Positions 1-64,000 of a stretch of 64,000 bases of DNA are shown piece after piece. Numbering within the stretch: position 1 is the first letter of the stretch; each line of letters begins with the position of its first letter. The DNA lies in contig CACRXP010000012.1 in the NCBI GenBank assembly GCA_902702965.1, forward strand, positions 2,424,762-2,488,761. The letters run 5' to 3'. The stretch is from Spirometra erinaceieuropaei (Eukaryota; Platyhelminthes; Cestoda; Diphyllobothriidea; Diphyllobothriidae). A program made the position numbers and the translations under genes. Under the pieces are notes generated by a model. It had not been told where the DNA came from. It did not search any database and saw only the letters and a program-made list of their open reading frames with translations.

Positions 1-269
1 TGCATGTTTTCCATGAAATGTATTTGAATTTATAAGGACATCGAAAATCAATGAGAAAAATTCGTACTACTTAAATAATCATTTTTACAGAGTGTAGTTT
101 TCGCAGGCGACCGGAAAGAAGTTCGTGATGTAACTGAATTGCCATGGGATTATACTGTACGGTAACTAATATTACAACCTCACTTAAGTAATATTTTCCA
201 AGTGAAGAAGTATCTCAGAATTTCGGTTAACATTTCATGAGTTAGCACATCGTTTTATCAGGGCTACTG
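1..269 (-). mobile_element. Fold-back (long-TIR) element, right arm only
   Basis: This matches the right arm of the complete fold-back elements elsewhere in the window, for example 8,642-9,641 and 55,436-56,432. Shared parts are the 'catcgaaaatcaatgag' stretch, the 'acttaa(g)ta(g/a)tcat' block and the inward-facing end 'catttcatgagttagcaca'. The terminal ACTG followed by TA lies near 266-271 after a short diverged stretch. The rest of the element is outside the window. It is non-coding and sits about 25 bp before a putative splice acceptor. Confidence 0.7.
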
Positions 270-295
270 TATAAGTTGTCTTTCCTGGTCAACAG

Positions 296-637
296 AAGGC
301 CCTGTTCTCCAATATCCGGCGACGCGAGTCCCTCTTCCGGCTTGTCGACCAGCACTCCCCTCAACTCACCCTGGCCAGCGACCTCTCCACTGGCGACTGT
401 ACATTCCCAGTTGACTTCAAGGAATCCTTAGGTGTGCGCAGTCGCTGCGATCCCTCGCCTTCCTTGGTCGCCGACGGCAACGGCGACGAAGAAGCCACGA
501 CAGTGACTGACGAACTGTCCGACAGAGACTGCCCCGCATCATCCCCCTGTGCCGACGACTCTCTGCAGGATTCACATGCTGCGGACGCCTCGTCCTCCCC
601 CACCTCACCCTCCTCACCCGTAAGGACAGTTTTTTGA
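296..637 (+). CDS. Putative 3'-terminal exon of an unidentified gene
   Basis: The frame is open from a good splice-acceptor context (pyrimidine-rich tract at 276-291, CAG at 293-295) to a TGA at 635-637, giving 113 codons. The first ~45 residues look like ordinary globular or coiled protein (ALFSNIRRRESLFRLVDQHS begins at residue 2). The C-terminal ~65 residues are low complexity, rich in Ser, Asp, Pro and Ala, like a disordered acidic tail. GC content and codon use are much richer than in the surrounding repeats, which supports real coding. I do not recognise the family. The 5' part of the gene would lie left of the window. No clear poly(A) signal was found in the next 250 bp. It could also be an isolated open frame; the opposite strand is open too (99 codons), so the call is moderate. 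Confidence 0.45.
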   Translation, partial: KALFSNIRRRESLFRLVDQHSPQLTLASDLSTGDCTFPVDFKESLGVRSRCDPSPSLVADGNGDEEATTVTDELSDRDCPASSPCADDSLQDSHAADASSSPTSPSSPVRTVF

Positions 638-1357
638 TCTCCACCTTGCTTGCTTTCCATTAGTAATGGTAGGTATTTTTACGTGTATATTATTTCCTCC
701 TCCCCCCCCCCTCCACTGCTGAAGGAGTATGCGCGCAGTGAGCAGTCCACATGACTGTGACTGCTCTTAAGTGAGTTTGCATGAATTGGTCGCACCTTGT
801 CTTTCTTTAAGCCTATACGGCTGTCGAGCGCCCACTCCTGTCCGTTGCATGTTGCTTTTTTTCCCGGTTCTTTTGGGTTTGTTTCCTCATCTTGGCACTC
901 CTAGAACACGTCATTTTGCTTCATTTCTCGAGGTTGATGAGTGGTGGCCAGTCCATCGCTTCCTACCAAGTGGCACCTCACTGTGTTCGTTTCTGACATC
1001 ATTGATCGATGCCTGTATTTTGTATTTGGTAACTCATTGTGTGTGTGTTTTTACCGCCCCTCAGGTTGGTACCTGCTGCACGCTTTCGAAAATCATCGCT
1101 GGGCCGCGGGCGAAACGTGAGTTTACAGTTTTATGCTTTTTGAGATCAGGAAATTCCAACAACTTTATGTGCTTCCCACACTCTAGCACACATGTTGCAC
1201 TGTAGCTAGCAACTAGTAAAGCTTGCTTGGGTGATAGGAAATTCATCGGGTGTTCTCTCAGCCACGTAAGAATTGCCTGGTGGCACACACTTATCTCCAC
1301 TGTCCACCCCTGTTTACCTGAGGACTCTTTTACACTCTGTGAACGGAAAAGTGGGGT
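638..1357. other. No gene recognised; poly-C/T tract
   Basis: Possible 3' UTR of the preceding exon, containing a C-rich homopolymer tract near 700-712. A 144-codon open frame at 771-1205 has no recognisable motif and no supporting context, so I do not call it a gene. Confidence 0.4.
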
Positions 1358-1838
1358 AAGATGTGGTTAAGTAGCCGCACCTGATGGACACAATACTGTT
1401 GACCTACTTAATTATTTTGAGTTGGCGTGATTACGTTGAGATGGTGCTGTTGTGCGTTGCGGTGTGTGTGTTCTGTTGGCGGCCTTGTTGCCGTGTCTGC
1501 CTTTTTGGCCCAATGCCGGTGGTCCTTCTTGACTTTCGGCCTGTCGTCTCCCTCTAACTTTGGCGTTGAAGTTTTCAGGATTAGGGTTTAGGGCTGCGGT
1601 CAAGGGTTAGGGCTTGTGATTAGGGTTAGGAGTTAGAGTTAGGGGTAGGGCGAACTATTTATCAACCACTGAAAGAGCAACCGCTCATTCCCAATAGCTT
1701 TTCTTTTGTATACAACTACTTGACCTCGTCGTCTGTGCGTCCCCCGCCCCTACCTGTAAAAGCCCCTGCTACCACCGGTCCCGTATTACAGGCGGCTGGG
1801 GTTTGTTTACTTCAGGTGCGGCTACATAACCACATCCG
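1358..1838 (-). mobile_element. TIR element with internal telomere-like repeats (TL-MITE), copy 1
   Basis: The left end reads 'agatgtggttaagtagccgc' and the right end is its inverted counterpart 'cggctacataaccacatc', giving TIRs of about 25 bp. Between them, 1,578-1,650 holds degenerate TTAGGG units, and about 1,750-1,800 holds the shared 'accaccggtcccgtattaca' block. The same parts recur in the opposite orientation at 40.1 and 45.4 kb. This copy is longer (481 bp) because of extra sequence around 1,405-1,570. No protein is encoded, so it is a non-autonomous element. Confidence 0.7.
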
Positions 1839-2305
1839 ACCAAAAATGGTTTTGGGCGTACTGATTCTTTCCGAAGTAATACCCCCCCCCACAAATGTAG
1901 CACTTAAATCCCCACCTACTGACGAAGTCTACAAATATTTTAGCTTGCATTTTACTCCTGACACTGCCCCTATATGCTTCCTTACAGTGCTAAAAGTACA
2001 TAAAGGAGGTCATGTAATATTGGAGCACTAACACTGCACGTAAGCATGATTCACGGATCTGCCAGTAATTTTCGACTCCTTCGCCAGCAATATTTGAAAA
2101 GAAGCTAGACAATAGGTTACCTTTTTAGATCTGTAGCATTGCATGTTTTGACCTACTGGAAACTTTTGGCAAAATGCTATTTTGCTCAAACTCAGTTATC
2201 CTTTTTTGTTAATCCTTTTCAAGGGAAATAATTCATACACGAGCGGACATCAATAGGAAGCACCGTAAGAAAAGTGTTACGTTGAGAGACGGAATCCACA
2301 GCACT

Positions 2306-2705
2306 GCCTCTTAGTGTTAGAAGAGTAAATTCACTTAGAATACTTGTAACAGCAAAGATTTCAAAAGGTTATAGGACCTTTTGGCAGACTTGCGTAAAAT
2401 ACTTCCCAATTATGTGATCATGGTCGTCATTTTATTGATTCTAGATCGATTGCCTAGGACGTCGTGCTTAGACAGTCAGTTTACTGTTTCAGGATTGTTT
2501 ATTCCATAAGTTGCAGTAGGTTGAGCGGGGAACTTGACCTAAATATAATTAAACTCACGACTCCCGGTCGAGGCTACGTAGTCCAGGTGGCTAGAGTGTT
2601 GGCTGTCGTGACTTCGAATCCCACCGAGACTGTCGAGTTTCCCACAATGGAGTCGGAGCAATTAGAAAGCGATATAAGGAAGGTTATAAAATATATATTA
2701 ATAAG
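2306..2705 (+). repeat. tRNA-headed SINE-A unit 1 of a tandem dimer
   Basis: A unit of about 400 bp whose second half holds a tRNA-like segment (about 2,560-2,640). It has an A-box-like 'tagtccaggtggctagagtg' and a B-box-like 'cttcgaatccc', i.e. an internal RNA polymerase III promoter. It repeats immediately at 2,706-3,128 in the same orientation at moderate divergence. The same tRNA-like block occurs at 36.4, 36.7 and 61.0 kb. Confidence 0.65.
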
Positions 2706-3128
2706 CTGCTTCTGAGTGTTAGAAGAGTTACTTTATTTAAAATACTTGTAGTAGCAGAAATTCTAATAGGTAGTACGATTTTTTGGCAAACTTGCGTAAA
2801 ATACCTCCCAATTATGTGATCGTGGTAGTCATCTTGTTGATTCTAGGTTGATTATTGGGATATTCTTTTTGGACAGTCAGCTTACTGCATCAGCATTGGC
2901 GGATTCCATAAGTTGCGGTAGGTTGGGCAGGTAACTTGACGCAAATGTGATTAAACTCACCTCTCCCGGTGGAGCCTCGTAGCTTAAGTGAGTAGAGCGT
3001 TGACTGTAAATAAACTGTGCACTTGTTGTCCTGGACTTGAATCTCACTGAGACCGCAGAGTTTTCAAAATTGAGTCGGAAGAATCGCAATACGATATAAG
3101 GGGGTTTGCCAAATATATGATAATAAGT
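2706..3128 (+). repeat. tRNA-headed SINE-A unit 2 of a tandem dimer
   Basis: Direct repeat of 2,306-2,705. Both units start with the same 'gagtgttagaagag'-type block and share the 'gcgtaaaatac..cccaattatgtgatc' segment and the 'cagtttactg/cagcttactg' segment. The tRNA-like head lies at about 2,972-3,060 and has an insertion in the anticodon/variable region. It ends near an A/T-rich tail at about 3,105-3,125. Confidence 0.65.
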
Positions 3129-5448
3129 TGAACAAGTTATAGTGAAAAGGGTTTCGTGCGTTTGCTCCCCCTGATGACCGTCTCACTGGCTTCAGCTCCA
3201 ATTCCCAGACCTTCTTAAGAGCGTATCGATCGTTTAGCATTACTGTAGAGCGTTCATTTATACATTTCTGCATTGCAAGCTTGCGGTTTGCAGATTTAAA
3301 TGTAGTTTGTCCTATTAAATTAGGTAATTAATCGGATTTATTATTGGTCAGCTTATTTGAGGTGGAAATAGGACATTTAAACAGGCCGCCATAATAGCCT
3401 GGACACCCTTTGCTAATATCCGTTCGCCACCAAATGGCGTCCGAAAGAAGTGCGTTGAATTTACGTTATCTTTCGTTTCTTTGGTGAAGTTATCGTTCGT
3501 TATGTCCCGACTGGTGGATGGGAGAGGAGGAAGGCGGATTCGGGGGACAGTCATCGTATTCTGTCAGACTTTGTAGCAGGATCTCAAGTCGTTAAAGCCC
3601 GCACTACTTATTTGACACCTGACGGCTGTAGAACATTCTGGTCTGCGACTTGCCAGTCGGGGATTAGTCGATTTTTGCGCGAAAATCACGCCGGCCATTG
3701 ATTGGGCCGCGAGCCTGAGTAAAGGAATCATGCTTGCTACACGATGCATCCCACGCTGATTGGGTGGTTGATGCTCTGTATGCACTTCGCTGCCGACCTA
3801 GCCTGCTACGCCGTGCTTGGCCACATCTGCTCTTCGCCTTAGACAGTGACGCTACTCTACTTCTGAATATCCATCAGAGTGAGCCAACACATTCCAACGC
3901 ACAGATTGATCTCAACTACTGTCTCATACCACTTCAGGAAGCAAATTGACTCGGATGCCCGCTCGTTGATTTATGAATCCCGACACACACACACAGCAGG
4001 TTTGAGCCGCGTTGGCAGGGCGAACTGTTGTAAGGCGCGTCTAGCCTGCTTTCGTTTCCCGGCCTCTGCGTCTGTCATCTGCGACCTTTTGTGTTCTTCA
4101 GGCAGAAGTCACAATGGCATCCATTCTCATGCCCGAGTATATCTTGACGAACTTATATTCGTGGTTTGGAAGGATTGCTAACCGGCGGGATAACTCCGTC
4201 CGCAGGGAGTATTTCAAATCGACCGAAGGACTGCGACTCAGGCTTTAATGGCCCCTTCTCAATGTGGCAATTATGACACCCTAGCGAACGGGAGATCTGA
4301 GTCGTTCTTACAGTAGCCCGGTATATGTTGTCTGAACCAGGTCGTGCGTGGCACGCGTAGACGGGCTGTCAAGCTTTGCAACCACTGCACCTCCGATCGC
4401 GTTGACGTCGTCTTACCATCGTCACAAGGTGGGCGAGAGATGAGTGAGTCCGGCAGATGCCTCACTGCAGACTAATTCACGCGCAAGCCGTCCGTGCTGC
4501 GCCCATTTCGTGTGGCAGGTGGTGGGCGTCGTCGTCGTTTGCGACGATGAGGGTATTTCCAGTCACACGGGAGTGCCGTTTTTACCGACCTGTCCCTGAG
4601 ATGCCATCAGAGTGTGTATGTCCTGTCTTGTTCTGCACCTCCTCTCCAGAACCCCCCACAGGCGGCCTCGTCACTTCCAGCGCACCAAGCCCCTGTGTGA
4701 CGCAGTATGACCTGGAGCGTAACGCGACACTTTGACTCAGTTGTAGAGTGCTTGGCTCAACCGCCAAGAGACTCCGCTTTCTCACCCTGGGTTTGAGTTA
4801 TGGTTGAAAGACGACGGCGGGCATGCCATCTCTGTCGGCGATTTCTGAAAGATTTTTGTGCCGCTAAGGTTGCTGTGCAGACTCGGCCTGTAAGTAGGAA
4901 AGGACGAACCCTATTGGGAGCCCCTTTTGACTGGCGCCCAGCACTGCCTCATTCCCCTGGGCCCTTTGTCTTCATGTGGCTTTAAACGTCTTTTTCCCTC
5001 TTTGCAGTTCATCCGCCTCCTGCTGTGCACTTCACTCCGACGCCTAGGCGGCGTCTACCACCGAACGGCCTACTTCGCAGTGGAGATGAGGACTAATCAG
5101 TTGTCGCACTCCTCTCCCTCATGTCCCCAGTCTTCTCTCCTCCGCTCCCCAGCGTGCTCTCCCCGCGGCAGCACTGCCAACCTGCATTTAAAACTGGCAC
5201 CTTAAAAGGCCGTCGTCTGCATTTTGCACTCTGTCCCCAGAAGTTTTTCTTATTTTCATTAATCACCTGGAATGGCAGGACATTGTCCGCGTTTGCGGCT
5301 GCGCGTTGGCTGTCGTCTTCAAAGATATTACTGTTACTATATGAAATCTTTTGCTCATCGGTCATTGACAGCTTCATGACGGGAGGCGTGTCATGCTGTC
5401 TTCCAGTTGCCCTCTGATGGCGGAAAATATCATTTTTGGTAGGGGGGG
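3129..5448. other. No gene recognised
   Basis: Short open frames of up to about 100 codons on both strands carry no recognisable domain. Around 4,732-4,800 there is a weak tRNA-like block (A-box-like 'gactcagttgtagagtgctt', degenerate B box 'gggtttgagtt') that may be an old tRNA-derived repeat. I see nothing else. Confidence 0.4.
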
Positions 5449-5600
5449 GCGCTCACCGATCGTTGTGCTTTATGAACTCTCTCTCTCGAGCCCAACCAGC
5501 AGCCGCACAGCGGCGAATCATATAGGCAGAATGTTACTACCGACAAAGCCGTCGTCAGCCAGTCATACCCAAACCCGAGGTATGGAACACCTCGGATTCT
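5449..5600 (-). mobile_element. SINE-B fragment with half a hammerhead
   Basis: Contains the SINE-B tail (5,449-5,540, with the hairpin-forming GGGCTC...GAGCCC block) joined to the body. The hammerhead 5' half (GACTGG stem strand, then CTGACGA core) is at 5,548-5,564. The stem II 3' side, GAAA and 3' stem strand are deleted. It is a truncated copy. Confidence 0.7.
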
Positions 5601-5984
5601 GCCTCAGGGACTGGTACCCTTGTAGGGCGTGCATCTCCTGCGTTCCTAACGTTCTTGAGTGCACGTCGAGTAGAATTTGAGGAAGAAGATCCCGTCAGTG
5701 CAAGGGACAGCCTGCTCGCCCGTCCTTTCAGTAACACAGTCAGATTTTGGTCTGACTTTGATAAGTGCAGAGCAAGGCGGGCAGTAGATGAGGTGCTGCT
5801 TGCAAATCGTTGTCTTCGCCAAACACCGAAACTACGGCTGCGTGAGGGGCACAGGAGTAACTACTATCGTTTCTCAGCAGTGAACAAGGACATTTACATG
5901 CAGACTGCATTCCGTATGCAGTATTCGATGGTAGTCCAATCGTTGTACCCCACGATGTCCACCGCGCGCTCCACAGCAAGGTGA
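5601..5984. other. No gene recognised
   Basis: A 109-codon open frame on + (5,655-5,984) overlaps the SINE-B edge and runs toward repeat C. It has no known motif and begins at a non-ATG-like context, so it is left uncalled. Confidence 0.35.
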
Positions 5985-6390
5985 ATCAGGCACGGTGACT
6001 TGCATGCGCATTAGTTTATAGTGAGTGTTGACTTGCGCAATATTTACCGCACTCCTCTCCTACCTGGGCCCGCTGTCATGGCATTGTCACGGCGACTGGG
6101 GGTGAGAGAGGGCGCAAGTGGCTGGCATGGCCGGACCCACACCTAGGCGTACCACCACACCCCCCTGGTTCACAACAAACAAACATTTGACAAGGATTTT
6201 AACCAACAACAATAGCACCAAAACTGGTTAGAAAGACGAGGACGACTGGGCAGCCGTGCTCACGACCTGTATACCCGGCGGAAGCGCAAACGCATCTGCC
6301 GGAAGTGAACCAGGTGTTGGAGAACTGCTAGCGCGCACCAAGCTGCGAGGGCCATGTTTTGCCGATCCTGGCGTAGCAGACGTTTACATT
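5985..6390 (+). repeat. Dispersed repeat C, copy 1
   Basis: Homologous to 25,860-26,105 (+), 58,195-58,600 (+) and 47,575-47,785 (-). Shared landmarks are 'acctgggcccg.tgtca', a 'cacctaggcgtaccaccaca' block, 'ggttcacaacaaac' and 'ttgacaaggattttaacca'. Its 3' edge grades into the tandem duplication below. It has no long coding frame and its class is unknown (possibly a SINE-like or LINE 3' end). Confidence 0.6.
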
Positions 6391-7602
6391 CCTTGAGAGG
6401 CAGTACTTCATAGGGGTCCGAACACGCCTTTGTCCTGGTGCCGATGTCTTCCAGGCCAGCGAGGTTCGCAATTTGGGGGTGGTTTCGGGGGACGTCGGAT
6501 TGTCATTTTTTGAAGCCCGGCACAGAAGAGCACAGGACGCGTAATCCCGGACAGGGCAAAGTCGACAGAGGCAAACGTTTTGGGCTTTTGTGACCTGTTA
6601 GGGAGAACCCTGGCCTTTTACTTCTTCAATACAATGCCTGGAAATTATTTTAGTATAGTTTCTTTCAGGGTAGTAAGCAATGCCCTTGATGCCCCTACTA
6701 AGAACGATGCGTACAATGTAAATGTTAAATGCACATTGTACTAACATTTTGCCAGTAACATTAGTTTACGGAAAGAAACTTTTCAGAGCTGGACTACGAA
6801 GGGTGCGGCAGGCGGTCTTTTCCATGTACATATGAAATTTTAAGTGCAATTATTTGTCCTTGGTACTTGCCGGAACTTCACTTGCGTATCCTCTTCCAGA
6901 GTTCGAGATCGTTGAACGGAATGCTATCGACAGAACTCATTAAAATGACCCGAACTAAAACTGCCCATGGCATAGCACCAAGCTGCGAGGACCATGGCTT
7001 GTTGATCCTGGCATAGCAGACGTCTACATTCCTTGAGATGCAGTGTTCCATAGGGGTCCGAACATGCCGCTGTCTTTCAGGCCAGCGAAGTTCTCACTGC
7101 GGGGGTGGTTTCGGAGGTCGTCGGATTGCCATTCTTTGAAGCTCGGGCGCAGAAGAGCACAGGGCGCGTAATCTGGGATGGGGCTAAGTCGGCAGAGGCA
7201 AACGTTTAGACTTTTGTGACCTGTTAGGGAGAAGTCTGGCACTTCACTTCTGCAATACAACCCCTGGGAATTTTTTTAGCATAGTATATTTTAGGGTAGT
7301 AGACAATGCCCTTGATGACCTTACTGAAAACGGCGTGTACAATGTAAATGTTAAATGCACATCGTACTAACATTTTGCCAGTAACATCAGTTAGCGGAAA
7401 GAGTTTTTACAGTGCTGGACTGCGAAGGGCGCGGCCGGCGGTCTTTTCCGTGTACATATGAAATTTTAAGTGCAATTATTTGTCCTTGGTATTTGCTGGA
7501 ATTTCACTTGCGTATCTTTTTCCACAGTTTCAGGTCGTTGAACGGAATGCTCTCGACAGAACTCATTAAAATGACCCGAACTAAAACTGGCCATGGCATA
7601 GC
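6335..7602 (+). repeat. 640-bp tandem duplication
   Basis: Unit 1 (6,335-6,974) and unit 2 (6,975-7,602) are direct repeats. Both begin 'gcaccaagctgcgagg', share 'tgttaaatgcacat.gtactaacattttgcc', and end 'aaaatgacccgaactaaaac'. Identity by eye is roughly 85-90 percent. The end of the unit also resembles 18,500-18,575. No coding frame spans a unit, so this looks like a local duplication of a dispersed repeat. Confidence 0.8.
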
Positions 7603-8044
7603 TTTAGGGATAAAACATCCAAACCACAGTACTTGGGCCGCAATGTGACGGGCTCTATTTCTTCACAGTTTATGGCGTTTCAGCCTGCCGAAATTCTGGC
7701 GAGAGGCGCTTCTGGAAGGGTGGTGTGTGTGCTTCATATTGGGTCGAGAGATGCTGTGAACAATTGCATAAGATGCACGATTCTAAGGATGACAAAACAG
7801 CAGAGAAGTGGTATAAAAAATAGAACAAGACCTCCCTAGGGCTTCATGTCACAGCGGAACTTCGCTGACAGAGGAGCGTACCTCACCTGCTACCGTGAAA
7901 ACACGGAGAATACTAGGCATCCTGCACAAAGTCGTGCTTTAGAAACGGTATCTCCACCCAATTTGATAATAAAAGCGAAGAGGCAAGTCCCAGGAAGTAG
8001 TCGCGAAGAAAGAAACACGATCCCTGTAACAAGAATTTTATTAA
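7603..8044. other. Unassigned sequence next to hammerhead-like pair
   Basis: No gene recognised. The stretch 7,846-8,044 flanks the inverted hammerhead-like motifs and probably belongs to the same retroelement fragment. A minus-strand open frame of 104 codons (7,890-8,204) reads straight through the motifs and is more likely fortuitous. Confidence 0.35.
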
Positions 8045-8081
8045 CCTGACGATTCGGATTCCCACTTGAATCCATCATCAG
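8045..8081 (-). ncRNA. Hammerhead-like motif (PLE type), minus strand
   Basis: Reading the minus strand: perfect core CTGATGA (8,081-8,075), stem II of 5 bp GGATT/AATCC closing a CAAGTGGG loop, then GAATC where GAAAC is expected, then GTC and AGG. The A-to-T change in the GAAA box should kill activity. The stem III segment would be the palindromic ACGT in an intact copy, the arrangement used by hammerheads that work as dimers. It lies head to head with 8,114-8,150. Confidence 0.45.
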
Positions 8082-8113
8082 AAACACAGTCAGAAATGTG
8101 TAGTGGACCGCAT

Positions 8114-8150
8114 CCGATGATGGATTGGAGTGGGAGTCCGAAACGTCAGG
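8114..8150 (+). ncRNA. Hammerhead-like motif (PLE type), plus strand
   Basis: Core CCGATGA (8,114-8,120; one change from CTGATGA), stem II GGATT/AGTCC (8,122-8,126 and 8,135-8,139; one G-T wobble) and intact GAAAC (8,140-8,144). GTC follows as the predicted cleavage triplet (8,145-8,147). The following 'aggataatagagctcttgtc' resembles the sequence after the GAAACGTC of the PLE-1 terminal repeats at 23.2 kb, which links this fragment to Penelope-like elements. Confidence 0.45.
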
Positions 8151-8641
8151 ATAATAGAGCTCTTGTCCCAGCGATCGCGTCTCCTTCATCGCGGTATCCC
8201 ACACTCCAGGTGCATCAATACGAGCACTGACAATATAAAAGTTGATGCGCCTAAAATTTCACTAGACAGCATGCATAATTTGATGTGGATTATGGGAAAC
8301 CGGAGGTAGGTATTTTTTCCATAGTCTGGATGAAGATGCCTTTTCTACTTACTAGAATTCGGTCTCATGGCAGTTACCGAAGGGGACGTTTGCCCAGTCT
8401 ATCGCTGACATTTCCTCTTTGTTTCAAATGCAAAATAAGCTACTAAGTCAGAATTCCCCTCCTCCATGTTCATTTTGTCTTACTGTCTCTCAAGATTCAG
8501 TCCTTGCCTAAGACGATCGGGATTTTAGCGTTAGGCGGTTCACTGGCAAGGAGTTTGACTTGATGATGATGAAGAAGATGGATTAAGTTGCCATGGTCTC
8601 CAGGGTCCGGGATTGGTTCGTGCATAGGTGACGGCAGCACA
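8151..8641. other. No gene recognised
   Basis: Mixed non-coding sequence with a short GAT/GAAGAT-rich patch at 8,562-8,583. Confidence 0.4.
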
Positions 8642-9641
8642 TAAAGCAGGTGGGCTAACTCATGAAATGTCAACCGAAATTCCGAAATGCGTTTTCGCTT
8701 CGAAAAGATGAATAAAGTAGGGTTGTAAAACTAGTCAGTATGCAGCGTAATGCTATAATAAATGAGTTACCTCAGGATGCCGGCTTTTGAACGAACTTCT
8801 TTTCAGCCGCATGCAAAAACTATACTTAGTAAAAGTGACTACTTAAGTAGCATATATTATACTCATTGATTTTCGATACCCTTAGGAGTTTAATTACATT
8901 TCATAGAAAAAATCCATAAAAATATTCATTCTTTTGCTCATTCGGTGAATAATGATGTCTTCTTCCAATTTTATACCCAAACGAAGGGGATAATACGGTT
9001 TTATAAAGGTTCTTTTTGTGGGACTCTTAAATACCGCGAAATGGCTGTTCATAAATCGTCATATGTCTGCATTTGCCAATGTGGCTTGTAAAGTTCACAA
9101 TATGGATCTAATCCACTGCTAAATTTTATGAACCCTATATGGTCCCCCCCTTTTACTATCGTAGAGAAATGTGTGATTTTCCGCACTCCGAAAATATACG
9201 GCTTGTAGTTTGGAAAACATGAATACAAGTGTAACGGTGGAGCGGCTTCAAAATTATTCGGTAATCGGAAACGTTTTTGAAAACCGAATTATACCTTTTC
9301 TTCGAGTATAAGATTGGAAGAAGACGTAACTCTCTACCGCATGAGCAAAAGAATGCATATTTTTATCCATTTTTTCCATGAAATATAATTGAATTTTTAA
9401 GGGCATTGAAAATCTATGATACAAATTCATGCTACCTAAGTAGTCATTTCTTGCAGAGTGTAGGTTTTGCGTGCAGCCGGAAGGAAGTTCACTCAGAAGC
9501 CGGCATCCTGAGGAAACTAAAATATTATAAAATTATATTACAGGCTGACTAGTTTTGCAATCCTACTTAATTGGTGTTCTCGAAATAAAAACGCATTTGG
9601 GAACGTCAGCTGACATTTCATGAGTTAGCCCACCTACTGTA
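8642..9641 (+). mobile_element. Fold-back (long-TIR) element, complete copy
   Basis: The two ends are long inverted copies of each other. The left arm starts near 8,642 ('ggtgggctaactcatgaaat') and the right arm ends at 9,638-9,641 with the mirror sequence and ACTG then TA. Each arm is about 370 bp. They enclose a unique centre of about 250 bp ('taccgcgaaatggctgttcat', 'gtggcttgtaaagtt', 'actgctaaattttatgaac'). The TA next to CAGT at the ends suggests a Tc1/mariner-type dependent element. It encodes nothing; the left tip has decayed (TAAAGC for TACAGT). Confidence 0.8.
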
Positions 9642-10270
9642 AGCCGCAACGTCTCTGTCGATATTCCATCTTTGATTGCCGGTTGTCAGACTAACACTCC
9701 CTGAGTTTCAGCTTTTGTGCCCCAAGAAGAGCCGAATGGGACGTGTTTCTTCCGATGAAGCCTTATTCCCGTTTGGCGAACAACATTACGATGTCCATCT
9801 CCGCGGTAGCACGAAAGACCGCATAGGGCGAATTTTAAAAGTAAGAAAAGGAGCATGCTGTACTCACTCATTAATGAAAGTACCTTTGTGAAAGGTACTG
9901 TTACGAAATGCAATGCAACACTGCGGACCACGATTAGCCTTGAATGGGTGGTACCCCAGTGACAGAGCAAGGTTTTGCGCAATTCTGCCTGATGATGCCA
10001 TTGGCAGCCTGTATGTATACAAGTTCTCGTTGGTGTGCCAACCCCCTGGCGCCTACTGCGTCAACCTTTGACGTCATCGATGTCACAGTGGTCCTCCAGA
10101 GTCTCCGCGACTGCTGAAAGCGATGTCACAGACTTGCATTGTCACCGGCTTTCATCTGTTGCAGCCGGCTCCACATGCCTGCAGCCTTTTGTCCAAGCGC
10201 GTCCGGAAGCGGCATGACGCGGACACCCCCGGGTGGCCAGTGATTCTGAGACTTAGAGTCAGGAAGCACC
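9642..10270. repeat. Dispersed repeat D/E, copy 1
   Basis: The part 9,945-10,260 shares blocks with 24,665-24,830 ('ccctggcgcc.tctgcgt', 'tccgcgactg') and with 27,560-27,615 ('gaagcg.catgac', 'gtgatt.tgagactta'). It is a dispersed non-coding repeat of unknown class. The first 300 bp (9,642-9,940) show nothing recognisable. Confidence 0.5.
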
Positions 10271-10359
10271 TAACTGCCGTCACCCGGCTTCAATGTTGAA
10301 TTCGGTCTTTTAAACGCATTTACCTAATGTCTGGATTGTTACATTCTGTCGCGTTCTTT
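10271..10359 (+). repeat. 89-bp direct repeat, left copy
   Basis: Begins 'taactgccgtcacccggctt' and ends 'gcgttctt'. It recurs at 10,710-10,797 on the other side of a fold-back half-element, at roughly 85 percent identity by eye. Confidence 0.75.
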
Positions 10360-10709
10360 CTAAAACCTAATTATACGTCTTCTTCGAGTATAAATAGTAA
10401 AGATGACGTGATTCTGTATCAAAGGACTGAAAGAAAGCACATTTTTGTTCGTGCATTCTATAAATTTGCGAGACCATCGAAAATCAGTGTGAAAAATGCG
10501 TGCTACTTAAGTGGTCATTTTTACCGAGCACGTTTTATACAAGAGATTGAAAAGCAGTGCATTCAAAAGCTAAAATCCTACCGAGTCCGAAATATTCGAG
10601 GATTATATCGCAAGATAATCGGTATTACCACCGCGATTAAGTAATCCTTCCTAATCAAAAACGTATTTCAGAATTTTGGCCAAAATTTCATGAGATCGGT
10701 CACGCACTG
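10350..10709 (+). mobile_element. Fold-back element, right arm only
   Basis: Matches the right arm of the copy at 30,763-31,739, including 'tcttcttcgagtata', 'accatcgaaaatca', 'gctacttaag', 'ccgagtccgaa' and the terminal 'tttcatgagatcggtcac' with ACTG/TA at about 10,707-10,711. The left arm and centre are missing. A 105-codon open frame (10,327-10,644) inside it is the arm itself, not a gene. Confidence 0.75.
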
Positions 10710-10797
10710 TAACTGCCGTCACCCGGCTTCTATTTTAAATTCGGTTTTTCAAACACATTTGCCTAATGTCTTGATTGATACTCTCTGTTGCGTTCTT
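10710..10797 (+). repeat. 89-bp direct repeat, right copy
   Basis: Partner of 10,271-10,359. The pair brackets the fold-back half-element. Confidence 0.75.
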
Positions 10798-11165
10798 ATG
10801 CATGCTCACGAGCTATCGCGGAAGACTTAGTCCTGAGTAAACAGCAACCATGCCCGCTGATTGCACAGCGGGTCACTTACCTTTTAAGTCCTAAATCTCT
10901 GTTAGGGTCTAAATCATTTACAGCATGGATCTTAAAACATTTGAGCGGCGAAAATCCACTAAAACTGTAGGCAGCATTGAAGTGGTGTCTTATCACGATT
11001 TTGTACGCTGAATCAGCTTGTCCGATGCACTCGCGATTCTGAGATGAGGTTGGATTTTAAGTACCGTCTCTACGCCAGACGAGGAATCTTGCTGGTAGAG
11101 CATCACACACTAGGTCCCCCGCCCAAGGCCAAAGTACCCGCACTTTCTGCGGATGAATTGTCTGT
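10798..11165. other. No gene recognised
   Basis: Non-coding sequence between repeats. Confidence 0.4.
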
Positions 11166-11400
11166 CAGATCTTATTTTGAGGCCGCACTTGTAGTAGACA
11201 AGCCCCAATCCCCTGCCATACGGGACCGGTGGTACTAGGGGGTTTTCCTCTAACCCTAACCCCTAACTCCTAAACATAACATTAGCTCCCTTATCCCTAA
11301 CCCAAACGCCAACTCTAACCCATAATTCTAACTCTAACCCCAAACACTAACTCCTAGCCATAATCCTAACCTCTAACAGGTGCAGCTACGAAATAAGATC
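11166..11400 (+). mobile_element. TL-MITE (telomere-like TIR element), copy 2
   Basis: The left TIR region 'gaggccgcacttgtagtaga' (diverged) and the right 'caggtgcagctacgaaataa' are inverted relatives. The inner block 'acgggaccggtggtactagg' (11,220-11,239) precedes about 130 bp of degenerate CCCTAA units (11,249-11,378). The orientation is opposite to the copy at 1,358-1,838. Confidence 0.65.
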
Positions 11401-12984
11401 ATGCCGAAAGACGAGTACTCTGGGGAACTCGGCGTCGGTTAGGCGCAGGAATATGGATCCTCCCGTATTACAGGTGGGGGCGGGAGGGCGGTCCATATCC
11501 CCATGTTCAACTTCGGCAGGACACCCTCGATTTCGTCCCCCCCCCTTGGAAGTTAACAGGGCGTGCAGTACTGTATCCAAGTTTTTTCTTTAAAAAGTGT
11601 GCCTAGTAGGATGTTTAGCAACATGAACCGCCGTTATCAAAAATGTAAACGGTCTAAAACCAGAAACAGACTGACACAGAGAGAGAGAGAGGCAGGACAT
11701 GAGCACCGTATTTGATTTTAATCCGATCATGTTCGCCAGCTGAGGACAAGAGTTGTTGGCCTCTCGAGGATAACAACAATTGCATGGCACGGTGTCTACC
11801 GCCGGAAAGCAACCAGGCGGTCAGTGAAAAAAGGTGTTCTGCCCTCAACCACATAGATGGTACGCATACACACGTGATTTCATGGGTCCTGACATACAGC
11901 GGTTTGTTTTTGCCAAACGCAGACAGAACACATTATGTACCCGTGTTTAGAACGTTATGCGCCATTTTCAATGCCCTTTTCCGTTGGAATCGTGAAATAT
12001 AACCGGTAGTACACATGTCTGGAGCCGCCCACGATGTCTTTAAGGAATTTGGCCGGCTCATGTCCACTTTTACTCCTCGCGTCGCCTACCCGGGGCGTGG
12101 CAACTACGTGAGACTAATTGCAAATTCGGATATTAACCAACGCGACATTGGCGTGGTTTCTTCGTAGTATTGATAGGTAATATTTTGGCGTCCAGCAGCA
12201 TTGATATACAAAAATCCACCAATTTCTTACAACGACTAAAAGAAATATCATCTATTTGAACGTAATTGTGGCCATTTTCGATGTGGTTTTAGCGTTTACA
12301 AGAGCACTGGGCAGAAAATTCCATTGATGTTTCGACAGACTAGACGTGAATGCATTACTAGATGAGCGGAAATCACCCTTCAACACGCAGTTCATGCCCG
12401 AAAACTGTGCTGCTGCACAATAATTTTCACATTTTATTTGCGCATGGAGGTCTGTACTGCCTGACAGCAAACTCTCTGTGCTGACAGCTTTTTGGCAAAC
12501 TCATAGATCCTAGTGAAACTACGTCAAAGACACATTCCTGTTATGCAAAGGCCGCATATGACGGGTTGTAACCCTCCGTAATTAAGTGGTGAACACCATC
12601 AGTTGTACAAAGATAACATACCGTAAATGACGGAATTCCATGTTGAGTAAGCGTAACCGGATCTTTTATCGATCGACACATTTCGATATTCAGAAAAAAA
12701 GGTGGCGAGCGAACGTTGCTTTCGATAACTTCTCGTCAGGCCAGTACAGTTATATGGGACGGGGTACCGTGAGTGAAAAAAAAATCGATAAAAGTTAGTT
12801 TTAAAACAGAAGCTAGACAAGACCGGAGGGGAGCAGAAAGTTGTATGTGGTTAGTCAACCTTTGACCACGGTAAGCGCGAAGCCTGAACGAGGTGCTTCT
12901 GGCGCATTGGGGCGGTTTTCTTAACCTGATGGCGGCCGCATCTGCTGTTCCTAACAGAAGCTGACCTGGTAGCTTAGGGTGGCT
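11401..12984. other. No gene recognised
   Basis: Contains a (GA)n run at 11,681-11,692 and C/G tracts near 11,540. Open frames up to 96 codons are without motifs. Confidence 0.4.
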
Positions 12985-13360
12985 CTAGGGGACCTTATAA
13001 ACCACACGAAATGCTTTAGCGGGGTCCAAACGTTGTCCTGAATCCACTGCATGCGCAAGGATGGCGCTGCCTAGTTTCACCTTTTGCCAGCCATGCGGGG
13101 AGGTGTTCTCGTACTCCTTTTGAAAGGCGCCGACTCGTACGACCAATATAACCTGCTCCACAGGAGCAAGTGAATGAGTAGATGCACATTGAGGTGATCT
13201 GAGGTGGCAGCCTTTCCTTGCCTTCTCCGCGTAAAATAGAGTTAGTAGAGAATAATATGCGAACCCTTGCTGCTGGGAAGGTTCTCGAGACAGCTTGGTC
13301 AAGGCGTCTTCTTAGGGGTTCACTGGCAGCGTCTCCTTGAAAAGGGACTTTGAGGAACAA
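12985..13360 (-). pseudogene. Penelope-like element remnant (GIY-YIG region, PLE-2 type)
   Basis: Read on minus from 13,360, the frame shows the linker LRRRL (RT-to-endonuclease region) and then a GIY-YIG start: CIYSFTCSCGAGYIGRTSRR, with EHLPAWL behind it. Around 13,075 the match shifts to another frame (AHAVDSGQRLDPAKAFRVV), showing a frameshift. The same domain order is seen at 46,614-47,190 (+) and 23,275-23,660 (-). GIY-YIG endonuclease would nick target DNA for retrotransposition. This piece lacks the RT core and cannot work. Confidence 0.7.
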
Positions 13361-15990
13361 CGTTTTCTTTTCGGCGGTCAGTGTGGTGGGTTTTGCGGGT
13401 TGTCCATTTCGATATCCGTCTGAGGGATGCTTCTGATCTGTGCAATTTATGTGTCTGTGCTTAGAATTTGCTCTGAGCCACTTTCAATGGGCTTCTTCCT
13501 TTGAATCGCACAGTTCAACTAGAGTTACACCGTCTGGACCTACCTATCTAATCCTTAGGGCAACGTCACAGTTCGTATTCTCTTTTTAATCCGCGAGTTG
13601 CCCATTTGAGTTCTTATGCATCCTACGAGTTTGCGGCGAAGTTAGGTCAGCGTGGCATTACCGATCCGTGCAACGGATTTATTTATTCCTAAAAGTTTAT
13701 TAAGTGAGTAACCAGAGTCGATCATTTGCAGACCTTGAGTCCGATTTCCAAAATGACGTACATCTACGGTTTTTTGCCATCTGGCTTGCCCTTGGCTCGC
13801 ATGATCCCGTAACTGAATTCCTGCACCCTATTGTGGGGAATTCTTTTCAAAAACCAATAATCTTATCGCATTTTAAGAACCAGGTGTGACGGTAGCCGTT
13901 TACAGGCTGTAACTCATAAAAAACCTCATATATTCACAGTTTAATCCGTCAACCACAATCTGAACACGATTTTGACACGAGTGACAAAAGTCCTGCCGAC
14001 GAAATCGTAAGGAAAGTTCTAACAATTTAGACTGTGAGATTGTTGTCAAATTCGTCGTTTTTTACATTTAAATATTTGAAATGCCTGAGTGGTTGGGTTT
14101 TGAGGTTGTTCGCCGTTCATGTAGTTTTTTAGATTCGACATGGTTTTGTTAAGTGTTTAAGACGCGTCTGTTAGACGACGAACGAGACCTCTGAAAGTGT
14201 TAACGAAACCCTTTTTGTGGGGGTACATCGCTCAGTCGGAACTGCCTTAGCATTCATTTCAAATCATCCTGCGCCTTGTCGACGAAGCAGGCAACAGCAG
14301 GAACTTCCGAGTGTCCACATATTCACATATCAGATGAATAACACCATAAAAATGCACCCTATGTAATTATACCTTTCGCCTCTGGCTGAAGTATCGCTGG
14401 TGCCTATTAGGTGGAGCAGAATCAATCGTCTTTTAGTCAATAACCAGACCTTTTCTCAAAAGTCGTGTCTTAATTTCGAGAAGTTGATTATGTTTTGTGC
14501 AGACATATTCCGAGACTACACGACCTCTCTGAATCATGCCTGGTTCGCCGAAGTCCGACAAAAAATGGGCGCAGGAAAGGTTGTACTGTCGAAAGGTTCA
14601 AATTGCAACATTAACAAAACTTGAAATTATCACTCTGATCTGGGACGGGCAACAAGAGATCTCTCGGCAGAGGGTTACTGAACCTGTTTGGGGTGCGACG
14701 CCAATAACAAGCCCCGATTACTAATGACAGGAAGAGTCAGGGGTTGTGTAAAATTGAATAAATAAATGTCTAACGACCTGACCAACCTGAGTTTATCATT
14801 ATTGATAAACATGACAATGCAGGGAAAAGGAAAATGACAGCTGGAATTCCATTACAAATGCCGTAGGCAGAAGAACTCAGTCCACTCCATCTGTGTAATC
14901 GCCGTACATATTCTGCTGTCGTCACGTCCTCACATTCGTTACAATGTTGCAAATTAAATAAATCAGTGCTTTTCTAACTCACCAGACAATAGCTAGTCCC
15001 TTTCTCCTATTCGGTCACCTCAAACCGACCTGTATACTGTTGATCATTTTTTCTATATTCTGCAGTTCATATCCCTCTACTTGTGTCGATTAACTTATTA
15101 CACCATTTTCTGCGTAACAGAGCTTCTCATCAGAGAAAGAAACCTTTTGTGAAGCATTGCCGTTTTTGACACAAGCCACACCTTGACCCCAAGGGCGGGA
15201 TTCTCAGTTATGCTCCCAACCGTCAAAAATTTCCGAAGTATCATTAAGACGGCCATAGCCAGGTTTGTCAACGCTAAAACGAGAGACTAGAGTGGCCAGA
15301 ATGAACGGCGCAAGGGGTAATAGCAAGCATTTTCTGTTGGGTTATTGACGGTTCACCTATCGGACTCATGGCAAACTTTTCAGCGTCGTAATTATTTCAC
15401 TGTTAGTCCCCAAGGCAGACGACTGATTAAATGAGGAGAGGCTGCCTGAAGCGGGCTGCAGAACAGTAATCAGACGTGTCGTACGCTGCGAGGCTGACAC
15501 TGTGGAGGCGTGGAAGTACCTGGCGAGGAGTCTCTGAGTCCCTAGTCACATCAGAACGAATAAGGATCCCAGGCAGCACAGGTGCCTTTCGCTAGCTTCC
15601 ATGGAGCCACCTATTTCGTGTATTAGCTGTATCCTCACCCACCACTCCTGGAATTTAGCTTAAGGCCGTCTGTAAAACGGGGAGTCTTTATTCTGGTGCC
15701 CTACCGGAAAAAGTTCCGCTATTAAACAGGTTTTTGCTAAATACCTTGCAATGAACAGTCTGCTTCCGATATCTCGACGGTCATTTAACTGTTCGGATGC
15801 TTAGGCGGTGGGTACACTGGGGGTCCAATGGACTGCATACCGCTTAAACCACTCTAAGCCGGCGCTGTTCCCGAATCCGGTGGAGGTAACTTGAAGACTG
15901 ACAAATTGCATTTTAAGTACAAACTATTTCTGGCGACAGTTAGCAAATGTTCTTCGTTATTTGTCCACTCGAGAGGAATAACTGACCCCC
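13361..15990. other. No gene recognised
   Basis: A long non-coding stretch with only short motif-free open frames. I see no clear repeat partner within the window. Confidence 0.4.
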
Positions 15991-15991
15991 G

Positions 15992-16175
15992 GCGTAGTAC
16001 TCATCGCTTTATCGTCTTATTTACATAGGAGGTGATCACGGAGCTAACCCGCGAGGAGAGGCTGCAGAGTACACGAATTACCTCTTCACCTGCTCCCTGA
16101 TTGTCCTCGTGCATGAGAGATTTTCTTTTACATTGTTCTCCGTCCGTTTGATCCCCTTTGGTAGATCACACAGTG
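15992..16175 (+). repeat. Direct repeat bracketing repeat F, left copy
   Basis: 'gcgtagtactcatcgcttta' through 'catgagagattttcttttac' and 'ttgatcccctttggtagatc'. It matches 17,006-17,130 but carries about 60 extra bases around 16,045-16,105. Confidence 0.7.
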
Positions 16176-16189
16176 TATCAGAGTGGAGG

Positions 16190-17003
16190 GACGACAGAGA
16201 ATGCGGGTAGATTGATACAGTACTGTTCCGGGCTTATTTTGCCTTCATTAAGCCAATTATAACCCTGACCGGCAGCTGGGACCAGAAACACAAGCATGCG
16301 CTCTTACACGGTGCAGATGGTCCACAGACGGGATCTAGCAGATGGGCCATAAACACTTCATCTTACTGAAGTTCATCCGTACCTCGCCGCTTTTCATCGT
16401 CTGTTGCTGCAGATCGGGTATTTATCCAAACAGGATTACGTATGAATAACAGGGGTAGTATGAATTCCGAGACGATATAATAAATGGAGAAGGCTGCTCA
16501 GAAAATCGAGATATACTTGTGAATTTCAAGTCGGTAACACCAACCCGTCGTCAGAAGAAATGAATAATGTGAGAGAGATAATCGCAATAGGGAGCTGGGG
16601 AGACATCGAGGTTACATCCACAAAACAGACGTCTATGTGTGGGGGAGTGAAGAACGTGTTTGTATGTATATATAATTTTCAAAGAAATAGCCTGACCATA
16701 ACTTTTAAGACCTTTTTCACAAGGATGTCGATTATTCTGTGGCACAGCTGTATCTAATGATTTAAATAAATCTGATTAAGTTTGTAAGAATGCACCTTTA
16801 TAAGTGGTTTGAAGTCAGACTGTTTTCTGACTGTCCGAAGTGGAATTAAATGGATTCTAACTGTACTCTGGGAGTGACACTTGTTGCAGACGATAGATGT
16901 GTTTTTTTCGACGTTGTCAGGCATGACAAATTTTGACAAAAAAGGACGCGGCCATTTCTGTGAAAGGAGGCGACCAATCTTAGGGCTCCTGCCATTTTAG
17001 TGA
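16190..17003 (-). repeat. Dispersed repeat F, copy 1
   Basis: An inverted relative of 50,699-51,395 along most of its length. Shared pieces include 'gtcgattattctgtggcaca', the 'ataaatctgattaagttt' block, 'ctgactgtccgaag', 'gacaacg/cgttgtc' and 'cagatcgggtatttatccaa'. This copy has about 110 bp more (about 16,285-16,400). No coding potential is recognised. It could be a decayed transposon or retroelement UTR. Confidence 0.65.
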
Positions 17004-17005
17004 CG

Positions 17006-17130
17006 GGCGCAGTACCCATCGCTTTTTCGTCTGATTTACATATGAAGTGATCACGAAGCTGCCCTCATGCATGAGGGATTTTCCTTTACATTGTTTTCCG
17101 TCTGTTTGATTCCCTTTGGTTGATCACGCG
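17006..17130 (+). repeat. Direct repeat bracketing repeat F, right copy
   Basis: Partner of 15,992-16,175, placed immediately beyond repeat F. Confidence 0.7.
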
Positions 17131-18685
17131 ATGTGCTAGGAGCCGACTGATGTTGCATTACTATCGTAAGGCCACTATCACAAATCTAGTGCCAAAGGCA
17201 AGAACAACTTACCCCTCGTTCCGATGACAGTAGGCGATCGCCTGGCAGTCCTTCGGGCTTAAATTTTTACAACGCAGCCATTTTTCCTTCCCCACTTCCC
17301 CTCCTGGAAGTCCGGACTGTTTTATTTTTCGAACGCCACCCAGCGCATGACAGAAGGGGTCTACCTATCGGACCGCGAATAGCAAAGCTTCTACGACACC
17401 CGACAAGTACCTTGATCTGGTTATTTTTGATGCGAACTCGTTTGCATATTGCTCTGGTTCAGCATTAACGAGCGGGGAGACCGTTTTGTTCAAAATGCCT
17501 GAACACTCTGAGGAAGACCTGATGCCCCCTTGACCTCACAAACTTGCAGTTAGGCTGTCTTTGCAAGAAAAAGGTCCCCGCCCTAAACTATTTGCTCATC
17601 ACACGCCCGCGATTTCGGCGATGTATAGGCTCACTATCGTCTGTTCTCTAATTAAGCGGGTCATTCAACTTATCCCACCCTTCCTAACGGCTTTTTATCT
17701 CCTCATCGATGCATACCTACCCTAACGAGATGTGTCATTTCAAGGGCCGCGAAATTCGAAAAAGAATTAACAAGTTTCCAGAATATGACCTTATACACAA
17801 ATTCCTCGGATAGTGGACAAAACGTCCAAGCGATAAGGAATTCATTCTGGTGTTAACAGGATTTTCCGGTGTTCACCTGTGCTTCCCTTCAAAAAATTAA
17901 CACTATTTCTGTCGGCTGCCTCAGAGCAGACCCTTTTCTAATCATGCTTGTCTCCACTTCTTCAATTAACAGTTAGGGAGACACTTCGGCTCACACGGTC
18001 GGTCCAATTCGACCCTACTGGGCAAACATAAACGCATGAGAAGCGGCTCACGAAAAGTGAACATGCACCACGGACTGCCAATGGAAGGATTTTTGCGGAT
18101 TGTTCTCATTGCTGTGGTCAATACTGTGCCGAATGTCCGATGGAAATCCCCTATTTTTGTCTAAGATACGTTTTTGTAATTATGTATTATCAATCAGTTT
18201 AAGCAGTCGAAGTCCCTGTGAGAGACGACTCTCCGTTTCTACAAGAAGTACTTGCAGATTGAAGAGGTAGAAGAGAGGGAAATAGTAATCAAACGTCATC
18301 CGGATTTCATGCTCATCTCAAATTACGCTTTGCCAATAGTGCGCGGGGAAATGGGGCCGTTTTGTAACCATTTCAACGTCCCGAAACGGTAAGCATCCTC
18401 CACAGTATTTAATTGTGTCGTAAAACTATATTTTCTATAGCCAACCCAACATGTTTTGATGTCCGTCTAGAAATTCGTCTGGGGTAATATTCTAAGTCTC
18501 ACCTGCGCATCGTTCCCCACAGTTCTGGATTTGAAAACGGGAAGCTTTCGACATAATTATCAAATAAGACATCGATTATTTGCTTGTCTTTACCGAAGGA
18601 ACATACAAGCGACAAACTTGTGCTTCGCTATAGTGTATGGCCGTTTCTCAGTTGGTTAAACTGAATCCCGCATCCGCAAACACTC
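17131..18685. other. No gene recognised
   Basis: Non-coding. The piece 18,500-18,575 resembles the end of the 640-bp tandem unit (7,506-7,580). Confidence 0.4.
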
Positions 18686-19060
18686 CTTGCCAGCATCAGC
18701 CCAGTCCGGCCCAAATGGGCAAGGTTGGGCTACAAGGTTGGGCCACGGTATGGCGAGGGCGGATGTGGCTCAGTGGGCCCTGTCTCCCAAAAAGAAGGAA
18801 TCTGGAACGCAGATGGTAACCAAGGAGATTTTTAAGGATAGGACTGATAGGGACTCGTTCAGCGCAAATTAAATAGGGTAACAGTTTCATAGTTTCGCTC
18901 TAAAATCGTGATTTACAAAAATGAAACATTTAGTCTAAATGTCCATGCCAGATCCAGCCCAACCCAGCCCAGTTCGGCCCAATTGGGCTGGGTTGGACTA
19001 CATGGTTGGGCCACGGTGTAGCAAGAGTGGATGCGGCCCAATTGGTCCAATCTCTCATAA
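18686..19060 (+). repeat. Pair of GGCCCAA-rich direct repeats with a hairpin
   Basis: 18,700-18,790 and 18,950-19,050 share 'cagcccagt.cggcccaa.t', 'gttgggccacggt.t.gc' and 'tggatg.ggc'. In the second copy the 13-bp arm at 18,959-18,971 (CCAACCCAGCCCA) is perfectly complementary to 18,984-18,996. The open frames here (60-80 codons) are products of this low-complexity sequence. Confidence 0.65.
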
Positions 19061-20359
19061 AAATGCGCAGGGAAGCTCGCCTTTTAACGCTTTCCCGCTT
19101 CCCGTAGTCAGCACAGACAGTAATTTCACACATCAGAAAGGCAATAGATTGCGTACCACAGCATGGATAGAGCTAGGATGAAGTTAAGACATGTCATCCT
19201 GACGGGACGTTTAGACGATGAGGGCTACTTTAGGTACTTGGCTTTATTCAGTTTGATCTTACTGTAGTAGTACATCTTAGCGGTTAAATGCATAATTTGA
19301 AGCAAGGACTTGTTTCTGCATTAATCCGGAATGAGAATAGGCCGGGGACACACTTAGCCCAACTGTGGCCCAATGTTTGCTGGCAACTTTGCAGGGCAGT
19401 GTGCTACAGCCGTAGCACACTGGTAAAAGGTGTCGTTCATGCTTTTTCAAAAGGGAGCGTATGGTTCAGTTGGTACGTGAGGTGCCTTTAACAGCCTAAG
19501 GAATGAATACATCTTATTATGGATTATTTGAGCGAAAAAACAGCGAAAAAATGGAAAAACGCTGTAGAATACTGTAGAAAGCAAACGTAGAATGGAGGTC
19601 AGCAACATCCACCGGTGTGCCCTTGAAGTTACCAAAGGCAGATCAAAATATACAATCTACTGACATAAAGCTATTCTTTCACTACGATAACTCCACATAT
19701 ACAGGTTTCACAGACACGAGCCTTACACACGGACAACTTAGTATACCTGTACTTCTGCCAAATAATAGTTGTGGCTTGATGGAGAGTGTGAAGCATTAGA
19801 CGCGAAGTCGATAGGCTAGCAGCTGGATTCCCTCCTGACTGCACATTTTAATAATTTGAATCAAAATGTCATTGTTATTCACAGAATCCTAAACTCATCG
19901 GCAGTTTTCGAGCCTTTCAGTAACAATTCTTCCCGGTTTCTGGCAAATTCAAAATGAACTCCCAAATCACACTTTCTCCTGCTAACACTAAATTTGTATT
20001 AGCGACTCACCACTTTCAGTCCTAGCTGAAAAAGCCCTAATGTCAGCCCTTTCGAACTGCGAACATTGTTACCGTTCTTCCCAAACATTACTGGCGCGAT
20101 CTTTTTCTTCCTTTCAGCGCGGTTTATTGGGATAGGGGGGTGAGGCCCTCAGAAATAGAACGCTTTCAGACTTCATATCTTTTTTGGTGCCCGTTGGTTG
20201 CGATGGACGTTTTCGTTGGTCGCCATGTTGAGTGCAGTTCCTCGTCCTCGGGCAACCACGCCCAGCCGCCAATCTGGAAGTTCGCGGGCCTTGAACATGG
20301 CCTCTTTCGTCAAGCCATCTAAAACTGGGCTACTCTCTCTCGTGTCGTCCATCGCGATC
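19061..20359. other. No gene recognised
   Basis: Non-coding or unrecognised. Open frames of 60-73 codons near 20,140-20,420 on both strands lack motifs. Confidence 0.4.
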
Positions 20360-20474
20360 CGGAATATTCTATCAAGTTTTGAAGCAAGCATAGGAAGCAG
20401 AATTTATCGGGACCAATAAATGTCGTGACGGCTTATCAACTGCAGCCCGTCGTTGCATAACAGAGAAAATAATT
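20360..20474 (-). mobile_element. PLE-2 3' tail, distal part (split by PLE-1)
   Basis: On the minus strand this reads 'gttatgcaacgac.ggctg.a', 'gttgataagccgtc.cga' and 'ataaattctgcttcctatgc'. It matches the tail after the GIY-YIG frame at 47,275-47,385 (+) and at 24,285-24,365 (+). It continues the PLE-2 copy whose proximal part is at 23,274-23,660. PLE-1 sits between the two. Confidence 0.7.
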
Positions 20475-20482
20475 GAGATTTG
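20475..20482. repeat. Target-site duplication of PLE-1 (GAGATTTG), left
   Basis: GAGATTTG here and at 23,266-23,273 flank the PLE-1 insertion exactly where PLE-2 homology is interrupted. Confidence 0.7.
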
Positions 20483-20517
20483 TTCAGATTGACAAAGTTG
20501 AGAGATCCGGGAAGATT

Positions 20518-20700
20518 ATTTGAAGAAGAAAATAGGCTCTCCGGAACAGGTTTATTTAACTGCTGACGTTTCAAAGAGTTGGGTCGGCTCTTCATTGTCA
20601 AAGCGTAAAATGCACTTAATTGATCAGAAGTTTAATTTAAAGTGGCATCTTGTGTTGGTCGGCTTTATGCTGATCGACCTTTTTTCTCCTCTCGCTGCCT
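20518..20700 (-). repeat. PLE-1 terminal repeat, 3' copy
   Basis: Inverted copy of 23,081-23,264, about 95 percent identical by eye over 183 bp. It overlaps the C-terminal coding end of the RT frame (stop at 20,624). On minus it contains the hammerhead-like motif at 20,564-20,599. Confidence 0.85.
20564..20599 (-). ncRNA. Degenerate hammerhead-like motif in the PLE-1 3' repeat
   Basis: On minus: ACAATGA where CTGATGA is expected, stem II AGAG...CTCT closing a loop with CGACCC, then TTGAAAC and GTC followed by AGCAG. The layout and the GAAACGTC end match hammerheads, but the 5' core is altered, so it is probably inactive. Confidence 0.35.
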
Positions 20701-23038
20701 CAGCCTTTCGGGAGATGGTGAACGGGCGTTTTGCCTGTGTGCTTTGTGAGTCACCACTCCGTCGATTGGAGCTCCGTGAACCTCTGTCGGGCGGTCGGTC
20801 TGGCGGTTCTTGTTCTTCCTCACCGAGTAAACTCAGCGTCAGGCTATCTCCGTAGGGGTTTCTTAAGTCCGGCGTGGTTGTTTGGTCCTGAGCTCTACGA
20901 TTGTGATGACGCAGGACTTTGTAAGCTGCAGGAAGGTCCAGATGCCTGTTGATAGATTGGGCATCGGAGAACCACGCCTCGAAAGTTAGCCGTTCGGCTT
21001 TTGTGTTGCCTCGGCCTAAGATGGTAGACCTCTGGAGGTCAAAAGTATGCTCTGTTTCTCCAACATGTGTTGCTAGTTGAGAGCTAGGGTATAACCTCCG
21101 AGTGGCCGATTTGTGCTCTTGTAGGCGAGTTTGCAATTTCCGCCCAGTTTCGCCCGCATAGTTGCAGTCGCCCTCATTGCAATTTATTTTGTAAATGACT
21201 GCTGAGGTTTCAGCGGGTGGCAGTGCATCCTTGGGTTGCATCAGGCGACGTCGAATTGTTCCTTGGGGTCGATGGGCTACGCCTACTCTGGTAGGTTGTA
21301 CCAGTCGCGAGACCGCTTCAGAGACCCCTTTGACGTAGGGAATGGCCCTCCAGACTGCGGGTTGCTGCTCATTTGGCCGTCGTCTGCTTCTCTCAATGAA
21401 ATGTCTGGGATAACCATTGGCTGAAAATAGGTTCACAAGGTACAATCGTTCGGCCCTTTTATCTTCTGGCGTGCTGCAGTGTGTTTCGACTCTTTGGAAT
21501 AGAGTGCGGACACAACTACGTTTGTGAGACAGAGGATGGTTGCTGTTGAAGTGTAGGATCTGTCTCGTTTTGGTGGATTTTCGGAATACTGTAGCTTGCA
21601 GCTGTCCATTGGTACAGCGGCGCAGAAGTACGTCAAAAAAGTGGAGTTGCTTGTTTGTTTCTGCTTCCATCGTAAATTGGATATCTGGGTTAACCGAGCT
21701 CAGTAGTTCCTTTAGGTGCTCTATATCAGTTGTTTTGACAACGGCGAAGGTGTCATCGACATAGTGGGCCCAGAACTTTGGTTGATACTTGTTGAACACC
21801 AAGTGTTCTACCCGTTGAGGAACTACTTCAGCGATTAGGCCTGATATAGGGGAGTCCACAGGAGTGCCTTTTATTTGTTCGTACATCTGTCCACCGAAAG
21901 TGAAATAGGTCTTGAGACAGTATCGCAGAAGCTCGAGCAGATGCTCAGACCTCAGGGGTTTGTGTCTTTCCTCATAAAGCTCTGCCAGTGGTTGGTCCAC
22001 AACGTCTATCGCTAGTTGCCGTGGAATCGATGTGAAGAGCGAAACGACATCAAAGGATACCATGGACTCGTCTGGCTCTAACTTCAGATGTTTTATGCAT
22101 TCGAGGTATTGATACACAGATGTTACTGTTGTTGGTGAGCCTTCGGCCAAAACCTTAGGACGACCGAACATCCATTTTGCCAAACCGTACGTCGGAGTGT
22201 CACGAAGGGATACGATTGGCCTGAGTGGGACATTTGCCTTGTGTACCTTCGGTAGACCGTAAAAACGAGCCGTCGCGGTGTCAGTGGGCTTCATGGAGAA
22301 CCAGTCGTTGGGTGTAATCGCCGCCTTGGCCCTGAGATTTCTTAGGCTTTTGTTTATCCGAGTGATAAGATTTTTCATTTCGCTGGCACGGCATTATTTG
22401 TATGAATACTGGTCTGCGAGTAAGTCCTGTACCTTGTTCTGGTAATCCGATTTGTCCAGCGCAACTGTTGAACGTCCTTTGTTAGCTGGCAGAATAATTA
22501 TGTCCTTTTTTGCTTTTAGGCTTTTCAGTGCTCGCTGTTCCATATTGCTAAGAGTCTCGCACCTCTTGTGTCGCATAAACAACGAGGAGGTTTGGTGACG
22601 GATCAAATATTTCGTCTCTTCTGACGCCTTTGTTAATTGAAGAACAGATTCGAGGGCGGCGATAAACTCTGTGGGTGCGACATCTGCTGTGTTAAAAGTG
22701 GTTCCACGTTCCAGGACTGCGAGTTGTGTGTTCGTAAGGGCTTTAGATGAAAGGTTGTGGACAAGGACGCCTGACGAGTTGTCGGAGCTTGGTACTCGAA
22801 GTTTTTCCAATTTGATAGATAATTCCTTGTCTCTTTTGACACGTACTTTCTGAGCATGTCTGAGAATGGTGAGCTTTATAGCCTTCGATTCTTCACCGAC
22901 AGCTCTCCACAGATAAAACTTAGATTGGTCCATCTTTAAATTGTAGCGTTCTAGTCTTTGATGGCAATTGTGAATTAGCACTCTTGTCATTCTTCTGCCA
23001 AGTCGGGCTACAGTCTCCCTTGCCAGAGCAGAATTCAC
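20624..23038 (-). pseudogene. PLE-1 reverse transcriptase/GIY-YIG polyprotein, one in-frame stop
   Basis: One reading frame runs from about 23,050 to the stop at 20,624, interrupted only by TAA at 22,394-22,396. This gives 214 + 5 + 584 codons, close to the ~800 residues usual for Penelope-like proteins. In the 584-residue part: RPIVSLRDTPTYG (~53-65), motif A FDVVSLFTSIP with Asp110, motif B GTPVDSPISG (~171-180, where GTPMGSP is usual), motif C YVDD (206-209). The GIY-YIG domain follows: YKINC...C...YAGET (396-411), REHK-like RLQEHK (418-423) and a candidate catalytic Glu467. Cys400 and Cys405 fit the zinc-binding linker of the family. The frame opens without ATG (first codon GTG, upstream TAG at 23,048-23,050), so an upstream exon or internal Met may supply the start. 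Confidence 0.85.
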
Positions 23039-23080
23039 AGGAGGCTTCTAAGTGACGCTCGTTGGGGTCAATTGGTTGTC

Positions 23081-23264
23081 AAGGCAGCGAGAGGAGAAAA
23101 AAGATCGATCAGCATAAGGCCGACCAACACAAGATGCCACTTTAAATTAAATTTCTGATCGATTAAGTGCATTTTACGCTTTGGCAATGAAGAGCCGACC
23201 CAGCTCTTTGAAACGTCCGCAGTTAAATAAACCTGTCCCGGAGAGCCTATTTTCTTCTTCAAAT
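23081..23264 (+). repeat. PLE-1 terminal repeat, 5' copy (inverted)
   Basis: Inverted partner of 20,518-20,700. Its + strand contains 'gcaatgaagagccgacccag', then CTCTTTGAAACGTC (23,205-23,217), a hammerhead-like motif with a 6-bp stem II (AAGAGC/GCTCTT). Confidence 0.85.
23184..23217 (+). ncRNA. Degenerate hammerhead-like motif in the PLE-1 5' repeat
   Basis: GCAATGA (expected CTGATGA), stem II AAGAGC/GCTCTT perfect, then GAAAC and GTC. It is antisense to the RT frame because the terminal repeats are inverted. The 'AATAAACC' that follows parallels the sequence after the 8.1-kb motif. Confidence 0.35.
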
Positions 23265-23265
23265 C

Positions 23266-23273
23266 GAGATTTG
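23266..23273. repeat. Target-site duplication of PLE-1 (GAGATTTG), right
   Basis: Partner of 20,475-20,482. Confidence 0.7.
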
Positions 23274-23660
23274 AATTTCCACAGAGAAAATCAATATAAA
23301 CAGCAAGGCCATCCTATACTGCACGCAGATTAATCAATAAAATGGCAACTTGAATACGCAACGTAAGAAAGAAAACTGGGACGTTTGCACGCAGAGAGGT
23401 TGTACAAACCAAAGGGCTGAGATTTTCCAGAGCGAGTTCACTTTGATCTCGTGGTCTAACTGTTTACATAGATCGGGTTTCTCCCGCCGTAAGTAAGCTG
23501 CCTCCAAGTAGCGCAGTATCCGAGTGGCTCGTGCCCGAACTAATACTCGAAAAGATGTTTTGCGCTCAACAGAATGACCGTTATCGAGGAGGTGCTTTGT
23601 AATAGAAGACCGTGGAAGTTTCTTCTCCTGGCTTAGAAGCCATTTAGGCAAGAGACAATA
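23274..23660 (-). pseudogene. PLE-2 3' end: GIY-YIG domain C-terminal half and UTR
   Basis: On minus the frame reads LPKWLLSQEKKLPRSSITKH, then NGHSVERKTSFRVLVRARAT and RYLEAAYLRREKPDLCKQLD. The + copy at 46,860-47,060 has nearly the same peptide. The conserved Glu of LEAAYLRRE fits the catalytic Glu of GIY-YIG nucleases. Downstream non-coding sequence (23,274-23,340) also matches 47,150-47,250. The N-terminal part is missing: upstream of ~23,660 homology stops and an opposite-strand PLE piece begins. Confidence 0.75.
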
Positions 23661-23861
23661 GATGTCATATGCGCCCATGCGTCTGAAACCAGTCTTTCAT
23701 CTGAAATACTACGTGACCTGTTGAAACTTTGTTTTAAAAACGTTCAATTTCTATTTAATGGACAGTTATATAGAGAAAGTGATAAGAGTGGCAATAGGAA
23801 GTCCACTTGGTCCAACCTTGACCGACATTTTATGGAGCACTAACTTGAATACTAAAACACT

Positions 23862-24185
23862 GCCAATATCTGCCTATGTCATGCGTCGCAGTGCGCATGC
23901 TGGTTAGGCTTGAAAGAGAGCCCGTAACGCACAACGGAACGAGTGAGTTCCACGGAGTGATCGGTGAACGCCCCCTACCACTGTATATTTCCGATCGAAA
24001 CCGAAAGAGCAACGGGCTCGTGGCCCAGTGGTTAGGGGCGTGAACTTCTAACTAACAAGTCGCGAGTTCGAGCCTCGGGTGTTCCACACTTCGGGGTTGG
24101 GTATAAATAGCTGACGACGGCTAATGAGCCAGAAATGGCCATTCCAGTCTCCCTTCTCTTTGTCGGTAATAAAATACTGCCTATG
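23862..24185 (+). mobile_element. SINE-B (hammerhead SINE) insertion with target duplication
   Basis: A 324-bp insertion flanked by AAAACACT (23,854-23,861 and 24,186-24,193). Order: tail-type segment D (to 24,013), tRNA-like head (24,014-24,086) with A box (TGGCCCAGTGG) and B box (GAGTTCGAGCC), hammerhead (24,105-24,149), then a short end that returns to 'ctgcctatg'. Length and composition recall the ~330-bp Sm-alpha SINE-like family of schistosomes, which also carries a hammerhead. Confidence 0.8.
24105..24149 (+). ncRNA. Hammerhead ribozyme fold in SINE-B (stem I decayed)
   Basis: Core CTGACGA (24,111-24,117), stem II GGCT/AGCC closing AATG, GAAA, palindromic ATGGCCAT, cleavage-site U, then CCAGTC. 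The 5' strand of stem I is AAATAG rather than GACTGG, so stem I no longer pairs. The catalytic core is intact. Confidence 0.6.
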
Positions 24186-24370
24186 AAAACACTTTACAAA
24201 AGATATGCGGATGATATTTTTTGCTATTGCTGATAACAACGAAGAAGCCCAAGACCCACTTGTTGCCATGACTAGTCTCCATCTGGTTTGTTGATAAGCC
24301 GTCGCGAAAGTTATTGTTTCCAATAAATTCTGCTGTCTATGCTTGCTTCAAATTCATCCCGGGGATATAT

Positions 24371-24664
24371 TCCATTAGGTTTTATTTGTCAAATCTGGAT
24401 CGCTTGCCTGTTTCATGAGAATGGGCAGGCAGAAGGGCGAAGATGCAACCGCCTTCCACGTCAGTGCACTCTTGAACATTCCGCACCGCAGCCATGGGGA
24501 CGCTAGTCCTTGATAAGGGCGCATCACTTGATTGTGGCGAAACCGCGTTTTCTCGAATGGCGGGACTGGCGGGGTGTGGCTTCTGTTGACGTAAGCAGAC
24601 AAGGCAGACACGGGCTTCGCGGCATTCCTTGCCTTTGTTGACATTAGTATCGGCGCATGCTATT
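24371..24664. other. No gene recognised
   Basis: Minus-strand open frames of 89-104 codons overlap in two frames and lack motifs. Confidence 0.35.
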
Positions 24665-24970
24665 TCGTGCAATTTATTTGGCCCCATCACTGGCAACCGG
24701 TTTACTTACAAATTCCTACTTGGATGCCAACTCCCTGGCGCCTTCTGCGTACGCCTATTACGCCATCAGTGACGCAGCGTTTGTGGTTACTTTCCGCGAC
24801 TGATGACAGAGATTACAGTCTTGCTTTTTTTGCGCCTAATAAAGCAATTTGTACAAAAGAAGGCACTGAAACAGCACGACGCTGGCATCCCTACACTGTT
24901 GTAAGCAGGTTTATGTTAGGAATTCGGTTTTAGAACATATTCCCCTGATGTCTGGATATTCAAGGGCTGT
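24665..24970. repeat. Dispersed repeat D/E, copy 2
   Basis: Shares blocks with 9,945-10,360, ending in the 'attcggtttt...cctgatgtctgga' part of the 89-bp repeat. Confidence 0.5.
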
Positions 24971-25146
24971 CGTGCTCATCTGCATTCATTTCAGCTACCA
25001 CTGAAAGTCCTCCCGGGAACGAACGGCACCCATTCCCGCCGATTACTCACCTACGGTCGGCTTAGGGATGATTAACAAGGGGCTCATTTCTTTGGATTGC
25101 GGCGTCCACACTTAAGCCGGCGCATGCAACAGTTCTCGTGGTAGGC

Positions 25147-25560
25147 GGCGCTCACCGATCGTTCTTACGGAACTCACTCGTCCCGTTGTGCCTTACGGGC
25201 TCTCTCTCTCGAGCCCAACCAGCAGCCACACAGCGGCGCATGATATAGGCAGAATGGCGTTACTGACAAGACAAGGGAGACTTGAATGGCCATTTCTAGC
25301 TTATTAGCCGTCGTCAGCCAGTCATACCCAACTCCGAAGTGCGCAACACTCGCGACTTTTTAGTTAGAAGTCCATGCCTCTAATCACTGCGCCACGAACC
25401 CGCTGCCCTGTCGGTTTCGATCGGGAATATACGATGGTAGAGGGCGCTCACCGATCGTTCTTATGGAACTCACTCGTTCCGTTATGCCTTACGGGCTCTC
25501 TCTCTCTCGAGCCAAACCAGCAGGCGCACAGCGACGCATGATATAGGCAGAATGCAATTA
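25147..25560 (-). mobile_element. SINE-B, tail-head-body-tail copy
   Basis: Reading minus from 25,560: segment D, tRNA-like head (about 25,330-25,405, B box damaged), body with a well-preserved hammerhead (25,279-25,323), then a second segment D ending at the usual 'gatcggtgagcgcc' point. So one head and body is bracketed by two copies of D in the same orientation. Segment D contains the hairpin GGGCTC/GAGCCC and a GGAAC/GTTCC stem. Confidence 0.75.
25279..25323 (-). ncRNA. Hammerhead ribozyme fold in SINE-B
   Basis: Stem I GACTGG with CAAGTC (five of six pairs), core CTGACGA, stem II GGCT/AGCT with one wobble, GAAA, palindromic ATGGCCAT, then U as the cleavage base. The catalytic core is intact. 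Confidence 0.65.
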
Positions 25561-25563
25561 CCG

Positions 25564-25762
25564 ATGGTAGAGGGCGCTTACTAATCGTTCTTACAGGGCT
25601 CGTGGCCCAGTGAGTAGAGGCGTGGACTTCAAACTAACAGGTCGCGAGTTCGAGCCTCGGGTGTTCCACAATTCGGGGTTGAGTATGACTATCTGACGAC
25701 GGCTAATAAGTTAGAAATGGCCACTCCAGTCTCCCTTTTCTTTGTCGGTAATAGCATTCTAA
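25564..25762 (+). mobile_element. SINE-B copy
   Basis: tRNA-like head at 25,596-25,670 with A box GGCCCAGTGAG and B box GAGTTCGAGCC, then body with hammerhead (25,687-25,731). The 33 bases before the head are an inverted scrap of segment D. It faces the copy at 25,147-25,560. Confidence 0.75.
25687..25731 (+). ncRNA. Hammerhead ribozyme fold in SINE-B (mutated)
   Basis: Core CTGACGA and GAAA are intact. Stem II GGCT/AGTT pairs through wobbles. Stem I has four pairs (GACT/AGTC). ATGGCCAC replaces ATGGCCAT, removing the U needed before the cleavage base, so cleavage is doubtful. Confidence 0.55.
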
Positions 25763-25859
25763 CAGTTCTCGTCTCCACAACTGTCGCTGTCGGAATAAAA
25801 ACCGAAATGGGTGTCATTATTGGAAGTGAATTGTCTCACACGCACGTTGGGCTTGCTGC

Positions 25860-26105
25860 ACAGCAGGGACGGTGGTTTACGCGTGAATTGTGATGGCAGA
25901 CTTGCATAGAACCTAGCGCACCCTCTCCTCCCCCACCTGGGCCCGATGTCAAGACGTAGTCATGAAGACCGGAGGTGGTCGAGGCCGCAGGTTGCTGGCG
26001 CGGCATAAACCCGCGCCTAGGTGTACCACCACACTATCTGGTCCATAACATACACTTGACCAGGATTTCAACTAACAACAACAAAATGGGGATGGCAGAA
26101 ATCTA
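25860..26105 (+). repeat. Dispersed repeat C, copy 2
   Basis: Matches 5,985-6,390 and 58,195-58,600 through 'cacctgggcccgatgtca', 'gaagaccggaggtgg', 'gcgcctaggtgtaccaccac' and 'cttgaccaggatttcaac'. Confidence 0.6.
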
Positions 26106-27279
26106 CCGCGTGGCCCGTTCCGAACACCCATTGAGGGTCTCACTGGACGTCAACATCTGAACATCTTCCAGCTACTGCTAGGGTCCGGGAAATTTTGCTC
26201 GTATGTTGTTTAAAGATTCGTTAGAAAAAAATTGTGCCTGAGTCTGCTTTCGAGAGGAAATAACTGGTATCATCCTCTCAAAGGACCTGCATTATGCCAG
26301 ACGAATGCTTGCAATCTCCTCTAGGCTATTGTGGTCGGTCGGTGAAACAAACAAAACGCTGCACGACATGGACGATGTGCTGGTCTGGAGAGTAAATACA
26401 TCGTGCTGTCGATGTAGGTCCCTCCGTGCCGACGAACTTTTATGCTGGTTGTCGGCTGTAGGCACGCTTTTCATAAATAATATCTTGTGGGGGGATTTGA
26501 ATGTAACTTTCGGAATCATGCGTTAGGTGATTGGTGAGCCCTGGATGAGAATTCGAAAAAAACAGGCCTGCTGACTGCCTAACTAGCAGAGGTATTTCGA
26601 TTGAACAGCCGCAAAGATTATGGCGAAGTCCGCAATTAGACTTATCTTGATTTACTTAAATGAAATAGTTTGGTCCAAAGGGGCTTATTTCTAAGCAGCT
26701 CGTCGCGGAAGAAAGAAGGCCCCACCGCGTCTCATCCAGAAAAATGGTCGTCCCCAATATAAACTCAACCTTTGAATGGAGGAATTAATAAACAGTGAGT
26801 TATTTCTCTGGAACGGAATCGCTTTTGCCAGCGGATTTTTTATGGAGAGGATCACATTATTATGAAAAACGGTAACTACGAATTTTGGAAGTTTGCCAAA
26901 GGCTCTGACGGGAATGCGTTTACACGCACAGACGCCTGATTCCTAACATCCGCGTTATCCTTTAGAAGGGCGACTCATTTTTTCATTCTCCATGAAATTG
27001 AAGTGACCGCGGGAGGAATAACTGAAAACATATATTTGCCAATGCAACTTCTCAAACGTCACATGGGAATATTCGCAGAACGTATTTTTTAAAGCTCGTT
27101 CTGCTTATTTCCTCTGGTTTCTCCAAAATGCAAACGCCTCATTTATGCCTTTTTGACTTTGCGACTCGATGAATTTCAAAATGAGCTGACCTGCCTAGAG
27201 GGCGTATTGCCTACGAAATACGTCGGCGGCCTTTTTGAGAACCTTAGTCGCAGTCCTTGACTGAACTTCCTAATTGGCC
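26106..27279. other. No gene recognised
   Basis: Non-coding. No repeat partner seen in the window. Confidence 0.4.
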
Positions 27280-27680
27280 TCTGTTAATTCACGATTGGCT
27301 AATGCCCCTCCATCGGGATCGATTAGCGCCATGACTGTCCCGAGTGCGTATTGGTGCTTTGCCTGCGAACCTGTTCCTAATGAAGGATACTTGCACAGTC
27401 CCTCCCTCTCTCTCCCTCCCTTTCCCTCCCTGTTGTCATGGCAGTTCATCACGCACGATTTTTGAGGGGAGTTACCTTTCTGCATTTCCTTCATCGTCAC
27501 TGGCTCTCGTGGGCTCAGTCTGGCTTCCTGCAATTCCAGTCATTTGTCCAGTAGGGGCATGAAGCGACATGACACAGATATCCGCTCTGCGGCCCGTGAT
27601 TTTGAGACTTACCTATAAAAGGCGCTTTGTTGTTGTTGTCGGTCGTTTTTTATTCGAGATTCAGTTTTTAAGCAGAGTTC
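27280..27680. repeat. Dispersed repeat D/E, copy 3
   Basis: 27,280-27,500 aligns with 29,995-30,240 ('attggcct', 'tcgggat.gat', 'acttgc.cagt', 'tctccct..tttt/ttcatg.ca.ttc'). 27,555-27,680 aligns with 10,195-10,330. A pyrimidine-rich tract at about 27,397-27,431 causes spurious open frames. Confidence 0.5.
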
Positions 27681-28637
27681 GGGGGTTTCTGGATTATCGT
27701 ACCCTATCATGCCACTACGCATGGCCATAAGTTGTCGCTGAAGATCCTTTCCTGAGCAATCATCACTTGTTTTCGCCGATCGCTCCTTGATGGCCGTCTC
27801 GAGGTCGATAAAATAAGGATATATTTCCACCTACCATAGTGCGTGTGCTCAAGCCGACTCGCGAGATAGTTTTCCACCAGATGCCGTCCAATCGGGCTAA
27901 ATATGGAGAAGGTCACTTGTTTGGTTGTTGCCATATGACGGTCAGTGCCTAATGAACAAGCAGAGCCAGCGTCACTGACTGTATTCATAGTTCAAACGGG
28001 GGAGGAAGCAAATTACCCATTGCATTTTTGCTGGCGTGAACTTATGAGCATCCTTCAGTTGTGATGGAGAGGAAGCAAGTGACTCTCCCCTCTGCACCCA
28101 AGGCAACCTTCCGCACTCAAAGACCCCCAGGAAGTATCCATAATCTGCTCTCAAATCCCCTTGCTGATTGACGAAACCGCTCGTTTTAGTGGGTATAGTA
28201 ATGTACTAGCTTTGCGGGTGAGCTGATCAAGGAGATAGACGCCGCGCATTTTCTACTGAAGTTCCGCTGAGCACGTGTAACTGTATGGCGTCTGGCGGCA
28301 GCATTCACATTTTTTCCCAAAAATACGGTTTACCAGGCCGTGTGCCGTCTGCTGACTCTACAATTTAGAATCCTGTGGAAAGTGACTAGTGAGTCTTGGA
28401 TGAGAAGTCAAAAACCGAGACTGCGGAATTCATAACAGACGGGGAACTTTCGTCTATGTAAGGGTAAATATTTATTTGAAGTTTTGAAATACTTCAGCAT
28501 AAATTAAAGTTTAGTTTACCTTTAAGTTAAGCGCCTTTTGCATCGTTCAAGCTTCGTGAACAAGAGGGTTTGTTTCAAAGAGACCATAAGATGGAAGACG
28601 AATGAGACCTTTAGCATTGTGGACTTAATTGGAACTA
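27681..28637. other. No gene recognised
   Basis: Non-coding. A minus-strand 93-codon frame (27,707-27,988) has no motif. Confidence 0.4.
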
Positions 28638-29612
28638 CAGTACGTGGGCTAACTCCTGAAATGTCAACCGAAATTCCGAAATGCGTTTTTGTTTCGAAAA
28701 GATGAATTAAGTAGGGTTGTAAAACTAATCAGTCTGCAGTATAATTCTATAATAATTCAGTTACTTCAGGAACGTCGTTACGGCAGCAGGCAAAAACTAT
28801 AGTTTGCAAAAATGAATACTTAAGTAGCATGCATTATTCTCATTGATTTTCGATGCCGCTAAAAATTCAATCATATTTCATGGAAAACATGCATGAAAAT
28901 ATTCATTCTTTTACTCATTCGGTAGAAAATGCGTCTTCTTCCAATTCTATACTCACATGAAGCAGATAATTGGTTTTTAAAAAGGTTCTAATTGTGGGAT
29001 TTTTTAATACCGTGAAATGGCAGTTCATAGGACGTCTTGTCTCCGCATTTACCAATGTGGCTTGTAAAGTTAACAATATTGCTCAGATCCACTGCTAAAT
29101 TTTATGAACTCCATATGATTTCCTCGCAATACTGAAGCGAACTGTATGGTTTTCCATATGCGGAAAAAATACGGCTTGTATTTTTTAAACCCTGAATGCA
29201 AGCGTAACGGCAGGTCGGGTTCAGAATTATTCGAGAATTGGAAAACTTTTTGAAAACTGAATGATACACGTCCTTCAAGCATAAAATTGAAAACAGACGT
29301 CGCTTTCCACCGAATGATCATAAGACTGGATATCTTTATCCACGTTGTCCATGAAATATGATTGAATTTTTAGCGGCATAGAAAACCACTGATAACAATG
29401 CATGCTAATTATGTAGTCATTTTTTACAGAGTATATTTTTGGTATGCGGCTGGAAAGAAGTTCATTCGAAAGCCAGTATCCGGAGGAAACTGAATTATTA
29501 TAGCATTACGCTGCATACTGATTACTTTTAGAATACTACGTAATTAATATTTTCGAAACGAAATCTCATTTCGGAATTGCGGTTGACATTTCATGAGTCA
29601 GCCCACTTACTG
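28638..29612 (+). mobile_element. Fold-back (long-TIR) element, complete copy
   Basis: 975 bp. TA (28,636-28,637), then CAGTACGTGGGCT at the left; the mirror image AGCCCACTTACTG, then TA (29,613-29,614), at the right. Arms of ~370 bp flank a ~240-bp unique centre in the same orientation as at 8,642-9,641. Both tips are intact here, which supports the TA|CAGT boundary. Confidence 0.85.
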
Positions 29613-29994
29613 TAGTCATTAGTATAGAGACACCAGCTAACAGTAAATTATTTCTCGCGATCGGCGTCGTCTTTTTTGGCTGATGCTCGGAAAACTGGCT
29701 TGTATCAGCTTGTATAGACGCTTTAAAAGCGGATTTGGGCTACTTCTGATCTCTTTCGTTTGCTTAGTCCTTGGAAACTCATTCTACCCAACTACCCCGC
29801 ATCTTTAAAACACACACACTTCACTTATACAATTTACCGATGTTGAACTCTGCTTGAATTTAGAATGGGCTGAGATGACTAGAGGACGTAAATAAGGTCA
29901 CTGGCCGTTGGCTGAAGTGTTGCCTTTATGGTATGCCGACGATCTTTGGTCAAATGGTTTATTCAAGTGTGCCAAAAACGCCAAATCAATTAAT

Positions 29995-30240
29995 AATTGG
30001 CCTTTCAGTTTGAGGAAGTAGCCTCTGCAAATGTCCATCCGTCGGGATGGATAAGAATCACGACTGTGCGAATTGGTGTTTGGCGTGAAAATTCGCTCCT
30101 AACGAAAAATACTTGCGCAGAGTCTGTACCTCACTTCACTTAATCACTCTCTCCCTGTTTTCATGACAATTCGTCATACAACCACGGAATATCAATGAAG
30201 TTCCTGCTTTGCATTCTGCTGACAATGTCTTGCAAATTGT
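29995..30240. repeat. Dispersed repeat D/E, copy 4
   Basis: Matches 27,280-27,500 as described there. The rest of 29,615-30,760 shows no gene. Confidence 0.5.
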
Positions 30241-30762
30241 CAAACTACCTACTGTGGTTGACACGAACTCCAGTTTAATGAATGCAGGATGTTTTTGTGT
30301 AGCTGGATGCCACGCTCTAGTCAAATAATGCCGTGTGTACCGACAAATTAGGGCAGTTTCGGTTTTCACACGTTAAGAACTTTTACGCTAACGCGTACTG
30401 GAACGCGCCAACAGGTTTGCAGCTTCGCTTTGCAACTTTGGAATTGTTGTAATCGTTAGTCCCTCCATCCTCATCCTCCTCCTCCTTCTCGGGAGGGGAA
30501 TTTTCCTTTATTTACGTCTCAGCTCACCAGCAGTGTATCAATTTGAGAAAACTGTGGAGTGGGGTGGCTTGATCAGACATAATAAGATGATCCTGGTCTG
30601 CTCCTTGAATTTGTTGTTTATTGTCAAATTTTCAAAGGCATAACTGGAAGTTGCGCAAGCAATTCGGCAGTTTTTGCTTCTAGAGCATATTAAACAACTT
30701 CAGCCTTGTTTTGCATCAATTATTAAAGCTCAAACATCCTTCCACGTTGGTTACAAGACTTA

Positions 30763-31739
30763 CAGTGAGTGACCGATCTCATGAAATATTGGCTGAAATT
30801 CTGAAATGCGTTTTCGATTGGGAAGGTTTACTTGTGCGCAGTTGTAGTACTGATTATCTTGCGACATTCACGTATAACATTTCAAACTCGGCACGATGTC
30901 AGCTTTTAAATGCACTTCTCTTCAATCTCCTGTAGAAAGCGTACTCGGTAAAAAAAATGACTACTTAAGTAGCATGCATTTTCCTCATTGATTTTCGATG
31001 GTCTTGGAAATTCAGAAATGTTTTATAGATACCATAAACAAAAATATGCTTTCTTTTAGTCAATCAATAGAAAATTAGGTCTTTATTATCTTTTATGCTT
31101 AAGAAAGGAGTATAATTAGGTTTTAAAAAAGTTTCTAATTATGAGACTTTTTAAGACCGCGAAATGTCCATTCACATAGCATCGTACCTGGCCGTTTACC
31201 ACTGCTCCTCATGAAATGTACAACATGGTCCGCATATATTGCAAAATTTTATGGACTTTCTATGATATCTTTTTAATGGCATTGAAAAATATGTGATTTT
31301 CTTTACGCGGAACGCACGCATCACTAAGTGCTAATGCATCGAATGATCAGGCTCCAAATTATTCGGCAATTAGAAAACTTTTTTAAAACTTAATTATACT
31401 CCTTTCTTAAGTATAAAAAAGAAGACGTAATTTTCTATTGATTGATCAAAAGAAAGCAGATTTTTGTTTATGGTATCTATAAAATATTTTTGAATTTCCA
31501 AGACCATCGAAAATCAATTGGGAAATGCATACTACTTAAGTAGTCATTTTTTACCGAGTACGCTTTCTACAGGAGATTGAAAAGAAGTACATTTAAAAGC
31601 CGACATCCTGCCGAGTCCGAAGTGTTATAAGAATATGCCACAAGATAATCAGTATTACAACCGCGACCAAGTAATCCTTCCTAATCGAAAACGCATTTCA
31701 GAATTTCAGCCAATATTTCATGAGATCGGTCACTCACTG
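30763..31739 (+). mobile_element. Fold-back (long-TIR) element, complete copy, second subfamily
   Basis: 977 bp. TA then CAGTGAGTGACCGATCTCATG at the left end; the exact mirror at the right end with ACTG and TA at 31,740-31,741. The tip sequence differs from the 28,638 copy (GTGACCGATC for GTGGGCTAAC), defining a second subfamily shared with 10,350-10,709. Confidence 0.85.
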
Positions 31740-31741
31740 TA

Positions 31742-32034
31742 GCTCGCACAAGCCTTGTATTAAAAGCCTCTGCGCATACTTTTACCATGCGTTAACCAGT
31801 ATGTATGTATGTATGCATATGAAGGGTTCGAGGCAGAGCCCTTGGCGACCCTATTTATGTGCAATGATTTCATATATTCGCGCTCAAAATACAGTTGCGA
31901 AAATTTCGAATGTGTTCGAATCACAATACAGCCGTAATAATAAGGAAGCGCATCCGGTTACTGTGAGTCAGTACGGGAAGTCTGTGTATGACAGTATTTT
32001 ACAAAGCTGGCTGTGAGCAGTCACGTTGTAAAAT
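31742..32034. other. No gene recognised
   Basis: Contains a short (ATGT)n run at 31,800-31,813. Confidence 0.4.
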
Positions 32035-33600
32035 TCAGATTTTGCTGAAGATTGGGGGATCAAGTCTTGTTCTAAATATGCAAATTGTGTCAGCCGTCAC
32101 CATCTCATTGGGTAGCGAGTTCCATGGTCGGACAACCCACTGGCTGAGTGAAAACTTCCTGCGGTCTAGCCGCGTGCGTGCGCTCTCGACTTTGTAAGGA
32201 TGACCGCGTAATTCGTTTGTACTGGCAAACTCAAAAACGCCCTCCGTTCTCACTGAACAACCTTGGTCAAGGACAATCCGGAATGTCCAGAGCAGACTGC
32301 AGTTTAAGTGTCTATAGGATAGAAGGAATAAACCAAGCACATTCAACCTCTCCTGGTACGGCAAATGCTTTAGACCATCGACCATCGTTGTTCCTCTGCG
32401 CTGTACCTGTTCGAGTAGGTCGATATACTTCCTTATCCAGGGTGAAGCCGTTGGCATTCCGTCGTCCAGGTGGGGTCTTACAAAGACGCCAGAAACTCCT
32501 CCGAAGAGTTCGAGAGGAAATATTTTAAATGCACATCTGATCCGGTGTAAAGCACTTGTTGTCTTCTGGACCATCTTCCTACAGTGTTCTGATGGCATTC
32601 GATTTGTGGTCGCCCATACACCCAGATCTCTGTGTCTTTCTACATTCCCTAAGGCCGTCCCATGAGTGTTGTACTGATGTTTAGGATAGGCATTTCGGCC
32701 GGTTTGTGGGTGTAGAACCCCGCACTTGGACTTATTAAACTTTAAAAGCCATCCGTTTGGCCAAATACTCAGTTTGTCTAGGCTCGATTGCGATTTCTTT
32801 ACGTCGTCATCGCACTTGACTTCACTACATATTTTTATGTCATCCGCGAACTTGAGGGCCTCACAATCCAGTTTGCTGATGCAATCGTTCACATAAATCA
32901 GGAAGAGTAGAGGGCCTAAAACAGAAGCCTGTGGGACATCACTCTCCGCCTTTGCCCATTGCGAGGTAGATTCACTAACAACGATAGTTTTTACTCTGGA
33001 TGACAGCAAATTCCTGATCCACCTAAACATTCTTCTTTCAATTAATACATTCCAGATCTATAAAAGAAGGCTGTGTGGAACATTATCAAAGGCCTTTTTG
33101 AAGTCAAAAATATAACATCTACTGGATAACCCTTGTCTGTGGCCGTTGGCCATCTCTCGGACAAGTAAAGAACACTCGCTAGGCAGGAACGTCCTGGACG
33201 AAAGCCGTATTTGACATCAGACAGTCTTTTGTTTTTTTTCCAGGTATTCATCAGATGTCTTTTGATAATGAACTCCATTATTTTACACGAGAAACGAGTA
33301 AGACTGGCGGAACGATAATTTTCGCAGTCTGGTCGCGAAACTCCTTTATGTATCGGGGTGATGAATGCGCACCTCTATTCTTCCGGGAATTCGCCTTCTT
33401 CCGATTACTTGAAATATGTCAGGCAGAGACTCACACAATTCATTAGCAAGTTCTCGAAGTAGCTGAGCGTGGATTCCACATTTGCCAGATGTCACATCTA
33501 ACAGCCCTGTAAGCTTTAAGAAGACTTCAATACCACAACTTTCATGCGTCACGCAAATATAATTTACACACAGATTCCTTTGCCAAATTTGCTATGAGAT
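32035..33600 (-). pseudogene. CR1/Jockey-type LINE reverse transcriptase, 5'-truncated and broken
   Basis: On minus, a pre-RT segment (33,552-33,346: LRELANELCESLPDIFQVI) leads to YGFRPGRSCLASVL (about 33,205-33,160). A frameshift then leads to RT motif A, FDFKKAFDNVPHSLLL (33,108-33,061), closely followed by a TAG at 33,058-33,060. A 331-codon frame (33,030-32,035) follows, with motif B PQASVLGPLLFLIYVNDCIS, motif C KFADDIKI (FADD in place of YADD), and the thumb and C-terminal region (LLEQVQRRGTTMV; ELRGHPYKVE; SLSQWVVRPWNSLP) typical of CR1/Jockey elements. The endonuclease domain is absent. It is inactive because of the frameshift, stop and truncation. Confidence 0.85.
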
Positions 33601-33668
33601 ACATTATTCAGCACACTTTTGCCGGTAACCATAAAAGTACAGAGGGCTGAGATGATTTATATTAGTTC

Positions 33669-34397
33669 CCTGTCTAAAGGCAAGCTGTCTCATGAGATGT
33701 TAACCGAAATTCTGAAATGCAGAGTTGTCATGCAAATTACGGTGTCGCATAGTGCAGGATATTCCAGTCACGTCAAGATGCTGGTCTTGAAAAAAACTTT
33801 CTTATCATGAAATTTTTCCAGAATGCGAAATGTCCAAACGTATAGCATTGATCACCACGCTTATTAATGTTCCTCATATAGTGAACAACTCGACCCATAT
33901 TTATGTCATCCTCTTAGTATCATACAGAAATGTATGATTTTGCTTACGCGAGAAGTATATTACTTGGAGTTTGGAAACCCAAGACGCAAGCATAATGCCA
34001 GATCGGGTTCAGAATTATTCAGGGAGTGAAAAAGCTCCTTAAAGACAAAATGTACTTTTTCTTCAAGCACAAAATTTAAATAAGACGCCATCTGCTACCA
34101 AATGAGTAAAACGAGAATGTTTTTGTGCATATTTCCTGTAAAATATATTTAAATTTACACAGGCAACGAAAATCAATGAGAAAGTACACACTCTGAAGTA
34201 GTGGCTCATACGGAATGTAATTCACGCAGGCGATCGATAGTAAGCTCGTTCGAAAGCCAGTATCCTGACGTGAACGGAATATTTTGGCACTATGAGACAT
34301 AGTTATTAACATGGCAGCTCTGCATGGTAATATTTTCGAATTAAAAACGCATTTCAGAATTTAGGTAAACAATTCATGAGATAAGACATCTATTATA
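33669..34397 (+). mobile_element. Fold-back element, degraded copy
   Basis: Left arm starts near 'ctcatgagatgttaaccgaa', right arm ends with 'caattcatgagataagacat' then 'ctattataag'. Both tips have lost the CAGT ends, and the left arm has an internal deletion (total ~730 bp against ~975). Confidence 0.7.
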
Positions 34398-35094
34398 AGT
34401 GTTTTTCATGGACACAGATTTTCCTACATGTTGTGAAATTCTAGCTACTGGTGGGTATACGTTTAGAGGTGGAGTGTATTCGTGGTAGCTCCCCAGTGAT
34501 GGCCTCTCCTCACTGCTGAATCAAGAAAATACCTAGCTTTGCATTTACATTCAGAGAAGCGTTATACTATTTTGACAAGACTGACAGCCTAATGTGTTCA
34601 GTCATCATGTGACAGTCCGACCGTCGAAAACGACGACGACGACGACCTCAACAGAGTGGATAGTGCAACGGTTGATAATAGGAAAAACATGCGCGGCACT
34701 CTCAAGTAGCCTCCAGTAGACTGATTTACTACAAGTTGACGATTAATGTCTGTGGAAAATTAATGCCTGCAGCCCTTTCCTCCAGCCAACCGCCTTGCTT
34801 CGACATCAAGACAATATCAGGACGACCGGGAAGTGCACGCGTACCTCTGCATACGCCAGGCTTTCATAAGATCGGCTCGGATCTCACATCAGTGAGAGTG
34901 CCATAGGGGCAATTGCAGCCTAGCTATCAGTCTTCTAATCACTCCGGAACACTCCCATGGTGTCCAAGTTATCTTGTCCGTTGATAACCTTCCAAGCCAC
35001 GACTCCTAGCGCCGCCTGATAGGCTTAAACGTGCCAGATTTAGTATACTGAGGAGGTCGTTAATTGGCTATTGGACAGATTCGTCAGTAGAATG
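34398..35094. other. No gene recognised
   Basis: Contains a (GAC)n run at 34,629-34,645. Confidence 0.4.
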
Positions 35095-35168
35095 TTATTA
35101 ACGACAAAGACAAGGCAGGCAGGAATGGCCTTTTCTGGCTTATGAGCCACCGTCAGCCAGTCATACTC
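35095..35168 (-). mobile_element. SINE-B body fragment, inverted, with damaged hammerhead
   Basis: On minus: GACTGG, CTGACGG (A9 changed to G), TGGCT/AGCCA stem II, GAAA, then CCTGCC instead of CCAGTC (35,118-35,162). It lies immediately in front of the + copy, forming an inverted pair. Confidence 0.65.
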
Positions 35169-35518
35169 AGTGAGTGAGTTCCGTAAGAACGGTCGATGAG
35201 CGCCCCTCTACCATTGGGTATTCCCGACCGAAACCGACAAGGCAACGGACCGCTGCTCCAATGGTTAGGGGCGTTGGACTTCTAACTAACAGTTCGCGAG
35301 TTCGAGCTCCAGGTGTTCCACACTCCGAGATTGGGTACGACTGGCTGATGACCGTTAGTGAGCCGGAAATGTTCATTCCAGTCTCCCTTGCCTCTGTCAG
35401 TGATGTTATTCTGCCTCTATTATGCGCTGCGGTGCGGCTGCCGGTTGGGCCTGAGAGAGAGAGAGAGCCCGTAAGGCACAACGGAACGAGTGAGTTCCGT
35501 AAGAACGATCGGTGAGCG
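35169..35518 (+). mobile_element. SINE-B, tail-head-body-tail copy with best hammerhead
   Basis: Partial segment D (35,169-35,246), tRNA-like head (35,247-35,322; A box slightly changed, B box GAGTTCGAGCT), body with a near-intact hammerhead (35,339-35,383), then a full segment D ending at 'gatcggtgagcgc' (35,518). Segment D contains a (GA)n-closed hairpin, GGGCC...GAGCCC. Minor head changes suggest an old copy although the ribozyme is preserved. Confidence 0.75.
35339..35383 (+). ncRNA. Hammerhead ribozyme, best-preserved copy
   Basis: Stem I: GACTGG (35,339-35,344) pairs perfectly with CCAGTC (35,378-35,383). Core: CTGATGA (35,345-35,351). Stem II: CCGTT with AGCCG (one mismatch, one wobble) closing AGTG. 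GAAA at 35,366-35,369. Stem III: A-U and U-A pairs over a GTTC loop (35,369-35,376). The base before stem I's 3' strand is U (35,377), the predicted cleavage point being between 35,377 and 35,378. All invariant core positions of a type I hammerhead (CUGANGA, GAAA, NUH) are present. Confidence 0.7.
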
Positions 35519-36354
35519 CTTTACCAGATTCCCCAGTTTCGACTTTAAAAAAACAATCCAAGTCGGTTCATAAACATTTTTTGGTCTCATAAATGCAACA
35601 TACGTTTCAGCTGATTCTATTCTTGAGGAAACCAGTAGTGCCGCTTGCTAATATCCACTTCTTATTGTTAGGACCGCACCTCTGAAAAAATGCTAACGAA
35701 GATGGAATATTCAGTTTAGTGGATCACAAGTGCTTGAAAGTCTCGTCAGGTTCTGACAAAACGTTGTCCATGATGAAAACTATAGAGGCATTTTAAATGG
35801 AGTATTGCTGGCGGAAGAGAAATCTACATATAATCGGCGAGTATTATTTCAAAACTAACTGGTAGGAGACTTGCTGAAGCTTTATTTAGACATGTTTGTC
35901 CACGAGGCTATTTTCATAATGCCACTTAGAGTTTGCCAAAAAGAAGTCACAGTTCAGATATCTCTCATTGTAGAGTCACGTAATATCGCCAAATACACGT
36001 TCACTTCCTATCCGTTGCCTTTGCAGAATCCTTAGCATGTTGCTGACAAGCAAAAACGTAATAAGTGCCCCCTGCAACCTACCTCGGGACTGGCATTTTC
36101 TGCATTCTCCTGGACTGAAAATTGAACAATCATAAAATACTAAGAATAACTTTTAAACAGATATCTCGTAAATAAACACCTTCTACACAGACAATAGTGT
36201 CTTCTTCTCTTCAAAGACAGCAACTGGTTTGACAGACGGGAACCAGTCTGCGAGGTTTTTAATCTTTTGAGCAAAGTTTGATGACGAACGTGGCTGTAAT
36301 TAAAGGTGAGACAGTACAAGGACAGATTATGGTTGTTTTAGTTCCCACCATTCG
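35519..36354. other. No gene recognised
   Basis: AT-rich non-coding sequence without repeat partners seen. Confidence 0.4.
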
Positions 36355-36660
36355 ATTATTCATAGGTATTTTGACAGATTTTGAATAATTCCTGTTGACC
36401 CAACTGTGAAAACCTCGGCGCCTCGGTGGGATTCGAACCCACGCAGTAAGGAGAAGGCTTTAGTACAGCCCACGCTCTAACCACTTGAGCTACGAGGCCA
36501 CGCCGGACGACGCGAGTTTAATCGCATTTTTGTCAAGTTTACCCGCCCAACCTACTGCAACGTCTGGAATCCACCAAATTGGATACAGTAACTTGGCTGC
36601 CCAAGCAGGATTTCCTAAGTACTTCACCTCGAATCCACCAAATGACTACCAGGCTCACGT
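36355..36660 (-). mobile_element. tRNA-headed SINE-A, minus copy
   Basis: The tRNA-like part (36,418-36,500 on minus) has the A-box-like TAGCTCAAGTGGTTAGAGCG and the B box GGGTTCGAATCCC. A cloverleaf can be drawn with GCCTCG/CGAGGC and GTGGG/CCCAC stems, but the variable region is 12 bases and the anticodon arm weak. The 5' extension 'gcctggtag.catttggtgg' is shared with 60,960-61,170. Confidence 0.7.
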
Positions 36661-36684
36661 AATTCATAGGTATTTTGGCAGATT

Positions 36685-36845
36685 TTGAATAATTCTTGTG
36701 ATTAAACTCGAGTCGTCCGGCGGGGCCTCGTAGCTCATGTGGTTAGAGCGTTGGCTGTACTAAAGCCTTCTCCTTACTGCGTGGGTTCGAATCCCACCGA
36801 GGCGCCGAGTTTTTCACAGTTGGGTCAACGGGAATTTGATTATTC
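36685..36845 (+). mobile_element. tRNA-headed SINE-A, plus copy
   Basis: Inverted partner of 36,355-36,660. The tRNA-like block 36,725-36,806 is nearly identical to the minus copy. It is followed by 'ttttcacagttgggtcaac', also the mirror of 36,393-36,413. The pair would fold into a stem around a ~220-bp loop. Confidence 0.7.
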
Positions 36846-38192
36846 GTTGGTATGCATCCTCATGATTTACAGTCAGTTGATGCCGACAGTCTGATAGGCG
36901 CCAGCGATGACATTCACATGATATACGCCCAACTGTGGTGTCTTGTGCGTAAATTAGTTAATGCGGACTTGCAGGCAATCTACCTCACAGTGAGCGTGGG
37001 TGTGAAGGCCAAATAATCTAAACAGTCCACCTAGTCCTGTTACACATACGACCAGTCCTACTACACTTGTACCAAGCTACGTTCACATTGGCGTTTCGGA
37101 GCTCACTTAAAGTGGAGTTCTCTAAAGTCGGCATTAAGAAAGAGCCAGCGCAGCCTGACTCTCAGCTTTGAAAGAAGAACTGTTACCTTCTGCATGTTGG
37201 GGGCAGTGCGGACAGACGGGGAGCGTACGTCGGGACTCCGGACCGTGGTTCGTCGGCCACAGTACGATAGATTCGACTGGGCAGATAACTGATTCAAAGG
37301 TATGGTCGGAATAGGGAGAGGATAGAAATGAGTCCACACTGCTGTCCGGAGGGATGATGATGGTTATAGTAGTCAAAATGGCTGTGGTCTCCGTAAGAGT
37401 GATGCTAGTCGTCTCAGTGGTGGTGGTGGTGGTGGTGGTGGTGGTGGTGGTGGTGGTGTGATATTACTCGCGTCATTGATGGTAGTTTTGGTGGCGACGG
37501 CGGGTGTGATGGTAATAGTAGTAGTAGTAGTGCTGTTTTGTGAAGTGGGATGCCGGGTGGTCATTTTGACCTCGCGTGCGCCCTGAATGTCAGTTGATAA
37601 TGTGGGCATAATGAAATGGGTTTGGTGCTCCCGTCGTTGGTCCGAGATGCGTGCGTATGGCGAGTCCCTCTTTTGACCCTGGTTTCTAATGTTCGGTTGA
37701 CTTCAAATATAATTGCTTTAGAATTTCGGTAGTGCCGCACGCCTGTAAATTTTATCGGACACCTTACACGACCTTATGATTTATTTAAATGACTTTGAAT
37801 TAGATCTTCAGAGAGTCCTTGTACGGAATTTTTTATCCTCCTTGTCTGAAACCCTCGGCACTGAACGTCGACATAAAATATCGCTTGAACAGATGCTGGT
37901 CCTCCATTCTTAAGGCATTATCCCTTCAACGCAGTTGCATAAGCCTCAGCGTGACATAGCTACCGAGAGCGGCGATCGCTTTCCGGACCTCACTGTCTGG
38001 GATCCGTCCCCGCCAAATTTAACTTTAGTGTTCTCCAAGGGCAGCAGAGCTGAAAGTGGTTTATTTGTCGCATTTTCCATTCATAAGCTGGTACTGTCTC
38101 CACCTTATGCAGGAGCATATTTATGACGACAACTTCTGTATCCTCATTTCTGTGTTTTATGAGGAGGCCAAACCCTCTAATCAAAAGATGCA
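36846..38192. other. No gene recognised; microsatellites
   Basis: No coding sequence is supported. Frames at 37,103-37,609 on minus are created by triplet repeats. (AGT)n lies at about 37,516-37,531. Confidence 0.4.
37417..37458. repeat. (GTG)14 microsatellite
   Basis: An uninterrupted trinucleotide run of about 42 bp. Confidence 0.95.
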
Positions 38193-38556
38193 TTTTTTTC
38201 GAGTATGAAACTTGAAGAGGTGATTACCTTATGCCACATGAGTACAAGAAAAACATGGATGTTGCCAAACGAAGCGAATATGCGAATACATATGCTCTTT
38301 CTTCGTAAAATGGGCTTGAATTTAGAAGGGCATGGATAATCAATGGACAATTTTCATGCTTATTAAGTGGCCATTTTTTACCGAATATGGATCTCGCACT
38401 CAGCCGAGAAGTACATTTTAAACAGCCTCGCATCGTGTCTGAAATAGCATGAGATTATACTGCGCGATATCTACAGCGCCATGCGATTAATCCTTCGAGA
38501 TCGAAATTGCATTTCAGAATTTTCGTCGAAATTCCATGGAATCGCTCACCGACCGT
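38193..38556 (+). mobile_element. Fold-back element, right arm only
   Basis: Matches the right arm of the second subfamily: 'ttttcgagtatgaaa', 'attaagtggccattttttac', 'gcatttcagaattttcg' and the terminal 'gaatcgctcaccgaccgta'. The left arm and centre are missing. Confidence 0.65.
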
Positions 38557-39368
38557 ATTTCTTTGGACATTTTTAGGGCAGCCTTCGTTGCTGCCTTCCT
38601 GCGTAGGACGGCTAATGCACCCCCTAGCTGGGACTGGTCATCCCTGGCTGCTGCCGAATTCCACTCACAACTTCAATTTTGTGCAAGGGCAACTAGAATT
38701 CGCCTGGACCGCCTCAGAGATTGCATGTCGGCCTCTACGAGGGTCTTTTTCGCTCGAGAAAGGATGGGAATAAATTCAGGAAACACTGAATGTGAAGATA
38801 TGCACACACACACACGCTCGCTATTTTAATCCGCCAATCAGGGACGGTTATCGGGTAGTTGCCGCTCTCGACCTAGCACCGTTACCCACCTGGATGCGTC
38901 GAGAGAGGACGCCAACTCAAAGCCTGGCTCTACGCCGTCTATCACGATATGGAAGAGGTTCTCCGACCTTTAGTATTTGGTCTCCCTAGTTGGCAAATAG
39001 AGTGGGTTGAGCTGTCCAGATCTGCTGCTGTGGATCATCACGCGTGGAGAAGTTCGTTCCGTGACGTCGTCGAGGCCGGTTGCATCGGACATGACCGCAG
39101 CCGTACAAAATATTTTTATAAAAGTGCGGGAGCTGTGACCGTCTTGTTATGCACGGCCTCATGTAGTCATAGGTCAGAGCTGGGTGAGAAGCCTTAGAGG
39201 TATCCACCAGGTTCACTAACACATTTGGCGGAAACCGCTAGTGAGACACAGGGAAAGAAAGCCTCCGCAAATAGGTGGCTCCATGCTAAATTCCAGAGAG
39301 TGTACCTATTTCTGCGTCATAACCCTAACTTGAGCCTAAACCCTAATCCCTCCGGACTTATGCTCAAG
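38557..39368. other. No gene assigned; weak coding candidate
   Basis: A + frame at 38,536-38,829 (97 codons) reads AAFVAAFLRRTANAPPSWDW followed by an Arg-rich helix-like segment. It begins inside the fold-back tip. 'cattttta' with AG at 38,575-38,576 could be an acceptor. I do not recognise a family and leave it uncalled. Confidence 0.3.
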
Positions 39369-39783
39369 GGTAGGATCCCTGTTGGTAGCCCTCCCGGTAC
39401 TGAAATCGCCCGGCTCCCTATCTTACGGGATCGGTGGTAATGGGGGATATACAGGTGGGGCACTTGTGTGCAGGTGTCAATGAGGTTTATAGTGTATGCC
39501 CCGAATTGATGCCCCTGCTAAAGTCGTAGCCAAAATTAAATATGGCGAAAAATGAAAGAAAGATATAAAAACGAACGTGGATACTGAGTACGGTCTGCGG
39601 AATGAATGCATCCTAGCTCCAGATTGGGTTGGGCGTTCCTGATTTTCCGAAAATAATAATTTATTGTCAGTAAGGTCACATGTATGCTAGAAACTGAGGC
39701 AGTAGTTGTGTGCTAGACGCGAATGTTGTAGTAAGCAATGTGTAGAACAATTAGGCGGGAGGGCTACCAACAGGGATCCTACC
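39369..39783. repeat. Perfect 28-bp inverted repeat with TL-MITE-like fragment
   Basis: 39,369-39,396 and 39,756-39,783 are exact reverse complements (core 'ggatccctgttggtagccct'), 359 bp apart. The left part (39,315-39,450) also holds 'cataaccctaac', 'aaaccctaatccc' and the 'acgggatcggtggtaatggg' block shared with TL-MITEs, so this is probably a rearranged TL-MITE. Confidence 0.7.
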
Positions 39784-40099
39784 AGCTCCTCAGGTACCAC
39801 GGACAGAGGTTTCTAGTCCCATGTCCTCTCCCAGCGACGACGCCGATCGTGTGTGGTAATCGCCTGCAATATGTATGCGCCAGGGTATCTTCTGTCGAGG
39901 AAAGTTGTACAACGTACATTCAACAGCAACGACAAACCCGGACTGGTTGTACAACTGCAGCTTAGATCTCAGTTACGGCACTTACGCACACGCTTACCGG
40001 TAGCACCTCATGCTGCTGCCTGCATCCTAAGGCCTTAGGATACAATTAGGAGACAGAAGCACAACCCGCTGACACCCTTTACAAGTCCCTTCGACGGTC
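39784..40099. other. No gene recognised
   Basis: Non-coding sequence before a TL-MITE. Confidence 0.4.
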
Positions 40100-40360
40100 A
40101 GATTCGTTATATAGCCGCACCTGAGGCAAACAAACCCCAGCCACGGGACCGGCGGTAATAGGGAGTTTTTATAGATGGGGCCAGGGAACGCACAGGCGAC
40201 GAGGGCAAGCAGCTGTATGCAAAAGAAAAGTTATTGAGAATGCGCGGTTGTACTTTGAGTGGTTGAGAAATAGTTGTCCTAACCCTAACCCTTAACCGCA
40301 GCCCTAAACCCCAACCTAACAGTATTGTGTCCATCAGGCGAGGCTACGTAACCACATCTT
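40100..40360 (+). mobile_element. TL-MITE, copy 3
   Basis: Left TIR 'ttatatagccgcacctga', right TIR 'caggcgaggctacgtaacca'. Inside are 'acgggaccggcggtaatagg', 'gggaacgcacaggcgacg' and 'aaaagaaaagttattgagaa', then degenerate CCCTAA units (40,278-40,318). Confidence 0.75.
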
Positions 40361-42394
40361 ACCCCCTCCCCGAATTCATAACCCAGGCTGTAATTCATCC
40401 CTCTTAGACGGCATGGTCATGCATCCCTTCATACCCTCTGTTCCCCTTCCCATAAAACTTGTCGCTGATTGATTCCCACCTCTAACTGTCTCATCGTAAC
40501 ATATGTTACTGTGGAGACCTGGCGGCGAATGGTCAAAAATGTACGTCGGATGACCATGGCCTCTCCAACGTACTCACCTGTATTGGATTACATGTGCACT
40601 CATGCATTCAGTCCTATTCAGAGGTGTTCTCTTTTATTCCTCGCACCCTATACACATGAACTCGACAACTCGTGCTTCCCTTCTTGGTTATTTTACCATC
40701 AGGTTTGCATCTGTGCTGCCTTCTAGACTGCGTCCACTGAAAGTTCATAGAGCGCAGTGGCAGTCTGCTCTTGGACGCTTTACTAAAGCTCTACCATTTA
40801 GAAGGTATCCCCCCGGGGGGGGGGGACTTTTTCCGGCCTCTATCCTACAAATGTGTCCCCGCCCGCAATAACCACTGACGCGGTACTCTCTAGCTGCTCG
40901 CTTAACTGGAGCTAACTGCTCCGTGTCGCCTGCACCACAGCAGACAGGCGCGCGATAGTTTATTTTTTATTTGCTCACAAAAATCCAACTTTTCAAGCTG
41001 GCCGTTCATTTTTCTTATTGGTCGTCGCTCTGGAGGTATGCGAAGATGAAGGTGGCCAAAAACCCCCTATTAAAAAACGAAGTATGGACCTCTGTCGCCT
41101 TTTCGGTCCTGCCGCTTTCAGGGCTAACGTAAATTGGATCCCACTTTTGACGCCTATAGCTAGGATCTAGGAGGCCCAAAGAAATCAGCATGTCAAGAAT
41201 GAACGACAAAGCAAGTGTAGGTTACGTTGAACATCCGGGGTGACTCAGACATTTGGGAAATTTTGCGTTGACGTATCCGGCAAGGGTGACCTCTGATTGC
41301 GGAATATATCCTCTATACAAATATGCAATAAAATGATGGAGTTGTAAGAAGATAAACGGAAGTAGGAGGGTGAAGTCGAACTTGTCAAGAGCTTACAGAA
41401 ACTAAGCAGAAAGAATTCGAAAGACGTTGCAAGGCCCCTTGAAGTGAGTCTCTTCACCTTGTCAAACTCGTTGGCTTGCTTTCCGACCTTTGAGAATTCA
41501 CGGCAAAAATTCACCTCGTCCCTTCTGGGGTGGGACCTGACTCCGCAAAAAAACTGCAATCGAACTTTTCTGTCCGAAAAACAGAACGCCCACGGAGCGA
41601 TCGCCGGTAGCCTGCGCGCCACTGGGCTTCAGTGCCAACCAATCCAAGCGCAGATCGTGTTTGGACACACTGGCCGGACGCGCAGTAACTTTCAGTCCAC
41701 GTTATTGCGCAGCTTTCCTACTGTTACCTTGAATTCAACCATTTCAGAGACGGGCGAATTTCGGAACATTTTTTACGGCGTTAGCGCGTGCAAGGTCTCA
41801 ATGGGTAGTCAATGATCACGCGTTAGCAAACACCTTAGTAACTCAGACACAGTGACTACCGGCGTGCACTTTAACCCAACAGTTGTATCACGTTTTAATA
41901 AGTTTTCTATTGCCATGAGTAAGGCGCCGTTTAAGACAGACGAAGGTAAAAAAATATTTTTCGCATTCTTGCAGACAGTTCTGTAGTATTTTTCAAGCAT
42001 ACCGATAAACACTTGCATCTGTGTTCAAAGTGCACGGTTTCAGACACCTTGAGCTCCATCATAACATAAGCATCTATTTTCACCGCGAAATTTATTATCA
42101 TTTTCCTTAAATAAATCGAAATAATTTCAGTATACGGAAGTGAGATCTTTGTCAAATCTCCTTGATAACGAGTTAACTTATTCAGAGACCGTAATTGTAA
42201 GGTTGCGTCATTCCGAGGCCCTAAATGGCCTACCAGGTGTCTTAGGTCGATAATTTACTGCAAAAAGTTAAATTAAGATAAAGTGCAAATTTGAATAACG
42301 CCATGTAAATAGCTTTTTTAATGACAAATGTACTCTTAGGGGGATCAAAGCTGGATCGTCGTTGCTGGCTTAGCCCTTCAATATTTTCCAGCAT
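40361..42394. other. No gene recognised
   Basis: Frames of 123-125 codons overlap on opposite strands at 41,245-41,815 without motif. A G-tract occurs at 40,815-40,826. Confidence 0.4.
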
Positions 42395-42474
42395 AAGAAA
42401 CTTTGTTTAAATTGGCAAAGTTGAGAGATCCGTGTTGATGATTTGAAGAAGAAGAAGAAGAAGAAGATGGGCCC
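42395..42474 (-). mobile_element. PLE-1 tail fragment with GAA microsatellite
   Basis: 'tttaaattggcaaagttgag' and 'agatccg.g..gat.atttga' match 20,484-20,522, the outer tail and repeat edge of PLE-1. The match then passes into (GAA)n at 42,450-42,473. It is a minimal 3' scrap from an independent PLE-1-type insertion. Confidence 0.6.
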
Positions 42475-45402
42475 CTATCTCAGTGCGATGGCGTTCACAC
42501 ATACACCCTGAGCATTAAACAATATTGATCATTCTGATCAATAAATCTTTCGGCAGGCATCCCTTGTAAAACACAGCAAATTAAACTATCGAAACATCAA
42601 ATGGCCAGCACTGTTGTTCCCCAGAACTCGCCTACCAGCTCGAAGCTCAAAAATAAATGGGCATTGGTGAGAAAGACAGTCATCCGTCGGCCATAGCATT
42701 CGAAGTTAGCCCTCGAGCTGACGATCTGCCTGGAGCAAGTGAAGCCGCAATGGGGTCGCGTTCGTCGATTTGAGCCAATTAGAGGAGGGGCTACCTGAGG
42801 TCCGTCTCTTTCTGAAACTCCGACGCTGGACCGTTGAGGGTCGTCGCGTAGCGATAGACAGTCAATGGCAGAAAACATACTCTGCACTTCATAATAGAAA
42901 ACTGGAGTGGTTAGTGTTACCTTCCCGTCTCCTGCTAACCAGTCACAACCAATCCAAGCCGTGGAAGGCCTGTAGCATCAGTGTGTCTGATGATGGATCA
43001 TTGGCCAAAGGTGGCCCTTCCGCCTTTCCTGTCTTTTATAGTAATAATTCTCGATGTAAATTAGGTTTATTTAGGAAGGGGGGCGGAGTATTTCAAGCAT
43101 AAACTTTTATAAGTTGCATTTTGTTTGGGTGCCCCATCAGTAAGACACGGGATTGGGAACTCTCTCCGTAGTACATGTGGTTTTGCGCCAAATTACAAAG
43201 ATATTAGAGTCAAGGCTGTTTTTTGGATAAGGGTGAGGATACGGGAATGAATGTATTTTCTGCAGTTTAGCCAAATCCACCCGTATTATCGGAGAGAGCG
43301 TAGACAGTCCATATTCCCGTTCCTGATCGCCCCATTCTTGTGAACCGAAGAGACCAAACGAACTTAAAAAATTCTCAAATAAAAAGTACTATATTGTTTG
43401 CCGACTTTTCAGCTACCGTCAGCTTCATTAAATGGCTCCAAACAAGTAATAATCCGAGCTCATTTCTTTGAACAGTCATCAGGCAGCTTCAGTTTCGTGT
43501 ACAGTTCGCAGTCACGGCGGTCCTTCGACCATCTAGGTATTTTAATCCTCCGCGACAGGCAACCAAATAATTTCTGGCCCCTTTTTCTTCAGATATCCTA
43601 CAGTGGAAACAACCACCTTGGTTGGCTGGCCATGAGACAAAGCCAGGATCATTTTTACAGGGCTACGGAAAGCAACAAGATATCTATGCGTGCAGGTGCT
43701 CAAAAGACTAGGAGGGAGGAATGAAGTCAGTGGGTATTTTGCGAAAAGAGCATAGTTCCCATGTAAAAATACGAAAAACATGGAGATCCCATTTATGTTC
43801 AGATACTGGGGTCTGTCATTATCTGCTCAAAAATGTGTATGGCGGCTCAATTGCACTGAATCCAGTGCGAGTGAAACTTATGTTGTGTAGGGCGAAGAAA
43901 GTTAAACTAGTAACGGAAGAGTCGTCTTTGGTCTTTAAGCAATCTTAAGCCATAAATGAACTAGACAAAACATTAGCAATTCTATAAGAGTACCAGTATT
44001 TATATTTCCACTCTGCCGCCCGTTCATAATCGTAGAACGAAAATCACAATTGTACAAGGATAACAAAAACGGACGCAATACAAAGAGAATGATTCGACTG
44101 ATTTGGTGGTTTTTCATAAAATAAGTTATTTCTTAATTGGCAAATAATACATTATAAACCAAACTATGCCTTTTTGAAGCTCGGTCGTATAGTTAACGCA
44201 GTATAATTTTCGTGGATGCAGGTTGGGCGTATCGTGCGCTACAGAGATTTAAGTTCACAGTTACTGACCAGTCATCAGATAGGTCGCAACCTGTAGTATC
44301 CCGTTATCAGTAAAAAGATACCAGCTACGTTAATTTTATTCGTAAATGAGGTTTCGTGTTTGGGTGAGTCTTCAAATGTGACTCGAACAACCATCTATTT
44401 TAAAAGGAGCGTCAAAGCAATCACTAATTCGGGAAATACCTTCAATAAGTACCTTATTTTAAAGGTTCTAACAAATCATAATACTGAATCTGCTTTTATG
44501 AAGTATTCAACGATATTTTAAGGCCGATCTGAAACTCAACGTAATCCAAAACAAAGGTACAAAGTAATTTTACGGAAGTAACGTTCTCATTATGTACACA
44601 AATTGTCATGTTTTCGATTACATCTGTCAATCCCATTTAAATTTATTTGTCAGCAGCTGGCTTGGTAGCATGCGCTCGTTTGAAAATTTCTGCCATTATG
44701 ACGTCCCTATCGGTGAAATCAAGCAAAACCCAATTTTCCTTATTTAATCGCATCCAAACGGATGCAAAAGCGCAAAAATGCAACGAAATCTCGGGAAACC
44801 GTTTTGAAATCTATACTCAGGATGTTTGTTGTTGGCAAACAGCCATACCTAACATTGCACTTATTCTTAAGGAATATTCGAATGTAAACTTCACTAAAAG
44901 GCTATTGTAAAAGGGGTTTTTCTTTGCATTAGCCATATTTACTCAGTTTCTAAAACTGACGCTTACACAATTACGACAGTTTTCGACGTTTTCGAAATTA
45001 TCCCCCTTTTCACGAAATTTGGTATTTCTATACAACCTAGCATTGCCTTTCATTGTCCTTTTGTGCTTTTAACTGCACTACATTTTCTCTTATTAAATAT
45101 AGATATTAGTTCCATGCATTGATGAAGATTTGCGAGTGATTAGCAACCATACGTAAATTTTGATACTTTTCATCATTTAGGTCACCTACTGGAACTGTTT
45201 TCATATTACAACAGCGAAAAACCTCAGCATTCTATGATGCTGTTGAAACAATCAAAATATTACGCCGCATTCACCAAAAAGGGCTTGCAACCTTCGGGTA
45301 AGTCTGTCGATCAAGGGAGTCTACAAAATCAACGTGAGGATGAGCCAACCTGACAACAGGGCTGGTGAAGTTGTAGGGTGAGGGAGGGGACATTTTTGTG
45401 CC
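42475..45402. other. No gene recognised
   Basis: Frames of 96-110 codons at 42,597-43,102 and 108 codons at 43,398-43,724 lack motifs. The rest is AT-rich and non-coding. Confidence 0.4.
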
Positions 45403-45719
45403 AGATGTGGTTGTGTAGCCCCACCTGAAGTAAACAAACCCCAGCCACTTGTAATACGGGGATGGTGGCTCCAGGTGGGTCCAGGAAACGCACAGGCAAC
45501 GTGGTCGAATAATTGTTTGCAAAAGAAAATCTTTTGGGAATGCGCGGTTCTATCTTGAATGGTTGGGAAATAGCTGACCTAACCCCTAACCCTAACGCCT
45601 AACTCTACTCCCGGACCCGTAACCCTAACCATAAATCCTAACCATAATCCCTAACCCCAGCCCCTAACCGCAAACCCAGCAGTATTTTGTCCACCAGGTG
45701 GGACTACATAACCACATCT
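45403..45719 (+). mobile_element. TL-MITE, copy 4 (best preserved)
   Basis: 317 bp with ~26-bp TIRs: left 'agatgtggttgtgtagcccc', right 'gggactacataaccacatct'. It contains 'gtaatacggggatggtggct', 'gggaatgcgcggttctatct' and about 90 bp of degenerate CCCTAA units (45,578-45,680), the longest array of the family here. No coding capacity. Confidence 0.8.
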
Positions 45720-46613
45720 TATCCATTATTTGTTTTCAACCTTAGTGCGTTGGTAGCAGAAACTCATTCCTGTGCACGTCGGCCGGCAAAATAAGTCGGA
45801 AACCAGCTTGTTGGTGGCCCAACTACCCCGTTGACTGAATTTGTGCATGAAAAGTAATGCGCCCACTGCACTGGTCCTTAGGCCGGCATCCGTGAGGAGT
45901 TTAAAAATATCATGAACGTCCCTGACAGGGTGAGTGCTCAACAATTTGTTCTCTCGAAAACCTCTGTTGCAAGTTTTTGTGCGATACCTGAAATTGGCTT
46001 CTCTCATTCATATCGTCATACATGGCAGTGGCTTTGTCTGCGCCACAGCGTTGCATGACTCATCTGTTCTCGGGAGAGTGCTGGCTGCATCAACCCACGT
46101 TGTAGCTGAAATTCGGGACGGGAACACGTCGAATAGGGAGTGGGACTGCGCTGTGCTGAGTCACGAAATGGTTTGTGGAAGGCGTGGAGGCCATCACTCC
46201 GGACGGTTGCCGTGCTGATAAACGGGGGGTTATAATGTAAGTATACGCTTGCCCGGCTGCGACATCACACGCTCTATCTATTATGCCGCCGTCGGATTCA
46301 CAAAGACTCGCGACCGAACAAGCCTGAGGGGCCTGCTCGCTGTTTGGATTTCCGTTGACTGCATGATTGATTTAGATGGTTGCAGAGATGGTTTCGTGTG
46401 TTCGTCATTGACCAAAGGTCGGTTGTGCGCCTACCTGAATTGATGCCGATGAGCCGTGGCCGTATGAAGCCAGTGTCTTCGGTTTTGGTACTATTCCTAG
46501 AGTTATGCCATACTTTCATTTGGTCAGCATGTCCTGAATATTGGAAGACGATTCGTTCACGTTCGCTTCCAGGTCTGGGATGCTATGTTGGTGAGGGCAT
46601 CCCCTGCACATCT
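45720..46613. other. No gene recognised
   Basis: A minus frame (45,726-46,007) contains DVHDIFKLLTDAGLRTSAVG, which looks protein-like but belongs to no family I can name. Confidence 0.35.
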
Positions 46614-47400
46614 GTTCAACCAATTATCTTTAAGGGCGACAACATCTCAAATGCCATCAGGCGGCGATTGAGATGCGCCACTGAAAGAACATACAACTCA
46701 GCTGAGCTCATATTCTGCAGTCCTATTAAGGCTATCCAAGTGTCACGGGTGAAGGATGCCTTGCCATTGCACGCCACGTCAAATTATGTTTACGAATTTA
46801 CATGCAATTGTGTATGAAAGTACATTGGGCGAACGCAAAGGCAACTGGCAGTCAGGTCAGTTGAGCACCTGCCTAAATGGCTTCTAACGCAGGATAATAA
46901 GATTCCACGGTCTTCTATTACAAAGTCCCCCTTTGATAGCGGTCATTCGGTTGACCCCAAAACAGCTTTTCGAGTATTAGTTCGTGCACGAACAACTCGG
47001 ATAATGCGTTACTTGGAGGCAGCCTACATACGTCGGGAGAAACCCGGCCTATGTAAACAGTTAGACCACGTGGTCAACCTCAGCTTACTCTGGTATATCT
47101 CAGCTCTTTTGATTTACGAAATCCCTCGGCATGTTCCCTTCTCTATTTTCTTTCCTATGTTGCGTTTTTCAAGTTACCAATTTATTGATTAGTCTGCGTG
47201 CAGTATACGATGACCTTGCTGTTTTATATTGATTTTCTCCGTGGAAGTCCGAAGCTCTGTATCTTTCTCACTTGCTATTTTTGTTATGCAACGACAGGCT
47301 GAAGTTGATAAGTCGTCGCGAAATTTACTGCTTCCAATAAATTCTGCTGTCTATGCCTGCTTTGAATTCACTCCGGGGAAATATTGATTCGGATCTTTCA
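46614..47400 (+). pseudogene. PLE-2 3' end: linker, GIY-YIG domain and 3' tail
   Basis: The frame 46,614-47,190 is continuous except for a TGA at 46,815-46,817. It reads IIFKGDNISNAIRRRLRCAT, then SNYVYEFTCNCV, stop, KYIGRTQRQLAVRSVEHLPK, then RSSITKSPFDSGHSVD and RYLEAAYIRREKPGLCKQLD. The YEF...KYIGRT spacing is the GIY-YIG signature, with Arg, His and a later Glu in expected places. RT is absent: the element is 5'-truncated. 47,150-47,400 is the 3' tail shared with 23,274-23,340 and 20,360-20,474. Confidence 0.8.
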
Positions 47401-47574
47401 GTCTCACATTTTCTGCAGGTGTCCTCGTCTAGGCGAACTAGTTTCTTCAGTCCTTTTTTGCGTCGGTCGTGGGTGAAAAAATGTTACTTCATGCAGCGGA
47501 CCATGCGACAGCTGCGCTAAACCAACACAGAGCCAGGCCATAGTACGGCACACTTTACTGGGCTGCGCACCCCT

Positions 47575-47785
47575 AACAAATGCCACACATGGGAGGGTTT
47601 GGTGGCACTTTTGGGCGCAGACCCACGCCGCACCAGTCACCTACGCAGGATTCCGCCTCCGGTCTTCTTGACAACGTCCTGACACTGTGTTCAGGACAAT
47701 GAGGAAGGAGAGGGTGGGGTAGATTTGGCGCAAGTCTACCATCACTATAAACTAACTCACGCATGCCCGCTCCCACTATGCAATG
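47575..47785 (-). repeat. Dispersed repeat C, copy 3
   Basis: On minus: 'gttagtttatagtgatggta', 'gacttgcgccaaatctaccc', 'aagaagaccggaggcggaat'. Diverged from the other copies. Confidence 0.55.
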
Positions 47786-50698
47786 GGGTACACAGTAGTC
47801 ATTGTCAGAATCGACGGCGAAAAACTGTGCGTCTGTGTCTCACGTGGTGGGTGGGGACTAAACCGTACTCCTGAATAAAAACTTGGCAAATTGCTGGAGG
47901 GTAGCCCATTTCGAGGTACCAGAGCACACCCACGGTTGTCAGAACATTTTCTTACCATCGGTCAGGAGAATGCGGTGAATGGGAGGCAGGTCTTTCCATA
48001 TATATATATATATATGTCGAATAATTCACGTGAAAGCCACTAATGTTTCACCCATTCCGCGCGATGGCTATTATGATTTTCAGCAGCCAAACTGCTACTG
48101 TTTGGCAAATCAGCCTCTATTTTAGGGCAGAATGTCCTCTACTGAAACGAAATCAGTTTAAGCAGGGTAACAAACTCGTCAAAAGCAATGTGCTTCCTTA
48201 GTGAACTGTCAGAATGTTTTCGAAGAGTTTACTATTCTTTAGGATACAAGGTGACAGGTGGTTAAACCGTAGCCATATGAGACAAAAAAACTTAATGCAC
48301 CACTTTGCCTGAATTAGCATAATTGGATCCGAACGGGGTTTAATGCTGACTCTGGCTTTTACGGGGAGAATTTGGCTAAGTTTTTCCCGAGTGGCGAACA
48401 GCAATTTAGAGATTTCCGATCAACGCAGATATTTGTAGCCCGAGGTCACTTAAAGCGGCTTAATGGGCCACCGTAGAGCTCCTAGATTCAAAATTCTAAG
48501 ATGAATACCTCTGCAAAAGGGAGTACAGGAGTCACTGGACCTGACCGCAAAGAGCGTCACGCGTATCTGTTTAACTGTCGTAACGACTACCGTTCGAATA
48601 GTTACATTTCATTTTCACCGAGATTTAAGCAGGAATAAGCATTCGCGTCGTATCAAATGCAAAATTAGGGACTACGGTCTTGAAAATCGTGTTTTTTCGG
48701 AACAAATTCGTGCACAATTTCCATGACGCTGTACACAACGCTTTTGCAAATGTTTTATTGCGAAAGTGCAAATCGGTGTTGATTTTCCTCTTAATTACCC
48801 TGGATTTCATTCATTGCCTGGACCCCAAAGCAAACGGTTCGTGCATTAAATGTCATTTCAAACAAATCAAAGTATGGGTATCCACGGATTTAATAGTGCT
48901 TCAGTCACATGGAATACTATTTTTCAGTAGAGTAAAAAAAATAGAGCTGGCCCTAATTATTATTAAAATTAGGGCCCTAAATATTACCATAAGTTGATGA
49001 AAGTACTTATGAACAGGTTTCCATATGGTTATGATTTAATTATGTTTCAGAAAAATGGCGTAAGTAAAAACAGGTCTTCTCACTACATTCTAAAGTGTTT
49101 CGTAAAATATTATTCCAATCCTGTTGTCAATTGCATTAATAGTTTATGTGGAAACGATACGTTACAAGGACACTTAAAAATGTGTTTCTAAAAATCCAAC
49201 CAAAATGCCAATAAGTTAGGAATGCAATGTAGTTGGTTGAAGCATGATTTTCTCAACGCTGGAGCATTGCATCACATTTCTTATCTAAGCAGCCAAGTGA
49301 CATAATTGGATTCAAATCCTTCTATTAAAAATACCATCAAATGGAAGTTCGCTACTACAAATATACCATCTAAACCGGGAGTGTCAACATCCCTTCCCAA
49401 GGACACATGCTTTTGAGCACATGCTCGGTACCTTGCTGCGTCGGAGGGAAAGAAAGGCAGCCCCATACCTTCAGGCCAATTGGTAGTCTTCGTACTGCAG
49501 AATTTGGAATTAAATCGTTTACTTTTTATTGCCGCCCAGCGTCTACCATTTAAAAATGCATGCCACACTTAACAACTTCAGGTCTTACTAGGTATGCCCA
49601 GAAATGGTCTCTTATCAAAGACATTTTACGCCATTTCGTCTGCAGTTTTAAGTTATTTCTCGGTCATTTTGCGTTCGTTTAAGCGCAATTGGCAGGTGCA
49701 AGTGCCAGCACAAAGGTCCACACAGTGCAGTACTTCCGTTTGACAAAACGTGACCTCCAGACAAGTGATGGACTTGTGTGTAGGCAAACTCGAAATCGCT
49801 GAAAAAATACCTCAAAAGATCAACACACAACTATGGAGGGTTATAATCCATGCACAGAAGTAGTATTTAAAGTATTCTGAGATTTTGTTCAATCGAAAAA
49901 TGCCTGACGGTCAGGATGGGCGAAAAAGTTGGCGGTCGCTGCCAAGAAACTCGTGCCCAAATAAGAGAAAAGGACAAATATTTTCATCAAGGCATGCGGA
50001 CACAACTGCTGGCCACTGCGATGACGTAATTTACTTGTCAAACTTGAGAATTGTCCATCCACTTATCATTATGTCACGAGTCCTCGTTCCAGTCGTAGGA
50101 ATACCCTAGTTAAACTGGTTATGGCGGAAAGAAAAACCGTTGCCTGGTCGATTTTTTCTTCAGCAATTCAGATGAGAACGTATTTCCTCACCACTATCAA
50201 ATCAGAGGTCAGAGAGCGAACTTCCAAGAAAGAAAATTCCTTATTTAAATACTTTTGTATAAGCGTAAGAAGATGGTTATTTGACCCAGACAGTGCGTGT
50301 TTTGCGCGCTCTATAGAGGGCTACATCCCCCTTTGCATACGCCCAAAATGATTAGTTTGTTTTTCTATCCTTCGCATGCTTTGCGTCGCCTTTCCTTTCT
50401 TTTCTTATCCCCGCATTCGTCAGTCACGCAAAGTGATTTTTTTCATGAAAAACAGAATGGGTGTTCTGTCTGTCCTCTGTCGCAAACATTTCCCTGTCCA
50501 ATTCAAGAGGTTTATGCATTTCACTGGAGTCAATTTGGACGCGGAAACATTTTTCTCACAAGTGCTGGTATGAAACGTGCTCACCTCGTGAACGACCTTA
50601 CGCAGGCAAAAAACTGTTTTGACCCAACTAGGCTTCTTTACGAAATGAAATTTTGTTGCAGTAAAAAATAAAGTTTTCGTCCTCTTTTCTTTCTGTGT
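47786..50698. other. No gene recognised; (AT)n
   Basis: (AT)9 microsatellite at 47,999-48,016. A + frame of 124 codons (50,297-50,671) and one of 105 codons (48,680-48,997) have no motif. Confidence 0.4.
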
Positions 50699-51395
50699 CT
50701 TGTCACTAAAATATCAGAGGCCCTACTATTGGTCGCTTTTTTCACAGAAATGTCCGCGTTCGTCCTTGCCAAACTTTATTATGCGTGACAACGTTGAAAA
50801 ACCCATCTATCGCCTGCAAATATGCCACTCCCAAGATACACTTAGAATTCATTTAATTCTTCTTCGTTCAGTCAGAAAAAAGTCTGACTTTAAATCGCTT
50901 ATAAAGGTGCATTCTTACTAACTCAATCAAATTTATTTAAATTAGTAGATACAGCTGTGCCACAGAATAATCGACATCCTTGTGAAAAAGGTCTTAAAAG
51001 TTATGATCAGCTTACTTCTTTGAAAATTATATATACATACAAACACGTTCTTCATTCCCAAATATAAATATTTCTTTTTTAATGTAACCTCGATGTTCTC
51101 TCCAGCTCCCTAGTGCGAGTATCTCTCTCAAGTTATTCATTTCGTCTGAAGACGGGTTGGTGGTACCGACTTGAAATTCACAAGTATATCTCGATTTTCC
51201 GACGAGCCTTCTCCTTTTGTTATATCGTCTCGGAATGCATACTACCTCCGTTATTCATACATACCCCTGTTTGGATAAATACCCGATCTGCAGCAACAGA
51301 CGATAAAGTGTTTCTGATCCCAGCTGCCGGTCAGGGTGATAATTGGCTGAATGAAATTAAAGTATGCCCGGAACCGTTTTGTATCGGTCCTTCTT
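50699..51395 (+). repeat. Dispersed repeat F, copy 2 (inverted relative to copy 1)
   Basis: Reverse complement of most of 16,190-17,003, beginning 'cactaaaatatcagaggccc' and ending around 'ggtccttcttgg'. It lacks a ~110-bp segment found in copy 1 (junction at about 51,303). Identity by eye is about 75-80 percent. Confidence 0.65.
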
Positions 51396-52220
51396 GGTGT
51401 ATAACTTTGAATTTTCTGTTTTCAGCCGTTTATCGGGCCAGATTTGTGTCTTTAAAATTGTGATACCTGTCTGTGACATCTCATCGGAATAATAAAATAA
51501 ACATAAGGCAAAAGCGCAAGTTTCCCCAATGTCATTTGCAGCTTTTCTTTATTGCCGCGTCAATCTGCCCTATTAGCAAAATTAATATTGACACCCTTTC
51601 CGTATTACAAGAGACCATGGATTTTATTCTTTCAGTGGACTCCCATATCTAAACCTCGTCTATGTTTTAACTGCCTTACTTGAAATTCAGTACTATCTTT
51701 CAAAGAGGAGGAGTAATCTGTGCCTTAGTAATTTCAATCACATCTCGAACAGGACATTTTAAAAATAAGTACTTTTAGAAGCACTGCCTGAAATGTCACT
51801 GTTAGGCACAATTCCGCGGGTTCTCCTCTTCTTTTCCGAGTCTTTTTGTTAGCTGTCTACTTATGCCATAAAAAATTGATCCCTGCCACACTGCCTGCCT
51901 CTTTTGCCCATGCACATTAACGTCAGAATTCTGGTCTATGCGAAGGATAAATCAGCTGCGCTACGGCTTGCCTGCAAAACTTGTACTTTAGGAGGGCGCG
52001 ATTAGTGCGAGCTCTTTATGGCGTCCTCTCTGCCCAACTGGGGAAAGCGGAACGAAGAGCAACTGAGATTTAGTCAACCAGGGTACAGGGCCCTGTACGG
52101 CGGCTAAAACCCCACTCGGGCGAAGTAACCGCGCAAGGGTATTGTTTAATCTCTATCTCTCTCTGGCTCGTGGATGCGGCAGAATAGTGCGCACATCTCA
52201 ATCGCTATTTTTACTGTCGC
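51396..52220. other. No gene recognised
   Basis: Non-coding. Confidence 0.4.
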
Positions 52221-53137
52221 TTGGTGAGTGACATATCGCATGAAATGTGAGCCGAAATTCTGAAGGAAGGATTACTTAGGCGGGGTTGTTATATTTATTA
52301 TCACATGGCATAATCCTATGCTATTTCGGATGTTTTCTTTTAGATGCACTTCTCTGGACTTCCTCTAAAAACTGCAGTCGGTAAAAATGACTCCCTAATT
52401 AGCATGCACTTTTCACATTTATTTCTGGTATTCTTACAAATTCAACTATATTTTGCAGAAAACATGCACAAGAACCTACTTCCTTTTGCTCATTTCTATA
52501 CTCGAGAGAAGGGTATAATTAGGATTTAAAAAATTCTAATTATGAGATTTCTAAGTCTGTGTACTGTCAGTTAGTGCAGGATCGTGGCCGTCCGTCTATT
52601 ATTATTATTACTCATGCAGTACTCCAGATAGTCCACATCCACTGCAAAATTTTATAAACTACATGATATCTTTTCAAATGCACAAAGGAATATATGATTT
52701 TCTGTAGACTGAAATCACTAACCGCTAACGCAACGGCCGACCTAGCTAAAATTTATTCGGGAATTTAAAAAACCTTTATAAAACCTAAATATACCCTTTA
52801 CAGAGTATAAAACGCAAATAAGACGTGATCTGCTACCAAAGAAGTAAAAGAAGGCATACTTTTGGTATGTCTTTTTAAGTATATATTTTAATGTATGACA
52901 CCAACGAAAATCAATGCGAAAACTGCATGGTGGTTAAGTAGTCATTCTTTAATGACTGCAGATTTTGCAGGAGGTCAAGAAATGTGCATTCAAAAGCCAA
53001 CATCCTGGAGAAACTGAAATAGCATACGGATTATGCCACATGGTATGTAATATTACAACTTTACCTTAGTAATCCTTCCTAATCGAAAACGCATTTCAAT
53101 ATTTCGGTTAGCATTTCATGCGATGGGCCACCCACTG
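52221..53137 (+). mobile_element. Fold-back element, complete but aged copy
   Basis: Left end 'ggtgagtgacatatcgcatg', right end 'tttcatgcgatgggccaccc' then ACTG and TA (53,138-53,139). Arms have diverged more than in the other complete copies. The centre has the same orientation as at 30,763-31,739. Confidence 0.75.
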
Positions 53138-53139
53138 TA

Positions 53140-54760
53140 ACTGAATCCTACAAATATCAGGGAGAAGTAGGAAAAATCTCGGTAAGGACCATGTATATGC
53201 TGAGGGGGAGGAAAAACTATGGAAAACTGCCTAATGTATTTTACAAAAAGGGTGTTGTTCAGCAGATTCTGTGGTCAGGCAATTCGTCGGCAGGATGACA
53301 TTCACTAGCCTGCACCGACCCGAGGAGCTGATAATGTCTACACTGGTTCATTGCTCTGCACACTGTACACATAAGTTTTTAATTAGATGAAAACTCATTC
53401 TAAAAAGATGTTCTGCTTAGAGAGCAATCAAGTAACGAAAAACTACTCGAAATAATGGCAGATAGAATGCACATGTTTGTCAGTAAGGCAGGAGTGTTAA
53501 AACGCCGATGAATTCGTCAAACAACAGTTGGCATTGTTTTATCCCGCGCACATAGTTAATCCTTGCACAATTTTCCTTATGCACCAGACGACATAGCACT
53601 GATTCGACTTTTCGTGAAAGTTATGTGCTGGTAAAAGTTTCAGTGACTTGCTATTCAGCCTAAGCGTTTCAGAAGTTGGATCTCAAAGACACCCATTTGG
53701 AACATTTTAAACCACAGCCACACGTAACTCCAACAGAAGTGATTTTTTCTCCTTGAGAATTTAATAATTTACGCCCTTACAGGGTCAGTACTTTAAACAT
53801 CTGAGGCATTTGAGTTTTTAAGTTTTGTCCACTCTGCAGAGAGTAACTCAGCCCATTTGAATGGGACATCGCTCTTGACGTCGGCCATTAGAAGAACATT
53901 CGAAATTTGTGTCATACAGCAACAGAGACAAAGGTCTGGCTTATCTGTGAGTACTTTTTTTAGAGGTAACTCGTACTACTAGTAATACATGTCGCTCATA
54001 GAATGAATACGGCGCAGTTATTCTCTGGAGGTTAATCGTCTTTAACTCAGATGTTCATCTCAATTTGGCGCCTAACAGAAAAGTGGTGTTTTGGACATTT
54101 GTTTGCAGGTCCTTCACGCCGCAATTTACGAAATTATTAGTTTGCCAGCAAAATAAATAACTATATCGTGACTGGAGTAAACAAGTCTCTAGACTTATCA
54201 GACTGGACATCCTTCAGAAAATTGCCGTAAAATGTTTTTAGTCAGAGCGCATAGCCGCACATTCTGGCTTGAAGGTCACTGTCGCTGTGTCCCACGTCGT
54301 GAGCGCTCGGTGGTCGAAAACAGCCAATCAGAGCTCCGCGTGGCTACGCCTTAATTGGCGATCGATGGTCTGGCGCAGCAAGTAATCCCAGCATGCGAGG
54401 GGCGGAGTAGGCCTTGCTGGACAACTTTAGCCTTCCCGCGGGCAAATGGTCTGCGTTGGTATCGCTGGCAGATCCTCAAGCTACGCCGAGCAAACTTTGC
54501 CAACAGAGACGCCTTTACCAGTGACAGTTAGAGAAGTGGAAAGAATCGCGTTTCTTAAGGGTGATAAAAATAGCACGTTGATGATTGGAATTTTGTAGAC
54601 AAACACTCCGAAAAAGAGGTTTCCGGCCACCGTCTAAGTCCTGTTCAGAGCCCATCGTAAATGCTCGTGCATTGTTTGGCAGCCGCTAACATTGCGGGTT
54701 CACTTCCATGCAAATGTGTAACCCTCGTCCAGTGTGTGCGGAGCCAACTGAGATGGATGA
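53140..54760. other. No gene recognised
   Basis: Non-coding. A GC-richer patch lies at 54,280-54,480. Confidence 0.4.
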
Positions 54761-54990
54761 CTAATGTTCATGTATGAGGGTGGAGGCAGACTTCCCAGCT
54801 TGACCACAATAGACTGCATCGCAAGTGTCACATGGTATTTTGTAGAAAAAGCCTTTCCCACCAAAGTAACCAAGCCTTTTACTGGGGTCTACGCGCTATG
54901 TGCGTAAATTAGTTGTGGGCTGGCGCGCTACCTGTGTCTTATGTTATTTCATCCACTTTTTCCACCAACGTTCTTATATTTTTCACATCG
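54761..54990 (-). pseudogene. Third Penelope-like remnant (GIY-YIG start)
   Basis: On minus, 54,848-54,761 reads FYKIPCDTCDAVYCGQAGKS then ASTLIHEH and a stop (TAG). The spacing of FYKI, C..C, Y-C-G-Q and the H-E-H end matches the N-terminal half of PLE GIY-YIG domains but differs from both PLE-1 and PLE-2. Upstream sequence (to ~54,990) continues in broken frames. It is a relic. Confidence 0.5.
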
Positions 54991-55433
54991 CCAGTCAGTG
55001 GTACCCAACCCCACGTTTCGATAACCCGGGATTTTAACTTGTACTGTCTAATCACTGAATGCCAAGCCCCATCCCTACCATTGCGTCACGGCCCGGTGTT
55101 CTGCTGGTTACGATCAGAACTATTTTTTATCGTAAGAAAGACTTTCGCCGAAGACCCTGAGGTTAAATGAAGCGCTCAACATAGTTTTCCGGTTATGGAC
55201 GCCCTGAGCGGAGTCTTTAAGCACCGCATCCGACATGCAAATAAGAATGTCATAAGAAAGAGGACATTGGAGCAAATGAAGGCTATATTACAGCCAGTGT
55301 GCAGGTTGAAATGTACAAGATGTCCAACAATACAAGAGGTGCACCTGTCAGGGATGTAAATACTTCATCTGGAGTGGGGGCGGCAGCCACATGTCGGTAG
55401 CAATCGGGAGATGGCACCCAAATGTCCGTTGCC
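54991..55433. other. No gene recognised
   Basis: Possibly further decayed sequence of the preceding element. Confidence 0.35.
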
Positions 55434-55435
55434 TA

Positions 55436-56432
55436 CAGTAGATGTGCTAACTCATGAAATGTCAACCAAAATTTCGAAATGCGTTCTCGTTTCGAAAAGA
55501 TAAATTAAGTAGTGTTGTAAAAATAATCATGATGCAGCATAAGGCTATAATGATCCAGTTACCTCAGGGTGTCGGCTTCCGAAAAAAACTTATTTTCAGC
55601 TGCATGCAAGATCTATACTCTGCACAAAATGACTACTTATTTACCATGCAATTTTCTCATTGATTTTCGATGCCCTTGAAAATTCAATTATCTTTCATGA
55701 AAACATGCATAAAAATATTCAGTCTTTCACTTATCCGGTAGAAACTCACGTCTTCTCCCAATTTTATTTTCGAAAGAAGGGTATAATTCGGTTTTAAAAA
55801 AACTTTTCTAATTCCCGAATAATTTTGAACCCGACGTGTTGTTACATTTGCATTCAGGGTTTCAAAACTACAAGCTGTATCTTTTCCGTGTACGGAAAAT
55901 CATGCATTTCTCTACGTTGTTAAGAGGAGACCATATGAGGTTCATAAAATTAAGCAGTGGATTTGAGCAACATTGCTAACTTTACAAGCCACATTCGTAA
56001 ATGGAGATACATGAAGTTTCATGAACGGCCATTTAACGGAATTAAAAGGTCTCACAATTATAAACTTTTTTAAAACCGAATAATACTCTTCTTTTGAGTA
56101 TGAAATTGGAAGAAGACGTGATTTTCTACCGGATAAGTAAAAGAATGAATATTTTTATGCATGTTTTCCATGAAATATAATTGAATTTTCAAGGGCATCG
56201 AACATCAATGAGAAAATTGCATAGTAAATAAGTAGTCATTTTTTGCAGAGTATAGATCTTGCATGCAGCTGAAAATAAGTTTTTTTCGGAAGCCGACACC
56301 CTGAGGTAACTGGATCATTATAGCTTTATGCTGCATCATGATTATTTTTACAACACTACTTAATTTATCTTTTCGAAACGAGAACGCATTTCGAAATTTT
56401 GGTTGACATTTCATGAGTTAGCACATCTATTG
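55436..56432 (-). mobile_element. Fold-back element, complete, with nearly identical arms
   Basis: 997 bp between TA dinucleotides (55,434-55,435 and 56,433-56,434). Left tip CAGTAGATGTGCTAACTCATG; the right tip is its mirror with one change. Arms are ~380 bp. Conceptual 69-residue frames at 55,454-55,663 (+) and 56,205-56,414 (-) in the two arms differ at one residue, which shows how alike the arms are. The unique centre (~235 bp) runs opposite to the other complete copies. This is the youngest or most recently homogenised copy. Confidence 0.9.
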
Positions 56433-56434
56433 TA

Positions 56435-58060
56435 GAGCTAATTACTACTTTATCTATTTGAGCAGGTTATAGCCCTACAGTCCACATACTGCCTCACTTA
56501 GATTATCACCGTCGCCAACAGTTGAGATGCAACCGCTGCAGACCGAGCCAGGGTTAATCAATCTTCATCTAGGCTTACACGGCTGACGAGTGACAGCAGC
56601 AGTGTGGTTGCGGGTAAATCCAGCCTTGGATACCTTAGGAGCGTTGAGAAACGATGGCTGTAGACCAACCATTGGCTTGCCATCCTTCAAATATGCTTCC
56701 TTAGGCCAGGAATGACGACATTATTTCTTTCTCGGCTTATTCTGCAAGAACATAGCTTCGTACAGTTAGGGAATGATCACTTTATACCTATCCTATGTTT
56801 ACCAACCTTGACAGTATTTTCCACAGCTGAAGAGCGAGCGCAGTAGGCGGTATGCGGATTAATCTACAGTAGCATACGTTCGGACACATGCGACACGATC
56901 GCTGTGGACGGACTCTTTGTCTTATGGATTATGACCATTAATTCATTAGGTCGGTAGCGATCGCAGTTGTAGGTGTGCGGCTCAATCTATGGCACCATAC
57001 CTTTGGGCAGTTGCGAAACGATCGCCGTAGACCACAGTTTCGTTTTTGAAAAAATTCTTACTCTTCTGGAATATTATCCACGCATTCGAAGGCCTCACCC
57101 ATTAAATCCCTATTACCACCTATCCCGTAAACCAGGCTGCTTTGGTTGACCGGATTTTTTGGGGGCCATCTCCCGATTGTTACCCACATGTCTGCTAGAC
57201 CACCAATGAGGAGCGCAGCGCTGTGAGCATCTGCAGGATGACAGCGGTGGGCGAGAGCAGAAGGGATGTCAGCGGCAGGAATGGAGGGGGGACACCTTAT
57301 ATCTCCACTGATACGCGGTTTCACAGGTCCCATCCTGAATTTCCGCGCAAAGTGTCTTCGATCGACTTAAACAACTCTGCCAGATACGTGGTGCCTCACA
57401 TGGCACCCCTCCGCTGAGATGCAGTACCAGTGCTCAGCGCTGTTGAAGGGTAGTGTATGAAGGCCCTGTGTGTTCCTCCTCTACTACCCCACCACTGCTG
57501 CTAAGTGGCCATGCATAGCTTGGACACTGATACCACCCTTGCTTGAGACCAAACTCGCATTATCGTTATCTAGTCCTTTCAAAAATGTCCGAAGATTCCC
57601 GGAGGTCATGTGCTTAGATGAATCATACATCAACCGACAAATTCAGTTGGATGCCGCTTACAAGAATCTCAAGGAAAAATACGAGGGTTAATAGCAACAG
57701 AACAACATGCACGCGGACGGTTTCCTGGCGCAAACGCCAAACACCTACTGGCTGTTTAAGTACGCCTAGAGTGTTAGCTGTTTTCGGCACATGTACTCTA
57801 CGTCTGAAACCACTCGAGGAACAGGCGTCGAAAATGCACACGTAAAGTCTCCTTTTTCAAAGAAGATATTTGATTTCAACACGGATATATACTACTTGTG
57901 GCTGTTTACTGCGTGAAGGACTTCAGACGCTCATGCAAAACAGGATATGCATGTCCCGTAATTCTGCCGGCGAATGCCCTCCCAGCATAATCAGTATGTC
58001 CGACCCCAGCCCAAAGGATAACGAGCTCCTCGGTAGAGAAGTGCCGCAAACCTGGGTTGG
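56435..58060. other. No gene assigned; two weak coding candidates
   Basis: A minus frame at 57,058-57,333 (91 codons; DAHSAALLIGGLADMWVTIG) and a + frame ending at 57,691 (EVMCLDESYINRQIQLDAAY then KNLKEKYEG) read like protein but match no family I recognise. No splice or neighbour evidence supports them. Confidence 0.3.
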
Positions 58061-58140
58061 TGTGATCCCGCCTGACGACGGCTAATGAGCTCGAAACGAC
58101 CATCTCATTCTTTCTTGCAGCTGTCAGTACCACTTTATCA
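58061..58140 (+). mobile_element. Divergent SINE-B body fragment with hammerhead-like core
   Basis: CTGACGA (58,072-58,078), GGCTAATGAGCT stem II region, GAAAC, then a diverged stem III and no complementary stem I strand. It is followed by the SINE-B-like 'tgcagctgtcagtaccac' end. Head not recognisable. Confidence 0.5.
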
Positions 58141-58194
58141 ACAAATAATGCTGACAGTTCAGCCATTGTATCCGACGATGTCCCCTCTATACTC

Positions 58195-58600
58195 CACACA
58201 AATGTGAGGGCAGGCTCGGTGACTTGCGCGTGAATTATTTTGCAGTGAGAGTGGACTTGTGCAGAATCTACCGTACTCTCTTCTCTTGCCCCGTCTGGGC
58301 CCGATGTCGAGGTACAGTCGAGAAGACCGGAGGCGGGAAAGCGTGCATGTGGCAGGCGCAACCGGGTCCGCACCTAGGCGCACCATCCCATCCCCTGGTT
58401 CACAACAAACACTTGACCAGGATTTTAACCAGCAACAAAAATCAGTCAGAAAGAGAAGAGGTTGATGCAAGTCACTGGGCAACCATGCATATGGCCTGTT
58501 TACCCAGAGAGAGTGCCAACACATTTACCGGCAGGGATTCAGAGAACTGTCAGCGCACACCAGGCTGTGAGGGCCATAGCTAGCTTAATCACAGCATACC
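58195..58600 (+). repeat. Dispersed repeat C, copy 4
   Basis: The longest match to 5,985-6,390, from 'ggctcggtgacttgcgcg' to 'caccaggctgtgagggccat'. Several 60-155-codon frames on both strands here are by-products of the repeat. Confidence 0.65.
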
Positions 58601-60959
58601 ACACGCACACACAATTCTTAAAACCCAGACGAGTAAGACGCCGTCCCGCATTTGTCGGCGCCATCACCCTTCAAAGGCCGGGTAACCAGTCAGTCATCGA
58701 CTGAGAGGCGCTATCCACATACACATATAATAATAATAGTTGCTATGAGACCGCCTGCGAGACTCCAGATCGAGCTCCAAAACACAACAGGAAGAGCAGC
58801 TACCGTAACGCGATCGGCGAGCGCTTCTGCCTACGATTAAATATACACATTATACATTTGTGCGATAACTAGGTGAGTTGTTGAGAAATGAGCCAGTTGG
58901 TCATTTTTCATTCGTAAAATCTGATTAATTGCTTGCTTAAGAGACTGCGACAGAAACTGAGCGCGTATCTCATAGGCCAGTTTTTATTCGTGGAAAGACT
59001 TTAGTCTGCGATGTTAGCACCTACAACCGTAAAAGGTTCTGTAATGGCCCCCTTGGTAAAAGTTGTCAGCCAGAATTAGGCACCTGATCAGTGATGTCTT
59101 CTGCCTTACAGAGCTAAGATTATAATCTTACTGTTGGTCATACGTTCTAGCTAGGTGTTATCGATTATGCGCAGCGTTTACTAAGTAACGTCCTTCACTG
59201 GGGAGATTAGGTTTCCTAAACAATGAAAAACGTCCGCAATTTTTGCTTAAAAATTCTGCATTTAACCAAGGCTCTATGGACACCGTATGGTTAATTAGTG
59301 ATTCGATTTTTTATAACTTCCTAGCAATTGCGTTTATAACTACTAATGTGGAGCTGGAAAATAAATTTCATATTGAAAAATCACCATAAGATTCGATGAC
59401 ACATTTTAACGAACGTGTTTGGCTTTTTGTATTCAAAAACGGCTATTGTTTCTGTCTTTTTATAGCATGAGTTAATTTATTCATGACAAGGCAATATTCG
59501 CATAATTACCAGTTTTGTCGCAAACTTTCCAAGGAGTACAAAACACTGCATAAGCATAGGCTCGACAGTTTCAGTGGTTTAGGCACCGCACCACATATAA
59601 AAATCCTGGCCGGCATACTGGAATGTCCACACCATTTCTTAAAAACGCTAAGAAATTTGTGTGCAAATATGTTGAAAGTAACGGAATTTTTAGAAGATGA
59701 TCTAGGAGAAACACGGACTTTCAGTTGGATGAAGACAGAAATATTACAAACGCTATTTTGTTGATTTAAAACTATAATTTTGTTCAAAAAGAAAAAAATG
59801 TTGAAAACGCTAAAGCTTCTACCCATACTCATACAAAACCTGACTAAGTGAAACCCTATAATTTCCGTAATGTTTAAAAAAGTATTTTATACATTTATTT
59901 TTACTAAGTACTATTCGAGAATGGGCGTTTTGGGAAATCGGATGTTAAGTCAACTGCGTAATTTCTGGTCATATACTTCAAGATCTTGTTGAGGAAAATA
60001 GATTTAGTTTTCTTTTTGCGTATTGTTCGAGTTGCAGTCAACTAAAGCAAATGATTTACCTTGCTGTCACCGCTACAGACTTTACGGAATAACAGTCTTC
60101 ATAAGATCACATGTAGACAGATCGTACGGTTGCTATCAGATTTGAAAAAGATTGGCAAGCGCATTCGTAAGCATTCCATCTTATATATATTAAAATGACA
60201 TTTCTTCCGTTTCAAATTTATGTGTGGTTTTGCTGGTGGTGGATTCCGTCAAGTTTCGGAGTGTCCTTGAAATGTCAGTGAATGCTTTGCAGTTTTGAAC
60301 GTCTTCAACCGATTTAACATAAAGATAGGTCCCGTACTGTGCATTTATCAAACTCTTAAATATAGGATATTTTTCTGAAGGCATTTACTGGCAGATGCCT
60401 CAGAATATTTCGCAAACCAAATGAAAATCTTGCTTTACCACAAGTAATAATTTACCCAAGGAGAATATGCTGCATCAACCAGTGTTTTATGAAAGCCGTT
60501 TTTTAAAGGATTTGAGAAAGTATGTAGTATTTTGATTTTCATTGCAAAATAAGGTTCGAGGCATTTATCTGGTTCTGAAACATGTAGCTGAAAGGAATTT
60601 AGTGAATAACCTAGCTCTTCATTATCTGGACTCAATGTGTTAATACATTTCACGTTAAAAATTACACGGACTTAAATTTTTCGTTTCCGTAGTTCAGATT
60701 CTGTGTAATTAAGTCATTTCTAATCTTATTGTAGTGCAATTTTGAAACAACTTAATCTATCTACTTTGTTATGATGGAATTTCAAAATGCTGGCTAGAAT
60801 ACGCTATTTCTGTAGGTCATCATCCTCAGTCCTCCGTCTGCAAATAAATCGACAATTTGCTTTCGTTCACACCAAATTTAAGCGAAATTTTTGTTGGAAG
60901 TTTAAATTGATATGCTAAGCCAGAGGCGGTTTTGCAGATTTCAAATAAATAACTTTGAA
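58601..60959. other. No gene recognised
   Basis: AT-rich non-coding. Overlapping opposite frames at 59,483-59,832 have no motif. Confidence 0.4.
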
Positions 60960-61170
60960 TAAACTGTGAAAACTGGGTGCTTCGGTGGAATTCGAACCTA
61001 CGACAGCTTCAGCTACACGGCCCACCAGACGACGCGCGTTTGATGATATTTGGGTCAAGCTTACCTACTGCAGCGTCTAGAATCCACCAAATCTGATGCA
61101 GTAAGCTGGCTGCCCAGGCGGGATTTCCTAAGTTATACATCTAGAATCCGCCAGATGTCTACCAGGCTCA
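60960..61170 (-). mobile_element. tRNA-headed SINE-A, eroded copy
   Basis: On minus the B box is TAGGTTCGAATTCC and the acceptor-side sequence 'gccgtgtagct' remains. The middle of the tRNA-like part is shortened. The 5' extension 'cttactgcatcagatttggt' matches 36,355-36,660 and 2,885-2,905. Confidence 0.65.
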
Positions 61171-62682
61171 CTGTAGGGGGTTTAAATCCCACAGATGGGC
61201 CGAGGGGAATGATATGCTAATTGTCCACACATATGGTTGTTTTGGCTTTGAACTAGAAAAATCCTGCCGAACTAGCGTTCTGCTTGCATCTTTATGCATG
61301 CTTTTGTTTGTTTCATATGCAAGCTGTTTATTTTCTCATGTCTTTTCTGCGCATATGCCCTTGTGCTTGTTGTATGCACATTTGGGAATAATGACACAAT
61401 AATGCGCACAGTTAGAATCAGAAACAATTTTGAAAAATCGCGTGAAACAGAAATGTAAAAATACACAAATTCATGAATGACATTCATGGAAAAGTATGCG
61501 ACAACGGCAAAAGAGTCGTAGCAGCCATGACACCAACTAGTGGGCACACGCTGCATGCAACGCTGAGACTTAAAAGACACATGGCTACAAAAGTCTGCTC
61601 TTTTTTAAACCGATATAGATTTGTGCTTCAAGCTTACGTCAGTAAAGACCTATTTTGGCTATTGACATATTGCCTAAACTACGAGTTATTTTCTGTCGAA
61701 ATTGCATTATTAGGCCTACTTTAAGTTTCATCTAGGTTACGGCTGCTAGTGGGATGACGCCGGCGACATCAATTGCATTTTTAATACTAGAAAGAGGAAG
61801 TCTAGCAGAATTTAGATAAGCATAAGCAAGCCAATTTTAAATCCTTAATACCACTATGACTAAGTCATATGCTTAACTTCATAATATTTTATGTGAAAAC
61901 CCCTTACCAGTATGCCGTGGCAAGCGCAATCTAAACCCCGTAAATCTAGCAATCTACAAATCCACAAACGTTAGAAATGATTTCGAAAATCTTTCTTTCT
62001 TGGCACAAGAATACGTTGAACTACTACATGCTCCACCTGTAATCAAGAAGAACAAAAGGACGTAGAGTTTTTACATACTCTCTAATCCGGTATCTATTTC
62101 GATTGTCAACTTTGATATGCTTTATTGCGGACCTTGGATTTAAATGAAAATGCTTATTTTAAAATCTGTTCTTGACGACTACATGTATGATATTTCCTAT
62201 GGCAAACACTTTGTTAGCCTGAGACAGGACCTCAAGACAGGGCTGTCATCGCCCCAAACGAGCATTAGAAGTTGGGAAGTGGTCTACCAGTTAGTCCCAA
62301 ATTCCTGCATGAACAGCATAATGGATCTCAGTGCTGCAAACTTCTAGGACTTCAGCTACACATGGCACTGTTTTTAAATGAGGTGTACTCCAGCAATGGC
62401 TCGTTCTAATTACGTGACTATAACATTTTTGCCATATATGCACTTTGCAAGAAAAACCATCAAAGATAGGAATCAAAACGGCTTCATAAGCAAACATTTC
62501 TTTTGCGAATAGCCCTGGAAACCATAAACTGACTTCCTTTGACGCTCTGACCATGTAATTTGACTATAAACATCACTCTTTTTATAGAATGGAATTTTTT
62601 AATTATTTAAGTGGCACTCAAAAATACTTTATTTAAAGATAAAGTTCACGAAGGTAGGGACGACTTGGGTGAATAAAAGATA
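61171..62682. other. No gene recognised (downstream of PNP)
   Basis: AT-rich, short motif-free frames. Confidence 0.4.
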
Positions 62683-62688
62683 TTTATT
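62683..62688 (-). terminator. Poly(A) signal AATAAA of PNP
   Basis: AATAAA on the minus strand, 31-36 bases beyond the PNP stop codon. Confidence 0.7.
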
Positions 62689-62718
62689 AATGCTAATAAA
62701 ACACATGTATTGAAATAA

Positions 62719-63735
62719 TCATTTTAATTCCGTCACTAATCTTGTCACAAGTTCCTTCATGGTTTCGGAACGTTTGGCGCTTGTCTCGAGAACCTCTTCG
62801 TGGTTTGTGATCCGCTGAGAGTCATAGTCCATAATCACCATGTTTGTGACAAGAGACATGGCAAAAACTTTGAGACCGCAGTGGGTGGCAACCATTGTTT
62901 CATGAGCAGTGCTAAAACCTGAGAGGAATAGAATTCAGATAGTTGTGCTTCCCACGTTATTCTGAATTTATTCAAAAATTAAACTTGAGTTGGGCACTCA
63001 CCAGCTAAGTCAGCTCCCAACATCCTTAGCATTCGTGCTTCAGCTGGCGTTTCGTAAGGTGGACCACAGCTTGCGAAATAAACACCCTCATGCACAATCG
63101 AAGAAATTCCCATGTCATTTGCAATCTTTTTGGCAAGCTCCCGCAGGTCCTTTCCATATGTATTACTCATAGACGGAAAGCGGGTTCCAAATCTAAGGAG
63201 TTACACGGAAGTTTTACGTACCGATTGTCGTTTGGTCCAACCAGAGGGTTTTTTCCACTAAGAGATGGGAAATTTATATGATCCTTTAGGAATACGATGT
63301 CGCCGACATTGTAATTTGGATTTAAACCACCGGCAGCATTGGTAACGATAATATATTCGACACCCAGAAGTTTCATCACTCGTACCGGGAGGGTAACCTG
63401 TACCGATGACATATCATGGGTTTTGTACCTGAGACATTTCGTAGCCCTCGTATTGGTGAAAGCGGCCTTGCATGACCATTACATACTTTCCACCAAGATC
63501 TCCGAAAACAAGATTCCCTGCGTGGCCAACAACTTTTACCGTTATAACAAGCAAATGGGTTACCTGTGCTTTTTGGAAATTGCTTTATTTCCTCATATTT
63601 TATAATTATGGGATTCTTAACCGTCTCGGCGAGCGTACCCAGTCCCGACCCGCATATTATGCCAACTCGGGGTGTATATGAAACTTTTGATTTAATAAGT
63701 TTGCAGACGGCTTCCGCATCTTCGTACGAGCCCAT
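62719..63735 (-). CDS. PNP: Purine nucleoside phosphorylase, five exons, 280 residues
   Basis: Trimeric PNP cleaves inosine or guanosine with phosphate to base and ribose-1-phosphate (purine salvage, cytosol). Exons on minus: 63,735-63,564; 63,532-63,429; 63,397-63,222; 63,192-63,002; 62,918-62,719. All four introns are GT-AG, of 31, 31, 29 and 83 bp. Joining them keeps one frame of 280 codons to TGA, close to the 280-290 of the family. Visible active-site residues: phosphate-binding GSGLG (Ser30), GRFH (Arg81, His83), NAAGG (Asn112, Ala113), Tyr197/Glu198, Ser217, Asn240 and His254. Phe216 stands where the human enzyme has Met219, and Ala-His follows where Val-Pro is usual. The start is the first ATG after an in-frame TAA upstream. 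No other gene is adjacent. Confidence 0.95.
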
Positions 63736-64000
63736 TCTGCTGCAAAGAGCTATTTAAATTTGCCCTGCGCGACAACATAAATGAGGGTCATTTATAATAA
63801 ATGTGTGTTTTGTTTATGAAGGTCGCTGTTTAAAAAAGTTAAACAAATACGTCGCACTAACATAATAAATTCACATAACCTGAGACATGCACATGTCTTC
63901 CATCTGTGTTGGGTCTCTAAGACAAGACACTCATATTAGTCGAAATTTCTATGCTCTTTCGGAAACGCGACTCGCTCACCCATTATTTCTCTGAATAACA
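63736..64000 (-). promoter_or_regulatory. Upstream region of PNP
   Basis: A TATAAA on minus (63,796-63,791) lies 56 bases before the start codon and is a possible core promoter or 5' UTR element. I see nothing else definable in these 265 bases. Confidence 0.3.

Follow-up and report, generated by a model that had tools for sequence, protein, structure and literature searches.

A hammerhead-like domain with a palindromic stem III in SINE-B, a high-copy SINE of Spirometra erinaceieuropaei

Hammerhead ribozymes are recognised by the invariant bases CUGANGA, GAAA and UH. In the type I form three helices surround this core, the molecule is open at stem I, and positions 10.1 and 11.1 are paired, usually as G-C. 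Double-hammerhead cleavage has been reported for a newt satellite, avocado sunblotch viroid and Penelope-like elements. Eukaryotic double hammerheads are described as requiring a short stem III, a palindrome and a tandem arrangement (PMC6466107). Hammerheads within SINE-like elements are already known from schistosomes (PMC8490949), where the Sm-alpha and Sj-alpha elements combine a SINE-like body with a type I hammerhead. These flatworm elements are the closest known kind to the SINE described here, SINE-B of the cestode Spirometra erinaceieuropaei. The Sm-alpha-like W36.2 unit is given as 335 bp (PMC8490949), against 308 bp between tandem SINE-B domains. Compared by description rather than by letters, SINE-B differs from Sm-alpha in having no Rfam match, a stem III that is a bare palindrome, C.A at 10.1/11.1, a dispersed distribution and many head-to-head composites.

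Other known systems resemble SINE-B in part. It shares a very short monomer stem III, a palindrome and tandem motifs with the double hammerheads of the newt satellite, avocado sunblotch viroid and Penelope-like elements, as these are described (PMC6466107). Unlike them, its motif sits in a SINE with a tRNA-like head, its consensus leaves 10.1/11.1 unpaired, and it is known here from sequence and predicted folds. The W-elements of Schistosoma mansoni are repeats with an extremely short stem III and the CUGANGA/GAAA core; three W-element hammerhead candidates, with core motifs and cleavage site intact, are reported to have cleaved in vitro (PMC8490949). W-elements are satellite-like, whereas SINE-B is dispersed and unpaired at 10.1/11.1. 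Metazoan retrozymes are small repeats with type I hammerheads, also reported in platyhelminths, and their circular RNAs are described as demonstrated (PMC7229834), whereas SINE-B is described here from DNA. In Dolichopoda pDo500 the core is described as almost invariant, G10.1 and C11.1 are called conserved, and compensatory changes include 10.1/11.1 (PMC2837043); against this signature of selection, core invariance in SINE-B is weak and compensatory changes are at best weak. Among open-access titles and abstracts on hammerheads (SINEs, trematodes, Penelope-like elements, tapeworms) and on cestode SINEs, no report of a cestode hammerhead SINE was found.

The window, a stretch of 64,000 nucleotides with a G+C content of 44.3%, belongs to an assembly of 758,707,415 bases in 1932 contigs. 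A first-pass annotation had placed a hammerhead at 35339, and the letters there are as it described them: GACTGG, CTGATGA, stem II, GAAA, a short stem III and UU, followed by CCAGTC. Stem I is paired at all six positions, core and GAAA are intact, and 10.1/11.1 is C-G. Stem II is paired at three of four positions, with a C.C mismatch, and the stem III palindrome is kept at three of four. The same annotation listed five further copies with this layout and a half-copy near 5548 (-). The half-copy is present at 5547-5592 (-), and the domain sequence occurs at all five places, but the common layout does not: only the copy at 25279 (-) keeps the core together with a nearly complete stem I. Position 7, said to vary between U and C, is mainly C (33 of 50). 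The copies at 25279 and 25687, and those at 35118 and 35339, are head-to-head neighbours (Table 1). The inverted neighbour of the 35339 copy is probably an arm of the same composite; since both pairs are probably arms of composites, the six window copies probably represent four insertions. Two tRNA-Ser genes (ACT anticodon, ARAGORN) lie near this SINE composite in divergent orientation, at 36418-36499 (-) and 36724-36805 (+). A reverse transcriptase fragment lies at 32035-33057 (-); its best named matches are Spirometra erinaceieuropaei proteins, at 52% identity over 70% of the query.

Table 1. SINE-B features in the window; unit numbers are columns of the 322-column SINE-B alignment
Feature	Position	Strand	Basis	Hammerhead-like domain
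SINE-B unit, nearly complete (unit 2-316 of 322: leader, tRNA-like head, hammerhead-like domain, tail)	35205..35521	+	nhmmer unit profile, E 1.1e-93	
tRNA-like head of the 35339 copy	35247..35319	+	read by eye	
Degenerate A box (~35254-35264), B box (~35300-35310) and TTCTAAC anticodon-loop-like stretch	within 35247..35319	+	by eye	
Hammerhead-like domain, type I order	35339..35383	+	sequence read	see text
Predicted scission point, after H17	35377..35378	+	inferred from hammerhead layout	
Tail end (unit 281-318), gapless junction to leader of next unit; partial tandem	35170..35207	+	unit profile	
Inverted neighbour (unit 129-211)	35087..35169	-	unit profile	35118-35162, without A9
Tail (25437-25564) and full unit (25141-25443) in tandem	25141..25564	-	unit profile	25279-25323 (-): core intact, stem I 5/6, C.A at 10.1/11.1
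Head-to-head neighbour of 25141..25564, from tRNA-like head to near end X (unit 44-210)	25595..25761	+	unit profile	25687-25731 (+): stem I 4/6, C at 16.1
One-lap-plus copy: begins near X, runs through tail, leader, head and domain, ends at X again	23869..24184	+	unit profile	24105-24149 (+): stem I 3/6
Diverged domain relative (unit 111-199 only)	58040..58129	+	unit profile	58066-58110 (+): stem I 1/6
Internally deleted copy	5444..5600	-	unit profile	breaks off inside stem II

The evidence supports SINE-B as a dispersed SINE of high copy number that has a tRNA-like head, two 3' ends and, close to one of these, a hammerhead-like domain. The unit, aligned from best-match loci, comprises a leader, the head from about column 45, the domain, end X at column 217 (CTGCCTATAT) and a tail that runs to end Y near column 318. 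Cleavage is predicted after column 174, 43 bases before X. The best-match loci, chosen by similarity to the 35339 copy, number 39 with the window's own excluded and derive from 40 scored among 4074 first-look candidates of a DNA search. The head is likely to be tRNA-derived and degenerate, because 19 of the 39 loci have an A box with a B box no more than 60 bases behind it, Rfam tRNA matches are sub-threshold and confined to two of 16 loci (20.1 and 18.8 bits), and ARAGORN calls a tRNA in none of 39. For the 35339 head an assumed A/B box consensus was used.

Abundance was estimated from 287.6 kb of sequence without N, made up of the window, 200 kb to its left and five 10-kb stretches of other contigs. 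The repeat is dispersed according to both BLAST and profile searches. This sample, which is mostly one contig, gave 48 domain matches, or by extrapolation about 127,000 per genome (roughly 10^5). SINE-B was found in four of the five other contigs. The genome has 610 exact copies of the 45-base domain consensus, 300 on one strand and 310 on the other, against none for the reversed control; one such copy is L009:4401-4445.

There is about an even chance that the body of SINE-B, which would then resemble Sm-alpha, holds a hammerhead-derived domain acting as a dimer-type hammerhead. A lone domain would fold badly. Two domains, in one head-to-tail transcript or in two transcripts, would share a stem III of 8 bp and so form a double hammerhead, which would cut after AUU. 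Both motif-level features required of double hammerheads are present: a single stem III that is unstable and carries a palindrome, and two genomic motifs in tandem. The consensus has the CUGANGA and GAAA core, with UH before the predicted scissile bond, and allows a stem I of 6 bp, a stem II of 4 bp and a stem III of 2 bp. The whole of stem III, AUGGCCAU, is a palindrome that yields the 2-bp stem in the monomer.

Predicted folds point the same way for the consensus. A single domain folds at -12.5 kcal/mol in another structure versus -7.2 as a hammerhead, while two consensus 45-mers co-fold at -36.9 kcal/mol with both stems I, both stems II and a joined stem III. For the strict double hammerhead the prediction is -35.1; what sets the co-fold minimum apart from it is additional A-U pairing at the cleavage site. 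Dinucleotide shuffles of the co-fold average -23.8 (sd 4.85), and 8 of 500 are as low as the observed value. The double hammerhead is the homodimer minimum in 17 of 82 full-length profile matches, a set with no filter for antisense self-matches. It is not the homodimer minimum of the 35339 copy, where the stem I pairs alone are kept. Covariation in the palindrome helix is weak (0.201 versus 0.157 +/- 0.025, with 24 of 500 shuffles as high).

Same-strand tandems with a domain in both units exist at L001, L020 (308 bp apart), L052 (315) and L063 (270). L020 alone was counted clean among the four same-strand pairs within 450 bp in the sample, and it is the only tandem that comes from the unselected sample, because L001 was reached through an Rfam match and L052 and L063 through similarity. 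When the tandems of L001, L020 and L052 are folded as full transcripts, the 8-bp stem III between copies is predicted at 0.74-1.0 per pair; each also shows one stem I between copies (at best 0.56, 0.96 and 0.38) with its adjoining stem II, which makes one of the two catalytic centres. The cross-copy stem III is absent from the predicted fold of the L063 tandem, and none of the four natural tandems is predicted to form both centres at high probability. Stem I within a copy is predicted near 0 in the natural tandems, except for up to 0.27 in one L063 copy.

Alternatively, the domain may be a hammerhead captured long ago, for example from a Penelope-like or Sm-alpha-like ancestor, that is now catalytically dead and carried as a structured part of the body. 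Such a fossil is possible, if rather unlikely. It would account for the C.A at 10.1/11.1, which is the consensus and occurs in 75 of 100 copies, with C-G in 7 and 14% paired. Against a dead domain, core bases are still more conserved than the rest: identity to the consensus is 0.880 at the 11 constrained hammerhead positions versus 0.797 for the remainder of the 45 columns (46 sampled copies). In column permutations that ignore the relatedness of copies, this excess has a value of 0.0014 within 45 columns and 0.013 within 79. Among 52 copies, with those of L001 and L002 added, conservation within the domain is lowest at columns 2 and 42 of stem I (0.57, with A or G facing U, and 0.62), followed by H17 (0.65) and N7 (0.66). 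Of 32 full-length copies in the sample, 12 retain an intact core and 9 of these the stems as well; among copies from the best-match loci the core is intact in 34 of 47, 33 with stems, which also speaks against a fossil, as does a palindromic stem III that suits a working dimer.

The Rfam results favour the fossil. A covariance search at the gathering score, which had been proposed as a check on the hammerhead, returned two tRNA matches only in the window. The hammerhead model (RF00163) has no match in the window (E 10) or in 35100-35600 (E 5), none at E 10 in the consensus-identical copy or in 16 of the 39 best-match loci, and none at the SINE-B copies inside L001 440-960. Genome-wide, with 73 of 111,175 candidates scored, two matches exceed the cut-off, both outside SINE-B. 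This null is not decisive, because a hammerhead-like motif of a Penelope-like element in L021 is also unlisted, while a motif in another repeat in L001 scores 42.3 bits.

Rfam-positive type I hammerheads occur in another repeat, at L001 862-935 (-) and L002 1501-1572 (-), with 42.3 and 34.5 bits (cut-off 34). These have a very long stem II loop, and the stem III region of the L001 example, ACACGUGU, is also a palindrome. Within the window, a Penelope-like element at 20624-23047 (-) has reverse transcriptase-like motifs by eye, one stop in frame and a GIY-YIG match of 19.6 bits, below the Pfam cut-off of 22.6; its surroundings (20500-23300, -) contain inverted end repeats with a hammerhead-like stretch, read by eye, at about 20.5 and 23.2 kb. 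By eye, CTGATG...GAAACGTC stands beside Penelope-like coding sequence at L021 800-1060 (-) and L017 2600-2700 (-). The GIY-YIG match of L021 is just below the cut-off and Rfam finds no hammerhead there; L017 is Penelope-like by eye, without a Pfam match. Hammerhead-like stretches near the ends of Penelope-like elements in the same genome, as read by eye, are in keeping with a captured hammerhead.

The ends of inserted copies also favour a dead domain. The sampled unit matches number 59. Their last column falls within 190-219 in 29 cases, within 310-321 in 25 and outside both ranges in 5; 7 start at columns 44-53, the beginning of the tRNA-like head. None starts or ends at columns 170-179, the site expected from cleavage after 174, so linear self-cleavage products are apparently not what integrates. 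A circular product would hide the cleavage ends. One-lap-plus copies would fit such a product and are equally explained by tandem transcripts or template jumping. Examples are 23869..24184, with an 8-base duplication, AAAACACT, on both flanks, and L009 4374-4679 (-), whose flanks share only TATAT. Target-site duplications were looked at in these two copies.

Composites are frequent. Domain pairs no more than 450 bp apart (48 matches) comprise 8 that are head to head, 4 with a common orientation and 1 that is tail to tail. Eleven inverted composites were traced by eye, and each has one arm that stops at X and one that stops at Y; a further one, L001, starts at a contig end and was left out of the arm count. 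The X/Y arm pattern resembles twin priming, in which case X may be the preferred internal priming point.

The domain might also have nothing to do with hammerheads. On this account, which is unlikely, SINE-B has a self-complementary body (GACTGG/CCAGTC, TGGCCA, GGCT/AGCC) with a fortuitous CTGANGA and GAAA, perhaps a hairpin recognised by reverse transcriptase. The lower-energy folds of the single domain agree with it, and so does pairing across copies. In an alignment of 32 copies, two alternative structures pair 81.5% and 81.7% of cells versus 79.1% for the hammerhead, and RNAalifold favours another hairpin. The 32 are what remained of 36 after L005:2100, L005:2283, L005:6318 and L022:9200 were left out for large gaps or truncation; the L023-L027 copies were left out as well. 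Hammerhead pairing in this alignment is not above that of shuffles (78.6 +/- 0.8), and the earlier statement that substitutions in stem II often keep pairing is not borne out for the structure as a whole. Absence of covariation above shuffles also fits a fossil.

Of the outcomes that the first-pass annotation had named as refuting its reading, the lack of a hammerhead model match was observed, and the lack of covariation across copies nearly so. The 32 copies have 9 double changes versus 6.4 +/- 2.1 in shuffles, which is no clear excess; 101 filtered copies have 20 versus about 12 expected under independence, a weak one, with the largest contribution from stem II columns 16/25 (4 versus 0.8). 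Ten double changes at 10.1/11.1, mostly to A-U, had been candidates and fell to 2 once antisense self-matches were filtered.

Other results stand against a fortuitous motif. The hammerhead-invariant positions are the more conserved ones, and the dimer minimum is essentially the double hammerhead. A first descriptor, composed after the motif had been seen, has 1 match in the window versus a mean of 0.017 in 60 shuffles. The stricter descriptor requires CTGANGA and GAAA, a stem I of 6 bp, pairing at four or more of five stem II positions, a short stem III and UH. When both strands were scanned in 293 kb, to which the Rfam-selected L001 and L002 belong, it matched 7 times, always in SINE-B. Random first-order Markov sequence, 4.376 Gb of one strand, gave 19 matches, or 0.0043 per Mb of strand, and chance alone was rejected as the origin of the motif at this rate, with the caveat that this descriptor too was composed after the motif had been seen.

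That the 35339 copy alone cuts its own transcript as a single type I ribozyme is very improbable: its intact core, complete stem I and C-G at 10.1/11.1 would allow it, but an alternative fold is predicted at -12.4 versus at best -4.4 among three hammerhead forms evaluated, stem II has its C.C mismatch, Rfam gives no match, and this is one decayed copy. Nor does 35339 serve as a good example of the family; it was rejected as atypical.

The dimer-type hammerhead is thus the reading preferred here, and its parts differ in strength. Descent of the domain from a hammerhead is probable. Activity of the present consensus is doubtful, though it may exist. Because core conservation is weak and compensatory changes are at best weak, the domain is called hammerhead-like here, with a hammerhead origin probable, and is not classed as a demonstrated ribozyme. 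The first-pass annotation had proposed a flatworm hammerhead SINE that could process tandem or dimeric transcripts. The high-copy SINE, its tRNA-like head and its hammerhead-like domain stand; the hammerhead as it was stated does not, given no Rfam match, no covariation above shuffles and a consensus C.A. The proposed dimeric processing is favoured by the palindromic stem III, the existing tandems and the predicted folds, but the integrated copies sampled show no cleaved ends. In its fullest form, a SINE of about 10^5 copies would encode an active double hammerhead whose cleavage depends on dimerisation; only head-to-tail dimeric or paired transcripts would be processed, and one-lap-plus insertions such as 23869-24184 would come from circular or tandem RNA. 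This fuller scheme is tentative and somewhat unlikely.

SINE-B is a dispersed SINE with the sequence features required of double hammerheads. It can therefore be used to test whether ribozyme-dependent processing of dimers takes part in the spread of a SINE, and whether one-lap and tandem insertions originate from circular RNA. If the domain is active, Rfam-based surveys can miss dimer-type hammerheads; if it is active as a dimer, SINE-B would contain a concentration-dependent ribozyme. If it is inactive, SINE-B would be an abundant hammerhead fossil, of use in tracing how such a ribozyme decays.
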